Under the pieces are notes generated by a model. The model was not told where the DNA came from. It ran no database searches and worked only from the letters and a program-made list of their open reading frames with translations. Positions 1 to 64,000 of a stretch of DNA of 64,000 nt are shown here, in pieces; within the stretch, counting starts at the first letter, position 1; every line of letters begins with the position of its first letter. The stretch spans positions 1-64,000 of the forward strand of contig NZ_QGGO01000007.1 in NCBI RefSeq assembly GCF_003148625.1, given 5' to 3'. The position numbers and the translations under genes were made by a program. The DNA comes from Arcicella aurantiaca. Lineage in GTDB: Bacteria; Bacteroidota; Bacteroidia; Cytophagales; Spirosomataceae.

Positions 1-475
1 GGTTGGCATTGGCTTCCCATTTAGAACCATCTATGTACAAAGTATCTAAATCAATATAGCCCAGTTCCAACAACATCAATAACACTTCTTTGAAAACCGT
101 ATCGACCATCGTTTCCATTTTATTACTCCGAAAATCACATAAAGTCTTGAAACAGGGGTGTTGATTACCTGATAACCAAATGAAATTTACGTTCTCTCGC
201 AGGGCTTTGCATAATCTACGACTCGTATAAATACGCTCACAATAACCATATATCCATATCTTTATCATCATCTTGGGATGAAAAGCGGGACAACCAAAAT
301 TGCTGTAATAGTCCTCAAAATACGACATATCTAATTTTTCGATACAATCGTTTACAATTCTGACCAAATGACACGCTGGAATCAGCTTATCTATTTCAAG
401 CGGTACTCGTAAAACCTGTAATTGGTCATAAGTCTTAAACCGTAGTATCGGTTTTTTTACTATATTTGTTCCCAT
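1..475 (-). CDS. IS1182-family transposase, N-terminal part (runs off the window)
   Basis: Translation from the ATG at 473-475 gives about 158 residues without a stop. The start reads MGTNIVKKPILRFKTYDQ and is followed by the DUF772 pattern of IS1182-type transposases: a cysteine/histidine segment (PACHLVRIVND), then FHPKMMIKIWIYGY, then LRENVNFIWLSGNQHPCFKT and a C-DFRSN segment. These elements carry one DDE transposase that cuts and pastes the element. Only the N-terminal domain is present, with no catalytic acidic residues in view. The frame is intact as far as it can be read, so activity cannot be judged. Confidence 0.85.
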   Translation of the reverse strand, partial: MGTNIVKKPILRFKTYDQLQVLRVPLEIDKLIPACHLVRIVNDCIEKLDMSYFEDYYSNFGCPAFHPKMMIKIWIYGYCERIYTSRRLCKALRENVNFIWLSGNQHPCFKTLCDFRSNKMETMVDTVFKEVLLMLLELGYIDLDTLYIDGSKWEANAN

Positions 476-561
476 GAGCGTCTGTTCCAACTTTTGTTTT
501 CCAAATACAAAGTACAGAATTTTCGCTCATATTTCTTTTTATGGACTTTTTACACAACCCC
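1..561 (-). mobile_element. IS1182-type insertion sequence, 5' end only
   Basis: This is the transposase-start end of an insertion sequence whose rest lies beyond the left window edge. The outer end is taken as about 542-561, where the minus strand reads GGGGTTGTGTAAAAAGTCCA, typical of a terminal inverted repeat; the other terminus is not visible. The element stops about 8 bp short of the stop codon of the next gene (569-571), so it inserted just behind that gene. The family is assigned from the transposase; the exact border is inferred. Confidence 0.7.
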
Positions 562-568
562 AGCGAGA

Positions 569-1123
569 TTATCTATTTGATTGTATTTTTTCCCTACAAA
601 TTTTCTCAACTTTTGAGATTGTATCAGGATTTTCTAAGATGTAAAGCATATATGGAACAACATATTTTGTCTTATATTTACCAACAAAGGTTCGACCTGA
701 TTTTAGTTGTAGGCTAAGTTCTCCCTTTGTTAGATTGGTTTCAATAATCCCAGAGAATTCACTCCAATGATAAGATTTTACTACTCCACCGAAATAATAA
801 ATAAGTCTGCTTGGCGTTCCGACAAAATATCCTCCTTTCTGATTCTTTAAATAAAAACCCAATATTGCCATTAATATTCCGCCTAAAAACGGGATGAATA
901 ACAGAAATAAAGTAAGTGTATCCAATACTTCGTCTTGCGATAGAGAGACAATCGAGTTAATGATGAAAAAAGAAGATATTGGTGCGATTATCATCATTAT
1001 AGAAATGCCAAACACAAAATATGTTTTATGTGGAGGTCTATGTTTTGTAGAAATAACCGAAAATTCAATGGGTTCTTGATCAATAGTAGAGCGTAATTCT
1101 GATGGTAATAATATGTTGTTCAT
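569..1123 (-). CDS. two-helix membrane protein of unknown function
   Basis: The product is 184 residues and matches no family I recognise. It has two hydrophobic segments, about residues 34-58 and 69-92, after a polar N-terminus. The C-terminal half (about 93-184) is soluble and alternates strand-like stretches (SRLIYYFGGVVKSYHWSEF, SLQLKSGRTFVGKYKTKY) with a final helix, compatible with a PH-like cytosolic domain, though that is only an impression. The stop codon is about 8 bp from the neighbouring insertion sequence, so the original C-terminus may have been slightly changed. Upstream is the palindromic repeat at 1226-1337, then mazG on the same strand. Confidence 0.6.
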   Translation of the reverse strand: MNNILLPSELRSTIDQEPIEFSVISTKHRPPHKTYFVFGISIMMIIAPISSFFIINSIVSLSQDEVLDTLTLFLLFIPFLGGILMAILGFYLKNQKGGYFVGTPSRLIYYFGGVVKSYHWSEFSGIIETNLTKGELSLQLKSGRTFVGKYKTKYVVPYMLYILENPDTISKVEKICREKIQSNR

Positions 1124-1225
1124 AGTAGATATGTGTTAAATAGTTAATCTGATTTAAAATGGTTCAAGTTTAACTGAACAATTTGTCGGTATAGGCTTAA
1201 CAATTGCACCAGTTGAGGGTAAAAA

Positions 1226-1337
1226 AGCCATAGGCTTGACCAATTTTGTAGCGATGAGTTTCAACCCATCGATGAAAATATATCGTTTCCCAACGGATTA
1301 GAAATCCGTTGCTACAAAATCGGTCGAGCCTATGGCT
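1226..1337. repeat. 112-bp inverted repeat element, GTAGC family
   Basis: Arms 1226-1252 and 1311-1337 are inverted copies with 25 of 27 bases matching (AGCCATAGGCT...TTTTGTAGC). Between them lie smaller stem-loops. The same arms bound 20380-20565, so this is an interspersed family. A frame through it encodes HRYKIGQAYGFF at both loci, a by-product of the repeat and not a protein. Confidence 0.8.
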
Positions 1338-1363
1338 CTTGTGGTATTTAAGCGTATAATCCC

Positions 1364-2182
1364 CTACAACCGCTTCGCCTCTTCCCAATACACATCCATT
1401 TCTGCCAAAGTCATTTTGGGAAGAGTTTTGCCTAATTCTTTGGCTCTTGATTCTAAATGATTGAAGCGTTTGATGAATTTTTTATTGGTGCGTTCCAAAG
1501 CCGTTTCTACGTTGATGTTGATAAAACGGGCATAATTAACCAATGAAAATAGTAAATCGCCAAATTCTCCTTCGGCTTTTTCTACATTGATAGCTTCATT
1601 TTCAACTACATTAAATTCATTTTTGAATTCTTCCATTTCTTCCTCTACTTTTTCCCAAACTTGCGTTTTTTCTTCCCAATCAAAACCCGCACCACGAGCT
1701 TTTTCTTGAATACGCATGGCTTTTACCAAAGCTGGTAACGAAGCAGGTACACCACCCAAAACCGATTTATTACCACCGCCTTCTTTCAGTTTAATGGCTT
1801 CCCAATTTTGTTTCACTTCTTGTTCGTTTTCCACTTTCACATCGCCGTATATGTGCGGGTGGCGGTGAATGAGTTTTTCGCAAATACCATTTAATACATC
1901 AGCAACGTCAAAAGTATTTGTCTCCGAAGCAATCTTTGAATAAAATACCAAATGAAGCATAATATCGCCAATTTCCTTCTTGATTTCCTGCATATCGCCT
2001 TCCATAATGGCATCCGAAAGCTCGTAAGTTTCTTCAATGGTCAGGTGTCTTAGACTTTCGATGGTCTGTTTTTTATCCCAAGGACATTGCTCACGGAGTT
2101 CATCCATGATGGTCAGAAGGCGGTCAAAAGCCATTAATTGAGACTGGCGTTTTTCGGGTAAATTATTGAAAGTTTCGTTCAT
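1364..2182 (-). CDS. mazG: nucleoside triphosphate pyrophosphohydrolase MazG
   Basis: MazG hydrolyses (d)NTPs to monophosphate and pyrophosphate, cleaning the nucleotide pool and in some bacteria lowering ppGpp-related signals. The 272-residue length fits the two-domain enterobacterial type. The first domain has CPWDKKQT (33-40), the acidic motif IEETYEL (49-55) and EIGDIMLHL (70-78), giving the E-x-x-E / E-x-x-D metal-binding pattern. The second domain repeats it as EEEMEEFKNE and EGEFGDLLFSLVNY. The ATG at 2180-2182 is the natural start. A promoter candidate lies at 2314-2344, just after the helicase stop codon, so the gene probably has its own transcript. Confidence 0.95.
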   Translation of the reverse strand: MNETFNNLPEKRQSQLMAFDRLLTIMDELREQCPWDKKQTIESLRHLTIEETYELSDAIMEGDMQEIKKEIGDIMLHLVFYSKIASETNTFDVADVLNGICEKLIHRHPHIYGDVKVENEQEVKQNWEAIKLKEGGGNKSVLGGVPASLPALVKAMRIQEKARGAGFDWEEKTQVWEKVEEEMEEFKNEFNVVENEAINVEKAEGEFGDLLFSLVNYARFININVETALERTNKKFIKRFNHLESRAKELGKTLPKMTLAEMDVYWEEAKRL

Positions 2183-2233
2183 TTTCTTGTTGAATATGCT
2201 GTTTGATTTTTATCCTAAAATGTTTGATTGGAG

Positions 2234-2280
2234 AACTTCCCAAAAGTTATAAACCCCTAACGGAGTTATTTCGGGAAGTT
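2234..2280. repeat. degenerate copy of the AACTTCCC palindrome
   Basis: AACTTCCC at 2234-2241 faces GGGAAGTT at 2273-2280, with an imperfect inner stem. It is a decayed or variant member of the family seen intact at 4890-4922, 22339-22371 and 43831-43863. It lies in the mazG leader. Confidence 0.5.
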
Positions 2281-2313
2281 GAAAATTTATTAAACAGCTT
2301 GAATGTTATTTCA

Positions 2314-2344
2314 CAAAGATAAAGCTAAAAATCAAGCATCTAAA
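2314..2344 (-). promoter_or_regulatory. Bacteroidota-type promoter for mazG
   Basis: On the minus strand TTTA (2341-2344) is followed by 19 nt and TATCTTTG (2314-2321), matching the Bacteroidota consensus TTTG-N19-TAnnTTTG at all but one base. Transcription would start near 2307, giving a leader of about 125 nt that includes the palindrome at 2234-2280. Confidence 0.55.
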
Positions 2345-2345
2345 C

Positions 2346-4790
2346 TCAGTCAGCGTTGATTGAAGCACCCACCAAACGGATTTCTCCATAGCTATAATCT
2401 GCCCCCAAAGCCTCTTTTAAAGCAGAGCCTTTCAAGTCGGGATTTTCTAACATAAATTCTCTGATAATTTTAATTTTCTGAGCATCCATAATATCGCTCA
2501 CTTCTAAAAGCCCTTTTTTTACGAATTCGCCAAGGTGTCCTTCAATCGTGGAAGCGGATAAATTCCGTATTTCGGCAATTTCTGTAATGGTTTTGCCTTC
2601 TTTAAAATAATTGAAACTCATCTCATGCGTCGAGCCTTTTACCAGAGCTTTTTTGACGGGTTTATTTTCTCGGATAATATTGTTTGTTTCAATGCCGTTT
2701 GTCTCACAAAACTCGTTGATGATGTCTAAAATTTCATCACCAAATTGTTGCACTTTGATTTTTCCCAAACCGCTAATTTTAGCTAAATCAGCTTTGTTTC
2801 GAGGCATTTCATCTGCTAAACTTTGCAGGGCTTTTTGTGCCAAAACCATATATTTTTCAATGTTTTTGTCGTTGGCAACGCTATCTCGCCAAACTCTCAA
2901 TTGATTGAATAAATCGGTACTGCTTCCACTTGTTTCTGATGTTTTTTGTGCTTTAAATAATCTTGTTTTTTCAGTTTCAAAATCAAGAGAAATGTTGGCT
3001 TTTGTGGTTAGATAAACGGTTGAATCAAAGCCCTGTTGGTTACTTTTCAAAAGCATTAATTTTTCAAAAGTATTCTTTAAACTTTGCTCCCAAAGTTTGG
3101 CAATGTTATTTCTTGTTTCTTTATTGTCGCAAGCTAAGTCAATGTTTTTGAGAATGTTATAGACCGATTCTTGTAATTTATTGGCAATGTAAACGCTTCC
3201 TTTTTTAATTCTTTCTTGTAATTCTTCGTTTTCTTCGGGCAAGTCAGTTTGTGAAATTAATGATTCTAATTGCCTTCTGAATTTTTCAATGATTGTATCT
3301 ATTTCAGTGTTATAATTTTCTAAAATAATAGCGATATTTTCAAAAGTGCTACTGGCAAATTGGTCTTGAATAGGTTCAAGATTTTGGTGAAGATAATGCA
3401 AGCCGATTTTAACAAATTTGAAATCAAATAAATCTAAAATCCAGTCGCCTTGTGTACGTTTTTTTGCTTCTAATAAAGCCAAATCGGATAAATCCTGTTT
3501 CTCTGCTTCTTGGTCGAAAACGGCAATGGTATTATCTGATTTTACGCTTTCGGACGTGATGGGCGTGCTGAGAACCAAACCTTCAAAGGTTTTGCAACGA
3601 CTCAAAGCCACGTAAACTTGTCCGTGTGCAAATGACGAAGCAGCATCAATAATGGCTCTGTCGAAGGTTAAACCCTGACTTTTATGAATGGTAATTGCCC
3701 ATGCGGTTTTGATAGGAAATTGACTAAATGTGCCAATGGTGTGTTCCTGCATAGTTTTGGAATCGTCCAAAATGTATTTGATATTGTCCCAACTGACTCT
3801 GGAAACGATGATTTGTTCTTTTTCATTGGGACATTTTACCCAAATTAATTCTTCATCAATATCTGTTATTTCGCCTAATTTTCCGTTGAAATATCGTTTT
3901 TCAAGGTTTGAATCATTTTTTACAAACATGACTTGAGCACCCACTTTTAGCTCTAAATTCAGTTCGTTAGGATACATACTTTCGGGGAAATCGTCGGTGA
4001 TTTCAGCCGTGAAAGTGTATGTTTTCCCCTTCAATTCACCCAATTTTATGGCATTGATATTAGCTGCGGCTCGGTTGTGACTGGTCAGGGTAATGTATTT
4101 TTCATCGTCTGGATATTGAAAATTTGGAATGTACCGAGAGTTTAATAAACGGGTACTTTCGGCATCTAATTTCTTATCACGAACTTTATTGAGGAGGTTG
4201 ATAAATTGCTCATCGGCTTGTCGGAAGATATGCGTTAGCTCAATGGTAATAAACTGACTTTGTGCAAGTGCCTTACTTTCAAAGAAATATACGCTTTGAT
4301 AATAAGGGCGGAGCAAATCCCATTCGTCTTCTTTTATCACGGGCGAAAGTTGGTGCAAGTCGCCAATCATCAATAATTGAACGCCACCGAAGGGCAAACT
4401 ACGGTTTCTATAACGCCGAAGCACTTCATCAATGGCATCCAAAACGTCGGCTCGCACCATACTGATTTCGTCAATCACCAAAAGGTCGATGGCTTTTATC
4501 GCTTTGATTTTTTCATTGCTAATTCTTCTTTCGGCGGGTTTATTATCGGGAATATTTGGACCAAAAGAAAGTTGAAAAAACGAGTGAATCGTTACGCCTC
4601 CCGCATTAATTGCCGCCACGCCCGTTGGGGCAACAATGACGATTCGTTTCGGGGATTTTGCCTTAACATTTTTAAGGAAGGTCGTTTTGCCAGTTCCTGC
4701 TTTACCCGTCAGAAATACATTTTTGTTGGTAAAACGGACGTACTGGTCGGCAAGTTCAAGGCGAGAATTGGATTGAAATGTGGTTTTCAT
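2346..4790 (-). CDS. PIF1-like DNA helicase with HRDC and C-terminal HTH domains
   Basis: The product (814 residues from the ATG at 4788-4790) is a superfamily 1B helicase, expected to unwind DNA in replication or repair. Walker A is GKAGTGKTT (29-37), Walker B LLVIDEISMV, then GDLHQLSPV, and the C-terminal helicase motif ITIHKSQGLTFDRA. About residues 630-710 look like an HRDC domain with the turn KISGLGKIKVQQFG, and the last 90 residues like the HTH domain at the end of some RecQ proteins (KTITEIAEIRNLSASTIEGH). The frame extends 22 codons upstream, but that part is translated repeat DNA (4819 onward), so the internal ATG followed by KTTFQSN is preferred. No gene symbol is assigned. Confidence 0.88.
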   Translation of the reverse strand: MKTTFQSNSRLELADQYVRFTNKNVFLTGKAGTGKTTFLKNVKAKSPKRIVIVAPTGVAAINAGGVTIHSFFQLSFGPNIPDNKPAERRISNEKIKAIKAIDLLVIDEISMVRADVLDAIDEVLRRYRNRSLPFGGVQLLMIGDLHQLSPVIKEDEWDLLRPYYQSVYFFESKALAQSQFITIELTHIFRQADEQFINLLNKVRDKKLDAESTRLLNSRYIPNFQYPDDEKYITLTSHNRAAANINAIKLGELKGKTYTFTAEITDDFPESMYPNELNLELKVGAQVMFVKNDSNLEKRYFNGKLGEITDIDEELIWVKCPNEKEQIIVSRVSWDNIKYILDDSKTMQEHTIGTFSQFPIKTAWAITIHKSQGLTFDRAIIDAASSFAHGQVYVALSRCKTFEGLVLSTPITSESVKSDNTIAVFDQEAEKQDLSDLALLEAKKRTQGDWILDLFDFKFVKIGLHYLHQNLEPIQDQFASSTFENIAIILENYNTEIDTIIEKFRRQLESLISQTDLPEENEELQERIKKGSVYIANKLQESVYNILKNIDLACDNKETRNNIAKLWEQSLKNTFEKLMLLKSNQQGFDSTVYLTTKANISLDFETEKTRLFKAQKTSETSGSSTDLFNQLRVWRDSVANDKNIEKYMVLAQKALQSLADEMPRNKADLAKISGLGKIKVQQFGDEILDIINEFCETNGIETNNIIRENKPVKKALVKGSTHEMSFNYFKEGKTITEIAEIRNLSASTIEGHLGEFVKKGLLEVSDIMDAQKIKIIREFMLENPDLKGSALKEALGADYSYGEIRLVGASINAD

Positions 4791-4818
4791 TTTTTTGTTT
4801 TTAGATGTATGTGGAAAA

Positions 4819-4993
4819 GTAACACAGACTTCAGTCTGTAAGTAATTAAAGTACAAACTGAAGTTTAATGTCGTTTAGTCAAGCTGATTAACTTCCCGAA
4901 AGTTTAAAACTTTCGGGAAGTTTGTCCATAAAGAACAACTTAATTAATACATTCCTTAATGAAACGACATTATAATTCTGAAGTCTGTGTTAC
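4819..4993. repeat. 175-bp nested inverted repeat element
   Basis: Three inverted repeats are nested. The outer arms GTAACACAGACTTCAG (4819-4834) and its complement (4978-4993) match over 16 bp. The middle arms TAATGTCGTTT (4866-4876) and AAACGACATTA (4962-4972) match over 11 bp. The centre, 4890-4922, is a perfect 33-bp palindrome with 16-bp arms and one unpaired base. The left arm also folds on itself (4824-4839). The element fills the gap between upp and the helicase gene; its right end is 1 bp from the upp stop codon. Confidence 0.85.
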
Positions 4994-4994
4994 G

Positions 4995-5639
4995 TTATAA
5001 TTTCTCTCCATAAGCCAAATCGCCAGCATCTCCCAAACCTGGAACGATGTAAAATTTGTTATTTAGTTTTTCGTCGATTGTGCCAAGAAATAATTCAGCA
5101 TCGGGTAAATTTTCTTGCAAAAAAGCAATCCCTTCTGGAGCCGCAATTGCCGAAACGATGATAGTTCGGGCAGGTTTTCCATGAGCCAATAATGCTTCGT
5201 AGGATTTTAAAAGTGATTTTCCCGTTGCCAACATAGGGTCAATCATAATGATAATTTTATCGTTTAAATCTGGACAGGCTAAATAATCCATTTGTATATC
5301 AAAAGTTTCATCTGCACGGTGTTTGCCACGATACGCTCCGATAAAAGCATTTTCTGCTTTATCAAAAACATTCAAAAATCCTTGATGAAAAGGTAAACTT
5401 GCTCGTAAAATAGTTACCAAAACAGGTTGCTGGCTCAACAAATACGTGTGGGCAAGTGCCAAAGGTGTTTGTATCGTTGCGGATTGATATGGAAGTGATT
5501 TTGAGATTTCATAAGCTAAAACTTCACCCAAACGCTCCATATTCTTACGGAAACGCATAGAGTCATTTTGAATAGTTACATCTCGCAATTCTGCTATAAA
5601 ATGGTTAGCTATTGAGTTGGTTTCGGTAAGTACAAACAT
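4995..5639 (-). CDS. upp: uracil phosphoribosyltransferase
   Basis: Upp salvages uracil, joining it to PRPP to form UMP in the cytoplasm. The 214-residue length is typical. The PRPP loop is IMIDPMLATGKS (131-142) and the uracil-binding C-terminus is YIVPGLGDAGDLAYGEKL, ending like other family members. LVTILRASLPFHQG (about 74-87) is the conserved substrate-side strand and loop. The ATG at 5637-5639 gives the full N-terminus. A -7 box candidate sits 27 nt upstream (5666-5673). Downstream the stop codon nearly touches the nested repeat at 4819-4993. Confidence 0.95.
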   Translation of the reverse strand: MFVLTETNSIANHFIAELRDVTIQNDSMRFRKNMERLGEVLAYEISKSLPYQSATIQTPLALAHTYLLSQQPVLVTILRASLPFHQGFLNVFDKAENAFIGAYRGKHRADETFDIQMDYLACPDLNDKIIIMIDPMLATGKSLLKSYEALLAHGKPARTIIVSAIAAPEGIAFLQENLPDAELFLGTIDEKLNNKFYIVPGLGDAGDLAYGEKL

Positions 5640-5665
5640 ACAGAGAAGGTTTATGATTATAATTA

Positions 5666-5673
5666 CAAATATA
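5666..5673 (-). promoter_or_regulatory. possible -7 box for upp
   Basis: The minus strand reads TATATTTG, an exact match to TAnnTTTG, about 27 nt before the upp start. No clear TTTG was found at the expected distance upstream, so this is tentative. Confidence 0.35.
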
Positions 5674-5786
5674 CAATTTGGCTTTTACTATTATGTTTTG
5701 ATTTTTGTAACTATATAAATTTTTTGTCGGAATAAACTTTTTGTTGAAACTACGGTCTAACTCGCTCAAAATCTTATTAAACTCCC

Positions 5787-6710
5787 ATGAAAAAATTAAC
5801 CCTATTCATTTTTTGCCTTACCATTTTTGTGGTTGGCTGTAATAAAATTAACACTACGAATCCTACGCCAACAGTTTTACGAGTGGAAGGAACTATGACC
5901 GTTGATGGACGAAGCCGTACTTATTTACTCAATTTACCGCCTAATTATGACGATGCTACGGGCTTTTCGTTGGTACTTGCTTTACACGGTGGGGGAGGGA
6001 AAGCCTCGCAAATGGAAGCAGATTATTTATTGACTGAAAAAGCGAACAGTGCCAAATTTGTGATTGTTTATCCAGAAGGTGTGTCAAGTGATGGTATTTT
6101 AGGAGCAAAAACTTGGAATGCAGGTACTTGTTGCGACTATGCAGTCGAGAAAAATATTGACGATGTAAAATTTATCAGTCTTTTAATTGATGAATTATTG
6201 AAGAAATATCCTAAAATTAATGCGAAGAAAGTGTATGCCACAGGTATGTCCAATGGGGCGATGATGTCTTACCGTTTAGCTTGTGAACTTTCTAATAAAA
6301 TTGCGGCTATTGCTCCAGTTGCAGGAACGCTTTTGACAACTCAGCCTTGTAAACCTTCAAGACCTGTTCCGATTTTGGCAATTCATTCAAAATTAGATGA
6401 AAAAGTGCCAATGGGTGGCGGTGTGGGTATTTTTGGGTATTATTTTCCACCTGTACAGAATGGACTAAATACTTGGATTGCCAATAATGGATGTAGTTCT
6501 ACGACAAAAACAACTACCAATTTTACTAATTATTCGGTAACAAAATGGACGAGTTGTAACAACAGCAGTATTGAGTTTTATATTACCAATGACGGTGGGC
6601 ATTCATGGCCTGGAGGTGTAAAAAGTCGTGCAGCGGCTGACGACCCCTCAACCGCAATTAATGCCAATGACTTAATCTGGGGCTTTTTCCAGAAATATCA
6701 ATTACCGTAA
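5787..6710 (+). CDS. PHB-depolymerase/feruloyl-esterase-like lipoprotein (LpqC type)
   Basis: This is an exported alpha/beta-hydrolase of the esterase PHB family, which cleaves ester bonds in polyesters or plant-wall feruloyl esters; the substrate cannot be read from sequence. A signal peptide ends in the lipobox VVGC with Cys18, so it should be membrane anchored. The oxyanion motif HGGG is at 67-70, the nucleophile elbow GMSNGAMM puts Ser at 155, and Asp204 (HSKLDEKVP) and His272 (NDGGHSWPGG) complete a triad. The 307-residue length is normal. It stands alone, divergent from upp and convergent with the gene at 6745-7281. Confidence 0.85.
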   Translation: MKKLTLFIFCLTIFVVGCNKINTTNPTPTVLRVEGTMTVDGRSRTYLLNLPPNYDDATGFSLVLALHGGGGKASQMEADYLLTEKANSAKFVIVYPEGVSSDGILGAKTWNAGTCCDYAVEKNIDDVKFISLLIDELLKKYPKINAKKVYATGMSNGAMMSYRLACELSNKIAAIAPVAGTLLTTQPCKPSRPVPILAIHSKLDEKVPMGGGVGIFGYYFPPVQNGLNTWIANNGCSSTTKTTTNFTNYSVTKWTSCNNSSIEFYITNDGGHSWPGGVKSRAAADDPSTAINANDLIWGFFQKYQLP

Positions 6711-6744
6711 ATTTGAATGGCGTAAAAGTCTTTGAATGATTAAT

Positions 6745-7281
6745 TTATGTCAATAACTTTTCGAGTCTGATTCTATCGGGAAAACCAGGTGATTTTATTT
6801 CAATTGATTTTCCACATTTATCAGAAGTGGAAATATCTTGGAGTTTTTTAGAAGAAGTAAATGTGATGTTATATTTTGGACTCAACAATATTCTTTTGAA
6901 ACTAAAACAATCACTTGATTTATTGATATAATTGGATAATTCATTGCAATATTTTATAAAAATCTCAGAAGCAACAAACTGATTTACATAATCCTTTTCC
7001 TTTGGCTTCATTGATTTTAATTCAAAAAGAATTATTGTTTGTTGCGAAGGAATTATCAAACAGTAGTCACATCCTTTATGGATAATTGGCGTTTCTCGCT
7101 TCAAATACATTGATTTACGCTTATACTCTTTCTTATCAATGTCCAATTTTAATAGGATTGCATCATCAGGTATTCCACCAATCGAAATTTCTTGATTAGT
7201 GTCTTCTTCCTTCAATTTCATTATATGATTTATTTGGTCGAAACTTTGAATTACTTCGACATCGCAGAAAATATCTTTCAT
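6745..7281 (-). CDS. small protein with PD-(D/E)XK-like signature, partner of the ATPase gene
   Basis: The 178-residue product belongs to no family I can name. Its middle part reads CDYCLIIPSQQTIILFELKS (71-90), so Asp72 is followed after 14 residues by Glu87-Leu-Lys89 in a strand-rich setting, the classical D-x(10-20)-E-x-K pattern of PD-(D/E)XK nucleases. A helix with Gln101 follows (NQFVASEIFIKYCNEL), like the helix after the core in many such enzymes. It starts 9 bp after the ATPase stop codon, so the two are very likely co-transcribed. Both are AT-rich compared with upp and rhlE. A nuclease effector driven by the ATPase is an inference; a non-catalytic partner is possible. Confidence 0.6.
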   Translation of the reverse strand: MKDIFCDVEVIQSFDQINHIMKLKEEDTNQEISIGGIPDDAILLKLDIDKKEYKRKSMYLKRETPIIHKGCDYCLIIPSQQTIILFELKSMKPKEKDYVNQFVASEIFIKYCNELSNYINKSSDCFSFKRILLSPKYNITFTSSKKLQDISTSDKCGKSIEIKSPGFPDRIRLEKLLT

Positions 7282-7290
7282 AGGTAGATA

Positions 7291-8631
7291 CTAATCAATT
7301 AAATAATCTAAATCTGATGCAATTGAAAATAAATGATTGATTTCTTCATCAAAAAATGGTATTTCAATACCTTTATTTGTTACAACTAAGTTTTCTAATT
7401 TTCCATCTTTGGCTTGATAAACAGAAACTTTCTTAAATTCAATTTTATCTTTTTCTGAATAGCTTTTTTTGTTTTTATTTAACCAACTATCTTTACCTTC
7501 AAAAGAATTTGAGAGCAAAATTAAATTATTTAACTCTTTGATTAAAAAATCACTATGGGTTGTAATAAATACTTTTATTTTTGAGTTTATGAGAGAAACC
7601 AATAATTTAGCCATTAAGCGTTGGTTTTTCAATGTCAAATGGCTTTCTGGTTCATCTATAATTAAAATATCCCCCTCTTTCGCTTGATGATTTAAGTAGA
7701 AATAAATATCTACAATACATCTGGCAGATGATGAAGCTAAATAAAGTGGAATATCAAATTTGTTATTTTTTTTATTTTTAGTGTAAAAGCGAATATCTTG
7801 TTTATTATCCTTTTTAAAATCTGCCCCTAATATATCCTTAATAATTTCCATTGAATAACTTGTATCAATATTGGATGTATATTTTTTTATTTTTTCAATA
7901 TTTCTGGTGAATGAAATATGGTCTCGAATAGGGGTTGCATAGTAGGCTGTCATTGACATCAAAAGTTCAAATGGATGAATATCTTCATCTTTTTCCAGTT
8001 TCTGTAAACCATCAATAAGTGATGTTCTTTTTTCATCTAACTCTTTATAAAATAGTGAAATACCCAATCTTTCAGCAGTAATAATAACAGGTTCTGGGAA
8101 TATATCATCAAATACTAAACTTGAAAAAATATCCCCAATTACTCGTTTGAATAATCTGTCATCCAGTTCATTATCACCTTGTTTGGTATAACTTATTGAT
8201 AAAGAATTATCTTGCAATTTCCCTTCAATTACTATGCTTTTCCCTATTTGAACTTTCCTTTCAGAATTTTTGAAATCCGTTGGTTTATCAAACTCTAATT
8301 TTACTTTTGCATTACTAAACTGTCCTTCCTTATCATTAAACAAATCCTTAATTCGTTCTTGGAATTTCTCGCTTTCAGAAACAATACTTTCAGTCACTAA
8401 GACTATGATATCTTCTTTATTTAATGTAATTTGACCATTCCTCTTAAGCTTTGTTTCGATTAGCCCAAAACTATTATAATTTATAAAATCCTTCCAATTG
8501 TTAAGCAAGCCATATATACTGTAGGTAATATAAGTTTTTCCAGCGTTGTTATCTCCAACAAGCAGAGTTAGTTCATTAAGCTCAAGCTCACTATGGTCTA
8601 TTTTGCCTAAATTGTTTATTGTTAATTTCAT
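7291..8631 (-). CDS. AAA/ABC-class ATPase (OLD- or RloA-like), partner of the gene at 6745-7281
   Basis: The product (446 residues from the ATG at 8629-8631) is an SMC/ABC-type ATPase of the AAA_15/AAA_21 group. It opens MKLTINNLGKIDHSELELNE, followed by Walker A GDNNAGKT (26-33). Near the C-terminus are an ABC-signature-like stretch LASSSARCIVDIYF, Walker B DILIIDEPESH (321-331) and the switch histidine in ITTHSDF. The middle insert (about 60-290) is variable. No TOPRIM domain follows, unlike OLD or GajA proteins, so a nuclease would have to come from the partner. A start ten codons earlier is possible but would place non-domain residues before the first strand. Such ATPases are common in phage defence modules; the role here is inferred. 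Confidence 0.8.
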   Translation of the reverse strand: MKLTINNLGKIDHSELELNELTLLVGDNNAGKTYITYSIYGLLNNWKDFINYNSFGLIETKLKRNGQITLNKEDIIVLVTESIVSESEKFQERIKDLFNDKEGQFSNAKVKLEFDKPTDFKNSERKVQIGKSIVIEGKLQDNSLSISYTKQGDNELDDRLFKRVIGDIFSSLVFDDIFPEPVIITAERLGISLFYKELDEKRTSLIDGLQKLEKDEDIHPFELLMSMTAYYATPIRDHISFTRNIEKIKKYTSNIDTSYSMEIIKDILGADFKKDNKQDIRFYTKNKKNNKFDIPLYLASSSARCIVDIYFYLNHQAKEGDILIIDEPESHLTLKNQRLMAKLLVSLINSKIKVFITTHSDFLIKELNNLILLSNSFEGKDSWLNKNKKSYSEKDKIEFKKVSVYQAKDGKLENLVVTNKGIEIPFFDEEINHLFSIASDLDYLID

Positions 8632-8710
8632 TAATTTAGTGTTATATAGAAGATTGTTCAAATGAGATAATTTTTTATGTTGCTATTTCAGAAAAATCTA
8701 TCTTGTAATT

Positions 8711-9949
8711 TTAACTCTTCTTCGGATTATTCGTACCTGTTTTCTTCTTGTGATACGTTTTTTTCTTGTTAATGACACCAGAACTTACCCTTTTTTGGGG
8801 TTGATACGTTGGAGCATCGCCCATGCCTGCGGGAAGTGACAATTTTGGAATTTCTCTTTCAATTAAATCCTCAATTGCTAAAAACTTGCGTTGGTCTTTA
8901 TCATTAATAAAAGTAATGGCAGTTCCTGTGGTTTCGGCTCTGGCAGTTCTTCCGATACGGTGAATATAATCTTCAGGGTCGTGAGGAGTATTATAATTAA
9001 TAACCAAACTAATGCCTTCTACGTCAATTCCACGAGAAAGAATATCCGTTCCTATCAAAATTTGAAGAGATTTTGCTTTAAAATCTCTCATAATTTCTTC
9101 TCTTTCTTTTTGGTCTAAATCTGAGTGAAAAGCCTTCGTTTTCAAGCCAACTTTATGCAATTCTGTATCTAATTTCTTGACATATTCTTTTGTAGAAGCA
9201 AAAATGATAACGCTTCCCCAATCATTCGATTTCAAAATATGTGTCAATAAGGCAATTTTTTGCGTATCATAAACCAAATAAGCCTGTTGTAAAATTCCTG
9301 CGGAAGGTTTGGAAATAGCAATATTTAATTGTTCTGGTTCGATAAGAATAGAATGTGCTAATTTTCTAATTTTAGGAGGCATCGTTGCCGAAAAAAGTAG
9401 CGTTTGGCGTTGAAGCGGTAAATGTTTTATGATTTTGAGAATATCGTCATAAAAACCCATATCCAACATTCGGTCGGCTTCATCAAGAATTAAATGTTGA
9501 AGTTGCGAAAAATCAATCGCTCCCATTTGCAAAATCGCAATTAAGCGTCCAGGAGTTGCAATAATGATTTCTGCTCCTTCTTCTAATGCTTTTCTTTGCT
9601 GATTCCACGCAGCTCCGTCGCCACCACCATAAATTGAAATAGAACTAACGCCAATAAAATAGCCTAAACCTTCTACTTGATTGTCAATTTGAGTGGCTAA
9701 TTCACGAGTTGGAGAAATAATAAGGGTATTCAAACGCCTTTTATCTTCGGGCGTATTGATGATTTTATCGAGGATAGGTAATAAAAAAGCCGCTGTCTTA
9801 CCCGTACCCGTTTGGGCACACGCAATGAGGTCTTTTCCTGTTTGTATTAATGGAATAGCTTGTGATTGAATAGGCGTTGGTTTGCTATAACCCATTGAAT
9901 CTAAGCCATCTAAAAGTTTTTCGTTGAAATTAAAATCTTGAAAAGTCAA
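8711..9949 (-). CDS. rhlE: DEAD-box ATP-dependent RNA helicase, RhlE-like
   Basis: This cytoplasmic RNA helicase would remodel RNA in ribosome assembly, decay or cold adaptation. The Q motif is GYSKPTPIQ (20-28), motif I AQTGTGKT (45-52), motif II DEAD (156-159), motif III SAT (187-189), and motif VI HRIGRTAR lies about 330-340. The basic tail (KKKTYHKKKTGTNNPKKS) is typical of RhlE-type RNA-binding extensions. The 412-residue length fits. A near-perfect promoter is at 9994-10024. The ATPase gene follows 79 bp later on the same strand with no obvious terminator between, so read-through is possible. RhlE is a best-fit name among close paralogues. Confidence 0.9.
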   Translation of the reverse strand: MTFQDFNFNEKLLDGLDSMGYSKPTPIQSQAIPLIQTGKDLIACAQTGTGKTAAFLLPILDKIINTPEDKRRLNTLIISPTRELATQIDNQVEGLGYFIGVSSISIYGGGDGAAWNQQRKALEEGAEIIIATPGRLIAILQMGAIDFSQLQHLILDEADRMLDMGFYDDILKIIKHLPLQRQTLLFSATMPPKIRKLAHSILIEPEQLNIAISKPSAGILQQAYLVYDTQKIALLTHILKSNDWGSVIIFASTKEYVKKLDTELHKVGLKTKAFHSDLDQKEREEIMRDFKAKSLQILIGTDILSRGIDVEGISLVINYNTPHDPEDYIHRIGRTARAETTGTAITFINDKDQRKFLAIEDLIEREIPKLSLPAGMGDAPTYQPQKRVSSGVINKKKTYHKKKTGTNNPKKS

Positions 9950-9993
9950 TTCGTGGTTGTTTTAAAAGTTTGAGTAAGGGAAAGTAATCTAAA

Positions 9994-10024
9994 CAAATTT
10001 AGCGATTTAAAGACATTTTTCAAA
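9994..10024 (-). promoter_or_regulatory. Bacteroidota promoter for the DEAD-box helicase gene
   Basis: On the minus strand TTTG (10021-10024), a 19-nt spacer, then TAAATTTG (9994-10001) match the TTTG-N19-TAnnTTTG consensus exactly. The predicted start near 9987 gives a leader of about 38 nt to the ATG at 9949. Confidence 0.8.
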
Positions 10025-10044
10025 GTTGAAAAAAGGATAAAAAG

Positions 10045-10091
10045 AAAGGGAGGAAGAAGAATGGGTTAACCCTTTTCTTCTTCCTCCCTTT
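10045..10091 (-). terminator. terminator after the PorP/SprF gene, probably bidirectional
   Basis: A 17-bp stem (AAAGGGAGGAAGAAGAA with its complement) extended by GGGTT/AACCC lies between the PorP stop and the helicase promoter. On the minus strand it is followed by CTTTTT; on the plus strand by a run of T as well. Confidence 0.8.
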
Positions 10092-10109
10092 TTTGATTCT
10101 CTATTTTTC

Positions 10110-11171
10110 TTAAAACTTCGGACATTTCAATTCTCCCTTGCGTGAGCGTGGGGCTTTTCGTGGCTCTATCCAGTCTGAAAATGTATAAGAAAGTGATAAT
10201 TCATGAGCCCCACCTGTTGACCCTAATCTTGAAATGGTGGCGTCGTAACTATAACCAATAGAAAAATTATCTTGTCTGTAACCTATTAAAAATACCGCTG
10301 CATCGTGACTAATAATGCTGACATCGTTTTTGGTGTAAGTTTTTAAAGGAATACCTCTATACCAAGCTCCCAAAACAAGAGGAGAATAAGTCAAGTAAGC
10401 CCCCACATCTAATTGGTCTGACGCACCCTGACGTTTGTAATGAATCACAGGGGTAATGCTTTTTTCACGTTCGATAGCATCTCCCAAATTATTACCAATC
10501 ATATAATCTGCCAAAGGGATTCTATATCCTGCTTGCACCCCAATTTTCACAGGCAAACGAGCGTCTTTGTCGTTGAATGATTGTGAAGGCTGATTGATAT
10601 GATGTAAAGATGCTCCGACCCAAAACTGTTCAGAATAAACCAAGGCACCCGTTGAAAAATCCCAGTATTTTAATTGTGGCGTTACGTTATTTCCTCCTTG
10701 TAAAATTTGGTCAGTTGAAATTCTTGGATAAGTACCTGTACTCAAATAAGTATTAATTTGGTCGCCAAAGGTATAATCTGCAAAATTAATTCCACGAGTT
10801 ACATACGAACCTTGAACACCTAACTTTGCCGTCAGATTATCACTAATTTTTAAATGATATGAATAAACAGCTCCAATATCGGTAGTGGTTAAATTAGTAA
10901 ACTGTCTATCAGTTGTCAATAAAATACCGACTCCACTTTTGAATTTATCAAAATACATATCGGCTGAAATTGAGGAAGTTACAAAGTTTGCACTCAATGA
11001 TGGCCACTGATTTCGATGATTAAAATTTACACGAGGAGACATTGCCGAACCCGCAAAAGCTGGATTCAGATACAATGGAGCAGCATAAAATTGAGAATAT
11101 TGCGGGTCTTGGGCTTGTGCAAAACTCCAAGAGATTACGCTAATAAACAGTAAAAATCCTTTTTTCAACAT
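10110..11171 (-). CDS. PorP/SprF family type IX secretion membrane protein
   Basis: PorP/SprF proteins are outer membrane beta-barrels associated with type IX secretion and gliding; family members often sit beside a large cargo with a type B sorting domain and are thought to anchor it. The signal peptide ends at SFAQA (about residues 1-20). The hallmark QDPQYSQFYAAPLYLNPAFA follows at once. The rest alternates short strands typical of a 14-strand barrel, ending in FSDWIEPRKAPRSRKGELKC. At 353 residues it is a normal length. The divergent neighbour at 11540 is such a cargo, which supports the pairing. Confidence 0.9.
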   Translation of the reverse strand: MLKKGFLLFISVISWSFAQAQDPQYSQFYAAPLYLNPAFAGSAMSPRVNFNHRNQWPSLSANFVTSSISADMYFDKFKSGVGILLTTDRQFTNLTTTDIGAVYSYHLKISDNLTAKLGVQGSYVTRGINFADYTFGDQINTYLSTGTYPRISTDQILQGGNNVTPQLKYWDFSTGALVYSEQFWVGASLHHINQPSQSFNDKDARLPVKIGVQAGYRIPLADYMIGNNLGDAIEREKSITPVIHYKRQGASDQLDVGAYLTYSPLVLGAWYRGIPLKTYTKNDVSIISHDAAVFLIGYRQDNFSIGYSYDATISRLGSTGGAHELSLSYTFSDWIEPRKAPRSRKGELKCPKF

Positions 11172-11539
11172 GGTATTAGGAACGCTTTAGGTATGTACCT
11201 TATGTTAAAGTTAACATTTAGAACCTAAAATCGGTTTAATTTTTGACGTAAACTACTCAGGAATGTACTTATTCAACTTAAAATAGTATAATTTAATAAC
11301 CTTTAAAAATTTTTACGCTTAAATTACGTTAATTTCAGAGATTTATTAGACTTTTTTAAGAACATTAAAACGTAAAACAAGCAAATTTAATGCCACTTAA
11401 CATCAGACAATACAACCATTTAATTAAACGTATTGTCTTATTGGAAAGAATAGATATTGAGGCTTTAGAAATGAAGTGAAATCTAAAATACTTAATGTCT
11501 AATTTCTGACATCTAAAACCTTTTTTAGTAAACGAAAAA
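11172..11539. other. 368-bp divergent intergenic region between PorP/SprF and its cargo
   Basis: This AT-rich stretch holds the leaders of both genes. A minus-strand promoter candidate is at 11382-11411. No matching TAnnTTTG box was found for the cargo on the plus strand. No palindromic repeat family or coding sequence was seen. Confidence 0.6.
11382..11411 (-). promoter_or_regulatory. possible promoter for the PorP/SprF gene
   Basis: The minus strand shows TAAATTTG (11382-11389), an exact -7 box, with ATTG 18 nt upstream (11408-11411). The leader to the ATG at 11171 would be about 200 nt, long but not unusual for a T9SS surface gene. Confidence 0.4.
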
Positions 11540-14500
11540 ATGATAAGATTTAGTAGCATACAACGATATTTTTTGATTTTCTCCGTGATGTTCTTATCGT
11601 GGGGATTGTCAAGCAATGTTTATGCTCAGGAGTTTTTTAAAGTTAGAAAAACTTGTATTTCTGAATGTTCAGATACAACTGCGGCTACTATATTTCGGGA
11701 TACTTTATTGACTCCTGCAACGGCTTGGAAATGGGAATTTGGCGACCCTACAAGTGGCATTAAAAATACCTCAACACTCAAAAACCCTGCACACTTGTAC
11801 TCAACCGCAGGTGTAAAAACGGTTACACTTACTCGTACAGAAGGTGGCATTCCAAAGGTTTATACCCAAACAATTACCATCAATAACCCGCCAACGGCAT
11901 TTTATTTAGGAAACGCTCCTTCTCAGCAAGATACTACTATTTGTAAAGGTGATTTCCTGACGCTCGACCCTTACAAAAATGGTGGAGCTGACCCAAAATA
12001 CAAGTATATCTGGTATCCAAAAGGTGACTCTACGCAAACACTGCGGGCAGATACTACCAGTTGTTATTCTGTGCAAGTTACGGATACTACAACGGGCTGT
12101 TCGGCTCAAAATAAAATCAATGTAAAACTTTGCGTCCCTCCGCCACCAAAACCTGCCGAAAATTATTGGTATTTCGGAAATAATGCAGGGATAAAGTTCT
12201 CTTCAGGAACGCCTACGGCAGACGATAAAGGGAAAATTAATACAACAGAAGGAGTGTCTTCTATTGCCGACCCCAACGGAAATTTACTTTTTTATACCGA
12301 CGGACGAAAGATTTATGATAAAGATGGTAAAGAAATGGCTTCGCTGAAACCTGATATTTTAGCGGGAAGTGCCACCTCTACGCAATCGGCGGTTATTGTG
12401 CCACAACCCAGTTGCCAAGGGTGTCAATCTATCTATTATGTTTTTACTACAACCGATATTAACGGAACTAAACAGTTGAGTTACAGTGTAGTTGATATTC
12501 GTCAGAATAAAGGAAAAGGAAAGGTTATTGAGAAAAATGTGGTTTTAGACGATGTACCTTCTACCGAACAATTGATTTCTCATTTCGTGAAAAAAGACTC
12601 TACTTATTGGGTCATTTCACATGATTATGGAACGGATACGATTCGTTTACGTAGAGTGACTAAAAATGGGGTTTCGATTTCAAAAATTGTTCAAGTAGGA
12701 GCAAGAATTGACAGTGCCGCTAAAGGGGAAGGTTATATGAAAGTTTCGCAAGACGGAACGAAGTTTGCCATTGCCATTCCCGGAGGAGCAAGAAATTTAA
12801 TTGAGGTTTATGATTTTGTGGATTCCACAGGAGAATTAAGAAATAAGAAAACAATTGATTTAGGCCCAGCCCCTCCAACCGTTTATGGGGTTGAATTTTC
12901 ACCAGATAGCAAAACGCTTTTTGCTACCATGAAAGCCGATACCATTAAAAATCCTACTTCGTATTCGTCACTGTTACGGTTTGATTTAACCGATGGAGAT
13001 TCAACGGTAATTGCCAAGTCAAAAGTGCTTATTGATTCTTCCCGAAAAGAATATTATGGGTCGGTGCAGTTAGCTCCAGATGGAAAGATTTACCTTGCCG
13101 TACAGGGGAGTACAACGTTGGGGGTTATCAAACTTCCGAATGATACCATTTCTACAAAAAGTTTAAGTACAGATTATTATGAGCGAAAAGGCTTTGACCT
13201 CAATGGTAAAATTAGTCAGTTGGGTTTGCCTACAACTTACAATGTTATCAATGAAAATAATGAAGGCGTAGGTATAACGGCTGTGGATACGTGTTTGGGG
13301 TCGCCAACTAATTTTCAAACCAGTCATTTATGTGGTGATAAACTCAAAAATACCAAAACAGATTGGCGTTTTTATAGAGGCGAAGTGCCAGCTAATGGAC
13401 AACCAGTGGGACCTCCTATTGCCACCATTCAAGGTGGAGAAGGAGATAATGGTTTACAAACCTCCTACACTTTTGATGCCCCAGGGAAATATTATGTGGT
13501 TGTAAATATGGGTAATCGTTGTAAGCCTGATACTATGCTGCCACCGCAGGCTTTTGAGGTATTACCGTTGCCCAAACCTGATTTAGGCCCAGACCTCAAT
13601 TTATGTGCAGGAAGTGTGACTATTGATTCAAAAGTAACTTTGGATAGTAGTAATTATTTCTGGTTTCAGAATCGACAATTTTTACCTAAAGATAAACTAC
13701 GTACTCTCACGGTTACGCAATCAGGGAATTATGCTGTATTGGTTGAAAGTAGGGGTTGTGTCGGGATTGATTCTGTACTGATAACATTGGCTAAGGCAAA
13801 GGCTTTAAATTTAGGAGCTGATACACTTATTTGTGCTGGTTCTCCTATTGTTTTAGATGCTTCTAATGCCGCAGGAACAGGCTCAACGTTTTTATGGAGT
13901 ACAGGGGCGACAACTTCTAAAATTACTGTTTCAACGGCAGGTAATTATTCTGTGACCGTGACCACGCCAATTGGGACAACTACTTGTACAACTACTGATA
14001 ATGTAATTGTCAGGATTCGTCCGAAAATGTCATTTACTGTCAATAAAACTGCTCCAACGGGTTGTACCGCCAATGATGGTGCTATTAAAATTGTAGGGCT
14101 AACTCCGACAGGAACGTACAGTTTTGTTTGGTACAAAGATGGTGTATTAATTGCCAATTCTACTCTCGACGGAATCACGGCTTTGAAAGCAGGAAGCTAT
14201 AAAGTAACTATTAGAAGTAGTGTAACTTGTGATACTACGGTTTCTATTGTTTTAAATGCTTCGGGTACGCCAAACGCTTTGATTACACTTACGCCAACGC
14301 CTGTTACGTGTATCAGTGATGGAGCAATTGCTATCAAAGTGGATACGCTTAGTCCGTTTAGACCAATAAATTTTATTCTTAGAGAAAAAAGTACGAATGA
14401 GACAATTATTTCGCAGGGAGTAATGTCCTCTATCTTTGTTTCAAGAGGGCAATATGTCATCAAAGGACTCATTGCAGGGACTTATTATATAGAATTTGTG

Positions 14501-15712
14501 GATAATAGTGGCTGTAAATTTATCAGTAATAACATCACATTGAATAAAATATCAAGAAGAGATATTTCTCTTTTACCTGCTCCAACAGGCAAATGTGAAG
14601 GAGAAAAAATTACATTAAATCCACTCAATTATACCGATGGAAGTATTAGATGGAGTACAGGGGCAACTACCTTGAATATTGACGTTACAAAAACAGGGGT
14701 TTATATTGTAACGGTTACTTCAACAGATGGAAAGTGTATTAGTTCAGCCCAAATACCTGTCACTTTTAAGCCATCACCCAAAGTAAATATTACAGCACCA
14801 AGTAGATTATGTTTAACGCCCAACCCAACCCAATTAGTTGGTAGTCCAGTTGGAGGAACTTGGCAAGGCTCAAATGTTGATGCCAATGGAATATTTAAAG
14901 TTACTTCATTGGGTATTTATGCCGTAAAATATGAAGTTACACAAAATGGCTGTACCACTATTGCTAATAAAGAAATTACGGTATTGGATGCTCCTGTTTT
15001 CAATTTAGGGCCTGATAGAAATATTTGTCGAAATAGTGTTACGGATTTGATTGGCGTTAGCACCCCACAAGTGAATGTAACGTATCGTTGGAATAACGGG
15101 CAATCAACGCCAACAATTATGCCTGAAAGGTCTGGTACGTATATTTTAATGGCTACTAAAGGACTTTGTCGAGCTTCAGATACTGTTATTGTTAATTTAT
15201 TGCCGATACCTTTTATTTCATTACGTTCAGAAATTCCCCTTTGTGTGGTATCCACTTTGCCTGTACGAGTTGATGCAGGAGGAGGATTAGGACTTACCTA
15301 TAAATGGTCGCCAACGGGAGAAACTTCTCGGCAAATTTCTGTAAACACTGTTGGAACATATACTGTAACGGTTACTAACTCTGCGGGATGTCCAGTAGTG
15401 GCTCAAACAAATATAATTGACCGTTGCGACCCCAATATTTTAGTGCCTGATATTTTTACGCCTAATGGAGATGGGCTAAATGATAATTTTCAGGTATTCC
15501 CAATTTATATAAAAGAATTTGATTTGAAAATATATAATCGTTGGGGTGAATTAATATTTACTTCCAAAAATCCCAACGACCGCTGGGACGGAAAATATAA
15601 AGGTACTTTAGTCAAACCAGACTCTTTTGCATGGGTGATAACTTATCTTCCTGAGTATTACCCCAATGAAGGGCTCAAACGAAAAGAAGGGGCGGTGACA
15701 GTAGTTTGGTAA
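11540..15712 (+). CDS. giant secreted PKD/propeller protein with T9SS type B (CHU_C) sorting domain
   Basis: The 1390-residue product is exported by a signal peptide (1-30, ending SNVYAQ). A PKD-like domain comes first (about 45-115, WKWEFGDP...NPAHLYSTAGVKTVTL), then a repeat segment reading YWYFGNNAGIKF and LLFYTDGRKIYDKDG, then many Ig-like repeats of the form GADTLICAGSPIVLDA...W-TGATTS. The last 90 residues are the gliding-motility-associated C-terminal domain, with VPDIFTPNGDGLNDNFQV and YNRWGELIF, which marks cargo kept at the cell surface by type IX secretion. It is divergent from the PorP/SprF gene, its likely anchor. Adhesion or motility is inferred. Confidence 0.9.
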   Translation: MIRFSSIQRYFLIFSVMFLSWGLSSNVYAQEFFKVRKTCISECSDTTAATIFRDTLLTPATAWKWEFGDPTSGIKNTSTLKNPAHLYSTAGVKTVTLTRTEGGIPKVYTQTITINNPPTAFYLGNAPSQQDTTICKGDFLTLDPYKNGGADPKYKYIWYPKGDSTQTLRADTTSCYSVQVTDTTTGCSAQNKINVKLCVPPPPKPAENYWYFGNNAGIKFSSGTPTADDKGKINTTEGVSSIADPNGNLLFYTDGRKIYDKDGKEMASLKPDILAGSATSTQSAVIVPQPSCQGCQSIYYVFTTTDINGTKQLSYSVVDIRQNKGKGKVIEKNVVLDDVPSTEQLISHFVKKDSTYWVISHDYGTDTIRLRRVTKNGVSISKIVQVGARIDSAAKGEGYMKVSQDGTKFAIAIPGGARNLIEVYDFVDSTGELRNKKTIDLGPAPPTVYGVEFSPDSKTLFATMKADTIKNPTSYSSLLRFDLTDGDSTVIAKSKVLIDSSRKEYYGSVQLAPDGKIYLAVQGSTTLGVIKLPNDTISTKSLSTDYYERKGFDLNGKISQLGLPTTYNVINENNEGVGITAVDTCLGSPTNFQTSHLCGDKLKNTKTDWRFYRGEVPANGQPVGPPIATIQGGEGDNGLQTSYTFDAPGKYYVVVNMGNRCKPDTMLPPQAFEVLPLPKPDLGPDLNLCAGSVTIDSKVTLDSSNYFWFQNRQFLPKDKLRTLTVTQSGNYAVLVESRGCVGIDSVLITLAKAKALNLGADTLICAGSPIVLDASNAAGTGSTFLWSTGATTSKITVSTAGNYSVTVTTPIGTTTCTTTDNVIVRIRPKMSFTVNKTAPTGCTANDGAIKIVGLTPTGTYSFVWYKDGVLIANSTLDGITALKAGSYKVTIRSSVTCDTTVSIVLNASGTPNALITLTPTPVTCISDGAIAIKVDTLSPFRPINFILREKSTNETIISQGVMSSIFVSRGQYVIKGLIAGTYYIEFVDNSGCKFISNNITLNKISRRDISLLPAPTGKCEGEKITLNPLNYTDGSIRWSTGATTLNIDVTKTGVYIVTVTSTDGKCISSAQIPVTFKPSPKVNITAPSRLCLTPNPTQLVGSPVGGTWQGSNVDANGIFKVTSLGIYAVKYEVTQNGCTTIANKEITVLDAPVFNLGPDRNICRNSVTDLIGVSTPQVNVTYRWNNGQSTPTIMPERSGTYILMATKGLCRASDTVIVNLLPIPFISLRSEIPLCVVSTLPVRVDAGGGLGLTYKWSPTGETSRQISVNTVGTYTVTVTNSAGCPVVAQTNIIDRCDPNILVPDIFTPNGDGLNDNFQVFPIYIKEFDLKIYNRWGELIFTSKNPNDRWDGKYKGTLVKPDSFAWVITYLPEYYPNEGLKRKEGAVTVVW

Positions 15713-15717
15713 AACAG

Positions 15718-15821
15718 AAGAGGCTGCTCAAAAAGTCGTAAGAAATTATTCCCAAATAATATTCTTTAGATAAGTTCAAGTAAAACTTAAAGACTCATTG
15801 ACTGTTTTAGACAGCCTCTTT
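15718..15821. mobile_element. 104-bp MITE-like remnant with GAGGCTG inverted ends
   Basis: The left end AGAGGCTGCTCAAAAAGTC (from 15719) and the complement of the right end, AGAGGCTGTCTAAAACAGTC (to 15820), form imperfect terminal repeats of 19-20 bp. Such GAGGCTG ends occur on insertion sequences in Bacteroidota, so this may be an internally deleted copy. It begins 6 bp after the cargo stop codon and can fold as a terminator followed by TTTTAT. Confidence 0.5.
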
Positions 15822-15969
15822 TATGTTAAAACAGCCTCCAAACCAAACTTTTACATTTCATTTACATTGTTTTACAGCTATAATTTTACATTCTATTTCT
15901 TCTGAGCCTACATTTACCTTCATAAAAGTACAATTTTGATTATCTCGAAATTTTAAACACAATTGTCTT

Positions 15970-16422
15970 ATGAAAAGAATAAAATTAAGCTTCGTATCAA
16001 TCGTATTTTCAACGCTATTTACTGTAACAATAGCTGCAAGAGAAAATGAGAAAATAATCTATAATCCTTTATTGATTGATGGTCAGCCCATAAATTATGA
16101 ACAATTTTCTCTTAGTTCAAAGGGTGTTATCACCATGATAACTGAAAACACCAAAGGCAATGGAACGATGACAATTCCTTTCAAAGTTTACTTGAGACGT
16201 GACAATAAAATCGTATATTTAGGTGGTTCGGCTTCAACAAATACTTTGTCGGAAATTGAGATTTCTAAGGTTTTGAAATTCGCCAATTTAGGTGATGAAC
16301 TTGTCATTGAACCCGTTGATAAAAAATTTCAGACCTCTGGAAGAGTATTCTTTTTAAGAAATAATCTTGTCAAATTTATGAGTAAATTCCTTATTAGTAA
16401 AAATCCACAAGATGGTTGCTAA
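15970..16422 (+). CDS. exported protein of unknown function, coupled to a membrane regulator
   Basis: The 150-residue product has a signal peptide (about 1-22, ending TVTIAA). The mature part is a short beta-rich domain (PINYEQFSLSSKGVITM, TMTIPFKVYLRRDNKIVYLG) and ends NPQDGC. No family is recognised. Its TAA at 16420-16422 is followed directly by the ATG of the regulator gene, so the two form a tight operon. A role as periplasmic partner or ligand sensor of that regulator is plausible but inferred. It lies about 150 bp after the MITE-like remnant. Confidence 0.65.
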   Translation: MKRIKLSFVSIVFSTLFTVTIAARENEKIIYNPLLIDGQPINYEQFSLSSKGVITMITENTKGNGTMTIPFKVYLRRDNKIVYLGGSASTNTLSEIEISKVLKFANLGDELVIEPVDKKFQTSGRVFFLRNNLVKFMSKFLISKNPQDGC

Positions 16423-17310
16423 ATGTTTATGACAAAATCAAAATGGATATTTATCATCTTATTTTTCAGCCTTTCGATGTTGTCATTCGATAGGCTGATT
16501 GACATTACGGATGCTTCAAAGAATAGCCATTTCTCTGAAAAAGTAAATCTTGCTTTACGCCGAACGGCTCATCATTTACTCAAAGCTTCGGGCGATTCTA
16601 CTTCTCAAATTGAGCCTGTAAAAATGCTTGATGAACGCTCTTTTAAGATTCGTTTGGAAAGAAACTTTACTTATGATTTACTGCCCAAATTATTAGAGGA
16701 ATCCTTCAAAATACATCAAATTGACAATGTTTACGACGTTTCTGTTTTAGATTGTAATGACGGAGAACTTACATTAGGATACAATTCATTTGATTTTAAG
16801 AAAGATAAAAATGTGCCTTGCATTGGAAGGCAACAAGATAAAACTTGCTACGATTTACAGATTACATTTGCCAAAAAGCCAATTCAAAATTCGCCCAAGC
16901 CAATGTGGTTAATTCCGCTTTGGGGTTTGTTTATCACAGGATTTATTTTTTGGAATCGGAAAGCTACACAAGTCAAAACGGAGTCGGAAATTATTAATCA
17001 AAAAGAAGTTTCTGAATCAATCAGTTTTGGAAATTCTAATTTCGACTTCACCAATCAAACACTTTTTTCAGGCAATGTTCAGCATAATTTGACTTACCGA
17101 GAAGCGAAATTATTGAGGCTTTTTGTCAATAATCAGAATCAATTATTAGAAAGAGATTTTATCTTGAAATCAGTTTGGGAAGACGAAGGAATTACCGTCG
17201 GAAGAAGTTTAGATGTCTTTGTTTCTCGTTTACGCAAAATGTTATCGTCCGACTCAACAGTTCAGATTGTTACCTTGCATGGGGTTGGGTATAAGCTTGT
17301 GAGTTTATGA
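16423..17310 (+). CDS. membrane-anchored winged-helix transcriptional regulator (ToxR/CadC-like layout)
   Basis: The 295-residue product has an N-terminal hydrophobic segment (8-22), a periplasmic domain (about 25-158) with three cysteines (111, 133, 142) that could form a disulfide, a transmembrane segment (161-177) and an OmpR/PhoB-type winged helix (about 200-295). The DNA-binding part shows LTYREAKLLRLFVNN, GRSLDVFVSRLRKML and the final TLHGVGYKLVSL. Unlike ToxR, the DNA-binding domain is C-terminal. Such proteins bind DNA from the membrane after sensing a periplasmic state. No kinase or phosphoacceptor is present. The exported protein just upstream may feed the signal. Confidence 0.8.
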   Translation: MFMTKSKWIFIILFFSLSMLSFDRLIDITDASKNSHFSEKVNLALRRTAHHLLKASGDSTSQIEPVKMLDERSFKIRLERNFTYDLLPKLLEESFKIHQIDNVYDVSVLDCNDGELTLGYNSFDFKKDKNVPCIGRQQDKTCYDLQITFAKKPIQNSPKPMWLIPLWGLFITGFIFWNRKATQVKTESEIINQKEVSESISFGNSNFDFTNQTLFSGNVQHNLTYREAKLLRLFVNNQNQLLERDFILKSVWEDEGITVGRSLDVFVSRLRKMLSSDSTVQIVTLHGVGYKLVSL

Positions 17311-17317
17311 GTCTATG

Positions 17318-17712
17318 AGGATTTGAAGATTTGAGGATTTGAAGATTTGAGGATTTGAAGATTTGAGGATTTGAAGATTTGAGGATTTGAGATTTTGAGG
17401 ATTTGAGATTTTGAAGATTTGAGATTTTGAAGATTTGAGATTTTGAAGATTTGAGGATTTGAAGATTTGAGGTTTTGGGGTTTTGAGATTTTGAAGATTT
17501 GAGGGAATGGGAATATGAGTGAAAGACTTTCCAATTCATCACCTTATAAATTCTTAACACTTAACTCATAGACCCATATACTCAAATCCCCATATACTCA
17601 AATCTTCAAATCCTCAAATCCTCAAATCCCCATATACTCAAATCTTCAAATCCTCAAATCCCCATATACTCAAATCTTCAAATCCTCAAATCCTCATAAT
17701 CTCAAATCCTCA
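17318..17712. repeat. pair of opposed low-complexity repeat arrays between convergent genes
   Basis: The left array (about 17318-17510) is an irregular tandem run of GATTTGAA/GATTTGAG units on the plus strand. The right array (about 17573-17712) has the complementary unit, TCAAATCT/TCAAATCC, with CCCATATACTCAAATC at 17573, 17588, 17628 and 17661. Together they could fold into a long imperfect hairpin between the convergent ends at 17310 and 17726. Frames through them give repetitive QILKSSK-type peptides that are not genes. Confidence 0.85.
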
Positions 17713-17725
17713 TAAACCCATAACC

Positions 17726-18091
17726 TCACTCCTCCTTCAACTTGTGATAATAAATGTAAGAAACCGCTAAAAGTGCGATGAAGAAGAATGGTAAAAAGGT
17801 AAAGCCAATAAAGCCGTCCACAAAATAGTAACTTAACGAAGCTCCCAAAAAGTCAATTAAAAAACCTGCATAAGCCCATTCTTTAATACGGCTTGGGACT
17901 TGTGGAAGAATCAATGCCAAAGCCCCCGGAACTTTAAACAACAGCAATAATGTACCCATATACACAGGATAGCCCAAATGTTGCATGGCTGCTTTTCCTG
18001 CTTCGTCGTTGCGGAAAAGAACAGGCATAACACCCTCAAATAAGAAAATAATGGTAGTGGTTACCCAGAAGATAATTTTGTCTTTTTTCAT
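17726..18091 (-). CDS. DoxX-like family membrane protein
   Basis: The 121-residue product has four hydrophobic segments (about 7-25, 44-64, 70-90, 95-115), the layout of DoxX_2-type proteins. It begins KKDKIIFWVTTTIIFLFEGV, and GYPVYMGTLLLLFKVPGALAL in the middle is a typical family stretch. Its function is unknown; relatives are often linked to redox stress or small-molecule detoxification. It is the last gene of a five-gene minus-strand cluster, 2 bp after the DUF1801 gene. Confidence 0.8.
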   Translation of the reverse strand: MKKDKIIFWVTTTIIFLFEGVMPVLFRNDEAGKAAMQHLGYPVYMGTLLLLFKVPGALALILPQVPSRIKEWAYAGFLIDFLGASLSYYFVDGFIGFTFLPFFFIALLAVSYIYYHKLKEE

Positions 18092-18093
18092 GG

Positions 18094-18492
18094 TTATTTT
18101 TTTGTTATTTTTTTCTGATTTTTCGCAATTTGCATTTCCTCATTCTGCTTCATTCTAAGTCGGACAATCTTCTCTACCAATTCTTTAGGCAAGGGTTTTT
18201 CAAGGGTAAATTGAATTGTTCCTTTTGACGTTTTGTAATCTTTTAACTCCTCTTTCATTTGCTCCGTTAGTCCGCCAGTGCCACCAAAAAGGCTACAATG
18301 TTTTTTGTAGGCAGCAAAATATACTAACATTCCCTTATATTTAAAGGCAGGAATTCCGTAACTAATCACTTCTTCTGCTTCGGGAGCAGTATCTCTAATA
18401 GTTTGCCGAAGTTCTTCTAAAACAAGTCTTATGTTTTCGGGAAAATTAGACAAATAATCGTCGATATTTTTGATTTGAAGATTCATATTCAA
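18094..18492 (-). CDS. DUF1801 (YdhG/YdeI-like) protein
   Basis: The 132-residue product carries the DUF1801 fold, with IDDYLSNFPENIRLVLEELR near the start, then EVISYGIPAFKYKGMLVYFAA and GTIQFTLEKPLPKELVEKIVRLR. The family includes YdhG-like proteins and a frataxin-like iron chaperone of Bacillus, but its general biochemical role is unsettled. The position between VOC and DoxX genes is a combination seen in other Bacteroidota. The gap before it (18493-18605) is 113 bp, so it might have its own start of transcription. Confidence 0.85.
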   Translation of the reverse strand: MNMNLQIKNIDDYLSNFPENIRLVLEELRQTIRDTAPEAEEVISYGIPAFKYKGMLVYFAAYKKHCSLFGGTGGLTEQMKEELKDYKTSKGTIQFTLEKPLPKELVEKIVRLRMKQNEEMQIAKNQKKITKK

Positions 18493-18605
18493 TAAATTAA
18501 GACATTAATATTTCGGCAAAATATCCGTTTAAACAGCTTCAATTATTTCTTCGGAAGACATAGCTAAACCGTCTGAAATTATTTCATCTGTGTGTTTTCT
18601 TGGAT

Positions 18606-19028
18606 TTATTGTTGTTGTTGTGTTTTATCAAAATTCAACAACCATTGAATTCCAAATTTATCCGTCAATCCTCCAAATAATGCTCCCCAAAAAGTATGTT
18701 CAAGCGGGTGAGTTGCTTGTCCGTCAGTAGCCAATTTTTGATACGTATTTTGAATGTCGTCTTCGTGACTAAAATTAAGCATTAACGATACATTTGTACC
18801 TTTTGTCAATCCTTTGTCGCCCACCATATCCGATGCCATGATGACAAAAGCACTGTTTCTTAAAGTAGAATGTAAAATGCAATCTTTCATCTGAGGAGGC
18901 ATTTTATCTGCAATCGGAGATTCTCCAATCGTTTGAAAATAAAGTTCGCCACCCAAGCACGATTGATAGAAAGTCATCGCTTCTCGACAATTTCCGTTGA
19001 AAGTTAAATAAGAATGAATTTGTTTCAT
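18606..19028 (-). CDS. VOC family protein, PhnB-like (single domain)
   Basis: The 140-residue product is a glyoxalase/bleomycin-resistance (VOC) fold protein of the PhnB type. It starts HSYLTFNGNCREAMTFYQSC, has ILHSTLRNSAFVIMASDMV in the middle, and ends HTFWGALFGGLTDKFGIQWL, the usual closing motif with W-x-x-x-F-G-x-x-x-D-x-F-G. Members bind metal and small molecules, but the substrate is unknown. The ATG lies 2 bp after the stop of the double-domain VOC gene, so they share a transcript. Confidence 0.88.
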   Translation of the reverse strand: MKQIHSYLTFNGNCREAMTFYQSCLGGELYFQTIGESPIADKMPPQMKDCILHSTLRNSAFVIMASDMVGDKGLTKGTNVSLMLNFSHEDDIQNTYQKLATDGQATHPLEHTFWGALFGGLTDKFGIQWLLNFDKTQQQQ

Positions 19029-19030
19029 GG

Positions 19031-19855
19031 TTAAGCATTTATAAGTTTTTCAATATCCATTTTTTTCATTTGCATAATTGCCTGCATCACTTTTTGTGCT
19101 TTTTCAGGATTGCTCATCAACGAGCCAATAATGTTTGGAACAATTTGCCAAGAAACCCCAAATTTATCTTTCAACCAACCGCATTGACTTTCCTGACCGC
19201 CATCGCTTGTTAATTGATTCCAATAATGGTCAATTTCGTCTTGCGTTTGGCAATCTACCACGATTGAAAATGCTTCGTTGAAAGTATATTCGTGTTTTCC
19301 CGGCCCATCCATCGCAATGAATCCATGTTTTTTTAGATTAAATTCTGCATACAAGACATTGTTTGTTTCTGGATAAGGTACTAAAAAATCAATGGCAGAA
19401 TCTTCAAACACTGAAGTATAAAGATTGATGGCTTCTTGTGCTTTGCCAAATTTTTCATTGACAAATAACATCGAAGGCTTAATTTGTGGTGTAGCCGACG
19501 GGTTGACAACGCTAATTTGCCAAGTCAAACCAAATTTATCTTGTAGCCAACCGTATCTTTCGCTCCAATTGTATTTGTCGATGGGCATTAACGCTTTTCC
19601 ACCTTCAAAGAGTTTATCCCAAACTTCGTTGGTTTCTTCGATGGTTTCAAAAGTGGCAAAAATAGAAATAGCTGGCGTAAATTTGAACATTGGCCCACCA
19701 TTTAAACCCATGAATTTCTTTCCGTCTAATTCAAAATTGACCACCATCGGTGAAGCCATTGTAACTTTTGAATTCTTGAAAATAGAACAATAAAACTCGG
19801 CAGCAGCTTCGGCTTGACCATCGAACCAAAGGCAAGGATAAATTTGATTTGTCAT
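19031..19855 (-). CDS. VOC family protein with two PhnB-like domains
   Basis: The 274-residue product has two tandem VOC domains of the 3-demethylubiquinone methyltransferase-like group. The first (about 1-125) starts IYPCLWFDGQAEAAAEFYCS and ends ERYGWLQDKFGLTWQI; the second (about 128-250) starts PSMLFVNEKFGKAQEAINLY and ends SQCGWLKDKFGVSWQI. Two fused domains can form one complete metal site. The reaction is unknown. It starts 4 bp after the SRPBCC stop codon, as the second gene of the cluster. Confidence 0.88.
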   Translation of the reverse strand: MTNQIYPCLWFDGQAEAAAEFYCSIFKNSKVTMASPMVVNFELDGKKFMGLNGGPMFKFTPAISIFATFETIEETNEVWDKLFEGGKALMPIDKYNWSERYGWLQDKFGLTWQISVVNPSATPQIKPSMLFVNEKFGKAQEAINLYTSVFEDSAIDFLVPYPETNNVLYAEFNLKKHGFIAMDGPGKHEYTFNEAFSIVVDCQTQDEIDHYWNQLTSDGGQESQCGWLKDKFGVSWQIVPNIIGSLMSNPEKAQKVMQAIMQMKKMDIEKLINA

Positions 19856-19859
19856 GAGA

Positions 19860-20276
19860 TTATTTCGATTCTGCGTATTTCTTAAAATTATTCAAAATTG
19901 CTTGCCAACCGCCTTGTTGTAGCTCAATTGGATTTTCATTTTCTGGATTAAATCTTTCGATAACCTTAACCGTTTCGCCTTCTTCAATAAATTCGATTTT
20001 TACTTCACGTTCATCTGCCAATACATATTCAATCTTTTTCATTGGCTCAACTAAGGTATAAATTCCTTCAAAGTCAAAGCCAAAACTACCATCTTTTGCT
20101 TCCATGCGGGTTAGGAATTTCCCGCCTGTTTGTAAATCATTGGTTGCGATAGGTGAATGCCAATCGTCTGAGGCAAAAGTCCAGCCTTTTATATGTTCAG
20201 GATTTGTCCAACAATCCCAAACTTTGGTTAGTGAAGCATTGATAGAAGATTCAACAGTGATGATTGTTTTGTCCAT
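19860..20276 (-). CDS. SRPBCC/AHSA1-like domain protein
   Basis: The 138-residue product is an AHSA1-type START-like protein. It opens TIITVESSINASLTKVWDCW, followed by TNPEHIKGWTFASDDWHSP, and ends NPIELQQGGWQAILNNFKKY, all standard for the family, which forms a hydrophobic ligand cavity. It is the first gene of the SRPBCC-VOC-VOC-DUF1801-DoxX cluster. In other bacteria such clusters often carry an ArsR repressor, but none is seen here. Upstream lies the MITE-like element (20321-20797), so the native promoter may be altered. Confidence 0.85.
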   Translation of the reverse strand: MDKTIITVESSINASLTKVWDCWTNPEHIKGWTFASDDWHSPIATNDLQTGGKFLTRMEAKDGSFGFDFEGIYTLVEPMKKIEYVLADEREVKIEFIEEGETVKVIERFNPENENPIELQQGGWQAILNNFKKYAESK

Positions 20277-20320
20277 TTTCTTAGTTTTTTTGATTTGGTT
20301 GTTCTATGATTTGGGATATT

Positions 20321-20797
20321 ACGGAAGTCGTCCTTCCAAAAGCTACGGTTTATACACAAGTATTTGAATATCTATTTAGAGCCATAGGCTCGGTTAAATT
20401 TTGTAGCGGTGGGTTTTAACCCACCGAAAATGATGCGAAAAGCCATTTTAGAGCCAGATGCTCGCCCCATTTTAAATGCCTCATTCCTACGGAACTCAAA
20501 AAATGGTCATTTTCATTTTCGATGGGTTAAAACCCACCGCTACAAAATCGGTCAAGCCTACGGCTTTTTTATTAGACTTCCTGCGAAAGTGTTTTATGAT
20601 TGAAAAATGGTATATTTCCGAGTGAAAATAGCGAGAATTTTGAAAGCATAGCAGAGAAATGGGGGGATGCCCAATCTTGAAAAATTTTCGCTATTTGTAG
20701 CCGAAAAGATGTTGTTTTACGACTTAAAACACTTTCGCAGAAAGTCTATTATATAAATTTGTGTATAAACCGTAGCTTTCCAAAGGACGACTTCCGT
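20321..20797. mobile_element. 477-bp non-coding MITE-like element with 39-bp terminal repeats
   Basis: The ends 20321-20359 and 20759-20797 are inverted repeats matching at 36 of 39 positions (starting ACGGAAGTCGTCCTT). The only differences are three neighbouring bases, CCA at one end and TGG at the other. Inside is a GTAGC-family element (20380-20565) and another inverted pair around GCGAAAGTGTTTTA (about 20582) and TAAAACACTTTCGC (about 20725). No transposase frame exists, so any movement would depend on an enzyme elsewhere. It lies just upstream of the SRPBCC gene. Confidence 0.75.
20380..20565. repeat. inverted repeat element, GTAGC family, nested in the MITE
   Basis: Arms 20380-20407 and 20539-20565 match each other and the arms at 1226-1252 and 1311-1337 (AGCC-TAGGCT...TTTTGTAGC). 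Next to each arm is an inner palindrome around GGTGGGTTTTAACCCACC. This copy is 186 bp, against 112 bp at the other locus. Confidence 0.75.
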
Positions 20798-21139
20798 GTT
20801 CGACAAATTTAACTCCGTGTAAAGTCTATACATTTTTTGTAAGACAAAATTAGAATTAATATTTTATAAAAGAATGGTGTAAAAACGTCATCATTGGGGC
20901 TGATTACGACAGACTCTTTGTTTTCTGAAATAAGCCTTTAATATTTGTAAAATATATTTTAAAATCAAAACTTTGGGTATTTGTTAAAATACTTTGTGCT
21001 GAAAATTTCTAAAAATAACAAATGTAAGTGTTTGATAATTAGCTTTTGAGAAGCTAATGCCTAAATCCAAACCCCAAACTCCCATTAATGAAACACATTT
21101 CTATCTTAGTTCCAGAAACAGCTTAATAAACTCAAAACG
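20798..21139. other. AT-rich leader region before the gene at 21140
   Basis: This 342-bp stretch has no coding frame or palindromic repeat that I can support. It contains TTTGG at 20972 and ATACTTTG near 20990, which resemble promoter boxes but fit the consensus spacing poorly. Confidence 0.4.
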
Positions 21140-22294
21140 ATGAAAAGAATCCAAACCATTGATTTTGTAAGAGGGTTAGTGATGCTCATTATGGCAATTG
21201 ACCATATTCGAGATTTGATGTACATCAGCACAGGTTTACAAGACCCAACTGACCTTACGAAAACCACCGTTGGACTTTTTTTCACCCGTTGGATAACGCA
21301 TTTATGTGCGGCAACTTTTGTGTTTTTGTCGGGAACATCAGCGTATTTTTCATTTCAAAAACAGCAAAATCTCGCTGAAAGTAAACGCTTTTTATTAACC
21401 AGAGGTTTGTGGTTAATCGTTTTGGAATTTACCGTTATCACCTTCGCTATTTGGTTTGATGTTCAGTTTAGAACCTTCCTTTTCCAAGTCATTGCTGCCA
21501 TTGGGTTTAGCTTTATTATTCTTTCTTTTTTGTTGAAATTATCACCCAAAAAGATTGGCATTATTGGGTTAGTTATCATTTTTGGGCATAATGCTTTGCA
21601 GGGAATTTCGTTAGGGCAAAACCCGATTTTAAGTTTCATTGCTTCGCTTTTATTTGGCGGAGGTTTGGCACAATTACCTCATTCAACAATGGTAATTGGC
21701 TATCCAATTATTCCTTGGTTGGGTATCATGTTGGCGGGTTTCGGTTTGGGTCAATTTTTGGAACAACCCGACAGACAAAAACGCCTTTGGCAATTAAGTG
21801 CAGGAATGATTACACTTTTTATTGTGCTGAGATTCTCGAATATCTACGGCGACCCTGTGAAATGGTCGGAGCAAAAAGATACCATTTTTACGTTTTTATC
21901 CTTCATAAATGTTACCAAATATCCGCCTTCTTTGTTGTATGTTTTGCTAATGTTAGGAATCTCTATTTCTGTTTTAGCTCTTACCGAAGGTATGAAAAAC
22001 AAGTTTATTGATATTGTCACTGTGTATGGAAAAGTGCCTCTGTTTTATTACTTAATTCATTGGTATTCCATTCGATTTATAACGATTGGCTTGATGTTTT
22101 TACAAGGTTATTCTTGGAAAGATTTTGTCTTTGGAACATTTGAATTTGGCAAACCCAAAGGGCTTTCGGGCGTAGAATTACCAATGATTTACGCTATTTG
22201 GTTTGGACTAATTGTGGCACTTTATCCTTTGTGTAAATGGTACGGTGAATATAAATCTTCGCACCCTGAGAAAAAATGGTTAAGATATTTGTAG
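21140..22294 (+). CDS. DUF1624 / heparan-alpha-glucosaminide N-acetyltransferase-like membrane protein
   Basis: The 384-residue polytopic protein has about ten hydrophobic segments. Its start, RIQTIDFVRGLVMLIMAIDHIRD, carries the conserved D-x-x-R-G and D-H-x-R residues of the DUF1624/YeiB-like acyltransferase group, and HLCAATFVFLSGTSAYFSF is the second conserved stretch. Eukaryotic relatives acetylate terminal glucosamine across the lysosomal membrane; bacterial members are assumed to modify a surface sugar, but no substrate is known. It is a single gene with the 75-bp palindrome 24 bp after its stop codon. Confidence 0.8.
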   Translation: MKRIQTIDFVRGLVMLIMAIDHIRDLMYISTGLQDPTDLTKTTVGLFFTRWITHLCAATFVFLSGTSAYFSFQKQQNLAESKRFLLTRGLWLIVLEFTVITFAIWFDVQFRTFLFQVIAAIGFSFIILSFLLKLSPKKIGIIGLVIIFGHNALQGISLGQNPILSFIASLLFGGGLAQLPHSTMVIGYPIIPWLGIMLAGFGLGQFLEQPDRQKRLWQLSAGMITLFIVLRFSNIYGDPVKWSEQKDTIFTFLSFINVTKYPPSLLYVLLMLGISISVLALTEGMKNKFIDIVTVYGKVPLFYYLIHWYSIRFITIGLMFLQGYSWKDFVFGTFEFGKPKGLSGVELPMIYAIWFGLIVALYPLCKWYGEYKSSHPEKKWLRYL

Positions 22295-22317
22295 CGATAA
22301 TATAGGTTATAGACTGC

Positions 22318-22392
22318 GACATAACTTATTGGAATAGGAACTTCCCGAAAGTTTAAAACTTTCGGGAAGTTCCTATTCCAATAAGTTATGTC
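22318..22392. repeat. 75-bp perfect palindrome (37-bp arms)
   Basis: Bases 22318-22354 and 22356-22392 are exact reverse complements around one central base. The inner 33 bp (22339-22371) is identical to the palindromes at 4890-4922 and 43831-43863; the outer arm starting GACATAACTTATTGG is unique to this copy. It could form a cruciform in DNA or a very stable RNA hairpin, and lies 24 bp after the acyltransferase-like gene. Confidence 0.95.
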
Positions 22393-22413
22393 ATGCTCTA
22401 TATATAGGCAATT

Positions 22414-22446
22414 AGATTAGACAAATTTCAAAAATTTGTCTAATCT
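22414..22446. repeat. 33-bp stem-loop (15-bp arms)
   Basis: AGATTAGACAAATTT (22414-22428) pairs perfectly with 22432-22446 around a 3-nt loop. No strong T run follows, so a terminator role is uncertain. Confidence 0.8.
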
Positions 22447-22568
22447 CTGAAGTCTTTCGCTATATTTTTTGAAATAAATAAGGAAGCCCAAACCCCAATC
22501 GACCAATCCCCAATTTTCAATAACTCCCCGACTTCTTTAAAAATTTATGAATGTATTGAGCAATTCCG

Positions 22569-22576
22569 TATTTTTG
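22569..22576 (+). promoter_or_regulatory. probable -7 box for aspS
   Basis: TATTTTTG matches TAnnTTTG. The -33 position is weak. Transcription from about 22583 would give a leader of about 79 nt holding two palindromes. Confidence 0.45.
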
Positions 22577-22594
22577 TGAAAAATTAGACGTAAC

Positions 22595-22645
22595 ACAGGC
22601 TTTAGCCTGTAATAACTCGTGAATGAGACAGATTTGAAATCTGTC
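22595..22645. repeat. two short palindromes in the aspS leader
   Basis: ACAGGCTTTAGCCTGT (22595-22610) belongs to the same family as ACAGACTTCAGTCTGT (4824-4839 and after aspS), with a paired A-T to G-C change in the stem. GACAGATTTGAAATCTGTC (22627-22645) has 9-bp arms and a 1-nt loop, and ends 16 bp before the aspS ATG. Confidence 0.8.
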
Positions 22646-22661
22646 CTACGGTAATAAAAGT

Positions 22662-24425
22662 ATGCTCAGAACACATAATAACGGCGAACTCCGCCTCGCT
22701 CATGTAAACCAAACCGTAACATTGTGCGGTTGGGTACAACGCACCCGTGACAAGGGAGGTATGATTTGGATTGACCTTCGTGACCGCTACGGTATCACGC
22801 AATTAATGCTCGAAGAAGGCAAAACACCTAAAGAAGTTTTAGACTTAGCTCGTACTTTCGGACGTGAATTTGTTATCTCGGCAACGGGAGTTGTGGTTGA
22901 ACGTCTTTCAAAGAATGACAAAATCGCTACGGGAGATATTGAAATTAGAGTTTCTGAAATAAGTATTTTAAATCCAGCGAAATTACCGCCATTCTTAATC
23001 GAAGATGATACCGACGGTGGAGATGATTTACGTATGAAATATCGCTACCTTGATTTACGCCGTAATCCTGTTCGTGCCAACTTACAGTTACGTCACCAAG
23101 TAGCTCGTTTTACTCGTGATTATCTTGATAATCAAGATTTTATCGAGGTGGAAACGCCTGTGTTGATTAAGTCAACGCCCGAAGGAGCAAGAGATTTTGT
23201 GGTGCCTTCACGTATGAATCCAGGTGAATTTTACGCTTTGCCACAGTCGCCACAAACGTTCAAGCAATTATTGATGGTTTCTGGTTTCGACCGTTACTAT
23301 CAAATCGTAAAATGTTTCCGTGACGAAGATTTACGTGCTGACCGTCAGCCAGAATTTACCCAAATTGACTGCGAAATGTCTTTCATCGAACAAGAAGACG
23401 TTTTGAATATGTTTGAAGGTTTAATTCGTCATCTTTTCACGAAAGTAAAAGGCATGGATTTAGGCGAAGTTTCACGTATGACTTACGCTCATGCGATGAA
23501 ATATTACGGTTCAGACAAACCAGATATTCGTTTTGATATGAAGTTTGTTGAGCTAAAAAGCGAAGAAGTTGACTTAGTTTCAGATAAAGATTTCGCCGTT
23601 TTTGATGCTGCTAATACGGTTGTGGGTATCAATGCAAAAGGTTGTGCAGAATATACTCGTAAGCAAGTTGATGAATTAACGGAATTTGTAAAACGTCCAC
23701 AAATTGGAGCGAAAGGATTGATTTACTTCCGTTATAACAACGACGGAACGTTAAAATCATCGGTTGATAAATTCTATTCGGAAGAAGATTTGAAGAAATG
23801 GGCTGAGGCTTTCGGAGCAGAAAAAGGAGATTTAATTTTAATTCTTCCGGGTGACGGTGACAAAGTTCGTAAGCAATTGAACGAATTACGTTTAGAAATG
23901 GGTAATCGTTTGGGACTTCGTGACCCGAAAAAATACGCTGCTCACTGGGTTATCGACTTCCCGTTATTGGAATATGGCGAAGAAGAAGACCGTTGGTTTG
24001 CAATGCACCACCCATTCACGAGTCCGAAACCAGAAGATATTCAATATTTAGAATCGGGAGATTTAGGAAAAATCAGAGCCAATGCTTACGACTTAGTAAT
24101 CAACGGTGTAGAAGTGGGCGGAGGTTCAATTCGTATTTTCCAAAAAGACTTACAAGCCAAAATGTTTGAAGTGTTAGGATTCTCGGACGAAGAAGCAAAA
24201 CACCAATTCGGTTTCTTGATGGACGCTTTTGAATACGGAGCTCCACCACACGGAGGTTTGGCATTCGGTTTCGACCGTCTTTGCTCATTATTCGGTGGTT
24301 CAGATTCAATTCGTGACTTCATCGCCTTCCCGAAAAACAACTCAGGACGTGACGTAATGATTGATTCACCATCTACCATTGATGACAAGCAATTGAATGA
24401 ATTGAAAATCAGAACAGTAGTGTAA
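22662..24425 (+). CDS. aspS: aspartate-tRNA ligase
   Basis: AspRS charges tRNA-Asp with aspartate; it is a class II synthetase in the cytoplasm. The 587-residue length is that of the bacterial type with the GAD insertion. The N-terminal anticodon-binding OB fold reads [22 protein letters not shown] (shared by the family), motif 2 is [18 protein letters not shown], and motif 3 [16 protein letters not shown] lies near the C-terminus. The ATG at 22662 gives the standard start [11 protein letters not shown]. The stop codon sits inside a repeat (GTAGTGTAACACAG), and the last 13 bp are part of the 169-bp tandem duplication that follows. Confidence 0.97.
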
Positions 24426-24750
24426 CACAGACTTCAGTCTGTAAGTGTGATAAATAGCACGCAGATGACGCAGATACTTCGTAACGCCGATTTTTACAGA
24501 TTTTTATCTGCGAAAATTAGCGTTTGAAAATCAGCGTTATCAGCGTGCTATTCTTTTTTGCTTTATTTACAAAGATTGGATAACAGTAGTGTAACACAGA
24601 CTTCAGTCTGTAAGTGTGATAAATAGCACGCAGATGACGCAGATACTTCGTAACGCCGATTTTTACAGATTTTTATCTGCGAAACTCAGCGTTTGAAAAT
24701 CAGCGTTATCAGCGTGCTATTCTTTTTTGCATTATTTACAAAGATTGGAT
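24413..24750. repeat. 169-bp tandem duplication at the end of aspS
   Basis: Units 24413-24581 and 24582-24750 are nearly identical; the visible differences are at the AAATT/AACTC site after CTGCG and one base in TTTGCTTT/TTTGCATT. Each holds the ACAGACTTCAGTCTGT palindrome and a long imperfect stem from TAGCACGCAGATG to CAGCGTGCTATT. The first unit contains the aspS stop, so the second carries a silent copy of its last codons. Confidence 0.9.
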
Positions 24751-25183
24751 AACTTGTTTGAAAAGGGCGTTGCTGTCGCACGATGGCTGGTCGGGAGACA
24801 CAGCCATGGGACGGAGAGAGGTTTCCAGCTAAGGATAAAGAAATGGCAGTTCGTTATGCTGCCGCAAATTGTTGAGTGTAACACTCGCTACGAATGTAAA
24901 AGGATTTATTGGAGTTGGAGTAGTGATAAATACGTGACCGTTTGATAAAAAAACGAGAATTATCTTTGTTTTTTATACATGAAAAGCAACATTTGTAATT
25001 AAATGTATTTTAAACTTATCATTTCTGTGAGATTTTTAAGAATATTGAATTGAACAGGTTACAGTAAATATATTTATTTTAGTAAAATTTCAGTAAGCTA
25101 AAAGTATTCAAATTATTGGCAGTTTTTTTGTTCAGTAAAATTATTTTCATTGTTTAAACCATTTATTCATAAGAAAGCCATAA
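24751..25183. other. non-coding stretch with a GC-rich hairpin
   Basis: About 24757-24850 is richer in G and C than its surroundings and contains a stem ATGGCTG-GTC (24783-24792) / GAC-A-CAGCCAT (24797-24807) with a GGGA loop. A -7 box TATCTTTG at 24961-24968 has a TTTG only 16 nt upstream. A 72-codon frame across the region shows no family features. Its origin is unknown, perhaps a remnant. Confidence 0.4.
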
Positions 25184-25705
25184 ATGAGTGAACGTAATAC
25201 TCTAATAGACGACAAATCATATACTAATTTAGAAATAGGTGCAGGGTGTGGTGATTTTGGAAAAAAGTTCTATCCTAAATGTTATTTGACAGATTACGAT
25301 GCAAATCTAAGAGAAAGTTGTGAACTGTGTCATATTGATTGGTTCTGTGATGCTCATGAGCTCCCTTGGGGAGATAATAGGTTTGATACTATCATTTTAT
25401 GTAATCCTTACAATTATGGCTTTAATGATGATGATAGTACAGACAAGTTGATGAAAGAACTTTTGAGAGTGCTTAAAGTAACAAATTCTAAAATTATTTT
25501 GATTAGCACTAAAAATAATAAACATTGTAATCCACAAAGAGTATCAACACGTATTTCAGCTTTCTGTAAAAAAAACAATATCAGTAATATGAATGTATCT
25601 TCGGAAGAAATAGATTGCAATTCTTTGTATGAAAATTACGTTTTTAAAGAAGTTTTAGGAGATCAAATTTTTCCATCTTGTAAAATCACTATCGATGTCC
25701 AATAG
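25184..25705 (+). CDS. small class I SAM-dependent methyltransferase-like protein
   Basis: The 173-residue product keeps the core of a Rossmann methyltransferase. Motif I is NLEIGAGCGDFG (residues 15-26), an acidic residue follows the second strand (YLTDYDANLRES), and AHELPWGDNRFDTIILCNPY supplies motifs III/IV, with ELLRVLKVTNSKIILIST as motif V/VI. The spacing suits small-molecule or nucleoside methylation, but NPY could also hint at an N-methylase-like site. The C-terminus is short. Its last 11 bp overlap the next gene, showing translational coupling. The AT-rich pair lies between repeats, so horizontal acquisition is likely. Confidence 0.7.
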   Translation: MSERNTLIDDKSYTNLEIGAGCGDFGKKFYPKCYLTDYDANLRESCELCHIDWFCDAHELPWGDNRFDTIILCNPYNYGFNDDDSTDKLMKELLRVLKVTNSKIILISTKNNKHCNPQRVSTRISAFCKKNNISNMNVSSEEIDCNSLYENYVFKEVLGDQIFPSCKITIDVQ

Positions 25706-26639
25706 CAGTTTAAATATAGATACCTTAAGTAGGGAAATTAATTTACTGTCTCTATCAGATAAAATGAATAGAGGGGGATATGGTGATTTGTTTTATGACC
25801 ATTTAACTGGATTGACTAAGTTTAAAATGTTAAGTTCTGAAAATAATATTGATGAATTAAAACTTAGTGAAAAAACATATTTTGGTTTAGAACAATACGC
25901 AATTGAGCATTCAGAAAATGTAGAATCAGAGAAATCTCAAAATGAAGTTGATTGGGATTTAATAGATGATGCAAAAGAACTACTCAAAATTAAATTAGCA
26001 AATTCCCTTGGAATAGGACAGAATTATGAGAGTTCCGAATTAAAACCAATAATAAAATTTACAACAGATAACTACGAAAATTATTTATTGTATAAAATGT
26101 TGTACCCTGATTCTATTTCAAACCCTTGGTTACCTACGCATAATATTATTTTGGAGAATGGGTATTTATTAATGGTTTCAGGACAGAAAGACTTTATTAG
26201 AGAATATGATAAAAAAATTCTGGATAAAGAAGACGAAAACTCCACTGGTTTATTTGTATTAGCAAAAAGTAATAGTACAAGAGGATTTAGTGGTTTTCCA
26301 ATTGATACTCGAAGTAATATGCAAGGATTAATTTTTGATTTTTTAAGAAGGGATGCGAGCGGAATGAGAAATGCTATTAAAACTGAAAAAATAGCATCAT
26401 TCTTAAAAACACAACAAAAAAATTATTCTGAGCAAAACATTAGGGTGATGTTTTTATTACCTTTGAAACGAGCTGGTTTGATAGGATCTACAACAAGCGG
26501 TTATTTCTTTATAAACTCACCAGACGATTTGATACATAGCTATAAACATCATAGAGAAAAATTGCGTGGATTACAAAGAACTCTTGATATGTATAAAAAT
26601 AAGGGAAAACAACTTGGTATTGACTTAGAAACAGTTTAG
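25695..26639 (+). CDS. unrecognised protein overlapping a methyltransferase gene
   Basis: The 314-residue product matches no family I know. It has no signal peptide or transmembrane segment. The first 110 residues are acidic and helical; the middle has strand-like stretches (PWLPTHNIILENGYLLMVSG, NSTGLFVLAKSNSTRGFSG). The last 90 residues (IKTEKIASFLKTQQKNYSEQ, VMFLLPLKRAGLIGSTTSGY) resemble a winged helix followed by a basic helix. It begins inside the methyltransferase gene at 25695 and is followed by a strong terminator (26651-26692), so the two genes are a closed unit. A regulatory or defence role is only a guess. Confidence 0.6.
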   Translation: MSNSSLNIDTLSREINLLSLSDKMNRGGYGDLFYDHLTGLTKFKMLSSENNIDELKLSEKTYFGLEQYAIEHSENVESEKSQNEVDWDLIDDAKELLKIKLANSLGIGQNYESSELKPIIKFTTDNYENYLLYKMLYPDSISNPWLPTHNIILENGYLLMVSGQKDFIREYDKKILDKEDENSTGLFVLAKSNSTRGFSGFPIDTRSNMQGLIFDFLRRDASGMRNAIKTEKIASFLKTQQKNYSEQNIRVMFLLPLKRAGLIGSTTSGYFFINSPDDLIHSYKHHREKLRGLQRTLDMYKNKGKQLGIDLETV

Positions 26640-26650
26640 AATTACAGTAT

Positions 26651-26692
26651 TAAAGAGCTATATTTACCAATATTTGGAAATATAGCTCTTTA
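26651..26692 (+). terminator. terminator of the methyltransferase operon
   Basis: TAAAGAGCTATATTT (26651-26665) pairs with 26678-26692 over about 15 bp around a 12-nt loop. It starts 12 bp after the stop codon and is followed by a T-rich tail (ATTCTTAT). Confidence 0.75.
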
Positions 26693-26715
26693 TTCTTATC
26701 CCATCCAATGCTACT

Positions 26716-26747
26716 GGTCGTAGGTTTAGCGAAGCGTTCCTACGACC
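26716..26747. repeat. palindromic repeat GGTCGTAGG/CCTACGACC
   Basis: Nine-base arms at 26716-26724 and 26739-26747 enclose an inner GCGAAGC turn. It is another member of the intergenic palindrome set, between the terminator and the crotonase gene. Confidence 0.7.
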
Positions 26748-26864
26748 TAAAATGTACAGAGCGTCTCGCTCATCATCTACTCATCGGTAAAGCTCTCTCT
26801 TTGCTTTATTCAAAAACATTCAATAACTTCATTTCGCACGAAGTATTCACTCAATGTATAAAAC

Positions 26865-27671
26865 ATGGAAACGCTAAAATTAGATATTCAGAATCATATT
26901 GCCCACGTAACGCTCAATCGTCCTGATAAAATGAATGCCCTCAATCAAACTGCTTGGGATGAAATCACGGAGGTTTTTGAATATCTTGATGAAAATGCAG
27001 AAGTGAGAGTAATTGTTTTGGAAGGTGGGGAAAGCAAAAACTTCTGTGCAGGAATTGACTTGAGTTTATTGATGTCCGTTTCGCAAAATCATACTAAATG
27101 CGAAGGACGAAAAAGAGAAAAACTTCGTAAAGATGTCTTGAAATTACAAGCTCCAATTAATGCCATTGAAAACTGCTCAAAACCCGTTTTAGCCGCCATT
27201 CACGGTGGTTGTATCGGTGGAGGAATAGACTTGGTTTGCGGTTGTGATATGCGTTATTGTACCGACGATGCCTATTTTACCATTAAAGAAATTGACATGG
27301 GCATGGTGGCAGATTTAGGAACTTTACAAAGACTCCCCAAACTCATTGGCGACGGTCTCGTGCGTGAAATGGCGTACACAGGGCGTAACGTAGGCGGACA
27401 AGAAGCCGAGAAAATTGGCATCGTCAATCGTTCGTATTTAGATAAAGTTACGATGATGGCGGAAGTCATGAAAATTGCCGAAATGATAGCTCAAAAATCT
27501 CCATTATCCATCCGAGGAACAAAACATATTTTGCTCCACACTCGTGACCATTCCGTTGCCGACGGACTCAATTACATGGCAACTTGGAACGCCGCCATGT
27601 TACTTTCAGCCGATTTACAAGAAGCTTTTGAGGCGAAAATGGGAAAGAGAGAAGGGAAGTTTGAAGGGTGA
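26865..27671 (+). CDS. enoyl-CoA hydratase/isomerase (crotonase) family protein
   Basis: The 268-residue product is a crotonase-fold enzyme acting on acyl-CoA thioesters. The first oxyanion strand is GGESKNFCAGIDLS and the second AIHGGCIGGGIDLVCGCD. The later stretch KEIDMGMVADLGTLQRLPKL has acidic residues like those of dienoyl-CoA isomerases (ECH1) rather than the paired glutamates of typical hydratases. That suggests a delta3,5-delta2,4-dienoyl-CoA isomerase in the oxidation of unsaturated fatty acids, though this is an inference. The ATG at 26865 gives a normal N-terminus (ETLKLDIQNHIAHVTLNRPD). Confidence 0.88.
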   Translation: METLKLDIQNHIAHVTLNRPDKMNALNQTAWDEITEVFEYLDENAEVRVIVLEGGESKNFCAGIDLSLLMSVSQNHTKCEGRKREKLRKDVLKLQAPINAIENCSKPVLAAIHGGCIGGGIDLVCGCDMRYCTDDAYFTIKEIDMGMVADLGTLQRLPKLIGDGLVREMAYTGRNVGGQEAEKIGIVNRSYLDKVTMMAEVMKIAEMIAQKSPLSIRGTKHILLHTRDHSVADGLNYMATWNAAMLLSADLQEAFEAKMGKREGKFEG

Positions 27672-27719
27672 TGTTAAAATGTTACTGATTAGTTATGAAT
27701 ATCAATCACAGCAAACACT

Positions 27720-27727
27720 TATATTTG
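27720..27727 (+). promoter_or_regulatory. -7 box candidate for the ParDE-type locus
   Basis: TATATTTG fits TAnnTTTG about 107 nt before the antitoxin start. No TTTG was found at the standard spacing. Confidence 0.35.
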
Positions 27728-27833
27728 TAATCATTAAAAAGGAGAATTGTTTGGTAAGAATTGTAGTAATAATTCTTTCAATAATTTTCTAATTGAGGTA
27801 AAAAATAAAAGGTTCAATTAAATCAAACATAGT

Positions 27834-28061
27834 ATGACAACTATCGAATTAAAATCAAACCTTCATTTACTGATTGACCGAATTTCAGATAATAGTGTTT
27901 TAGAAGCTTATCATACACTCTTAAAACGAGAAGTAAAAGAGGTTGGTGATTTTTGGGATGACTTAACCAATGCCCAAAAGGAAGATATTAAAGCAGGAAT
28001 TGACGATTTGAAAGCAGGACGAAAAAAGCCATTGTCAGAAGTAATGAATAAATATTTATGA
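27834..28061 (+). CDS. antitoxin-like protein of a ParDE-type module
   Basis: The 75-residue product is a short helical protein (TTIELKSNLHLLIDRISDNS, then WDDLTNAQKEDIKAGIDDLK) ending KPLSEVMNKYL, the common pattern of RHH-less antitoxins paired with RelE/ParE toxins in Bacteroidota. It would neutralise the toxin by direct binding. Its TGA (28059-28061) overlaps the toxin ATG (28058-28060) by 2 bp, the usual coupling. Because the toxin frame is broken, this antitoxin may now be free-standing. Confidence 0.75.
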   Translation: MTTIELKSNLHLLIDRISDNSVLEAYHTLLKREVKEVGDFWDDLTNAQKEDIKAGIDDLKAGRKKPLSEVMNKYL

Positions 28062-28353
28062 AAGTATATCAAATATTTATCTCTGAACGTGCTGAACGAA
28101 ATTTAGAACACATTCTTCAATGCCTTGAAGAAGAGTGGTCAATAAAAGTAAAAAAGGAATTTTAGAAGAATTGAATACTAATTTTGATAGAATAAGTGTG
28201 ATGCCTTTTTTATTTCCGAAATCTGATAAATTTGAAAATTTACATAAAGGTCTTATTACTAAACACGCTCATATTTTCTATCAGGTCTTTGAAGATTACA
28301 TAGATATTGTAACGATTCAAGATACTCGCCAAAACCCTGATTTTTTGAAATAA
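28058..28353 (+). pseudogene. ParE/RelE-type toxin, frameshifted
   Basis: Translation from 28058 gives KVYQIFISERAERNLEHIL...EEWSIKVKKEF and then a stop at 28163-28165. The rest continues in another frame as LEELNTNFDRISVMPFLFP and ends IDIVTIQDTRQNPDFLK, a normal ParE C-terminus. One extra T in the run at 28160-28163 would restore KKEFLEELN, the family pattern. So this is a single-base loss in a homopolymer. Explanations are mutational loss of a costly toxin, programmed slippage, or a sequencing error. The combined length, near 98 residues, is normal. RecN begins 2 bp after its end. Confidence 0.8.
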
Positions 28354-28354
28354 A

Positions 28355-30043
28355 ATGTTACAAAATCTAATCATAAAAAATTACGCTCTTATTGAGCATC
28401 TTGACTTTGCCCCTGACCGTTCTCTGAATATCATTACGGGTGAAACAGGTGCGGGAAAGTCAATTATGTTAGGAGCAATCGGGTTGTTATTGGGTAATCG
28501 TGCTGATACCAAAACGCTTTATAATCCGTCTGAAAAATGTGTAATTGAGGGAGAATTTAATATTTCTGGATACATTATCAAGAATATTTTTGAGGAGGAA
28601 GAGTTAGATTATGAAGAGCATTGTATCATTCGCCGAGAGATTTCTCCGCAAGGAAAAACTCGTGCATTTATCAATGATACGCCCGTAAATTTGGAAACGC
28701 TTCGCAGAATCACCTCTCAATTAATGGATGTGCATTCTCAGCATGATAATTTACTTTTGGGGGCAAATGAGTATCAACTCCAAATTGTAGATACGTTTGC
28801 TCAGAATAGCGAGATTTTAGACAAATATAAGGCTGATTATCAACTATATAATAAGGCTAATCAGGCGTATCAGCAACTTTTGGTTGATGCCAAAGAAAGC
28901 AAAAAAGAGTTTGATTATAATTCTTTTTTGTTAGATGAATTGCAAAAAGTTAAATTAAAGAAAGGCGAATTAGAGGTTTTGGAACAAGACCTTAATAAAC
29001 TTGAAAATGCAGAAGATGTCAAATCAAAATTAACGGCAGCTGCCTTGTATTTGAATGCTCCTGACCAATCTATTATTTCATTTTTGAGTGCCACCGTCGT
29101 TAATCTGAACAGTATTAGTAATTACGGCGAGCAGTATAATCAGTTAAGAAATCGTTTGCAAAGTTGTTTAATTGAGCTGAAAGATGTAGCTGATGAGGTA
29201 GAAAGTGAAGCGGAAGAAGTAGAATTAGACAATGAAAAAATCTCGACAATTCAGCAGAGATTAGATTTATTGTACAATCTTTTGCAAAAACACCAAGTCA
29301 AAACCGACCAAGAATTAATGGATATTCAGAAAGACTTGGAAGCCAAAGTGGGTAAGGTTTTGAACATTGATGAAGCCTTAGAGAAGGCAAAAATGCAGGT
29401 TGAAAAAACCGAGAAAGTATTACAGAAAAGTGCCGAAGCATTGTCAAAATCACGTGTGGCGGTGTTACCAGTAATGGAGAAACAGCTCGCTGACCTTCTC
29501 AAAGATTTAGGAATGCCTAATGCCAGTTTGAAAATTGAAAATGAACAGGTAAAGCCAACCAATACAGGCACTAACATTATCAATTTACTGTTTTCTGCGA
29601 ATAAGGGCATTAAACCACAACCAATCAAAAATGTGGCTTCGGGCGGTGAATTTAGCCGTTTGATGTTGGCGATAAAGTATATTTTAGCTAATAAAAGGGC
29701 TTTGCCAACCATTATTTTTGATGAAATTGATACAGGTATTTCGGGGGAAGTATCTATAAAAGTGGGGAATATGATGCGTGAAATGTCACGTAGTCACCAA
29801 ATTATTGCCATTACGCATTTGCATCAAATTGCAGCACAAGGTTCGGCACATTATTTTGTTTATAAAGATAATTCTTCAGCAAGAACTGTTTCTCGAATTA
29901 GAAAACTAACTAATGAAGAACGAGTAATGGAAATTGCCCAAATGATTGGCGGACAAAATCCTTCAAAAGCTATTGTAGATAATGCCCGTGAGATTTTGAG
30001 TAAGCATTTAGTAGAATTGACAAATTATAAATTGGATTTGTAA
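28355..30043 (+). CDS. recN: DNA repair protein RecN
   Basis: RecN is an SMC-like ATPase that acts early at double-strand breaks. The 562-residue product has Walker A GETGAGKS (29-36) near the start, two coiled-coil arms rich in Glu/Lys (about 150-380), then ASGGEFSRLMLAIKYI, Walker B TIIFDEIDTGISG and the switch ITHLHQIA. HSQHDNLLLG, after the first arm, is the expected RecN signature. Length is typical. The start lies 2 bp after the broken toxin, and a DUF433/DUF5615 pair follows 2 bp after its stop, so recN is tightly packed between two toxin-antitoxin loci. Confidence 0.95.
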   Translation: MLQNLIIKNYALIEHLDFAPDRSLNIITGETGAGKSIMLGAIGLLLGNRADTKTLYNPSEKCVIEGEFNISGYIIKNIFEEEELDYEEHCIIRREISPQGKTRAFINDTPVNLETLRRITSQLMDVHSQHDNLLLGANEYQLQIVDTFAQNSEILDKYKADYQLYNKANQAYQQLLVDAKESKKEFDYNSFLLDELQKVKLKKGELEVLEQDLNKLENAEDVKSKLTAAALYLNAPDQSIISFLSATVVNLNSISNYGEQYNQLRNRLQSCLIELKDVADEVESEAEEVELDNEKISTIQQRLDLLYNLLQKHQVKTDQELMDIQKDLEAKVGKVLNIDEALEKAKMQVEKTEKVLQKSAEALSKSRVAVLPVMEKQLADLLKDLGMPNASLKIENEQVKPTNTGTNIINLLFSANKGIKPQPIKNVASGGEFSRLMLAIKYILANKRALPTIIFDEIDTGISGEVSIKVGNMMREMSRSHQIIAITHLHQIAAQGSAHYFVYKDNSSARTVSRIRKLTNEERVMEIAQMIGGQNPSKAIVDNAREILSKHLVELTNYKLDL

Positions 30044-30045
30044 AT

Positions 30046-30285
30046 ATGGAAACATCATCTTTGCTTGATAGAATCACGATAAACCCATTGGTTTGTCATG
30101 GTAAACCAACAATTCGTAATAAACGATATATGGTTGAATCTATGTTAGAATATCTTTCAGCAGGAGATTCGATTGAAGAATTATTGATAGAATTTCCAGA
30201 TTTGGAAAGAGAAGATTTCTTAGCGTGTATTCAATTTGCAACAAAAGCCTTGAAAACGAAGACTTATCACTTAGCCGTAGCCTAA
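30046..30285 (+). CDS. DUF433 antitoxin-like protein
   Basis: The 79-residue product is a DUF433 domain protein: ITINPLVCHGKPTIRNKRYM, then MLEYLSAGDSIEELLIEFPDLE, the usual GKP-x-I-x-x-x-R and G-x-S-x-E-E-I motifs of a winged-helix DNA-binding antitoxin. It should bind and silence the PIN-like toxin next door and repress the pair. The start is 2 bp after recN and the stop directly abuts the toxin ATG (30286), a typical TA arrangement. Confidence 0.88.
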   Translation: METSSLLDRITINPLVCHGKPTIRNKRYMVESMLEYLSAGDSIEELLIEFPDLEREDFLACIQFATKALKTKTYHLAVA

Positions 30286-30642
30286 ATGAAATTTTTATTG
30301 GATGCACATTTACCTCCTTCCTTGAAAAAAGTGTTTCTTGATAGGGGTTTTGACACAATTCATACATTGGATTTGCCCCTCCAAAATGATACAGATGATT
30401 CTACAATTAATAGAATTGTTACAGAACAAGAAAGAATTTTGATAACAAAAGATGATGATTTTTATGATACTTTCATCATTAAACAAATTCCTGTAAAATT
30501 AGTATTGGTTAAAACAGGGAATATCAGTAAAAATGATTTAAAAGAACTATTTGAAGTAAACTTAGATAGGATTATTACGCTTTTAGATGATAATGATTTA
30601 CTTATTTTGACCAAAAAAACGCTTTTCGGATACAATCAATAA
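30286..30642 (+). CDS. DUF5615 PIN-like toxin
   Basis: The 118-residue product is a PIN-like protein of the DUF5615/Mut7-C group. It starts KFLLDAHLPPSLKKVFLDRG, with the first acidic residue Asp6, then ILITKDDDFYD with the second acidic cluster and KLVLVKTGNISKNDL. PIN domains cleave RNA with bound metal; here the target is unknown. With the preceding DUF433 gene it forms a toxin-antitoxin pair. The spacing of 0 bp and the small size support this. Confidence 0.85.
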   Translation: MKFLLDAHLPPSLKKVFLDRGFDTIHTLDLPLQNDTDDSTINRIVTEQERILITKDDDFYDTFIIKQIPVKLVLVKTGNISKNDLKELFEVNLDRIITLLDDNDLLILTKKTLFGYNQ

Positions 30643-30647
30643 CAATT

Positions 30648-31043
30648 ATGAAAAAAATATTTTTAGCAATTTCAATAATTACAACATTGGCGGCTTGTCA
30701 AAAAAATGGAGAAGATAAACAAAAAGTAATGATTGATGAAGTGATGGCGATTCATGATGAAGTAATGCCTAAGATGGACGATATTATGACTTTGAAAAGT
30801 AGCTTAGATTCTGCCATTAAAGTTTCTCCTGATTCTGCAAAAGCCAAACAATTATATTCTGCTTTGGATTCAGCCGATAATCAAATGATGGACTGGATGC
30901 AGGCGTATAATCCTGACCAAGTAAAAGGAAAATCGGAAGAAGAAGTCACTAAATATTACGCTGATGAAAAAGCTAAAATTTCAAGTGTAAAAGAATTGAC
31001 GAATAAAAGCATTGAAGAGGCAAAGGGATTTTTAGGGAAGTAA
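30648..31043 (+). CDS. small lipoprotein of unknown function
   Basis: The 131-residue product has a signal peptide with lipobox TLAAC (Cys17), so it should be a lipoprotein. The mature part is helical and charged (MIDEVMAIHDEVMPKMDDIM, TLKSSLDSAIKVSPDSAKAK) with methionine-rich stretches, like the viral A-type inclusion-like lipoproteins of Bacteroidota. No catalytic motif is seen. It lies between the DUF5615 toxin (5 bp) and the SCO gene; a copper or redox link by association with SCO is only a suggestion. Confidence 0.65.
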   Translation: MKKIFLAISIITTLAACQKNGEDKQKVMIDEVMAIHDEVMPKMDDIMTLKSSLDSAIKVSPDSAKAKQLYSALDSADNQMMDWMQAYNPDQVKGKSEEEVTKYYADEKAKISSVKELTNKSIEEAKGFLGK

Positions 31044-31055
31044 ACCGATAAATAT

Positions 31056-31100
31056 TGACCTCAGTCTTAGATTGGGGTCATTTCATTTTGAGGTCATTTT
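31056..31100 (+). terminator. possible terminator after the small lipoprotein gene
   Basis: TGACCTCA (31056-31063) pairs with TGAGGTCA (31089-31096), followed by TTTTTAATTT. The 25-nt loop makes this weak. Confidence 0.4.
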
Positions 31101-31114
31101 TAATTTATTATGCA

Positions 31115-31753
31115 ATGAACAAAACCACATTATTATATATTTATGCTGTTGCATTTTTCCTTTCAGCGTGCGATTCACAGCCCCAAAAACTTCCAATTCT
31201 TGGTAATCGTGAGGCGGTTACAAAAACAGTTAATGGCAAAGAAGTGACCGACACCCTTTATCATCAAATTCCTGATTTTGAGTTTATTAATCAAGATTCT
31301 GTAAAAGTTACTCAGAAGGATTTTGCAGGGAAAATATACATTGCAGACTTCTTTTTTACGACTTGCCCAACGATTTGTCCGAAGATGAAAACCCAAATGT
31401 TACGGATTTATGAGAAATATAAAAACAATCCGAAAGTTGGAATTCTCTCTCATTCAATTGACCCACGCCATGACACGCCCGCAGTTTTACGTGAGTTTAT
31501 GAATAATTTGGGTATAAAGTCGAAAATGTGGCAAATGGTAACGGGCGACAAAGCTAAAATCTATGAAATCGGACAGAAAAGTTATATGGTTTCTGCTACC
31601 GATGACCCAACTCAACCAGGAGGAATTGTTCATAGTGGAGCGTTTATTTTAGTAGATAAAAATCGTCATATCAGAGGAATTTATGATGGAACTGAACCTG
31701 CAAAAGTTGATAGACTGATGATTGATATGGAAATACTTTTGAATGAATTGTAA
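31115..31753 (+). CDS. SCO1/SenC family copper chaperone lipoprotein
   Basis: SCO proteins deliver copper to the CuA site of cytochrome c oxidase or act as thiol reductases. From the ATG at 31115 the product is 212 residues with lipobox FLSAC (Cys19), a thioredoxin fold, the copper motif TTCPTICPK (Cys84 and Cys88) and His173 in VHSGAFILVDK. A longer frame starts at 31055, but the extra 20 residues would precede the signal peptide, so the internal start is preferred. The next gene encodes a c-type cytochrome lipoprotein, a common pairing in respiratory loci. Confidence 0.9.
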   Translation: MNKTTLLYIYAVAFFLSACDSQPQKLPILGNREAVTKTVNGKEVTDTLYHQIPDFEFINQDSVKVTQKDFAGKIYIADFFFTTCPTICPKMKTQMLRIYEKYKNNPKVGILSHSIDPRHDTPAVLREFMNNLGIKSKMWQMVTGDKAKIYEIGQKSYMVSATDDPTQPGGIVHSGAFILVDKNRHIRGIYDGTEPAKVDRLMIDMEILLNEL

Positions 31754-31773
31754 TACGAACAGCCTTGTTCGTA
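31754..31773 (+). repeat. palindrome directly after the SCO stop codon
   Basis: TACGAACA (31754-31761) and TGTTCGTA (31766-31773) form an 8-bp stem with a GCCT loop, starting at the base after the stop and followed by AAAA. Confidence 0.7.
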
Positions 31774-31810
31774 AAAATGAAAACTGCTGATAGAATTGTC
31801 AGTAAAAAAT

Positions 31811-32227
31811 ATGAAAATTACTTATTGCTTATTACTTACTGCTTACTGTTTCCTGCTCGCTGCGTGTAGCGAAAAGGACATTAAACTAAAACAATATTAT
31901 ATCGACGGACAGGCTCTTTATAAATTACATTGTGCCAATTGTCACCAAGAAAATGGACAAGGCTTAGCAGGACTTTATCCGCCCATTGCTGGCTCCGATT
32001 TTTTGGAAAAGAATAAAGAATTAATCCTTTGTTCAATGAGAAATGGTTTGCAGGATACTATTGTTGTGAATGGAAAATCGTTTCACCAAGCCATGCCAGC
32101 TAATACGCAATTACAAGCTTTGGACGTTGCCGAAATCGCTACTTATATTTACAATGAATGGGGAAATGAAAAGGAAATTACGGAGGTGAAATACGTGCAG
32201 AAGGTGTTAGAAAATTGTAAAAAATAG
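31811..32227 (+). CDS. monohaem cytochrome c lipoprotein
   Basis: From the ATG at 31811 the product is 138 residues, with lipobox LLAAC (Cys19) and haem-binding CANCH (Cys41, Cys44, His45). The likely Met ligand is in FHQAMPANTQL. It should be an electron-transfer protein tethered on the periplasmic side, working with the SCO protein next to it and an oxidase elsewhere. The 5-residue extension upstream is unlikely, as the signal peptide begins at MKITYCLL. The convergent neighbour is lptC. Confidence 0.9.
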   Translation: MKITYCLLLTAYCFLLAACSEKDIKLKQYYIDGQALYKLHCANCHQENGQGLAGLYPPIAGSDFLEKNKELILCSMRNGLQDTIVVNGKSFHQAMPANTQLQALDVAEIATYIYNEWGNEKEITEVKYVQKVLENCKK

Positions 32228-32230
32228 TGT

Positions 32231-32271
32231 TTTGATATGCGATGTTAGAGAAACCAACATCGCATATCAAA
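32231..32271. terminator. stem-loop between the convergent cytochrome and lptC genes
   Basis: TTTGATATGCGATGTT (32231-32246) pairs perfectly with 32256-32271 around a 9-nt loop, starting 4 bp after the cytochrome stop and ending 5 bp before the lptC end. Neither side has a clean T run, so the shared terminator role is inferred. Confidence 0.6.
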
Positions 32272-32275
32272 AAAA

Positions 32276-32830
32276 TTATTGTGGTAAGCTTTTAACACTT
32301 ACTACTCCATTCACTCTACGAATGGTATATTCTGTAAAATCTTGATTAGAGTCCATTCCCATACCGTGAATAACTTGGTCGGGGGTTTTGATGTCAACGG
32401 CTTTGTTTGAATAAATTTTCTTAGTATCAGGACTCCAAAATAATTCGTCCGTTGCCAATGTTTCGTTCTTTACCTGATTATTTATTTCTACCCTTCCCAT
32501 TACTCGATAAAGATTATTTGCTTTCAAATAAATAGCAGAATCTCCTCTTAATTTGGTGGTATTGTTCCCCATTTTGTCAAAAAAGAAAACACGTACTTCT
32601 TTAGGGTATTTTTTGTCTTCATTTGCCATTGTTAATTGAGCTTCTGTTGACATTCTCACGACTAACCTTGCTGAGTCTGTATAACTCATATTGATGCCAT
32701 AAACCTCAGAAATTGGACCTTTATAATCTTCTCGTTTAAAATCCTTTTTGTCTTCTTCGCAAGAAATAAGCACGATTATAGAGAATAGAGAACAGAGAAT
32801 AGATTTACTTGAATTGGAAAAAGGTAACAT
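32276..32830 (-). CDS. lptC: LPS export periplasmic protein LptC (lipoprotein form)
   Basis: LptC joins the inner membrane LptBFG exporter to the periplasmic bridge that carries lipopolysaccharide out. From the ATG at 32828-32830 the product is 184 residues. A signal peptide ends in VLISC (lipobox), the Bacteroidota form. The beta-rich body (ARLVVRMSTEAQLTMANEDK, ATDELFWSPDTKKIYSNKAV) follows the family fold. A longer frame to 32905 would translate a palindromic repeat (32848-32875), so the internal start is preferred. It lies downstream of the outer membrane protein and coaX, all on the minus strand. Confidence 0.82.
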   Translation of the reverse strand: MLPFSNSSKSILCSLFSIIVLISCEEDKKDFKREDYKGPISEVYGINMSYTDSARLVVRMSTEAQLTMANEDKKYPKEVRVFFFDKMGNNTTKLRGDSAIYLKANNLYRVMGRVEINNQVKNETLATDELFWSPDTKKIYSNKAVDIKTPDQVIHGMGMDSNQDFTEYTIRRVNGVVSVKSLPQ

Positions 32831-32847
32831 TTGCTTATAAAGAAAAC

Positions 32848-32875
32848 GTACCACAGATGTTAACACCTGTGGTAC
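32848..32875. repeat. 28-bp palindrome GTACCACAG/CTGTGGTAC
   Basis: Bases 32848-32861 and 32862-32875 are reverse complements with one mismatch. It lies just upstream of the lptC start and is a further member of the intergenic palindrome set. Confidence 0.75.
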
Positions 32876-33004
32876 TGTTTTAATCAATATTTTTATTTGA
32901 TACATAATGAAAATAGTTCAATAAATCATTTGTATAAACTTTGTATTTAAGCATTAAATCTTACATTCTTAATGCCTAAATCCCAACCCCTAACACCTAA
33001 AAAA

Positions 33005-34366
33005 TTAATCAACTTTTGGTTTACGGAACCAATAGAAGTCTCCTAATGAGAAGCCAACTACGATTTTGTTATAAACTTCTTCAATTCCATTAGTTGCTAA
33101 AACGCCTCTTTTACCACGTACATACGCAATATTTATGTAAGAAATAGTTCTAAGCGGAAGTGAAACACCTGCTGAGAAACTCATGTCGTTAGCTACATCT
33201 TTTCCGTTGAAAGCATAAGGAGAAGTGGTATAATTTGCTCCAACACGATACATTACATGGTTAAAGTATCCATTAAGTGCATCGAATTTTGGAATATATT
33301 CCGCTCCAAAAGCAATGGTGTGTGCGTCTCTAAGATTTTCAGAAGAACCACTAAGATTTTGAAAACCAGACCATTTTGTCATTGAATAGTCAAGAGAAAC
33401 TAACAATTTTGCAGGTTTTTCTAAACTAACACCAAATCTGTAAGTAGCAGGAAGAGAAATTTTTCCGTCTGTTTGTTTCAGGGTATCGGCATTGATTAAT
33501 GATAATCCTGTTGCGTTGCTGATGGTAAATCTTTTTAATGATTTCGCTCCAAGATTTTGCCCAAAGTCTGCTGTTGCTCCAATATTTAAGAAATATTCTT
33601 TGTTTAATTTTGGTCGCCAAGCCCAACCTAATTTGAAATGTGTTCCAGAATAGTTAGTTCTATCGGCTAAATTAATCTGATAATTTTGAGAGTCGCTTAA
33701 ATTTTGAGTTATTACATCTCTGTTAATTACCCCAAATAAGTACGAAAACTCTAAACCTACATACATTTCTTTTGTAATTCTAACGCCATTACCAATTACA
33801 GCTTTATTTAGTCCGCCGTTTCCGTTGTAAGTGTATGTTACACTGTCAGTTCCGACGATACTAAGTTTTTGAGATGAAAACGTTTTGTAGTCAACGGTAC
33901 TGTATGGAGTTAAGCCTAAGGATAAAGTCCATCTTGGAGAAGCAGGTAATGCTAACATGATTGGTCCAACAGTTCCATTGTATGTGTTAGAACGTTGTCT
34001 TGTATTTTGCATTGATTTTGCCTCCGTATTGGCACCCATTTCAAAAACCGTATAGCGGTTACGAGCTAAAAGTGCAGGGTTTAGCGTATTGATGTAAATC
34101 CCGTTTGAATTGGCAACTCCTAAACCTCCCATCATTGAGTTTATTGCTGTTCCTCCATTGTAAACTTCACCAACGCCCCAGTATGAAAAAGGCGAGTTGG
34201 TTTCCTGAGCGTGAGTTTTTGCAATAGGTAGTAAGGAGTAAGTAGCAAGCAGTATGCAAAATACTACTTTTGACAAAAATGAATTGGAGACGTTTTGTTG
34301 AGATTTTGAAAACAATCTTCTAAAAGTTGGCGTCTGTAAACTATGACCTTTTTTGTTATTTGACAT
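33005..34366 (-). CDS. outer membrane beta-barrel protein
   Basis: The 453-residue product starts with a long basic leader and a signal-type hydrophobic stretch (about 32-52, VVFCILLATYSLLPIAKTHA). The mature part has many alternating strands (YTVFEMGANTEAKSMQ, SLSLGLTPYSTVDYKTF, RFGVSLEKPAKLLVSLDYS) and ends FSLGDFYWFRKPKVD, pointing to a beta-barrel of about 14 strands, FadL-like in general form. The start overlaps coaX by 11 bp, so they are one operon with lptC downstream. A role in envelope assembly is possible. Confidence 0.7.
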   Translation of the reverse strand: MSNNKKGHSLQTPTFRRLFSKSQQNVSNSFLSKVVFCILLATYSLLPIAKTHAQETNSPFSYWGVGEVYNGGTAINSMMGGLGVANSNGIYINTLNPALLARNRYTVFEMGANTEAKSMQNTRQRSNTYNGTVGPIMLALPASPRWTLSLGLTPYSTVDYKTFSSQKLSIVGTDSVTYTYNGNGGLNKAVIGNGVRITKEMYVGLEFSYLFGVINRDVITQNLSDSQNYQINLADRTNYSGTHFKLGWAWRPKLNKEYFLNIGATADFGQNLGAKSLKRFTISNATGLSLINADTLKQTDGKISLPATYRFGVSLEKPAKLLVSLDYSMTKWSGFQNLSGSSENLRDAHTIAFGAEYIPKFDALNGYFNHVMYRVGANYTTSPYAFNGKDVANDMSFSAGVSLPLRTISYINIAYVRGKRGVLATNGIEEVYNKIVVGFSLGDFYWFRKPKVD

Positions 34367-35075
34367 TATATTCTAAAATTCGATTAAGTCCAATCAGCAC
34401 TAATTCTGGGATTACAAAGTTCGGGTATTTTATGCGGTTTGCAAAGTTTGAAGCATCGCCACCACAGAAAATGACGTTAATATTTGTTAAAACCTTGTTA
34501 TACTCTTCAATAAAGCCGTTTATTTCTGCTAATAATCCGTTCATTACGCCACTTTGCATAGCGTGCTTTGTACTTTTTCCAATGAGTGTTGGTATTCCAT
34601 CTGGTTCTAATAACGGTAAACGTTGGGTAAAAGTGTTCATGGCTTTGAATCTCATTCTAACCCCCGGAGAAATAATCCCTCCATGAAAATTGTCATCAAT
34701 ATCTACCAAATCGTAGGTAATACACGTACCCATGTCTATCACAACGCAGTTATTTTCAGGATATAAAACCCTTGCTCCAATAGTCGCCGCCACACGGTCA
34801 GCACCGAGCGTTTCGGGTGTGTCGTAGCGTTTTGTGAGAGGAACAGGCGTTGTATTTTTAAGTAAATAAATCTCAGAAGTTATCTCAGAAAATTGTTCTT
34901 TTAATTGTTCTTCAGAATAACTTACAGATGAAACCATAATTCGCTGAGGACGAATGGTTTCTACATAATTGACCAATTCTTCATAAGATAATTTCCAATT
35001 AGTTTCAATCAGTTTTCCTGCTTCAAAAAGCCCTGTTTTAGCGTAAGTATTTCCTAAATCTATGGTTAGGTTCAT
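34356..35075 (-). CDS. coaX: type III pantothenate kinase
   Basis: CoaX phosphorylates pantothenate in the first step of coenzyme A synthesis. The 239-residue product has the ASKHA fold: the phosphate-1 motif DLGNTYAKTG (6-15), GADR (91-94) for pantothenate binding, DMGTCITYD (114-122) and GGIISPG (132-138). The length is normal. The ATG at 35073-35075 follows a triple palindrome array in the leader. The downstream outer membrane protein gene overlaps its end. Confidence 0.95.
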   Translation of the reverse strand: MNLTIDLGNTYAKTGLFEAGKLIETNWKLSYEELVNYVETIRPQRIMVSSVSYSEEQLKEQFSEITSEIYLLKNTTPVPLTKRYDTPETLGADRVAATIGARVLYPENNCVVIDMGTCITYDLVDIDDNFHGGIISPGVRMRFKAMNTFTQRLPLLEPDGIPTLIGKSTKHAMQSGVMNGLLAEINGFIEEYNKVLTNINVIFCGGDASNFANRIKYPNFVIPELVLIGLNRILEYNVK

Positions 35076-35086
35076 GAGTAATTTTT

Positions 35087-35187
35087 GTAGTGGCGAATAG
35101 CATTTGCCAGTGTTGTAAAGGTAGTTTCGGTAGCGGCGAATAGCATTCGCCGATTGTCAGTAATTGGCGAATACTATTCGCCACTAC
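35087..35187. repeat. three-copy palindrome array, GGCGAAT family
   Basis: Three 19-bp palindromes stand in a row: 35091-35109, 35134-35152 and 35165-35183, each GGCGAATA..ATTCGCC-like. Copies start T or C and end with the matching A or G, so the stem is kept. The whole is bounded by GTAGTGGCGA and TCGCCACTAC. The last copy contains the stop codon of the MFS gene. Confidence 0.9.
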
Positions 35188-36424
35188 TAATTTGTAAATC
35201 CTTATTCGGGTCAATTTTCAACCACATTAAAGCACTAACCACCAAACAACCCGAAATCAAAATTAATGGATAATTGAAATTGTGGGTTTGTTCTACAATA
35301 ATTCCAAAAATGATGGTGATGAAAAAACCGCCTAATTGTCCCGCAAAGTTCATTGTTCCTGCAACCGTTCCCGAATATTTTTTGCCAATATCAACGCAAG
35401 TAGCAAAAGCGACAGGAAGTGCTAAATCCTTTGTTAGCACACATAGAGCTAATAAATAGCCGACTAAATCATTATTTTCGGTAAGTCCTGCCGAGAGAAA
35501 TAAAATGCTTGAAAGTCCTAAACCGCCCATCGCAACGGCTTTTCTTCCAAAAGATAAACCGTATCTTTTTACCAAGAAATCACTTAAAAAACCACCTACA
35601 ATACAACCGATTGCTCCTAAAACGTAAGATAATGAAATGAAGTTTTTAGATTGGTCTTCGGTCATGCCACGTCCTTCAATGAAATAGGTATTTGACCAAT
35701 TGGTGAAGAAATACGAAGCATAAAAGAACAAATGGCACATCAACATCAACGCCCAAATGTTGGGATTTTTGATGATAGTTTGCCAACTAAAATGGTGTTC
35801 TGAAACTTTAATTTTACGTTGATTTTCGATTTCCTCAATTTCTTCCTGACTAATATTTTTCATTTCGGAAGGCGTATCTCTGTACCAATTGTACCAACCA
35901 ATTGCCCAACAAACGCCTACTAAACCCAAAGCCACAAAAGCCATTTGCCAACCCAAACGATGTACTAAAGGAATGACTAAAAAAGGCGTTAAAGCACCGC
36001 CCAAACGTCCTGCCGCCCAAATAACGGCTTGAGCCCGTGCTACTTCTACCGCAGGAAACCAACGAGCAATTACGATTGAAGCGTTTGGATATGCTCCTGC
36101 TTCGCCTGCTCCAAAGAAAAAACGAATGATTACCAGATAGACATAATTATAACCAACTGCCGTCAAAGCCGTAAAACCAGACCACCATAAAACCACCCGA
36201 GTCAATACTTTTCTTGGACCAATACGGTCGCCCATTGCCCCCGTAGGAATCTCAAAAAGGGCATAAGCCAGTGAAAATGCTCCTAAAATATAACCAAATT
36301 GTTGATTATTGATGGATAAATCTTCTTTGATATATTTACTGACCACATTCATACAAACACGGTCGAGGTAAGTGATGATGGATAATAAAAATAGGGCTGA
36401 TAAAACCTTATGCCGAGTTTTCAT
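35174..36424 (-). CDS. MFS transporter, anion:cation symporter type
   Basis: The 416-residue product has twelve predicted transmembrane segments and the MFS motif GAMGDRIGPRKVL (about 62-74) after helix 2, as in the ACS family (hexuronate/galactarate or related carboxylate importers). Helix 1 begins HKVLSALFLLSIITYLDRVC, typical of that group. The C-terminus ISSGE and the TAG come from the palindrome at 35165-35183, so the original tail was probably longer or different. A gluconolactonase-like gene lies nearby on the other strand, which supports a sugar-acid substrate but does not prove it. Confidence 0.85.
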   Translation of the reverse strand: MKTRHKVLSALFLLSIITYLDRVCMNVVSKYIKEDLSINNQQFGYILGAFSLAYALFEIPTGAMGDRIGPRKVLTRVVLWWSGFTALTAVGYNYVYLVIIRFFFGAGEAGAYPNASIVIARWFPAVEVARAQAVIWAAGRLGGALTPFLVIPLVHRLGWQMAFVALGLVGVCWAIGWYNWYRDTPSEMKNISQEEIEEIENQRKIKVSEHHFSWQTIIKNPNIWALMLMCHLFFYASYFFTNWSNTYFIEGRGMTEDQSKNFISLSYVLGAIGCIVGGFLSDFLVKRYGLSFGRKAVAMGGLGLSSILFLSAGLTENNDLVGYLLALCVLTKDLALPVAFATCVDIGKKYSGTVAGTMNFAGQLGGFFITIIFGIIVEQTHNFNYPLILISGCLVVSALMWLKIDPNKDLQISSGE

Positions 36425-36548
36425 GATGTGTTGGTTAGGAATGAGAAATAAGTCGTCTATCGTAAAATTACCGTTTCTTTCATTAAATTAAGCAACAATC
36501 AGCATAACTTTACCGCTGAAAATTACTCATTCATCAAATTTTTACCCA

Positions 36549-37643
36549 ATGCAATATTTATCTACCGAAATCCTCGAAAATAAAGTAACTGATATTTTGA
36601 TATTGGTTGGTATTTTGGGTTTTGGACTTTTGTTCCGACGCTATTTAACTGATAACTTCAGTAAAATTCTTTATCGTTTTATCAAACACGATAAAATCCC
36701 GATTCACACTTGTGTAGCGATGCTTCGCCAGCCTGTTCGTCTATTTATTTCTTTGATTTTTCTGTACGTTGCCTTTTCGTTTGTGCATTTTCCTTCGTCA
36801 TGGCGGATTCCGTCAGAGGAAGTTTTTGGTATCAGAATGATTTTATTGAAAAGTTTTCAAACAGGTTTTATCTTTTCAATTTCATGGATTTTAGTCCGAA
36901 TTACTAAATTTATTGCCCTAATTTTTCAAGAAAGAGCAACCTTGACAGAATCGAAATTAGACGACCAATTTATCCCATTTTTTAGGGATTTAGTGGTGGT
37001 GGGTATTTCTATTTTGACGTTCTTTGTGATGTTGGGCGTTGTTTTCAAAGTAGATGTTGTGGCTTTGGTAACAGGTTTAGGAATCGGTGGACTTGCTATT
37101 GCTTTGGCGGCTCGTGAAACCTTAGAAAATCTGTTTGCTTCCTTTACGCTTTTTCTGGATTTACCTTTTGTGGTGGGCGATAATATTCAATCGGATAAAG
37201 TTTCGGGAGACGTTGAAAAAATAGGTTTTCGTAGTACCCGCCTACGTACAGGAGAGGGAAGTTTAATTGCCATTCCGAATAGACTTTTGACTGCTCAGGC
37301 TCTGGAAAACCAAACGCAAAGACCATTTAGACGGGCGAGATACTTGTTGAAATTAGAAATGGTAACGCCAATTGAGAAAATCCAAAAAGTTGTTTCTGAG
37401 ATTAATAATTACGTTTTGAATCATGCAATGATTTATCGTCCCGACTCAAGTATCACTCGGTTTGATGGTTTTGGGGATAATTCGTTAGATATTTTGGTGT
37501 CATATCACATCGCCACTTTCGATGCTGCAGTTATGCGACGAGTAAAAGAAGAAATTAACTACCAAATCATGGTAATAATTCAACAAAATGAGGTGAAATT
37601 TGCTTCTCCAACCTTGAAAATTTCCCAAGAATTAGAGCCATAA
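36549..37643 (+). CDS. MscS-family mechanosensitive channel
   Basis: The 364-residue product has an N-terminal membrane part (four hydrophobic segments, about 15-165) and the conserved pore-lining region VTGLGIGGLAIALAARETLE, followed by NLFASFTLFLDLPFVVGDNI and the cytosolic beta domain (about 200-360). Such channels open under osmotic downshock and release solutes. It is larger than MscS itself, with an extra membrane region like the YnaI type. The SMP-30 gene starts 4 bp downstream, so they are co-transcribed. Confidence 0.88.
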   Translation: MQYLSTEILENKVTDILILVGILGFGLLFRRYLTDNFSKILYRFIKHDKIPIHTCVAMLRQPVRLFISLIFLYVAFSFVHFPSSWRIPSEEVFGIRMILLKSFQTGFIFSISWILVRITKFIALIFQERATLTESKLDDQFIPFFRDLVVVGISILTFFVMLGVVFKVDVVALVTGLGIGGLAIALAARETLENLFASFTLFLDLPFVVGDNIQSDKVSGDVEKIGFRSTRLRTGEGSLIAIPNRLLTAQALENQTQRPFRRARYLLKLEMVTPIEKIQKVVSEINNYVLNHAMIYRPDSSITRFDGFGDNSLDILVSYHIATFDAAVMRRVKEEINYQIMVIIQQNEVKFASPTLKISQELEP

Positions 37644-37647
37644 TCAG

Positions 37648-38658
37648 ATGAAAACAATCTTATCAATCATTCTAATAACATCTTGTATGTCAGTGATTTC
37701 AGCCCAAACCAATTATCCAACTTTAGGAAAAGTTGTCAAACTCGACGCTTCACTTGACGCACTTATTGCTCCTGATGCTAAAATTGAAATTTTATCGTCT
37801 GGATACAAATGGTCGGAAGGACCTGTTTGGGTGAAAAATGGGAAGTATTTACTTTTCTCAGATGTTCCTGCCAATACCATTTATCGTTGGCAAGAAGGAG
37901 ATAGAGCCGCAATGCCTTTCTTGAAACCTTCTGGATATACAGGTTTGGGAGAATACAGCGATGAACCGGGAAGCAATGGTTTGATTATCAATCAAAAAGG
38001 TGAATTAGTCGCTTGTGAACACGGCGACCGTAGAGTTTCTGCTTTGCCTTTAACAGTAGGAGGGAAGAGAACTTTGGCTGATAATTTTCAAGCAAAAAGA
38101 TTTAATAGTCCGAATGACGTAGTTCAACATTCAAGTGGAGCCTATTATTTCACCGACCCGCCTTATGGTTTGATGAAAAAAGAAAATGACCCAACTCGTG
38201 AAACCAATTTATTTGGCGTTTATCGTATCGGAACGGACGGAAAAGTAAGCATTGTGGTGAGTGATTTACAGCGACCAAATGGTTTAGCATTTTCACCCGA
38301 TGAAAAGATTTTATACGTGGCACAATCAGACCCAAATCGTGCCGTAATTATGGCATATCCCGTTAATATCGACGGGAGTGTAGGACTTGGAAAAGTATTT
38401 TATGATGCCACTCCAGCCGTAAAAGAAGGATTAAAAGGGTTACCAGATGGTTTGAAAATAGATAAAAAAGGAAATATATTTTCAACAGGACCGGGAGGCG
38501 TTTTAGTGATTTCGCCAAATGGGAAATTATTAGGCAGAATTGATACTAACGAACCAACTGCCAATTGTGCTTGGGGTGATGATGGCTCAACCTTGTATAT
38601 TACATCAAATATGCACGTGTGTAGAATCAAAACTTTAACAACGGGAATTGGGTTTTAA
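37648..38658 (+). CDS. SMP-30/gluconolactonase-family exported protein
   Basis: The 336-residue product has a signal peptide (about 1-20, ending SVISAQ) and a six-bladed beta-propeller of the SMP-30/LRE type. Metal-site signatures are WSEGPVW (the glutamate), RPNGLAF (the asparagine) and GLPDGLKID (the aspartate), as in calcium-dependent sugar lactonases. It would hydrolyse a sugar lactone in the periplasm or outside. It follows the mscS-like gene closely and is divergent from the MFS carrier, so sugar-acid metabolism is a reasonable guess. Confidence 0.88.
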   Translation: MKTILSIILITSCMSVISAQTNYPTLGKVVKLDASLDALIAPDAKIEILSSGYKWSEGPVWVKNGKYLLFSDVPANTIYRWQEGDRAAMPFLKPSGYTGLGEYSDEPGSNGLIINQKGELVACEHGDRRVSALPLTVGGKRTLADNFQAKRFNSPNDVVQHSSGAYYFTDPPYGLMKKENDPTRETNLFGVYRIGTDGKVSIVVSDLQRPNGLAFSPDEKILYVAQSDPNRAVIMAYPVNIDGSVGLGKVFYDATPAVKEGLKGLPDGLKIDKKGNIFSTGPGGVLVISPNGKLLGRIDTNEPTANCAWGDDGSTLYITSNMHVCRIKTLTTGIGF

Positions 38659-38726
38659 TGTATCTCGATGCTTCTGCATCGGATAATAATATAAAATTTC
38701 AGCTGATGTGGAAGCATCGGGATACA
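38659..38726. repeat. 68-bp inverted repeat directly after the SMP-30 stop codon
   Basis: TGTATCTCGATGCTTC (start of 38659-38680) is an inverted copy of 38705-38726, with 19 of 22 bases matching. The repeat begins on the base after the stop codon. Each arm contains a smaller palindrome around GATGCTTCTGCATC. Confidence 0.85.
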
Positions 38727-38734
38727 CACAATGA

Positions 38735-39106
38735 ATGAAATCAATTTATACAGTTGGGCTATTAATTCTGTCCAATATCTTCATGACTTTAGCTTGGTAT
38801 GGTCATTTGCAATTTAAGAATTTTACTTCACTCAAAAGTTTAGGATTGTTCTCTATCGTGCTGATTAGTTGGGGATTAGCATTTTTTGAGTACATTTTTC
38901 AAGTCCCTGCTAACAAATTAGGATTTAAAGAAAATGGAGGACCTTTTTCGATGTTTGAACTCAAAACTATTCAGGAAGCCATTTCATTGATTGTTTTTGC
39001 GTTGATGACCACCTTCGTTTTCAAAACTGAAAAAATGGCGTGGAATCATCTTGTGGGCTTTTTATTGATAGTTTTAGCCGTTTTTGTGATTTTTAAGAAG
39101 TGGTAG
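38735..39106 (+). CDS. DMT-superfamily protein, DUF486
   Basis: The 123-residue product is a four-helix membrane protein of the DUF486 family (start KSIYTVGLLILSNIFMTLAW, middle YGHLQFKNFTSLKSLG, then ISWGLAFFEYIFQVPANKLG). Members resemble half-size drug/metabolite transporters and probably dimerise; the substrate is unknown. It follows the 68-bp repeat and is followed after 3 bp by another palindrome. It stands convergent to the RelE-type pair. Confidence 0.85.
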   Translation: MKSIYTVGLLILSNIFMTLAWYGHLQFKNFTSLKSLGLFSIVLISWGLAFFEYIFQVPANKLGFKENGGPFSMFELKTIQEAISLIVFALMTTFVFKTEKMAWNHLVGFLLIVLAVFVIFKKW

Positions 39107-39109
39107 AAC

Positions 39110-39126
39110 AGGAATCTTTCCTGTTT
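39110..39126. repeat. 17-bp palindrome, GGAATCTTTCC family
   Basis: ACAGGAATCTTTCCTGT is a near-perfect palindrome 4 bp after the DUF486 stop codon. Related copies flank the peroxiredoxin leader (40937-40984). Confidence 0.75.
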
Positions 39127-39149
39127 GAGATATGCGTTATATGTTTTTA

Positions 39150-39482
39150 TTACTCTTCTGATAAAATATCAATTAATTGTTCAAGTTCCTTTCCTGAGAT
39201 ATTTGCCTGTTCAGACTTATCGTAAATATCCATCAAAAAGACTGTCTCTCGCACAAAACGTACATAAGTTATCAATCTTGCTCCGCCACTTTTGCCTTTA
39301 CCTTTACTCGTAATAGCAACTCTGATTTTATAACAGTCTTTACCAATTGGAACACCCAATGTAGGGTTCTCAGATAATTCATCAAATAAGGTGCTTAAAT
39401 CTGCTGAGAGGGATTTGTATTTTTTCGCTAATCGTTTTAGTTTCCGTTCAAATGGTTCAGTAGCAATAACATCAAAGTTCAT
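39150..39482 (-). CDS. RelE/HigB-like toxin
   Basis: The 110-residue product has the RelE fold pattern: FDVIATEPFERKLKRLAKKY, then LGVPIGKDCYKIRVAITSKG, KSGGARLITYVRFVRETVFL and MDIYDKSEQANISGKELEQL. The extra glycine-rich loop GKGKSGGARLITY is typical of a Bacteroidota/cyanobacterial group. Such toxins cut mRNA at the ribosome. It overlaps the antitoxin gene by 11 bp. No frameshift is visible, so the module may be active. Confidence 0.85.
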   Translation of the reverse strand: MNFDVIATEPFERKLKRLAKKYKSLSADLSTLFDELSENPTLGVPIGKDCYKIRVAITSKGKGKSGGARLITYVRFVRETVFLMDIYDKSEQANISGKELEQLIDILSEE

Positions 39483-39687
39483 TTAATAAGTCTTTAGCTG
39501 ATTTTAGTTTCTTTTTCCCTTGTTCATACTTTTTTACATCATCAAATGCTTCTGCTAAATCAGTTATAAACTGACTTTTATGTTCGTCTTGAACTTGTTT
39601 TACAATATTTACGTATTTTAAACTTTTCAAGAGTTCCATAAAAAAGGGGATTCTACTGTCTTCTTTTATATCTAATATTATAGTCAT
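39472..39687 (-). CDS. antitoxin-like partner of the RelE/HigB-like toxin
   Basis: The 71-residue product is small, helical and acidic in parts (TIILDIKEDSRIPFFMELLK, KSQFITDLAEAFDDVKKYEQ, ending KSAKDLLNEL), a pattern common in short antitoxins paired with RelE-type toxins, with no clear DNA-binding motif. The overlap with the toxin and the shared strand support the assignment. A separate transcriptional regulator may be needed for autoregulation. Confidence 0.75.
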   Translation of the reverse strand: MTIILDIKEDSRIPFFMELLKSLKYVNIVKQVQDEHKSQFITDLAEAFDDVKKYEQGKKKLKSAKDLLNEL

Positions 39688-39907
39688 TTTAGTTTATTTT
39701 AATGATTGAAAATAATCAGTTGATACACAGTTCTCACTACGTGTGTAACGTCTTTGTTGATAGTAAATTTGCATTAAAAAATATTCAATTACAATTGAGT
39801 TTAGTATAAATTTAAAATTACCTTTTTATATCCCAAATTTGCCAAACCCAAAAAGCATGGTTAATTTTAAAGGTTTAAAATGATTTTTCTGAAAAACGAA
39901 TATAGCA

Positions 39908-40927
39908 ATGATAAGAAATAACTGGACAAGAGAAGAAGTAGAAGCAATTTATAATTTGCCATTTATGGAATTGGTCTATCAGGCGGCAACTGTTCACCGT
40001 CAGTATAATGACCCACAAGAAGTACAAATCAGTACTTTGTTGTCAATCAAAACGGGTGGTTGTCCAGAAGATTGCTCGTACTGTTCACAGGCAGCTCGTT
40101 ATCATACCGACGTAAAAGTGCAGAAATTAATGGAAACGCCAGAAGTTTTAGCAGCAGCTCAACGTGCTAAAGATGCAGGTTCGTCTCGTTTTTGTATGGG
40201 TGCTGCATGGCGTGAAGTGCGTGATAACAAAGATTTTGATAAAGTTTTGGACATGGTGAAAGGCGTAAATGAATTAGGTCTTGAAGTATGTTGCACGCTC
40301 GGAATGTTGTCAGAATCGCAAGCTGAAAAACTGAAAGATGCAGGTTTATATGCCTACAATCATAACATAGATACCAGCGAAGAAAACTACGAAGATGTTA
40401 TTTCAACTCGTACTTTCTCCGACCGTTTGAATACCATTGATAATGTTCGTAAAGCGAAATTGTCAGTTTGTTCGGGAGGAATTATCGGTTTAGGAGAAGG
40501 AGATGCAGACCGTATGGGAATGTTGAAAACGCTTGCAAATATGCCTCAACATCCTGATTCTGTGCCAATTAATAACCTTGTGCCTATTAAAGGTACGCCA
40601 CTTGGAGAGCAAGAACCTGCTTCTATTTGGGATATGGTGAGAACTATTGCAACGGCAAGAATCTTAATGCCAAAATCAATGGTGAGACTTTCGGCAGGAC
40701 GTTTGGATATGTCTTACGAAGGACAAACGCTGTGTTTTATGGCAGGTGCAAACTCTATTTTCTCAGGAGATGTTCTTTTGACAACACCAAACCCAGCGGT
40801 TTCAAATGATAAAGAATTATTCCAAATTCTAAGCATTAAACCACGTGAGGCTTTCAAAGAGAAAAAACAAGCCGCAGAAGTGAATTTTATTCCAAGTGTA
40901 GCTGAAGCAATGGCTGAGATTTTGTAA
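39908..40927 (+). CDS. bioB: biotin synthase
   Basis: BioB is a radical SAM enzyme that inserts sulfur into dethiobiotin, the last step of biotin synthesis. The 339-residue product has GGCPEDCSYCSQ with Cys52, Cys56 and Cys59 for the [4Fe-4S] cluster, the substrate motif YNHNIDTS, and RLSAGRLDM near the C-terminus. The length is typical and the start MIRNNWTREEVEAIYNLPF matches the family. It stands alone, without the other bio genes, and has a palindrome pair behind it. Confidence 0.96.
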   Translation: MIRNNWTREEVEAIYNLPFMELVYQAATVHRQYNDPQEVQISTLLSIKTGGCPEDCSYCSQAARYHTDVKVQKLMETPEVLAAAQRAKDAGSSRFCMGAAWREVRDNKDFDKVLDMVKGVNELGLEVCCTLGMLSESQAEKLKDAGLYAYNHNIDTSEENYEDVISTRTFSDRLNTIDNVRKAKLSVCSGGIIGLGEGDADRMGMLKTLANMPQHPDSVPINNLVPIKGTPLGEQEPASIWDMVRTIATARILMPKSMVRLSAGRLDMSYEGQTLCFMAGANSIFSGDVLLTTPNPAVSNDKELFQILSIKPREAFKEKKQAAEVNFIPSVAEAMAEIL

Positions 40928-40936
40928 TTATAGTAT

Positions 40937-40984
40937 GGGAATCTTTCCCGTGAAAAAATCAACTTACACATAGGAAAGATTCCT
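40937..40984. repeat. two GGAATCTTTCC-family palindromes, inverted to each other
   Basis: GGGAATCTTTCCC (40937-40949) starts 10 bp after the bioB stop; AGGAAAGATTCCT (40972-40984) is its inverted relative. Compared with 39110-39126, the flanking pair is changed from A-T to G-C. Confidence 0.75.
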
Positions 40985-41005
40985 GTGTTACTAAACTTCA
41001 ATAAA

Positions 41006-41473
41006 ATGGCATTACAAGTAGGCGAAAAAGCCCCAGATTTTAAATTATTCAATTCTGAAAAACAAGAAGTTAGCCTTTCAGATTTCAAAGGAAAAAACGT
41101 GGTTGTTTTATTTTTTCCATTAGCATTTACAGGCGTTTGTACGGCTGAATTATGCGAAATGCGTGATAATATCGCAACGTATGCTAAGCTAAATGCTGAG
41201 ATTTTAGGTATTTCGGTTGATTCTCTTTTCACTTTAGAGAAATTCAAAGCAGAACAAAAATTGCCTTTCAACTTATTATCTGACTTCAACAAAGACGTTT
41301 CTTCGGCTTATGGTTCATTGTACGAAAACTTTGTTTTGGGCATGAAAGGTGTTTCAAAACGTTCAGCTTTCGTGATTGACGCAGAAGGAACAATCCAATA
41401 TGCTGAAGTATTGGAAGATGCAGGAAAAACACCAAGTTTTGAGGCAGTTCAATCAGCTTTAGCGAGTTTGTAG
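41006..41473 (+). CDS. peroxiredoxin (AhpE/redoxin type)
   Basis: The product (155 residues from the ATG at 41006) is a thiol peroxidase that reduces hydrogen peroxide and organic peroxides. The active site is PLAFTGVCTAELC, with Pro38, Thr42 and the peroxidatic Cys45; Cys50 is a possible resolving residue. The remaining fold (ISVDSLFTLEKFKAEQKLPF, SAFVIDAEGTIQYAEVLED) is standard. An upstream extension of seven codons is possible but poorly supported. A 33-bp palindrome follows 9 bp after the stop. Confidence 0.9.
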   Translation: MALQVGEKAPDFKLFNSEKQEVSLSDFKGKNVVVLFFPLAFTGVCTAELCEMRDNIATYAKLNAEILGISVDSLFTLEKFKAEQKLPFNLLSDFNKDVSSAYGSLYENFVLGMKGVSKRSAFVIDAEGTIQYAEVLEDAGKTPSFEAVQSALASL

Positions 41474-41481
41474 TAATCTTT

Positions 41482-41514
41482 AACGTAGTCAGCGTTCTGA
41501 ACGCTGACTACGTT
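41482..41514 (+). terminator. 33-bp palindrome after the peroxiredoxin gene, probable terminator
   Basis: AACGTAGTCAGCGTT (41482-41496) pairs perfectly with 41500-41514 around a 3-nt loop, 8 bp after the stop codon, followed by GCTTTT. Confidence 0.7.
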
Positions 41515-41772
41515 GCTTTTACGAGATAAAATAATACACCATTTTGATATTTTATAAATCATCAAACTTACGGCAATCGCAATTCTCCAATCGTCATTAT
41601 AATTACATCTCTCCAATTTCTTCTTTCACGATATTTGTTTAAAAATCCTCTTACAATTAAGTATAAACCCTAATAGAAACTTGTCGTTTTTAGCTTAATT
41701 TCGAATTCTAATATTTGGAAAAAATATGGAAATCCTTGAATGTCATATATTTAATAAAAAGTATGATTTTTT

Positions 41773-41804
41773 ATTGGTTGAAGTGTTTTAATTAAATAAC
41801 TTTG
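41773..41804 (+). promoter_or_regulatory. promoter candidate for the DUF1080 gene
   Basis: ATTG (41773-41776), a 20-nt spacer and TAACTTTG (41797-41804) agree with the Bacteroidota consensus except for one -33 base and one extra spacer base. Confidence 0.55.
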
Positions 41805-41819
41805 AACATATCTATTGAA

Positions 41820-41845
41820 AAGCAGCAAACACTGCTTGTTTTTTT
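41820..41845 (+). terminator. terminator-like hairpin in the DUF1080 leader
   Basis: AAGCAG (41820-41825) pairs with CTGCTT (41832-41837) and is followed by GTTTTTTT. Placed about 10 nt after the predicted start site, it could be an attenuator. The stem is only 6 bp. Confidence 0.45.
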
Positions 41846-41960
41846 ATACTAAGTGTTCTATGGTGTTATATATAGAATTTAATAAGGTAAAATGACAAAT
41901 TAATAATGTGATTTACCGTTAATGTGTAAGTGATAATTAAACTTGAATCCTAAAAAACGA

Positions 41961-43793
41961 ATGTTAAAGAAATTATTATTCCTACTTTTTCCCCTTGCAG
42001 GAATGGCACAAAATCAGATTCCTCTGAATGATTTGAGTGTTTTCAACAACCCAAGTGCCAACTGGACTATCGAAGGTGGCGTGACGATTGGGACAAATCC
42101 TTCTGCATTTGCAACTACGACAGGCAAAGGTGTTTTAGTATGCACTTTACGAGGAGCAAAATATCAATTGACGGATGATTTATTCTCGAAATTGGAACAT
42201 GGAGATTTAAAAATGTCTTTCGATTTTATGATTCCTAAAGGCTCAAATTCTGGATTTTATTTACAAGGTCGTTATGAAGTCCAAATTTTAGATTCTTGGT
42301 TGAAGAAATATCCAAATGATAGCGATTGTGGAGCTATTTATCATCGTTGGGATGAAACTCGTGGTAAAGGAAATGAAGGTTATCAAGGACACCCGCCACG
42401 CCAAAATGCCAGTAAAGCTCCCGGACTTTGGAATCATATCGAAATTGATTTTAAAGCTCCAACTTTCGATGCTTCTGGAAAGAAATTGACCAATGCCCGC
42501 ATCAATTCTGTGTATTTGAATGGACTTTTAGTGCATGAAAATGTTGAATTATTAGGTGTTACTCGTGGAGCAGTTTCTCAACAAGAAGTAGCCAAAGCAC
42601 CTTTCAGAATTCAAGGTGACCACGGAGCGGTTGCGTTTAAGAACTTCTCTTATGAAATTTTTGAAAAAAGCGACATTAGCTTCACGCCTGTAAAATACGA
42701 ATATTACGACGGTGTTGTTACCAATTTTAAACCTGCCAATAGCACTCCAACTGCAACAGGAACATTGCCACAACCAACCCAAAAAGTAATTAGTAAAAAG
42801 AGAGACTTTTTACTAAAATTTGACGGAAAATTTACCACCAAAGTAGCTGATAATTATACATTTATTGGTCAATGGGAGGCAATGGGAGCTATTATCGTTG
42901 ATAACGACACAGTTGTAACAGGTTGGCATTTACCCGCTGAGTACGCAAAAGGTAAAAAGAAATTATCTGCTGGCGAACATAGCTATACCATTCTTTATAC
43001 CAAAGATTATCATTGGAGACCAAACTCTTTGGGCATTTTTATTCAAAAAGATTCTTGGGAAAAACAGGCCATTACTGAACGTACTTCTTTGTTAGATATG
43101 ATTCCTGTACCTTTAATTGATGTACAACCAAGCGATGTGCCAGCTATTCAACGTTCGTTTATTATGTACGGAGATAAGAAAATTACGCATGGAATAAATG
43201 TTGGAATGCCAAGTGGATTAAATTTCTCTTATGACTTAAATCAAGGTGGATTTTTACAATTATGGAGAGGAAAATTCTTGAATGCAACTGATATGTGGCT
43301 CGACCGTGGAGAACCACAAACTTCTGCTCCGATGGGATTGACGATTAATGCAAACGATAAATTTCCATTAGCCTATTTAACAAGTGCTGATGCTGATTTT
43401 CCTGAAAATTTAACAAAAGAAGATTTATTTTACAAAGGTTATAAACTTGAAAAATTGGCAATCGGAAATGGTTACCCAACTTTCAACTATGATTACAAAG
43501 GGCTAAAAGTAAAAGACTCAACTACGCCTTTAGACAAAGCAGAAGGATTGAGCCGTCATTTAACTTTTGAAGGAGAAATCGCAGCAGGAAAACAATTGTA
43601 TGCACTCATTGCAGAAGGAACAAGCATTGCAGAAATAGCTCCAAACCGATACGCCATAGATAATCAAAACTATTATGTTGAAGTTGTACCAACAGCAACT
43701 AACAAGGCAATTGTGCGTGAAAGCAAGGGCAAAAAGCAAATTCTAATGCCTTTAGCTGGCTTGAAAGAAGTTTCATACAATATTATTTTTTAA
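41961..43793 (+). CDS. exported DUF1080 protein with PA14-like region
   Basis: The product (610 residues from the ATG at 41961) has a signal peptide (about 1-17, ending AGMAQ). The first 215 residues form a DUF1080 (3-keto-disaccharide hydrolase-like) beta-jellyroll with FDFMIPKGSNSGFYLQGRYE and HIEIDFKAPTFDASGKKL. A PA14-like section follows (about 260-360: DFLLKFDGKFTTKVADNYTF, GYTILYTKDYHWRP-like), suggesting carbohydrate binding. A TTG start 18 bp earlier is possible but less likely. With the propeller-cytochrome gene at 44033 it forms a pair. Confidence 0.82.
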   Translation: MLKKLLFLLFPLAGMAQNQIPLNDLSVFNNPSANWTIEGGVTIGTNPSAFATTTGKGVLVCTLRGAKYQLTDDLFSKLEHGDLKMSFDFMIPKGSNSGFYLQGRYEVQILDSWLKKYPNDSDCGAIYHRWDETRGKGNEGYQGHPPRQNASKAPGLWNHIEIDFKAPTFDASGKKLTNARINSVYLNGLLVHENVELLGVTRGAVSQQEVAKAPFRIQGDHGAVAFKNFSYEIFEKSDISFTPVKYEYYDGVVTNFKPANSTPTATGTLPQPTQKVISKKRDFLLKFDGKFTTKVADNYTFIGQWEAMGAIIVDNDTVVTGWHLPAEYAKGKKKLSAGEHSYTILYTKDYHWRPNSLGIFIQKDSWEKQAITERTSLLDMIPVPLIDVQPSDVPAIQRSFIMYGDKKITHGINVGMPSGLNFSYDLNQGGFLQLWRGKFLNATDMWLDRGEPQTSAPMGLTINANDKFPLAYLTSADADFPENLTKEDLFYKGYKLEKLAIGNGYPTFNYDYKGLKVKDSTTPLDKAEGLSRHLTFEGEIAAGKQLYALIAEGTSIAEIAPNRYAIDNQNYYVEVVPTATNKAIVRESKGKKQILMPLAGLKEVSYNIIF

Positions 43794-43830
43794 ATAAGTT
43801 TAGGGGCAATATAGTTTAGTTAAGCCGATT

Positions 43831-43863
43831 AACTTCCCGAAAGTTTAAAACTTTCGGGAAGTT
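43831..43863. repeat. 33-bp AACTTCCC palindrome, third exact copy
   Basis: Arms 43831-43846 and 43848-43863 are identical in sequence to those at 4890-4922 and 22339-22371. Flanks GTTTAGTTAAGCCGATT before, and AAACGACATT after (about 43886), also resemble those of the 4819-4993 element. Confidence 0.9.
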
Positions 43864-44032
43864 TGTATCAAATAAATTTCTTAAAAAACGACATTGGGTT
43901 TAGGGGTTGGCTGTTAGATATTAGTATTTCCAACGGAGACTTAATCATTCAGCTTTTGGCTGCAATAAAATAACTGAAAATTTAACAAATGCGATGTTCG
44001 CTTTTCGCAAATCGCTTTTTCGCACATTATAC

Positions 44033-45931
44033 ATGAAAAACTATAAATATTTATTCATTATTCTGCTTGGTTTGGCAACACAACAAACCTTTGCTCAGAC
44101 AAAACCAAAACCTCTGACTGAGGAGGATTTTTACGAAATCAAAACGGTAACGATTCCCGAAGGAATAAAATTAGAAGTTGGTGGCGTTGCTCCCATGCCC
44201 GACGGTCGTGTGGCAGTGTGTACTCGTCGTGGAGAAGTTTGGATTATCGAAAATCCATATATGCCAGATGGTTCGCAACCAAGTTATACTTTATTTGCGA
44301 GTGGTTTGCACGAATCTTTAGGTTTGACTTACCATGAAGGGTCTTTTTATTGTACGCAAAGAGGAGAACTTACTAAATTGACAGATACAGACGGAGACGA
44401 CAAAGCTGATATTTATGAATCAGTAGCCAATTGGGATTTATCAGGAAATTATCATGAATACTCTTATGGTCCAGAATTTGATAAAAACGGAGATATGTAT
44501 TTGACTTTCAATGTAGCTTGGGTAGGTTACGGCGAAGGTAAATTGGCAAAATGGAGAGGTTGGTTAGTAAAAGTTAAAAAAGACGGAACACTTGAGCCAG
44601 TTGCTACGGGTTTACGCTCGCCCGCAGGATTTACAGTTAACTCAAACGGAGACGTATTGTATGGTGAAAACCAAGGTGACTGGGTTGGTTCAGGAAGAAT
44701 TACGCATCTTGAAAAAGGAGATTTTGCAGGAAATGCAGGTGGACTTTGGTGGACAAAAGAACCTGATTCTCCATTAAAACCCACAACAGTAAAAGACGTT
44801 CCAGATACAGGTGAACCCATGTATGAAGCGGCAAAAAAGATGAAATCATTGAAATTGCCAGCCGTTTGGTTTCCTCATGCTATCATGGGAATTTCAACAG
44901 CAGATATGATTGAAGACCAAACAGGCGGAAAATTTGGACCATTTCAAGGACAATATTTTGTGTATGACCAAGGACAGTCAAAAGCTATGCGTATGAGCTT
45001 AGAGAAAGTAAACGGAAAATATCAAGGTGCTTGTTATCCATTTCGTGAAGGTTTTCAGTCGGGAACAATTCGTGCCAGATGGGGAAATGATGGCTCAATG
45101 TTCGTGGGAATGACTTCAAGAGGTTGGGGTTCAACAGGTAAAGAACTTTATGGTTTACAACGTTTGGTTTGGAACGGTCGTATGCCTTTTGAAATGAAAA
45201 CCGTTTCAGCTCGTCCAGATGGTTTTGAAATTGAATTTACACAACCAATCAATAAAGCAACGGCTGAAAATTTAAGTAATTACGAATTGAAAAGTTTTAC
45301 TTACAAATATCAACATCAATACGGAAGTCCAATTATCAACCAAGAAGCAACGCCTTTGCGTGGTGTAATCGTTTCGGAAGACCGTACAAAAGTTCGTTTG
45401 GTAATCGACAATTTGCGTTTAGGTTATATTCACCAAATCACAATAAACGGAATTTTGAACGACCAAGCACAACCACTTTTACATGATTTGGCTTTTTATA
45501 CGCTCAATGCTATTCCAGAAGGAGAATTAGCCAAAGTTTCTCCACGTTCAACCACAACGCCAATTGTAGCTTCGACAAAGGAAACAAAAACTCCTGTTAA
45601 AAAAGAAGCTCCAAAAGCCGCAAAAGAAATGGTTGATAGCAAACAAGTAGCACTTTTACTGAAAAAATATACTTGCTCTGCTTGTCATAATGAGAATACA
45701 AAACTCGTTGGTCCAGCATTTACAGAAGTTGCCAAGAGAAACTATACTAATGAACAAATCTTAGAATTGGTTTACAAACCAAAACCAGAAAACTGGCCTG
45801 ATTTTGCTACTGAAATGGCACCAATGTCGCACGTTCCGAAAGCAGATGTTTTAAAAATTGCCGCTTGGATTAATTCTTTAGGCGTAAAAAAATCAAAAAC
45901 AGATTTGAATAAAATTGAAAATCACGATTAG
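44033..45931 (+). CDS. exported propeller dehydrogenase-like protein with C-terminal cytochrome c
   Basis: The product (632 residues from the ATG at 44033) has a signal peptide (about 1-22, ending QQTFAQ). About residues 30-480 form a beta-propeller like sorbosone or PQQ-type dehydrogenases (GLHESLGLTYHEGSFYCTQR, GLRSPAGFTVNSNGDVLYGE). A lysine/alanine-rich linker leads to a c-type haem domain with CSACH (about 547-551) and a Met ligand in MAPMSHVP. It probably oxidises a sugar or alcohol and passes electrons to its own haem. Lacking clear PQQ ligands, the cofactor is uncertain. Pairing with a DUF1080 protein is known in Bacteroidota and planctomycetes. Confidence 0.8.
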   Translation: MKNYKYLFIILLGLATQQTFAQTKPKPLTEEDFYEIKTVTIPEGIKLEVGGVAPMPDGRVAVCTRRGEVWIIENPYMPDGSQPSYTLFASGLHESLGLTYHEGSFYCTQRGELTKLTDTDGDDKADIYESVANWDLSGNYHEYSYGPEFDKNGDMYLTFNVAWVGYGEGKLAKWRGWLVKVKKDGTLEPVATGLRSPAGFTVNSNGDVLYGENQGDWVGSGRITHLEKGDFAGNAGGLWWTKEPDSPLKPTTVKDVPDTGEPMYEAAKKMKSLKLPAVWFPHAIMGISTADMIEDQTGGKFGPFQGQYFVYDQGQSKAMRMSLEKVNGKYQGACYPFREGFQSGTIRARWGNDGSMFVGMTSRGWGSTGKELYGLQRLVWNGRMPFEMKTVSARPDGFEIEFTQPINKATAENLSNYELKSFTYKYQHQYGSPIINQEATPLRGVIVSEDRTKVRLVIDNLRLGYIHQITINGILNDQAQPLLHDLAFYTLNAIPEGELAKVSPRSTTTPIVASTKETKTPVKKEAPKAAKEMVDSKQVALLLKKYTCSACHNENTKLVGPAFTEVAKRNYTNEQILELVYKPKPENWPDFATEMAPMSHVPKADVLKIAAWINSLGVKKSKTDLNKIENHD

Positions 45932-45953
45932 ACAATAATTTTGATTTTTTTAG

Positions 45954-46000
45954 AAACGTCGGTGAGTAGTTCTAATTTAGAGCTATTTGCCGACGTTTTT
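45954..46000 (+). terminator. intrinsic terminator after the propeller-cytochrome gene
   Basis: AAACGTCGG (45954-45962) pairs with CCGACGTTT (45990-45998), followed by TTG. The loop holds a second small stem (AGTTCTAATTTAGAGCT). Confidence 0.75.
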
Positions 46001-46125
46001 GTTTATACATTCCATTTATTAAACAATTGTTCCCATTTATAAAAGCTAAGACTTCACAAACGTATTTTTTGCTAAATTTACAAAACCCTTGAAAATCAAG
46101 GCATAAACTTTAAATCTCAAATCCC

Positions 46126-46791
46126 ATGAAATCTTTTCTGACATTCATTTTCGTATTATTTATTCTTAACACTTCATTCGGTCAACTTGCCAATAACAAT
46201 ACTTTTAGTGTACAAATAGATGGAAAAGACTTTGTAACACAACCCCGCCGAATCAAGATTGGTTCTTATTGGTGGATAACCGCTAACGCCATTAAACCCG
46301 ACAAATCACTCAGAATGTGGTTATATAATTGGAATAGAGACAAAGATGCGTCTCTTGAAGCAGGAACATATTTGGTGGTAGATGCAGATAAACCTGATAC
46401 AAAGGAAAACAAAAAGAAAGTAGAAGATTTAGGTAAGTATAAAGGCATTGTAGTGATAAAATACGTAGAAGAAACCCGTGAGCCAAGAATGGAATACCAC
46501 GTAGGAAAGTCTCAAAATAACGATGAAACAGTAGAGGTAAAAATTGCCGCCGACGGTTCAATTGAAGCTACTTTCAACGGTACATTAGCAGGTTCATATT
46601 GGAAGGAAAAAGCGACTGCAACCGTTTTTGGAGGTTTAGGAAGAATTGTAAATAAAATGGAAGATAAAGCCAAAACTTCCGCCACAGGTTATGATTCAGA
46701 CATTGACCCAGAAGGAAATGGCTACAAAAAACAAGATAAGACCGATAAAATTGTACTTACAAATGGGAAATTCAAGTTGCAAATAAAATAA
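46126..46791 (+). CDS. exported protein of unknown function
   Basis: The 221-residue product has a signal peptide (about 1-20, ending NTSFGQ). The mature part is beta-rich and lysine-rich (FSVQIDGKDFVTQPRRIKIG, YLVVDADKPDTKENKKK, VEVKIAADGSIEATFNGTLA) and ends TDKIVLTNGKFKLQIK. No family or catalytic motif is recognised; it resembles small surface proteins of Cytophagales. It lies between the terminator at 45954 and a strong terminator at 46816, so it is a monocistron. Confidence 0.65.
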   Translation: MKSFLTFIFVLFILNTSFGQLANNNTFSVQIDGKDFVTQPRRIKIGSYWWITANAIKPDKSLRMWLYNWNRDKDASLEAGTYLVVDADKPDTKENKKKVEDLGKYKGIVVIKYVEETREPRMEYHVGKSQNNDETVEVKIAADGSIEATFNGTLAGSYWKEKATATVFGGLGRIVNKMEDKAKTSATGYDSDIDPEGNGYKKQDKTDKIVLTNGKFKLQIK

Positions 46792-46815
46792 AAGATACAT
46801 TTTGTAAGTATATGA

Positions 46816-46873
46816 GAGGTCAAATTATCATATTAAGTTGGGAAAACTCAGTATGATAATTTGACCTCTTTTT
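46816..46873 (+). terminator. terminator between the exported protein and rpsF
   Basis: GAGGTCAAATTATCAT (46816-46831) pairs perfectly with 46853-46868 and is followed by a T run to 46873. Confidence 0.85.
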
Positions 46874-46910
46874 CTTCAACCACTTGAATTTCAAAACTTT
46901 CTCCTCTTTT

Positions 46911-46941
46911 TTTGATTTTTCAAATGAAAACTGTACCTTTG
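46911..46941 (+). promoter_or_regulatory. promoter of the rpsF-rpsR-rplI operon
   Basis: TTTG (46911-46914), a 19-nt spacer, and TACCTTTG (46934-46941) match the Bacteroidota consensus exactly. Transcription from about 46948 leaves a leader of about 23 nt. Confidence 0.85.
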
Positions 46942-46970
46942 CAGTCCAATTTTAAAAATCAATATACATA

Positions 46971-47336
46971 ATGGAATTACGTAATTATGAAACGGTATTC
47001 ATCTTAACTCCCGTTTTGTCAGAACAGCAGACAAAGGATACCGTTGAAAAGTTTAAAAAAATCCTAACGGATAACAATGCGGAAATCATTAACGAAGACG
47101 CATGGGGCATACGTAAGCTGGCGTATCCTATTCAAAACAAACAAACAGGTTATTATTACATCATCGAATTCAAAGCTGAAGGTACTCTAATTGCTAAATT
47201 GGAACTTGAATACAAGCGTGACGAAAAAGTAATCCGTTTCTTGACAACTGTGTTGGATAAGCACGCAGTAGCTTATAACGAGCGTAAGCAAAAGGGTTTA
47301 ATCGGAAAAAAACCAGCTGAAGCTAAAGCAGAGTAA
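46971..47336 (+). CDS. rpsF: 30S ribosomal protein S6
   Basis: S6 binds the central domain of 16S rRNA together with S18. The 121-residue product starts ELRNYETVFILTPVLSEQQT and has GIRKLAYPIQNKQTGYYYI and FLTTVLDKHAVAYNERKQK, as expected. The length is slightly longer than in E. coli because of a lysine/alanine tail. It is the first gene of the rpsF-rpsR-rplI operon. The start is fixed by the promoter 23 nt upstream. Confidence 0.97.
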   Translation: MELRNYETVFILTPVLSEQQTKDTVEKFKKILTDNNAEIINEDAWGIRKLAYPIQNKQTGYYYIIEFKAEGTLIAKLELEYKRDEKVIRFLTTVLDKHAVAYNERKQKGLIGKKPAEAKAE

Positions 47337-47363
47337 GAACATTCAAACTTAATTTTTGAAATC

Positions 47364-47615
47364 ATGACATTAGTAAACGAACCAATTGACAAAAGCGTAG
47401 TACGCAAAAAATATTGCCGTTTCAAAAAATCTGGCATTAAATATATTGACTATAAAAACCCAGATTTCTTATTGAAATTAGTGAACGAACAAGGAAAAAT
47501 TCTTCCACGTCGTCTTACTGGGACTTCGTTGAAATTTCAACGTAAAGTAGCTACTTCTATCAAACGTGCAAGACACTTGGCATTAATGCCTTACGTGGCT
47601 GATGGCTTGAAGTAG
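47364..47615 (+). CDS. rpsR: 30S ribosomal protein S18
   Basis: S18 forms a heterodimer with S6 on the 30S platform. The 83-residue product has KKYCRFKKSGIKYIDYKNPD and RLTGTSLKFQRKVATSIKRA, both conserved. The gene follows rpsF by 27 bp and precedes rplI by 85 bp, the usual order, though no ssb or priB lies between. The length is normal. Confidence 0.97.
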   Translation: MTLVNEPIDKSVVRKKYCRFKKSGIKYIDYKNPDFLLKLVNEQGKILPRRLTGTSLKFQRKVATSIKRARHLALMPYVADGLK

Positions 47616-47700
47616 TTAATCGTTATTAGTTAATAGTTATTGGGGAACAGAATACAGAAAGTTTTTCTAAATTCTTTAACCTTAAAATTATATAAAAAAC

Positions 47701-48144
47701 ATGGAAATCATCTTAAAGACTGACATCGCAGGTCTTGGTTATAAAAATGACGTAGTTGCTGTAAAACCTGGTTATGGTCGCAACTATTTGATTCCACAAG
47801 GATTCGCTGTAATGGCGACGGGGTCAAACAAAAAAATTCTTGCTGAAAACATTAAGCAAGTTGCTCACAAAGCAGAAAAATTGAAATTAGATGCTACTGC
47901 TTTAGCTGAGTCAATCGGTGATATTACACTTGATATTCCTGCAAAAGTAGGTGAAAGTGGTAAAATCTTCGGTCGTGTTACAACTACTCAAATTTCTGAA
48001 GTATTGAAAGAAAAAGGATTTGATGTTGACAGAAAGAAAATTGCATTAGATTCAGAAGTTAAATTCGTAGGAGAATACACTGCAACACTTGATTTACACA
48101 AAGAAGTGAAGCACAAAGTGAAATTCAACGTTGTAGCTGACTAA
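47701..48144 (+). CDS. rplI: 50S ribosomal protein L9
   Basis: L9 is an elongated protein at the base of the L1 stalk and helps keep the frame. The 147-residue product starts MEIILKTDIAGLGYKNDVVAV, has the conserved GYGRNYLIPQGFAV, a long middle helix (SNKKILAENIKQVAHKAEKL) and the C-terminal domain DITLDIPAKVGESGKIFGRV. It closes the ribosomal operon and is followed by the terminator at 48294-48330. Confidence 0.97.
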   Translation: MEIILKTDIAGLGYKNDVVAVKPGYGRNYLIPQGFAVMATGSNKKILAENIKQVAHKAEKLKLDATALAESIGDITLDIPAKVGESGKIFGRVTTTQISEVLKEKGFDVDRKKIALDSEVKFVGEYTATLDLHKEVKHKVKFNVVAD

Positions 48145-48447
48145 TTTAATTGATAAAAAGCTAATAGTTAATCTCAAATGTAAGTTCTTGTATCGCAAGT
48201 ATTTACGCCAATTATATTAGCTATATAGGTTTTTATTAGAGAGAATATCCTTTAAAATCGTTACCACTTAATAGATTTTAGAGAAAAATATAGAAAGCAT
48301 CTCAGTTTCTGAGGTGCTTTTTGTATTTTTGTAGGACTTTTCTAAGTTTAGGCTTGGTTTTTGTAATTGCTAACGCAACGTTTATACAATCCAAACCGTC
48401 TTTGTTATAGTATGTTAAATACTTAACCCACTCCAAAAATTGTTGAT
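48145..48447. other. 303-bp gap after rplI, containing a terminator
   Basis: Apart from the terminator at 48294-48330, the gap is AT-rich with small imperfect stems. No supported gene or promoter for the downstream esterase gene was identified. Confidence 0.6.
48294..48330 (+). terminator. terminator of the rpsF-rpsR-rplI operon
   Basis: AAAGCATCTCAG (48294-48305) pairs with CTGAGGTGCTTT (48309-48320) over 12 bp with one G-U pair and a 3-nt loop, followed by TTGTATTTTT. Confidence 0.85.
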
Positions 48448-51195
48448 ATGTTCAAGAAATTATTATTAATATTTTTATTTTTAAGCACTACTAATTTTTT
48501 ATATAGTCAAATCACGATTTCTTCACCAGTTATTCGACAGATTTTTCAGCGTGACCTTAATAATCAGGCAACTGTCACTATTACAGGGAGTTATTCTCAA
48601 CCTGTTGATACTATTCAGGTGCGTTTTACACCCGTAAAGGCTGGACAAGGAACGGCTATTGATTGGACTGTGATAAAATCTGCTCCTTTAGGAGGACTTT
48701 TTAAAGGAAGTATAGTGGTTAAAGGAGGTTGGTACACCATGGATGTTAGAGGGCTTCTAAAAGGAAAGCAAGTGGGAAATATCTCAACCATTGAACGTGT
48801 TGGTGTGGGTGAGGTTTTTGTTATTGCAGGACAGTCTAATGCGGGAGGAAGTAGCTTATTAGAAGCTAACGAAACTGCCGCTACTGATGATAGGGTAAAT
48901 TGTGCGAATTTTATTAGCCCAAGAACATATTACTCTGATTATCCTTTTAGACATGCTGATTTGTCTCAATTTTCAATCATTGAATTTGCTCAATTAACAA
49001 AAACATCTGCTATTGGTCCAACTGGATTAGGCCCATATTATTGGGGTAAAGTTGGAGATGCTTTAAGTGCAAAATTAAATGTACCCATCATGTTTTTTAA
49101 TGCAGGTTGGGCAGGAGCGTCTGTAAGAGTATGGCGTGAAAGTGCTGAAAATCCGACCAAGGGAGTTCCAAGTGATTTTCAGTCTGATAATCCCAATGAC
49201 CCTATAAGATATTATGAAGTTGGTACACCGTATTCAAATTTGAGTGCAACTTTACGATATTATGGAATTAACTTAGGAGTAAGAGCTGTATTGTGGATGG
49301 AAGGGGAGACACAAAACCTTCTTAATCTTTCTGCAGCACGTAATAATAAGCCTCAACCTGTAACTGAGGCGAGTTATTTGGATAACCTTCAGCGTCTAAT
49401 CAAAAAGACAAGACAAGATTTGGGAACAAATAAATTAGCTTGGGTTGTTGCCAGAACTTCATATTCGGGAGATTTAGATTGTAAAAGTAATACAATTCCG
49501 TTACCACCACCACCTGCACCTTCTCCAATTATTGTTTCTGCTCAAAATAAAGCAATTGCTGACCCTACACTTTTCCCAATGTATCCTGGTCCTTTTTCTG
49601 ATACAATTCAGGTTGCAAAACTTAGAGAGAGGGATCAATGTGTACACTTTACAGGAAAAGGATTGGACAATATTGCATCAGCTTGGATTAAAGCTTTAAC
49701 AGAAGATAACAAGAACTTTTTTCAAACAGTAGAGCCGATTTTAGCAGATACTATTCCAAGTGTTTCTTTGGATTGTATTTCTTCGGGAGCATTAAAATTA
49801 AGTCTTCCGAGTGGTTATGCAGGTTATGAATGGGTAAATACTGGTAATAATACAATAGTTGGAACGACTCAGAGCGTCACTGTTGGAAGTGGTACTTACA
49901 TTGCTCGTGCAACTCGTAGCAACGGTAATATTATTCAAGTGCCACAGTTTACCGTAAAAGCAAATACACCTCCTTTAGCACCAACGGTAAAGGCTTTGAG
50001 TGATGTTAATTTTTGCTTGGGTACAAGTGTAGCCTTACAAAGTACTACCGAAGCAGATAATCCTATTTATGAATGGGTAAGTTCTCCTGCCATTACTAAT
50101 TTACCACGTACAAAAGATATTTCCGCAACTCGTGAGGGAGCTTACAAATTGCGTGTTATTGATAAAAATGCTTGTGCTTCTTCATATTCTACTGAGGTAA
50201 AATTGGTTGCCAAGCCTCGTCCAGAAAAGCCATTTATCGCTACTTCTGGCAGTACAGCACTTTGTCAGGGACAAACACTTACTTTGACATCAACTAATGT
50301 TGGTGCATCAAGTTATTTATGGAGTAATGGAGAAAAAACACAAGCAATTTCAGTCAAAAATGCAGGAACTTATAATGTTCAAACGGTTGGTTCAAATGGA
50401 TGTTTATCTCCATCATCAACTGATAATATTGCGGTGATTGTAAACTCGCTTCCATCAACTCCACAAATTAGAGCTTTAAGTGATACCGTATTTTGCGACG
50501 GAGCGTCTGTTTCATTGGTATTAACGCCAAGCGATAACAGTACAAAATTTGGATGGAATAGAAATAATAGTGTTAACAATGCTGATAATTCTACGACTAT
50601 TAAAATATCTGGAACAGAATTAGTGAAAGGTTTTGTAGTAGATACAAAAGGGTGTCAGTCTTTATTATCAAATGCCATTCAAGTGGTTAAAAAGGATAAT
50701 CCCCAGACATTATCAATTGTTCCTAAAAGCACTTATTCATTTGTAGCACGTGCAAGTAATAAAGTGGATGAATATGTTTGGAAATTGGATGGTAAAATAT
50801 TGTCAGCAAAAGATTCTTTGATTAGAACAGTTGATAAAGGTACATATACTGTTTTAGGGAAAAATATTTATAAAGTAAAATCATCATCATTACCATTAAT
50901 TTGTTCGTCGGCAGAAAGCGAAAAGTATGATTTTAATCCTTATGATGACAAAGGTCTTTCTGTATATCCTAATCCATCAAGTGGTACATTTACGTTAGAA
51001 AGTCGTTATGATTTAGATAAAGTAATCATTAGTGTTTGGACAATGGACGGAAGAGCTGTTTATAAAAGTGATGTAATCAATACTTTTAATTCACCAAGAA
51101 AAATTGATGTTAGTGCTTTGTCAGAAGGAATGTATATTCTGAAAATTGAAAGCACAACCTTCAAATTGACGAAATTTATCAGTATTGTTCGATAA
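48448..51195 (+). CDS. secreted SGNH esterase (sialate O-acetylesterase-like) with Ig-like repeats and T9SS type A tail
   Basis: The 915-residue product has a signal peptide (1-20) and an SGNH domain (about 120-420) with GQSNAGG (Ser130) and WMEGE (283-287), as in sialate O-acetylesterases and CE6-type xylan esterases. The acid/base region reads RDQCVHFT (Asp396, His400), one residue longer than the usual D-x-x-H. Ig-like repeats (about 430-830) carry the form WSNGEKTQAISVKNAGTY. The last 80 residues (SVYPNPSSGTFTLES...ALSEGMYILKIES) are a type A sorting domain. It is the first of two tandem paralogues. Confidence 0.85.
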   Translation: MFKKLLLIFLFLSTTNFLYSQITISSPVIRQIFQRDLNNQATVTITGSYSQPVDTIQVRFTPVKAGQGTAIDWTVIKSAPLGGLFKGSIVVKGGWYTMDVRGLLKGKQVGNISTIERVGVGEVFVIAGQSNAGGSSLLEANETAATDDRVNCANFISPRTYYSDYPFRHADLSQFSIIEFAQLTKTSAIGPTGLGPYYWGKVGDALSAKLNVPIMFFNAGWAGASVRVWRESAENPTKGVPSDFQSDNPNDPIRYYEVGTPYSNLSATLRYYGINLGVRAVLWMEGETQNLLNLSAARNNKPQPVTEASYLDNLQRLIKKTRQDLGTNKLAWVVARTSYSGDLDCKSNTIPLPPPPAPSPIIVSAQNKAIADPTLFPMYPGPFSDTIQVAKLRERDQCVHFTGKGLDNIASAWIKALTEDNKNFFQTVEPILADTIPSVSLDCISSGALKLSLPSGYAGYEWVNTGNNTIVGTTQSVTVGSGTYIARATRSNGNIIQVPQFTVKANTPPLAPTVKALSDVNFCLGTSVALQSTTEADNPIYEWVSSPAITNLPRTKDISATREGAYKLRVIDKNACASSYSTEVKLVAKPRPEKPFIATSGSTALCQGQTLTLTSTNVGASSYLWSNGEKTQAISVKNAGTYNVQTVGSNGCLSPSSTDNIAVIVNSLPSTPQIRALSDTVFCDGASVSLVLTPSDNSTKFGWNRNNSVNNADNSTTIKISGTELVKGFVVDTKGCQSLLSNAIQVVKKDNPQTLSIVPKSTYSFVARASNKVDEYVWKLDGKILSAKDSLIRTVDKGTYTVLGKNIYKVKSSSLPLICSSAESEKYDFNPYDDKGLSVYPNPSSGTFTLESRYDLDKVIISVWTMDGRAVYKSDVINTFNSPRKIDVSALSEGMYILKIESTTFKLTKFISIVR

Positions 51196-51273
51196 ATAAT
51201 TACCAATCAAACTCGTTTAGTATCTAACCACGCTCATACATAAATTAACTCATAAAGTTCAAAACAAACTTGC

Positions 51274-54150
51274 ATGATAGCGGTCAAAAAATTATTACTT
51301 ATCTCTATTTTTATTTGTTTAAATAATTTACTCTATAGCCAAATAAAACTAACATCTCCCTTAAACCGTGCGGTTTACCAACGTGATGGTGCTGGGTTTT
51401 CAAAAGTTACTGTGGCTGGGTCATATCAGCAACAAGTTGATAAGATTGAAGCCCGTTTTATTCCCGTTGCGGAAGGTCAAGGACAAGCTACTGATTGGGA
51501 AACAATCAAATTAACACCTTTAAATGGTAACTTCAGTGTTGTAAGAAGTGTAAGACAAGGTTGGTATAGGTTGGAAGTAAGAGGAAGTTTAAACGGACAA
51601 ATGATAGGTGGTGTTACTACTGTGGATAGAGTTGGAGTTGGAGAAGTTTTCATTATTGCGGGACAATCTAATGCGGAAGGAGTTTCATATATTCAAGGAA
51701 TTGGAGCTAATGACGACCGAGTAAATTGTTTTGGAACAGGAAATGACTTGGCAGAAGGAGGCTCTTCATATATTTCTTTGTCTCCATTTTCTCATGTTGA
51801 CCAAAATACCCGTATTGCACCGAGAGGAGCAAACGGTTGGTGTTGGGGTAGAGTTGGCGATATATTAGCCAGTCGTTTGAATGTGCCTATTATGTTTTTT
51901 AATGTTGCATTTAACGGAACAACAATAAATGCTTGGGCAAATACGGCTAAAGGAGGTTATGCCATTAATCCATATATTGGTGGAGTTTATCCTAATAAAA
52001 TGCCTTATCAAAATATGTCAGATGTACTGAAATATTTTGTTCCACAACTCGGAGTTAGAGCCGTTTTATGGTGCCAAGGGGAAGCTGATAACTATTTAGG
52101 AAGTACTAAACAAAATACCAGTCCTGTAACTTATAAATCTCAATTACAAACGGTAATAAATCAGACTCGTTCAGAATCTGGAAAAAATATAACATGGGTT
52201 GTTGCTCTTACCTCTGCTTCAGTATATTGTCCAGAGTGTATAGCTGCTCCTTTTGCCTCTTCAGATAACAATGTGCTTGAAGGTCAGAGAACAACAATTT
52301 TGGAGACCCCTAATGTTTTTAAAGGCCCAGAAACTGATGGTATTCAAAACCCCGGAAGACGAGATGGCGCACACTTTACGAGTAGCTTGCCTCAATTAGC
52401 AGAGTCTTGGAGTAATGCTCTAAATGATTTTTTCTTTCAATATTCCACATCATCATTACCAACCGTTATTCCTGATATAAACTATGTATGTGGTGATAAC
52501 AGAGTAGAAGTGTCATTGCCTGAACGTGATGCGAGTGGCAGTACTCTTAATAACTACGAATGGTCAAATAATGGGTTGTTATTTGATGCAGGGAAGTTTT
52601 CAAGTGAGCGGAAGGTTGTTTTAAATGTAGAAGGTGGAAGACAATATTTTGCTCGTTATCGTGATATTTACGGAAACGTTACTCAAGTACCAGCTATCGC
52701 ATTTGCAGGTAGTAATGTACCAAACTCTACTATTATAGCCGAAGGAGCAACTGATTTTTGTGAAGGAAATAAAGCAATTCTAAAAGCCAATAACACTTCT
52801 AATAATGCCATAATTTATGAATGGAATAATGGCTCAAAATCACAAGAACTTACCGTAACGACTTCAGGGTCATATTCTGTAAAAACAATTAGCCAATTTG
52901 GATGTCAATCAGATTTTTCAACACCTGTTGTCATCGTAGCGAAACCAGGCCCTCCTCAGCCTGTTATTTCTGCCAATGCTTCAACTGTTTTTTGTGCAGA
53001 TACCAATGTTGTACTGACCTCATCTAACCAAGATGCTGTGAGCTATATTTGGAGTAATGGAACAACTAATAGAGCTTTGAAAGTAAATACAACAGGAAGT
53101 TTTAAGGTGAAATCAGTGAATAGTCAAGGATGTACTTCTATTGAATCTAACGAAGTAAAAGTAACCGTAAACCCATTGCCTGCCACACCGAGTATTGTGC
53201 CAAATGGCTCAACAACTTTTTGTGCAGATACAAGTGTTGTACTTACTTCTTCTAATCAAGATGCAGTATCTTACCGTTGGAATACAGGATTGCTAACAAG
53301 AAGTATTACGGTTAAAAATGCAGGAGATTATAGTGTAAAGACCATTGATAAAAATGGTTGTGTATCCAAATCATCCATTTTAACAAATATTAAAGTAAAC
53401 GCTTTGCCTCCTGTACCAACCATTTCAAGTACCAAAGACACTGTACTTTGTCAGGGAGATAATACTATTCTGCAAATGAATTTAGTAAATGGAGGTTTCC
53501 CTTCATGGTTTGCACATCAAGATGGAACAACGACCAGATACAATTTTCAAAGCCTAAATGTGAATAAATCGGGTTCTTTTCAAGCATTCCAGACTGATGC
53601 AAATGGTTGTAAGTCGGCGGTGTCATCAAAAATGTATGTTTCGTTAAAACCTGTTCCTGCAAAAATTCAGACGATTTCAAGAATTAGCCCTTATACAATT
53701 GGTTTTAATGCTACTCAGGCTACCACTTATATTTGGCAATTTAATGGAACCCTCAGAACAGATGTAAACGGAAATGTCATTAGAATTGATGAAGCAGGGA
53801 AGTATAATGTAACCGCTAAAAACGTTTACAAGACTTTGTTTTATGGTGATAAAGTATGTTTATCTCCTGTTTCAGACGACTTTTCGTTTGAACTTTACAA
53901 TGACAATGGAATGTCTATTTATCCAAACCCAACTAAAGGGGAGATAAATATTGATTCAAAAATAGATTGGAGAAACTCATCAATTGAAATATTTAATTTA
54001 TCAGGTGCTTTTATTAAAAAAGGATTTGTATCAATTTTTGATGATGTAAAGAAATTAGATTTATCGGATTTACCAGAAGGTGAATATATGTTGAGAATCA
54101 AAACCGATAATTTTTATACGATTACCAAGCGAATTATCATTAATCGTTAA
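51274..54150 (+). CDS. secreted SGNH esterase paralogue with Ig-like repeats and T9SS type A tail
   Basis: The 958-residue product has the same layout as the preceding gene: signal peptide (1-22), SGNH domain with GQSNAEG (Ser132), WCQGE (266-270) and RRDGAHFT (Asp364, His367), then Ig-like repeats and a type A tail (SIYPNPTKGEINIDS...DLPEGEYMLRIKT). It keeps the standard D-x-x-H spacing. Two neighbouring repeats share LTSSNQDAVSY, also at DNA level (about 52990-53050 and 53219-53280). The 78-bp gap to the first paralogue suggests an operon formed by gene duplication. Polysaccharide deacetylation is inferred. Confidence 0.85.
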   Translation: MIAVKKLLLISIFICLNNLLYSQIKLTSPLNRAVYQRDGAGFSKVTVAGSYQQQVDKIEARFIPVAEGQGQATDWETIKLTPLNGNFSVVRSVRQGWYRLEVRGSLNGQMIGGVTTVDRVGVGEVFIIAGQSNAEGVSYIQGIGANDDRVNCFGTGNDLAEGGSSYISLSPFSHVDQNTRIAPRGANGWCWGRVGDILASRLNVPIMFFNVAFNGTTINAWANTAKGGYAINPYIGGVYPNKMPYQNMSDVLKYFVPQLGVRAVLWCQGEADNYLGSTKQNTSPVTYKSQLQTVINQTRSESGKNITWVVALTSASVYCPECIAAPFASSDNNVLEGQRTTILETPNVFKGPETDGIQNPGRRDGAHFTSSLPQLAESWSNALNDFFFQYSTSSLPTVIPDINYVCGDNRVEVSLPERDASGSTLNNYEWSNNGLLFDAGKFSSERKVVLNVEGGRQYFARYRDIYGNVTQVPAIAFAGSNVPNSTIIAEGATDFCEGNKAILKANNTSNNAIIYEWNNGSKSQELTVTTSGSYSVKTISQFGCQSDFSTPVVIVAKPGPPQPVISANASTVFCADTNVVLTSSNQDAVSYIWSNGTTNRALKVNTTGSFKVKSVNSQGCTSIESNEVKVTVNPLPATPSIVPNGSTTFCADTSVVLTSSNQDAVSYRWNTGLLTRSITVKNAGDYSVKTIDKNGCVSKSSILTNIKVNALPPVPTISSTKDTVLCQGDNTILQMNLVNGGFPSWFAHQDGTTTRYNFQSLNVNKSGSFQAFQTDANGCKSAVSSKMYVSLKPVPAKIQTISRISPYTIGFNATQATTYIWQFNGTLRTDVNGNVIRIDEAGKYNVTAKNVYKTLFYGDKVCLSPVSDDFSFELYNDNGMSIYPNPTKGEINIDSKIDWRNSSIEIFNLSGAFIKKGFVSIFDDVKKLDLSDLPEGEYMLRIKTDNFYTITKRIIINR

Positions 54151-54293
54151 AATGACATACTAATAGCCAAATGCTTAAATGCTTAATAATTGTAAGTAAT
54201 AGGACAAAGTAAAGTGTCATTCTGATATTTCATAAATAATTGATAATTAAGCTCATGATAATATCCTAATACCTAAATCCCAATTCCTACTTA

Positions 54294-54707
54294 ATGGAAG
54301 ATACCACGAATTTAAAATTAGACGTAAAACGCTCGAAATTTCAAGCGATGGGTGAGGCAAGATGCCCGCAATGTAGAGAAGGAAAAATGTTTAAATATCC
54401 TTTTTGGCGAGTAGATAAATTCTCGGAAATGAATAAAAACTGCCCAGTTTGTGATTTGAAGTTTGAGGTTGAACCGGGTTTTTGGTATGGAGCAATGTTT
54501 GTGAGTTATGCCAATACAGTGGCTTTATTGGTAGTTTTGGGTGTGGCAGTTTTCTATATTTTCAATGACCCTCCCGTCATGTATTATATCTTACCGATTA
54601 CAGTTTTATCGGTAGCTATTGTACCTTTTAATTTTAGAATTTCGAGAGCCGTTTTTTTACATTTATTTGGCTTCATAAAATATAAACCAGATAGCAAAAA
54701 CGCTTAG
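54294..54707 (+). CDS. DUF983 membrane protein
   Basis: The 137-residue product has two zinc-ribbon-like cysteine pairs (CPQCREGKMF and CPVCDLKFE), the DUF983 signature, then EPGFWYGAMFVSYANTVALL and two transmembrane helices (about 66-85 and 93-112). The function is unknown. It follows the esterase paralogues by 143 bp. Its end overlaps the opposite-strand small gene at 54704 by a few bases. Confidence 0.88.
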   Translation: MEDTTNLKLDVKRSKFQAMGEARCPQCREGKMFKYPFWRVDKFSEMNKNCPVCDLKFEVEPGFWYGAMFVSYANTVALLVVLGVAVFYIFNDPPVMYYILPITVLSVAIVPFNFRISRAVFLHLFGFIKYKPDSKNA

Positions 54708-54913
54708 TCTGCGATTTCCAAAATGGCTATTACTGTTTCAGAAACGGCATGAATGTCTTTGATTGTTTCAATTTCATTTCCGTTTAAAGTGACATAGTAA
54801 TAGCCATTTTTTAGATGAAATACCTTCACTTTCCCTTTTTCATTCTTGAAAATTACTTTATCTCCTTCTGTTAAAGTTTGTAAGCTATTCTTGATATTTT
54901 GTTGAGTAAGCAT
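54704..54913 (-). CDS. small protein of unknown function
   Basis: The 69-residue product has strand-turn-strand features (KVIFKNEKGKVKVFHLKNGY, YVTLNGNEIETIKDIHAVSE) like a small SH3-type or Hfq-unrelated beta domain, but no family is recognised. The start codon at 54911-54913 and the complete frame support a gene. It is convergent with the DUF983 gene and lies downstream of ileS on the same strand only in the sense of strand; a separate promoter is likely. Confidence 0.5.
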   Translation of the reverse strand: MLTQQNIKNSLQTLTEGDKVIFKNEKGKVKVFHLKNGYYYVTLNGNEIETIKDIHAVSETVIAILEIAD

Positions 54914-55043
54914 ATTTTCGCTTAGTATAATATAATTTTATCCTTCAAAAATAATCCCACAATAAACGTATTATTGTGGGATTGGTAATTTTTTATAATT
55001 GACGATTGGTAACCATTAACTAATCACCAATCACCAGTAATTT

Positions 55044-58000
55044 TTACACAACTGCAATTTTAGCGACTAAAGTCAATTCTTCAAACTCAATCTCCTGACC
55101 GTCTGATAATTCTGATACGATTTCCAAAGACAATGCTTGAACTTCTTGACTGATAAAGTCTTTAAATTCCCTCACACCTTCCGAAACCTCTGCATCGGTA
55201 TCTAATAATTGGATACTGATTTTATCCGTCACCTCAAAACCTGAGTCTTTACGTAAATTTTGAATACGATTTACAAAATCACGTGCGATACCCTCTTGCT
55301 TCAATTCAGGCGTGATGGTAATGTCCAAAGCTACCGTAATGTCATTATCTTTTGCAGATAAATAACCCGGTAAATCTTCTGTCAAAATTTCAACCTCTGC
55401 CTTCGTGATTTGGTATGAAGTATCTGGAATTAAGTATGAATCGGTTTGTTCTAATTGAGCAATTGCTTCGTTGGTCATTGCCAAAATTCCATCAGCAACG
55501 GCTTTCATTTCTTTTCCAAATTTTGGTCCTAAAGCCTTGAAATTTGGTTTCACTTTCTTCGATAATACACCCGAAGCATCATCTAAATACTCAATCGCTT
55601 TGATGTTTACTTCTGTTTTAATCAAATCTTCTACCGAACGGATTTGCTCACGAGTTTTTTCGCTTAAAATAGGAATCAAAATCTTACTCAATGGCTGACG
55701 AACCTTGATTCTATTGGTTTTACGGATTGAGTGAACCAATGAACAAATGCGTTGAGCCAAGTCCATTGAAGTTTCTAAATCAAGATTAATCCAAGCTTCT
55801 TGGGCTTTCGGGAAGTCCGTTAAATGAACAGATTGATTAGTATCTTCTGTCAAATTTCTGAATAACCAATCGCCATAAAACGGAGCAACTGGCGACATCA
55901 ATTGAGCAACGGTTTTCAAACAATAAGCCAATGTTTCATAAGCTGATTGTTTGTCTGGCGTAACTTCTCCTTGCCAGAAACGTCTTCTGCCCAAACGCAC
56001 ATACCAGTTAGAAAGATGGTCGCAAACAAAATCTTGGATAGCTCGTCCTGCTTTGGTTGGTTCGTAGGTTTCATAAGACTCGTCCACTTCTTTTATCAAA
56101 GTCTGTAATTTTGATAAAATCCATTTGTCCAATTCCGTTGCGATGCTCAAATCAATATTTCCTGTTGGCGTATAGCCATCAAGATTAGCGTATAAAGCAA
56201 AGAAATTGTAAGTATTCGTCAATGTTCCGAAGAACTTATTTCTAACCTCTGTGATGCCCGCCAAATCAAATTTGAGATTATCCCAAGGCTGTGCATTCGT
56301 AATCATGTACCAACGAGTTGGGTCAGCACCGTATTTCTTCAAGGTATCGAATGGGTCAATGGCATTGCCCAAACGTTTAGACATTTTGTTACCATTTTTG
56401 TCCAAAACCAATCCCGTAGAAACTACGTTTTTGAAGGCAACCGAATCAGCAACCATCGTAGAAATAGCATGAAGGGTAAAGAACCAACCACGAGTTTGGT
56501 CAACGCCTTCCGAGATAAAATCGGCTGGATATGATTGGTGAAAAACCTCCTGATTTTCAAATGGATAATGCCACTGTGCAAAAGGCATTGCACCAGAGTC
56601 AAACCAAACGTCAATCAGGTCTAATTCACGAGTCATCAATTGTCCAGAAGCTGAAACCATGTAAACTTCATCAACATAAGGACGGTGTAAATCATGATTT
56701 CCAGATTCAACTTTTGCGATAAACGCTTCGTTTTTAGTACGTTGTTCAGCAGATAAAACATCATCTTTCAAAGCGTGTTTTACCGCATTTACTAATTCTT
56801 CAACTGAACCAATACAAATTTCTTCGTCTCCATTTTCAGTTCTCCAAATTGGCAATGGCGTTCCCCAGTATCTTGAACGAGATAAATTCCAGTCCACCAA
56901 GTTTTCTAACCAGTTGCCAAAACGCCCCGTTCCCGTTGATTCTGGTTTCCAGTTGATGGTATTATTTAAAGCAATTAATTTATCTTTAACGGCTGTTGTA
57001 CGGATAAACCAAGAGTCTAAGGGATAGTATAAAACGGGCTTATCAGTTCTCCAGCAATGTGGATAAGGGTGGTCAAATTTCTGCACATTGAAAGCACGGT
57101 TTTCCGTTTTCAATTTGATAGAAATTCTTTCATCAACCGATAAATATTTGTCTCTATTTTGTTTTTCACGCTCAACCTCTTTCTCTTCGTCAGTCAAGTA
57201 CGCTTCTTTTACATATTCAAGAGCAAAATCTGTAACCTCCGCCACAAAACGACCTCTACGGTCAACCAAAGGCATTTCTTTACCACTTTCGTCTTTTACT
57301 AAGATTGCAGGAATACCATTTTGAGCAGCAACACGGAAGTCGTCCGCACCAAAAGTAGGAGCAGTATGAACAACGCCTGTACCGTCTTCTGTGGTAACGA
57401 AATCACCAATAATTACTCTGAATGCGGCACTTTCTGGCTGAACATAAGGCATTAATTGCTCATATTCAATTCCTTCTAAATGTGAACCTTTACAAGTAGA
57501 AAGGATTGTCCAAGGAATGATTTTATCACCATCTTTATAAGTGGCAAAATCACCATCTTTTCCTTTTTCGTTGAAATATTTACCAATTAAGTCTTTGGCA
57601 AGAATAACATTTACAGGTAAAAAAGTATATGGATTGTACGTTTTTACGAGTGCGTATTCAATGTTTTTACCAACGGTTAAAGCAGTATTTGATGGTAAAG
57701 TCCAAGGCGTAGTCGTCCAAGCTAAGATAAATAACTCGGCAGCATCACTTTGTAAATCATCAAATAAAAAGGCAGATTTTCCTGTATGTTTCACCTTAAA
57801 CTGAGCCGTCATCGAAGTATCTTTTACCTCACGATAACAACCCGGTTGGTTTAGTTCGTGAGATGAAAGTCCAGTTCCCGCTGCTGGCGAATATGGCTGA
57901 ATGGTATAACCTTTATACAATAATCCTTTTTTGTATAATTGTTGTAAAAGATGCCAAACCGACTCAATATAGTTGTTTTCGTAAGTGATGTACGGATTCT

Positions 58001-58433
58001 CTAAGTCCACCCAATAGCCCATTTTTTCTGTTAAATCATTCCACTGGTCAGTGAATTTCATGACAGTCTCACGGCATTTTTGGTTGTACTCTTCAACGGT
58101 AATTTTCTTACCAATGTCTTCTTTGGTAATTCCTAATTCTTTTTCAACCTGTAATTCTACGGGTAGTCCGTGCGTATCCCAACCGCCTTTGCGTTTTACT
58201 TGCTTGCCTTTTAAGGTTTGGTAACGGCAAAAAATATCCTTGATAGCACGAGCCATCACGTGGTGAATACCGGGTGTTCCGTTGGCTGATGGTGGCCCTT
58301 CGTAGAAAGTAAAAGTAGGATTTCCCTCACGGGTTTCGATAGATTTTTGGAAGACATTTTCGTCCTGCCAAAATTTCAAGATTTCGTCTGCAACTTGAGC
58401 GTAATCAAGGTTTTTATATTCTTTAAAATTCAC
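55044..58433 (-). CDS. ileS: isoleucine-tRNA ligase, eukaryote-like (type 2)
   Basis: IleRS charges tRNA-Ile and edits misacylated valine. The 1129-residue product has the HIGH-equivalent GIHH (55-58) in PPSANGTPGIHHVMAR, an editing domain with GDFVTTEDGTGVVHTAPTFG, and the KMSKR motif near residue 680 in NGNKMSKRLGNAIDP. The long C-terminal part and overall length match the eukaryote-like type 2 enzymes common in Bacteroidota, which tend to be resistant to mupirocin; that is family knowledge. A promoter candidate is at 58506-58536. Confidence 0.96.
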   Translation of the reverse strand: MNFKEYKNLDYAQVADEILKFWQDENVFQKSIETREGNPTFTFYEGPPSANGTPGIHHVMARAIKDIFCRYQTLKGKQVKRKGGWDTHGLPVELQVEKELGITKEDIGKKITVEEYNQKCRETVMKFTDQWNDLTEKMGYWVDLENPYITYENNYIESVWHLLQQLYKKGLLYKGYTIQPYSPAAGTGLSSHELNQPGCYREVKDTSMTAQFKVKHTGKSAFLFDDLQSDAAELFILAWTTTPWTLPSNTALTVGKNIEYALVKTYNPYTFLPVNVILAKDLIGKYFNEKGKDGDFATYKDGDKIIPWTILSTCKGSHLEGIEYEQLMPYVQPESAAFRVIIGDFVTTEDGTGVVHTAPTFGADDFRVAAQNGIPAILVKDESGKEMPLVDRRGRFVAEVTDFALEYVKEAYLTDEEKEVEREKQNRDKYLSVDERISIKLKTENRAFNVQKFDHPYPHCWRTDKPVLYYPLDSWFIRTTAVKDKLIALNNTINWKPESTGTGRFGNWLENLVDWNLSRSRYWGTPLPIWRTENGDEEICIGSVEELVNAVKHALKDDVLSAEQRTKNEAFIAKVESGNHDLHRPYVDEVYMVSASGQLMTRELDLIDVWFDSGAMPFAQWHYPFENQEVFHQSYPADFISEGVDQTRGWFFTLHAISTMVADSVAFKNVVSTGLVLDKNGNKMSKRLGNAIDPFDTLKKYGADPTRWYMITNAQPWDNLKFDLAGITEVRNKFFGTLTNTYNFFALYANLDGYTPTGNIDLSIATELDKWILSKLQTLIKEVDESYETYEPTKAGRAIQDFVCDHLSNWYVRLGRRRFWQGEVTPDKQSAYETLAYCLKTVAQLMSPVAPFYGDWLFRNLTEDTNQSVHLTDFPKAQEAWINLDLETSMDLAQRICSLVHSIRKTNRIKVRQPLSKILIPILSEKTREQIRSVEDLIKTEVNIKAIEYLDDASGVLSKKVKPNFKALGPKFGKEMKAVADGILAMTNEAIAQLEQTDSYLIPDTSYQITKAEVEILTEDLPGYLSAKDNDITVALDITITPELKQEGIARDFVNRIQNLRKDSGFEVTDKISIQLLDTDAEVSEGVREFKDFISQEVQALSLEIVSELSDGQEIEFEELTLVAKIAVV

Positions 58434-58505
58434 GATTTATCAGTTATCAGTAAATAGTTTCAAATTCTACATTTTCAATAAAAAAGCATTTATTAAAAAT
58501 GACTG

Positions 58506-58536
58506 CAAAATTACGATAAACCAAGGGATTTGGAAA
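58506..58536 (-). promoter_or_regulatory. promoter candidate for ileS
   Basis: On the minus strand TTTC (58533-58536), 19 nt, and TAATTTTG (58506-58513) match the consensus but for one -33 base. The leader to the ATG at 58433 is about 66 nt. Confidence 0.55.
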
Positions 58537-58699
58537 GAAATGAATCAAGAAAAGGAAAATCACTTAGCTTTAGTTGATTTGCTTACGTATTAAAATTCAG
58601 GTTTTTACTACCGTTTAATAAATGCGTTTGAGTGTTATGCGTGCTATTTCTTTTTCTTTGTACTTATAATTCTTTATTGTTCAGAAAATTAATAACTCC

Positions 58700-61600
58700 A
58701 TGCTTAAACGTCTATTGTTATTCTTACCCTTGTTAATACTTTTTTGTCACACTGTTGTATCTCAAAGTATTTCTTCTAATTCTCCATTATGTACCGATAA
58801 CTCTCCAACGCTTGAGCTAAAAGCATCGGGAGGAAGTACATACGCTTGGTCGGGACCCAATAATTTCACTTCTAATCTGCAAAATCCAACGATTAGCAAG
58901 GCAACAGCTTTAAATGCTGGTACTTATACTTGCTTGGTAGATGGGAAAACTACCTTGACTACGGTGGTTAAGGTTGGGAAATATCCCTTTGCGTGGTATG
59001 CTTATGGGTATGTTTATGGTTCTGTTCTCAATGTTTATACTTACACGGATGGCTCTTATGAATCCAATTTATTTTCATTTAATTGGACGGGACCAAATGG
59101 TTTTACAAGTAAAAATTCGTATAATAATCTTACCAATGCTAACAAAAATATGCAGGGGACTTATACGATTAATGTGAAGGACGAATTTGGTTGTAGTAGT
59201 GCTGCCAGCTATAATGTACAATTTAGTAATCCTGAATGTCCTTATATTCCTTATATAGCGGCTGTTTCAAACACAACAACAAATACTTGGAGTACAACAT
59301 CAACAGGAACAACGATGATTGATGTTTGTGAAGGTTCATTAATGACGATGAAAACTGATACTTTAGGTTGGGGGAAAGTCTCAATACAATGGTATAAAGA
59401 TGATAAAGCCATAGCGAATGCCAACACTTTAAATCTAAATGCTAATTCAGAAGGGGTGTATTATGTCAATATTGTAAAAGGAACTTGTTCTTACAACAGT
59501 TATAAGGTTCAGATAAAATATACTTCTCCATCATTGTATATCTCATCTCGTTCAGGAAATGCAAGTGAAAATAGTATTTGTAAAAATGATGGATATACCA
59601 ATCTTTATGCAAGTTTGAACCGTAGCTTTCATGCTGATAGTCAAACATATCAGTGGTATAAAGATGGTGTAGCTTTAGGAAATGGAAGACAAAATAATTT
59701 ATTAGCTTCTGAAGAGGGTGTATATGTAGTAAAGACTAAAATGGCACAATGTGAGGCTATATCAGCACCATTTACGGTAAAGAAAGTGGATAAAATCGCC
59801 AATATGTTTTCCTTTAATGGATTTGCTACAGCTCCTAAAACCTTAAAACTGTGCAGTGAAAACTCTCAAAACATTAGTTTATATGGAGGTGGAGATGGTT
59901 CGCACAAATTATATAAAAATGGTCAGTTGTATGCTACATTTTCTAATTTTACAAACTCATTCAATGTTACTCAACAACCTGGAACGTATGTTTTAGAAAC
60001 AACACAGGGAGCTTGTTCTGCGTTTGATACCCTAAAATTGGAGTATGGAAAAACCCTAACACTTTTTACACAGAATAGCAGTTATTTCTCATCTTGTAGC
60101 AGACCTGTCCAACCTTATTATTACGTAAACTCTATTAGTGGCACACAGAATAATTATTTAAAATGGGAAAAAGATGGAGGAGTATTTTCAATAGGTTCAA
60201 GTTATGTATATCCTAATGTCAATGGTGTGTATCAATTAAAATACAATAACCCAACAACAGGTTGTACTGGAGAGTCTGAAAAAATAGCTGTAACAGTACC
60301 GCCTTCTACTGAAAGAAAAGCGTTACAACTTTATAATGTTGCCAAAAAAATACAACTATGTAAGAATATAAAGGGAACTGCTACTATTCAAGCAACTACT
60401 TCTTATACGAATGCAGTATGGAGAAAAGATGGGAAAATATTTAGTAGTGGAAATTATCTAATAAATGTATCGGAAGCAGGTAAGTATTGGTATGAATACA
60501 ACAATGGCGGATGTACTATTTACTCTGATACAGTGGAGGTTACAGTAGTTGAAATTCCTAAAATAACCATAACACAAACTTGTAATAAGGATAATACTGT
60601 TCAACTTTCTGTAAATAGTATAAGTGATGTAAAATATAACTGGTATAATAATGGTATTCCTTTGAGTAGTGGAAAAGATACAGTATTTACCACAAAACAA
60701 GCAGGGAAATATACAGTTGAAGCGATTAAAAATACTTGTTATGCTACCTCAAACGAAGCTAACGTTGGTATTTCTTTACCAGAAGCACTTTCGCTTTGTA
60801 ACGGAGATTCATTGAAGTTGAACCCTACGGGAGATGTTCAAAAGTCTTATGCTTGGTCAGGGCCAAATGGATTTACAAGTAATTTACAAAACCCAATCAT
60901 TGCCAAAACAATCAAGAAAAATCAGGGAATTTATACTTTAGAAGCAATAGATAAATTAGGGTGCAGTTTTAAATCGCAAACAAAAGTAATTCTTGATGAC
61001 GCCCCAGCCTTTACATACCCGTCAACCGTGACATTATGTGCAGGGTCCGATTTTATCTTTAATTCATACCTAACGTCTTTACCATTAACCGATACCACAG
61101 AAACAGTAGGTTATTACAATACCGTAACTCCCAATAAATATACATTTGGAGGAAATTTTGGCTTGTACAATGTATCAACGAAAGAAGCAGGAGTATATAA
61201 TTTAACCGTTAGTAGTTCTCAGGGAGCCTGTACGGTGAAAAAACCTTTTGAAATAATTATTAGTACATCTCCAGAATGTAAGAGTATATCTTTAGCCTCG
61301 ACGAGCAGTATAAAAGCCTGTCAGGGACAAGTAATAGAAATCCCATTTAGAACCACAGGCGTTTTTGTAACGGGGACTAATTTTAAAGCCTATTATATGG
61401 AGAATTACAATACTACGGATGGTATAAAAAGTAGAAAGGTAATTTTAGGAACAAGCAAGCAGAGCCCTGTAAAAATAACGATACCTTATTTATTTGATAG
61501 AGGATTTAGTATTTTGGTTGAGTCAGAAGATGGTATATCTTCTCCAACGAGTATATATGCGTACACCCAATATGTCAATAGCAACAGCATTGTGGATGTT

Positions 61601-63958
61601 AGTGGTTATAACCGTAATTCAGAATGTACTTCATTACCGTTATCCGTAAATTACGGTTATCCATATAATGATATCCAATGGTCATTTAATGGAGAAAAAC
61701 TTGATAAACAAAATAGTCGTACAATCACTGCGACGAAAACGGGAACTTATACATTTAATGCACAAGACGTTTATTCTGGTTGTAACGTGTCATTTAGCAA
61801 AGAAGTAACAATTGGTAAGTTAGATAAACCGCAGATTACAAATTACTCAAATGAATTAAGTTGCTTTAATGAATCTGTTTATATGTATGTAAATGGTGTG
61901 TCAAACGCTTCTTATATTTGGCGACGCAATGGAATTTTACAGGCAGGAAATTCTTATTCTATTAATGCCCTAACAGCAGGAAAATATACGGTTGAAGTTA
62001 CGAAGGAAACTTGTAAGGCAAATTCTGATACCATAGTGGTTACACAAAAGTCGGACACAAAATTGGATATTAAAATTGGCAGTTATACCAGTTCTCGCAA
62101 TAATGAAGTACAGACTTACATTTATCCCTATTTAGAAAAATCAGGGTCTTCGTTTTCACTTTACAAATTGTATAAAGATAATCAACTGTATGCCGAAGGA
62201 AGTGGAAGTGAGGTAGAGATTAAGGGAACAGGAAAATATTTCTTTAAAGTATCTAAAGGCAATTGTGAAGCACTATCTTCTGTTTTTGACTACAAAGGCG
62301 TAAAAAATGATACGATTCTAAATGATAGATATTTATATTATGGTAATGGAAATTACGATTTTTCAAGCCGAAAAATACAAATATGTGATACCTCGATAGT
62401 TAGATATTTTTATAGTTATCTACAGTCAGACTATAACACATCAATTGTGCGAAGAAAATTAACCGCTTATAAAGACGGAAAAGTGCTACCTGTTTATAAT
62501 GGAAATGCTCCTGTTTATCCTTCTATACGCTATATACCAAATGAATCTCAGTTTAATCTGTATTTTAGAGGTCAAGGAAGTTATTATGTAGTGGAAGAAA
62601 TAACTTTTGCAGATAGTTCCAAGTATAAATATACCTATGGAAAAATTGACGTGAGTGTGAGTAACATGATTAGCTTGGGTTCACAAAATAACATTTCAAC
62701 CTGTGCCGATTCTACTTCTATTTATGGCTCTTATTATTCGCAAGGACAACGCCCAATTTTATTTACTTGGAAAAAAGATGGCGTCGTTTATAAAAAAACA
62801 ACAGATTACAACAATATAAATTTAATCGTAAAACAGTCTGGTAATTATGCTTTAGAAACAACCTTCAAAGGTGGATGTATGGCTGTATCTTCCACTAATA
62901 AAGTTGTACTAAATAAAATGTTGATAAGTGTTGATACCACTTCTCGTTTTTTATGTGACGGAACATCAATCTCTTTATTAAATTCATATCCGATTGGTTA
63001 TCTAAGTGATACCGCTAAAATTAGCTATCAATGGATGAAAGACGGAAAGGATATTGCTCTGGCAAATGGCAAAATCATACCTAATAACTATATCCCCGTT
63101 TTTTCTTTGAAAGAAGCAGGTGTTTATTCGGTAAAAACTCTGCAAGGTAAATGTGAAGGAGTATCATCAAATATTAATGTCAAGATAGAAACAGTTCCAA
63201 ATAACATTAATTACGTCGATTCAGTACGTTTCTGCCAAACTCAAACCATTGATTTGAAAACTACTGATAATGCAAGTTTGTCATATTTATGGGAGCGTGA
63301 TGGCGATTTCTTGAAAGATGCCAATAAAGCAACTCTAAATATCAATCAGGGAGGTGTTTATCGTGTGTTAAATAGAAAAGGAAGTTGTTGGAACTATACG
63401 CCTAAAGTTAGAGCGAAGGTCTTAGAAAATATTTTACCAACTGCAGTTATTTCTGGTAGTAAAGACCTGAATTATGCTGATACTGCTAAGGTGTCAATTG
63501 CCTTTACATCACACGCCCCGTGGACGTTCAAATTGTCGGATGGAAAAGAATACACCGCTACCAAGTCGCCGTTTGAAGTGTCATTAAGACCACAATTTTC
63601 AACAAATTATACGCTTTCTGAAGTTAAAAATGTTTGTGGTGTAGGTACTGTATCGGGCGAAGCCAATATTAAAATTTTAATACTTGCTTCAGAACCAGAG
63701 GAGGGTGTTAGCTTAAATGTATTTCCTGTGCCAACGCAAGAAGATGTGACGATTCAATTAATGACAGACAAGCCAGAAGTAATGGAATGGACGCTTTCAA
63801 ACTTATCAGGAGGTATCGTTCAGCGTGAAGTAAGTGTAAATAGAAGTTCAAAACATGAAGCCAATATTTCACTCAAAGAACTTCCAGAAGGCACCTATTT
63901 ATTACGAATTCAAGCAGGAGAAAAGAGTTTATATCGTAAAATCATGAAAACTCATTAA
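58700..63958 (+). CDS. giant secreted Ig-like repeat protein with T9SS type A sorting domain
   Basis: The 1752-residue product has a signal peptide (about 1-21, ending HTVVSQ) and a long series of Ig-like domains of about 80-100 residues, each with the pattern W-x-x-D-G-x-x-L...G-x-Y-x-V-x-x-x-x-G-x-C (for example YQWYKDGVALGNGRQNNLLA). No enzymatic domain is seen. The last 80 residues, starting LNVFPVPTQEDVTIQL and ending LPEGTYLLRIQAGEKSLYRK, are a type A sorting domain. It should be a surface or extracellular fibre, perhaps for adhesion or matrix. Ig-like units WSGPNGFTSNLQNP recur at residues 50-65 and near 720. Confidence 0.85.
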   Translation: MLKRLLLFLPLLILFCHTVVSQSISSNSPLCTDNSPTLELKASGGSTYAWSGPNNFTSNLQNPTISKATALNAGTYTCLVDGKTTLTTVVKVGKYPFAWYAYGYVYGSVLNVYTYTDGSYESNLFSFNWTGPNGFTSKNSYNNLTNANKNMQGTYTINVKDEFGCSSAASYNVQFSNPECPYIPYIAAVSNTTTNTWSTTSTGTTMIDVCEGSLMTMKTDTLGWGKVSIQWYKDDKAIANANTLNLNANSEGVYYVNIVKGTCSYNSYKVQIKYTSPSLYISSRSGNASENSICKNDGYTNLYASLNRSFHADSQTYQWYKDGVALGNGRQNNLLASEEGVYVVKTKMAQCEAISAPFTVKKVDKIANMFSFNGFATAPKTLKLCSENSQNISLYGGGDGSHKLYKNGQLYATFSNFTNSFNVTQQPGTYVLETTQGACSAFDTLKLEYGKTLTLFTQNSSYFSSCSRPVQPYYYVNSISGTQNNYLKWEKDGGVFSIGSSYVYPNVNGVYQLKYNNPTTGCTGESEKIAVTVPPSTERKALQLYNVAKKIQLCKNIKGTATIQATTSYTNAVWRKDGKIFSSGNYLINVSEAGKYWYEYNNGGCTIYSDTVEVTVVEIPKITITQTCNKDNTVQLSVNSISDVKYNWYNNGIPLSSGKDTVFTTKQAGKYTVEAIKNTCYATSNEANVGISLPEALSLCNGDSLKLNPTGDVQKSYAWSGPNGFTSNLQNPIIAKTIKKNQGIYTLEAIDKLGCSFKSQTKVILDDAPAFTYPSTVTLCAGSDFIFNSYLTSLPLTDTTETVGYYNTVTPNKYTFGGNFGLYNVSTKEAGVYNLTVSSSQGACTVKKPFEIIISTSPECKSISLASTSSIKACQGQVIEIPFRTTGVFVTGTNFKAYYMENYNTTDGIKSRKVILGTSKQSPVKITIPYLFDRGFSILVESEDGISSPTSIYAYTQYVNSNSIVDVSGYNRNSECTSLPLSVNYGYPYNDIQWSFNGEKLDKQNSRTITATKTGTYTFNAQDVYSGCNVSFSKEVTIGKLDKPQITNYSNELSCFNESVYMYVNGVSNASYIWRRNGILQAGNSYSINALTAGKYTVEVTKETCKANSDTIVVTQKSDTKLDIKIGSYTSSRNNEVQTYIYPYLEKSGSSFSLYKLYKDNQLYAEGSGSEVEIKGTGKYFFKVSKGNCEALSSVFDYKGVKNDTILNDRYLYYGNGNYDFSSRKIQICDTSIVRYFYSYLQSDYNTSIVRRKLTAYKDGKVLPVYNGNAPVYPSIRYIPNESQFNLYFRGQGSYYVVEEITFADSSKYKYTYGKIDVSVSNMISLGSQNNISTCADSTSIYGSYYSQGQRPILFTWKKDGVVYKKTTDYNNINLIVKQSGNYALETTFKGGCMAVSSTNKVVLNKMLISVDTTSRFLCDGTSISLLNSYPIGYLSDTAKISYQWMKDGKDIALANGKIIPNNYIPVFSLKEAGVYSVKTLQGKCEGVSSNINVKIETVPNNINYVDSVRFCQTQTIDLKTTDNASLSYLWERDGDFLKDANKATLNINQGGVYRVLNRKGSCWNYTPKVRAKVLENILPTAVISGSKDLNYADTAKVSIAFTSHAPWTFKLSDGKEYTATKSPFEVSLRPQFSTNYTLSEVKNVCGVGTVSGEANIKILILASEPEEGVSLNVFPVPTQEDVTIQLMTDKPEVMEWTLSNLSGGIVQREVSVNRSSKHEANISLKELPEGTYLLRIQAGEKSLYRKIMKTH

Positions 63959-63970
63959 AATGAATTTAGG

Positions 63971-64000
63971 CGTTATTAACGGTAGGTTCTGTTAATAACG
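63971..64000 (+). terminator. stem-loop after the giant Ig-like gene (cut by the window end)
   Basis: CGTTATTAAC (63971-63980) pairs with GTTAATAACG (63991-64000) around a 10-nt loop, 12 bp after the stop codon. Any T run lies beyond the window. Confidence 0.6.

Follow-up and report, generated by a model that had tools for sequence, protein, structure and literature searches.

A paired OLD/SMC-type ATPase and putative PD-(D/E)XK nuclease in Arcicella aurantiaca, probably a divergent member of the PD-T4-4/PDC-M47 family of anti-phage systems

The window analysed here, a 64,000-nucleotide stretch of Arcicella aurantiaca DNA, carries two adjacent minus-strand genes. Gene A (7291-8631, minus strand) starts with ATG and encodes a 446-residue OLD/SMC-type ABC ATPase resembling PD-T4-4_A, and gene B (6745-7281, minus strand), which likewise starts with ATG, encodes a 178-residue putative PD-(D/E)XK nuclease that resembles PD-T4-4_B but is divergent. 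A spacer of 9 bp (7282-7290, minus strand) separates them, which is compatible with a single operon; the equivalent spacer of an Arcicella relative (L002) is 10 bp. This is the layout described in the first-pass annotation, namely a two-gene module with an ATPase gene and, 9 bp further on, a small partner, and we confirmed both reading frames on the minus strand as well as the length of the gap from the coordinates. Upstream, 79 bp (8632-8710, minus strand) lie between A and a DEAD-box helicase gene on the same strand. A longer open reading frame for A, starting with TTG at 8661, is present in the list of open reading frames; the start was taken as the ATG at 8631 because the proteins of six relatives (L002-L007) begin there with MK(L/I/V)T..NLGK. 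Terminator-like sites were not found between 6500 and 8800, where 0.8 would be expected by chance.

Both genes had been described as AT-rich relative to their neighbours, and this held: their GC contents are 0.275 (A) and 0.289 (B) versus 0.363-0.390 for six measured neighbouring genes and 0.355 for the window. Of 622 sliding windows of 1887 bp only 2 reached this AT content, and both may simply coincide with the module.

We compared A with several collections of protein families. In Pfam it matched AAA_15 (E 9.5e-22) as well as AAA_21, and the matches up to E 1 were of AAA, ABC or SMC types together with one sub-threshold F420_ligase; the absence of a TOPRIM domain, as originally claimed, was borne out by the lack of any TOPRIM match. 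In NCBIfam 20 families matched, every one of them below its own cut-off. The HMM search against PADLOC that had been proposed as a check returned a full-length match for A and a match for B, both to PD-T4-4. For A, the best of 64 PADLOC families was PD-T4-4_A (PDLC04033, 377.8 bits), with residues 1-444 aligned to positions 1-457 of the 460-position profile, followed by PDC-M47A (306.6 bits), a second PD-T4-4_A model (191.3 bits) and AriA (83.9 bits); among the matches listed, Old scored 46.9 bits and GajA at most 42.3 bits. The protein carries GDNNAGKT (K32), R188, LASSSARC, LIIDEPE (D326/E327) and TTHSD (H359), which we take to be the Walker A motif, the arginine of an A-E-R motif, a signature-like motif, the Walker B motif and the H-loop, respectively. 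Residues K32, R188, D326, E327 and H359 are invariant across the 15 intact pairs described below. A structural model of A (pLDDT 70.3 overall, below 50 at 115 of 446 residues) gave 111 Foldseek matches at E <= 0.001, and the best 50 of these comprised retron and Septu PtuA, GajA, OLD, Rad50 and similar proteins at TM scores of ~0.3. By sequence, the PDB matches of A were ABCE1-type proteins, retron PtuA and other ATPases (best E 8e-5).

Septu (PtuAB), Gabija (GajAB), OLD and PARIS share a related ATPase fold with A. Septu was rejected as an identity for the pair, as neither Pfam nor PADLOC gave an HNH match to B up to E 1, and so were Gabija and OLD, A having no TOPRIM match and ending at 446 residues. 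For RloAB, no RloB-like match to B was obtained in Pfam, PADLOC or NCBIfam. The earlier view that the pair is distinct from Septu and Gabija was upheld: its partner gave neither an HNH nor a UvrD-like match, and A scores far lower against their ATPases. The further claim that B resembles no described second subunit was refuted, since B matches PD-T4-4_B in PADLOC. The best model was PDLC04035 (42.2 bits, E 1.6e-11, judged without PADLOC's own score thresholds), and the eight families matched up to E 1 were all PD-T4-4_B or PDC-M47B, the latter at 38.6 bits. Because its score is low, we regard B as a divergent member of PD-T4-4_B. Pfam gave no family reaching its cut-off for B and no HNH, UvrD-like or TOPRIM match, and NCBIfam gave no match.

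The first-pass annotation had pointed to D72-x14-E87-L-K89 in B as the signature of a PD-(D/E)XK nuclease, and D72, E87, L88 and K89 are all at the positions claimed. Across the 15 intact pairs D47, D72, K89 and Q101 are invariant, while position 87 is E in ten, D in four (three enterobacterial plasmids and a Vibrio phage) and N in one (L016). Since D72 and K89 are kept in 15 of 15, and ten of these B proteins are only 19-27% identical to that of the window where measured, the motif goes beyond chance. In the L016 protein (926-1477, minus strand), which comes from the genus of the window, the motif reads C-N-L-K with N replacing the motif E, and this B is possibly an inactive or altered nuclease.

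Evidence for the fold of B is of several kinds. Structure prediction, which had been put forward as a check, was done with AlphaFold2, and the model built from a five-sequence alignment was poor (pLDDT 58.2, pTM 0.58); its elements run in the order strand with D72, strand with E87 followed by K89, long helix with Q101, and strand, which we take to be the order of the PD-(D/E)XK core. Of the 382 Foldseek hits to this poor model none reached E <= 0.001, no restriction-like match came up, and gelsolin-like and other non-nuclease proteins stood at the top of the best 50. We also used hhalign to align a profile of 15 B sequences with one of 16 standalone HSDR_N_2 proteins, which placed K-x2-D, E-x-K and Q in register. 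The score was 26.2, at a probability of only 11%. Shuffling the columns 100 times gave at most 20.8, reversing the profile gave 13.0 and a part of A scored 15.3; a wider alignment of 24 B sequences scored 23.9 against a shuffle maximum of 17.7. Searched against PDB sequences, the B profile found no nuclease: up to E 10 it gave four hits, all to ribosomal bL36 (E 0.18-0.56). Among 24 B-like proteins scanned jointly, 18 matched a PDC-M47B model at E <= 0.01, three matched phrog_14491 of PHROGs (best E 3.6e-5, otherwise weak) and two matched HSDR_N of Pfam (best E 0.0087). B is likely to have a restriction-like fold, as judged from its motif and profile.

A search of genome contigs with B yielded six loci, in Arcicella (two), Flavobacterium succinicans, a Sphingobacteriales MAG, Kaistella haifensis and a Cytophagales MAG. 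A lies directly upstream at all six, and B is intact at four; it is split between frames at L006 and stops after 89 residues, 128 bp from the contig end, at L007/L014. Identity to the window proteins is 54-81% for the four intact B and 65-86% for the six A. Because B itself was the query, these six loci are biased toward pairs; the 12 loci found by way of A include ten with an intact B, one with a remnant and one with none. Counting the window, L002-L007, L009, L010, L016-L019, L040-L044 and L065, there are 19 whole-length A genes, and an intact B follows directly in 15 and a cut or damaged B in three (L006, L007 and L018, the L018 remnant being 62 residues long). In the remaining locus, L010, B is absent and A reads IIDSPE where the window has IIDEPE, with the Walker B glutamate lost. 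Occurrence of the two genes together in other genomes had been proposed as a test of the module, and this pairing was found, with an intact adjacent B at 15 of 19 A loci; the order A first, B next, in one direction, is that of the window. Loci L011, L012 and L020-L031 lie outside the count of 19 (short or ~520-residue ATPases, other divergent ATPases, or A in two frames). The B-like proteins of L011, L012, L020-L022, L025, L026, L028 and L029 were used in alignment A4 alone, and that of L030 in both A3 and A4; L023 and part of L024 were not among the inspected loci.

The distance matrices of A and B correlate with r 0.856 over the 15 pairs, kinship of the genomes being uncorrected, and with r 0.677 when one member of the close clade is kept (n = 11); none of 2000 permutations was as high in either case. 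A and B are co-inherited.

We also asked whether the pair might be a decaying relic without function, a reading that the damaged relatives bring to mind, namely the split B of L006, the 62-residue remnant of L018, the 89-residue B of L007/L014 and the L010 ATPase without its Walker B glutamate. Comparison of the window B with four relatives gave dN of 0.12-0.44 and, in the three computable pairs, dS of 1.5-1.8. For five close pairs, A gave dN values of 0.09-0.27 and B values of 0.12-0.50; dS is close to saturation, since it exceeded 1.5 in 16 of 20 comparisons and was incomputable in four. A and B are under purifying selection, with dN far below dS in both, and in the window both genes are open with their catalytic residues intact, which makes decay extremely improbable. 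Instead, the sequences indicate that the pair is probably a divergent, intact-looking and functional member of a published family.

The neighbouring genes encode the DEAD-box helicase, an alpha/beta hydrolase-type protein, uracil phosphoribosyltransferase and a PIF1-like helicase. When nine further window proteins were searched against PADLOC, only the PIF1-like and RecN-like proteins matched at E <= 1e-5. Judged by its predicted genes, the neighbourhood is a housekeeping one and not a defence island, which weighs against the anti-phage reading. An ATPase of SMC/RecN-like type and a nuclease in such a setting might serve repair of the cell's own DNA in connection with the helicase, without any role in defence. 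The pair does follow this housekeeping helicase on the same strand, 79-83 bp behind it, in three of eight genus genomes (G000, G400 and G401), and Rad50 is among the structural matches of A. However, the helicase is present in all eight genus genomes, and in four of them another gene comes after it: a PIF1-like gene (G398, G399), a tyrosine-recombinase integrase (G396) or a different gene (G395); in G397 the contig ends ~136 bp past the helicase. Against a repair function also stand the close relatives outside the genus, which occupy other sites (the L004 pair lies between genes read by eye as rimM and trmD), the finding of B in only 1 of 295 class genomes, that of the window itself, and the distant relatives on small plasmids and in a Vibrio phage. 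We consider repair very unlikely. Patchy gain and loss at the helicase site fits an accessory defence gene, and the module is, on its sequence features, very probably anti-phage. In G396 the tyrosine recombinase gene (L035, 3-1232, minus strand) lies 250 bp behind the helicase in the slot of the pair, a possible insertion hot spot, and a distant pair with an A protein 32% identical to that of the window lies elsewhere in the same genome (L016).

Distribution beyond the genus was examined with both proteins. The family is thinly distributed: PD-T4-4_A matched at E <= 1e-20 in 5 of 395 genomes of the class and 11 of 395 of the phylum, with the window among them and some of these being partial matches to other ATPases. 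Plasmids and phages searched with B by tblastn at E 0.01 gave no match, and the five-sequence B alignment found none among viral contigs either. A, used as the query instead, matched 33 plasmid and four phage records, and B followed A in all six regions that were opened (five plasmid, one phage). In Vibrio phage 1.202.O the pair sits between a CI repressor gene and a gene for a DNA breaking-rejoining enzyme. At L040 (1352-3350) and L043 (1501-3559) the pair is carried on small Col-type plasmids of 4.8 and 4.3 kb from E. coli and Klebsiella, whose listed genes barely extend beyond Rop, an HTH protein and the A-B pair, the PLSDB gene tables being incomplete.

The pair had been put forward as possibly undescribed. 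This did not stand, as PADLOC (2023) holds models for both genes (PD-T4-4 and PDC-M47) and two related systems are published, PD-T4-4 and WonAB (PMC9519451, PMC12137116). According to the accessible portion of the report by Vassallo et al., PD-T4-4 was obtained in 2022 by functional selection in E. coli, and the E. coli original lies in an ICE-like defence locus (PMC9519451); the excerpt of a 2023 review lists for it an AAA domain together with a predicted PD(D/E)XK nuclease (PMC10952713). The window pair shares with PD-T4-4 its gene order, a full-length match to the ATPase family and a small PD-(D/E)XK-like partner in which the motif is the same. It differs in that B is only 21-26% identical to the B proteins of three enterobacterial plasmids, measures 178 residues versus 198-210 in those copies and has E at position 87 where those three have D, and in that its context is chromosomal and housekeeping, unlike the ICE-like defence locus described for the E. 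coli original (PMC9519451, in part). These comparisons with the tested PD-T4-4 of E. coli ECOR58, and those with WonAB below, were made through PADLOC models and the text of the papers rather than through their sequences.

PDC-M47, a phage defence candidate of PADLOC whose name gave no match in a full-text literature search, also matches both genes. PADLOC scores favour PD-T4-4 for A (377.8 versus 306.6 bits) and for B (42.2 versus 38.6 bits). In trees of the 15 pairs, by contrast, the clade of the window groups with the PDC-M47-like L017 and L041 (SH-like support 0.84 for A and 0.86 for B), whose A proteins match PDC-M47A best at 656 and 767 bits, respectively. The enterobacterial plasmid copies L040 and L043 form a separate clade and match best the second PD-T4-4_A model, which gives 191 bits with the A protein of the window; that the trees place the window's clade apart from these PD-T4-4-like copies counts against the PD-T4-4 kind. 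Since the scores favour PD-T4-4 and the trees place the pair with PDC-M47-like members, we assign it to a joint PD-T4-4/PDC-M47 family without choosing between the two names.

WonAB, for which Adams et al. (2025) state a similarity to PD-T4-4, likewise pairs an OLD-ABC ATPase with a small PD-(D/E)xK variant encoded after it, and the accessible part of their paper cites for it the 'OLD-ABC ATPase + Novel REase' class of Krishnan et al. (PMC12137116); the system is retold in the available text of a 2025 review (PMC12409358). As described there by its authors, function requires both genes and is lost with WonA K34A, R182A, E300A or H333A or with WonB K71A (PMC12137116). WonA K34, R182, E300 and H333 plausibly correspond, by motif and order and without alignment, to K32, R188, E327 and H359 of A, and on the same unaligned basis WonB K71 would correspond to K89 of B. 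WonB, at 16.1 kDa and with its lysine at position 71, differs from the B protein of the window (PMC12137116, in part).

We consider it highly likely that these two genes form a chromosomal system of PD-T4-4/PDC-M47 type directed against phages, in which A would sense infection and B would cut nucleic acid, bringing the infection to a stop. A would dimerise through its ABC ATP-binding sites and act both as the infection sensor and as a platform that holds and licenses B. A phage cue may then alter the ATP state of A and activate B, whose predicted metal-dependent PD-(D/E)XK site (D72, E87, K89, Q101 and perhaps D47) would cleave nucleic acid. Infection would be stopped, and the cell would most likely be sacrificed in the process.

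Two other readings concern what B does once the pair is in place. Within the same family, B could cut phage DNA directly, giving restriction-like immunity that spares the cell. In the set of Vassallo et al., 11 systems have DNA-binding or cleavage parts and 7 of the 11 provide direct immunity, figures that the accessible text gives for the whole set without singling out PD-T4-4 (PMC9519451). WonAB speaks against such cleavage, being a relative, albeit one outside the clade of the window, whose activation is described in the available text as arresting growth and translation with genomic DNA intact (PMC12137116). We regard direct cutting of phage DNA as a possible but rather unlikely course of events. 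The pair might alternatively be a toxin-antitoxin system in which A merely sequesters a toxic B, as its make-up, a two-gene operon with a small putative nuclease, would allow, and toxin-antitoxin-like defence systems are among those found by Vassallo et al. (PMC9519451, in part). Overproduced WonB, on the other hand, is toxic only with active WonA, and because of this requirement its authors, in the accessible text, rule out simple sequestration for WonAB (PMC12137116). For the window pair, sequestration is very improbable. We return to an anti-phage module in which A licenses B. From arrest without loss of genomic DNA, the authors of WonAB suggest rRNA or tRNA as the target of WonB, as the available portion of their paper puts it (PMC12137116). 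By analogy, we infer that the window copy works like WonAB.

The locus is not a new kind of system; its value is as a comparative case for what B cuts. It adds a compact Bacteroidota clade, with intact and damaged copies, to the tested and mechanistically open PD-T4-4/WonAB family, and the alignment names D47, D72, E/D87, K89 and Q101 as candidate residues for mutation. OLD/SMC-type ATPases are normally tied to DNA nucleases. It is conceivable, though we think it doubtful, that the putative restriction-like PD-(D/E)XK protein B of the PD-T4-4/WonAB-like family, gated by an OLD/SMC-type ATPase, has turned into an RNase that cuts tRNA or rRNA and so strikes the translation machinery. If so, the invariant D47 and the freedom among E, D and N at position 87 would represent an RNA-cutting variant of the active site.

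Further observations concern more distant pairs and other genes of the window. Loci L020-L022, L028 and L029 encode OLD-type ATPases of ~515-525 residues followed by proteins of 156-209 residues with (P/C/A)-D-(F/Y) ... E-(I/L/M)-K-(K/S)-G. They form a second branch, possibly similar to WonAB; the B protein of L022, the one scanned singly, gave no PADLOC hit at E <= 1e-10. Within the window, the gene at 28355-30043 (plus strand) encodes a RecN-like SMC ATPase, presumably RecN itself, that scored 100.5 bits against mad3 of PADLOC. It was dropped as a defence gene on account of its SMC_N/RecN-type layout and is probably housekeeping, and its mad3 score illustrates that ATPase hits in PADLOC cross-react. 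At 30046-30642 (plus strand) lie genes for a DUF433 protein and then a DUF5615/Mut7-C-like protein (Pfam E 8.9e-21 and 9.7e-22), a small toxin-antitoxin-like layout.
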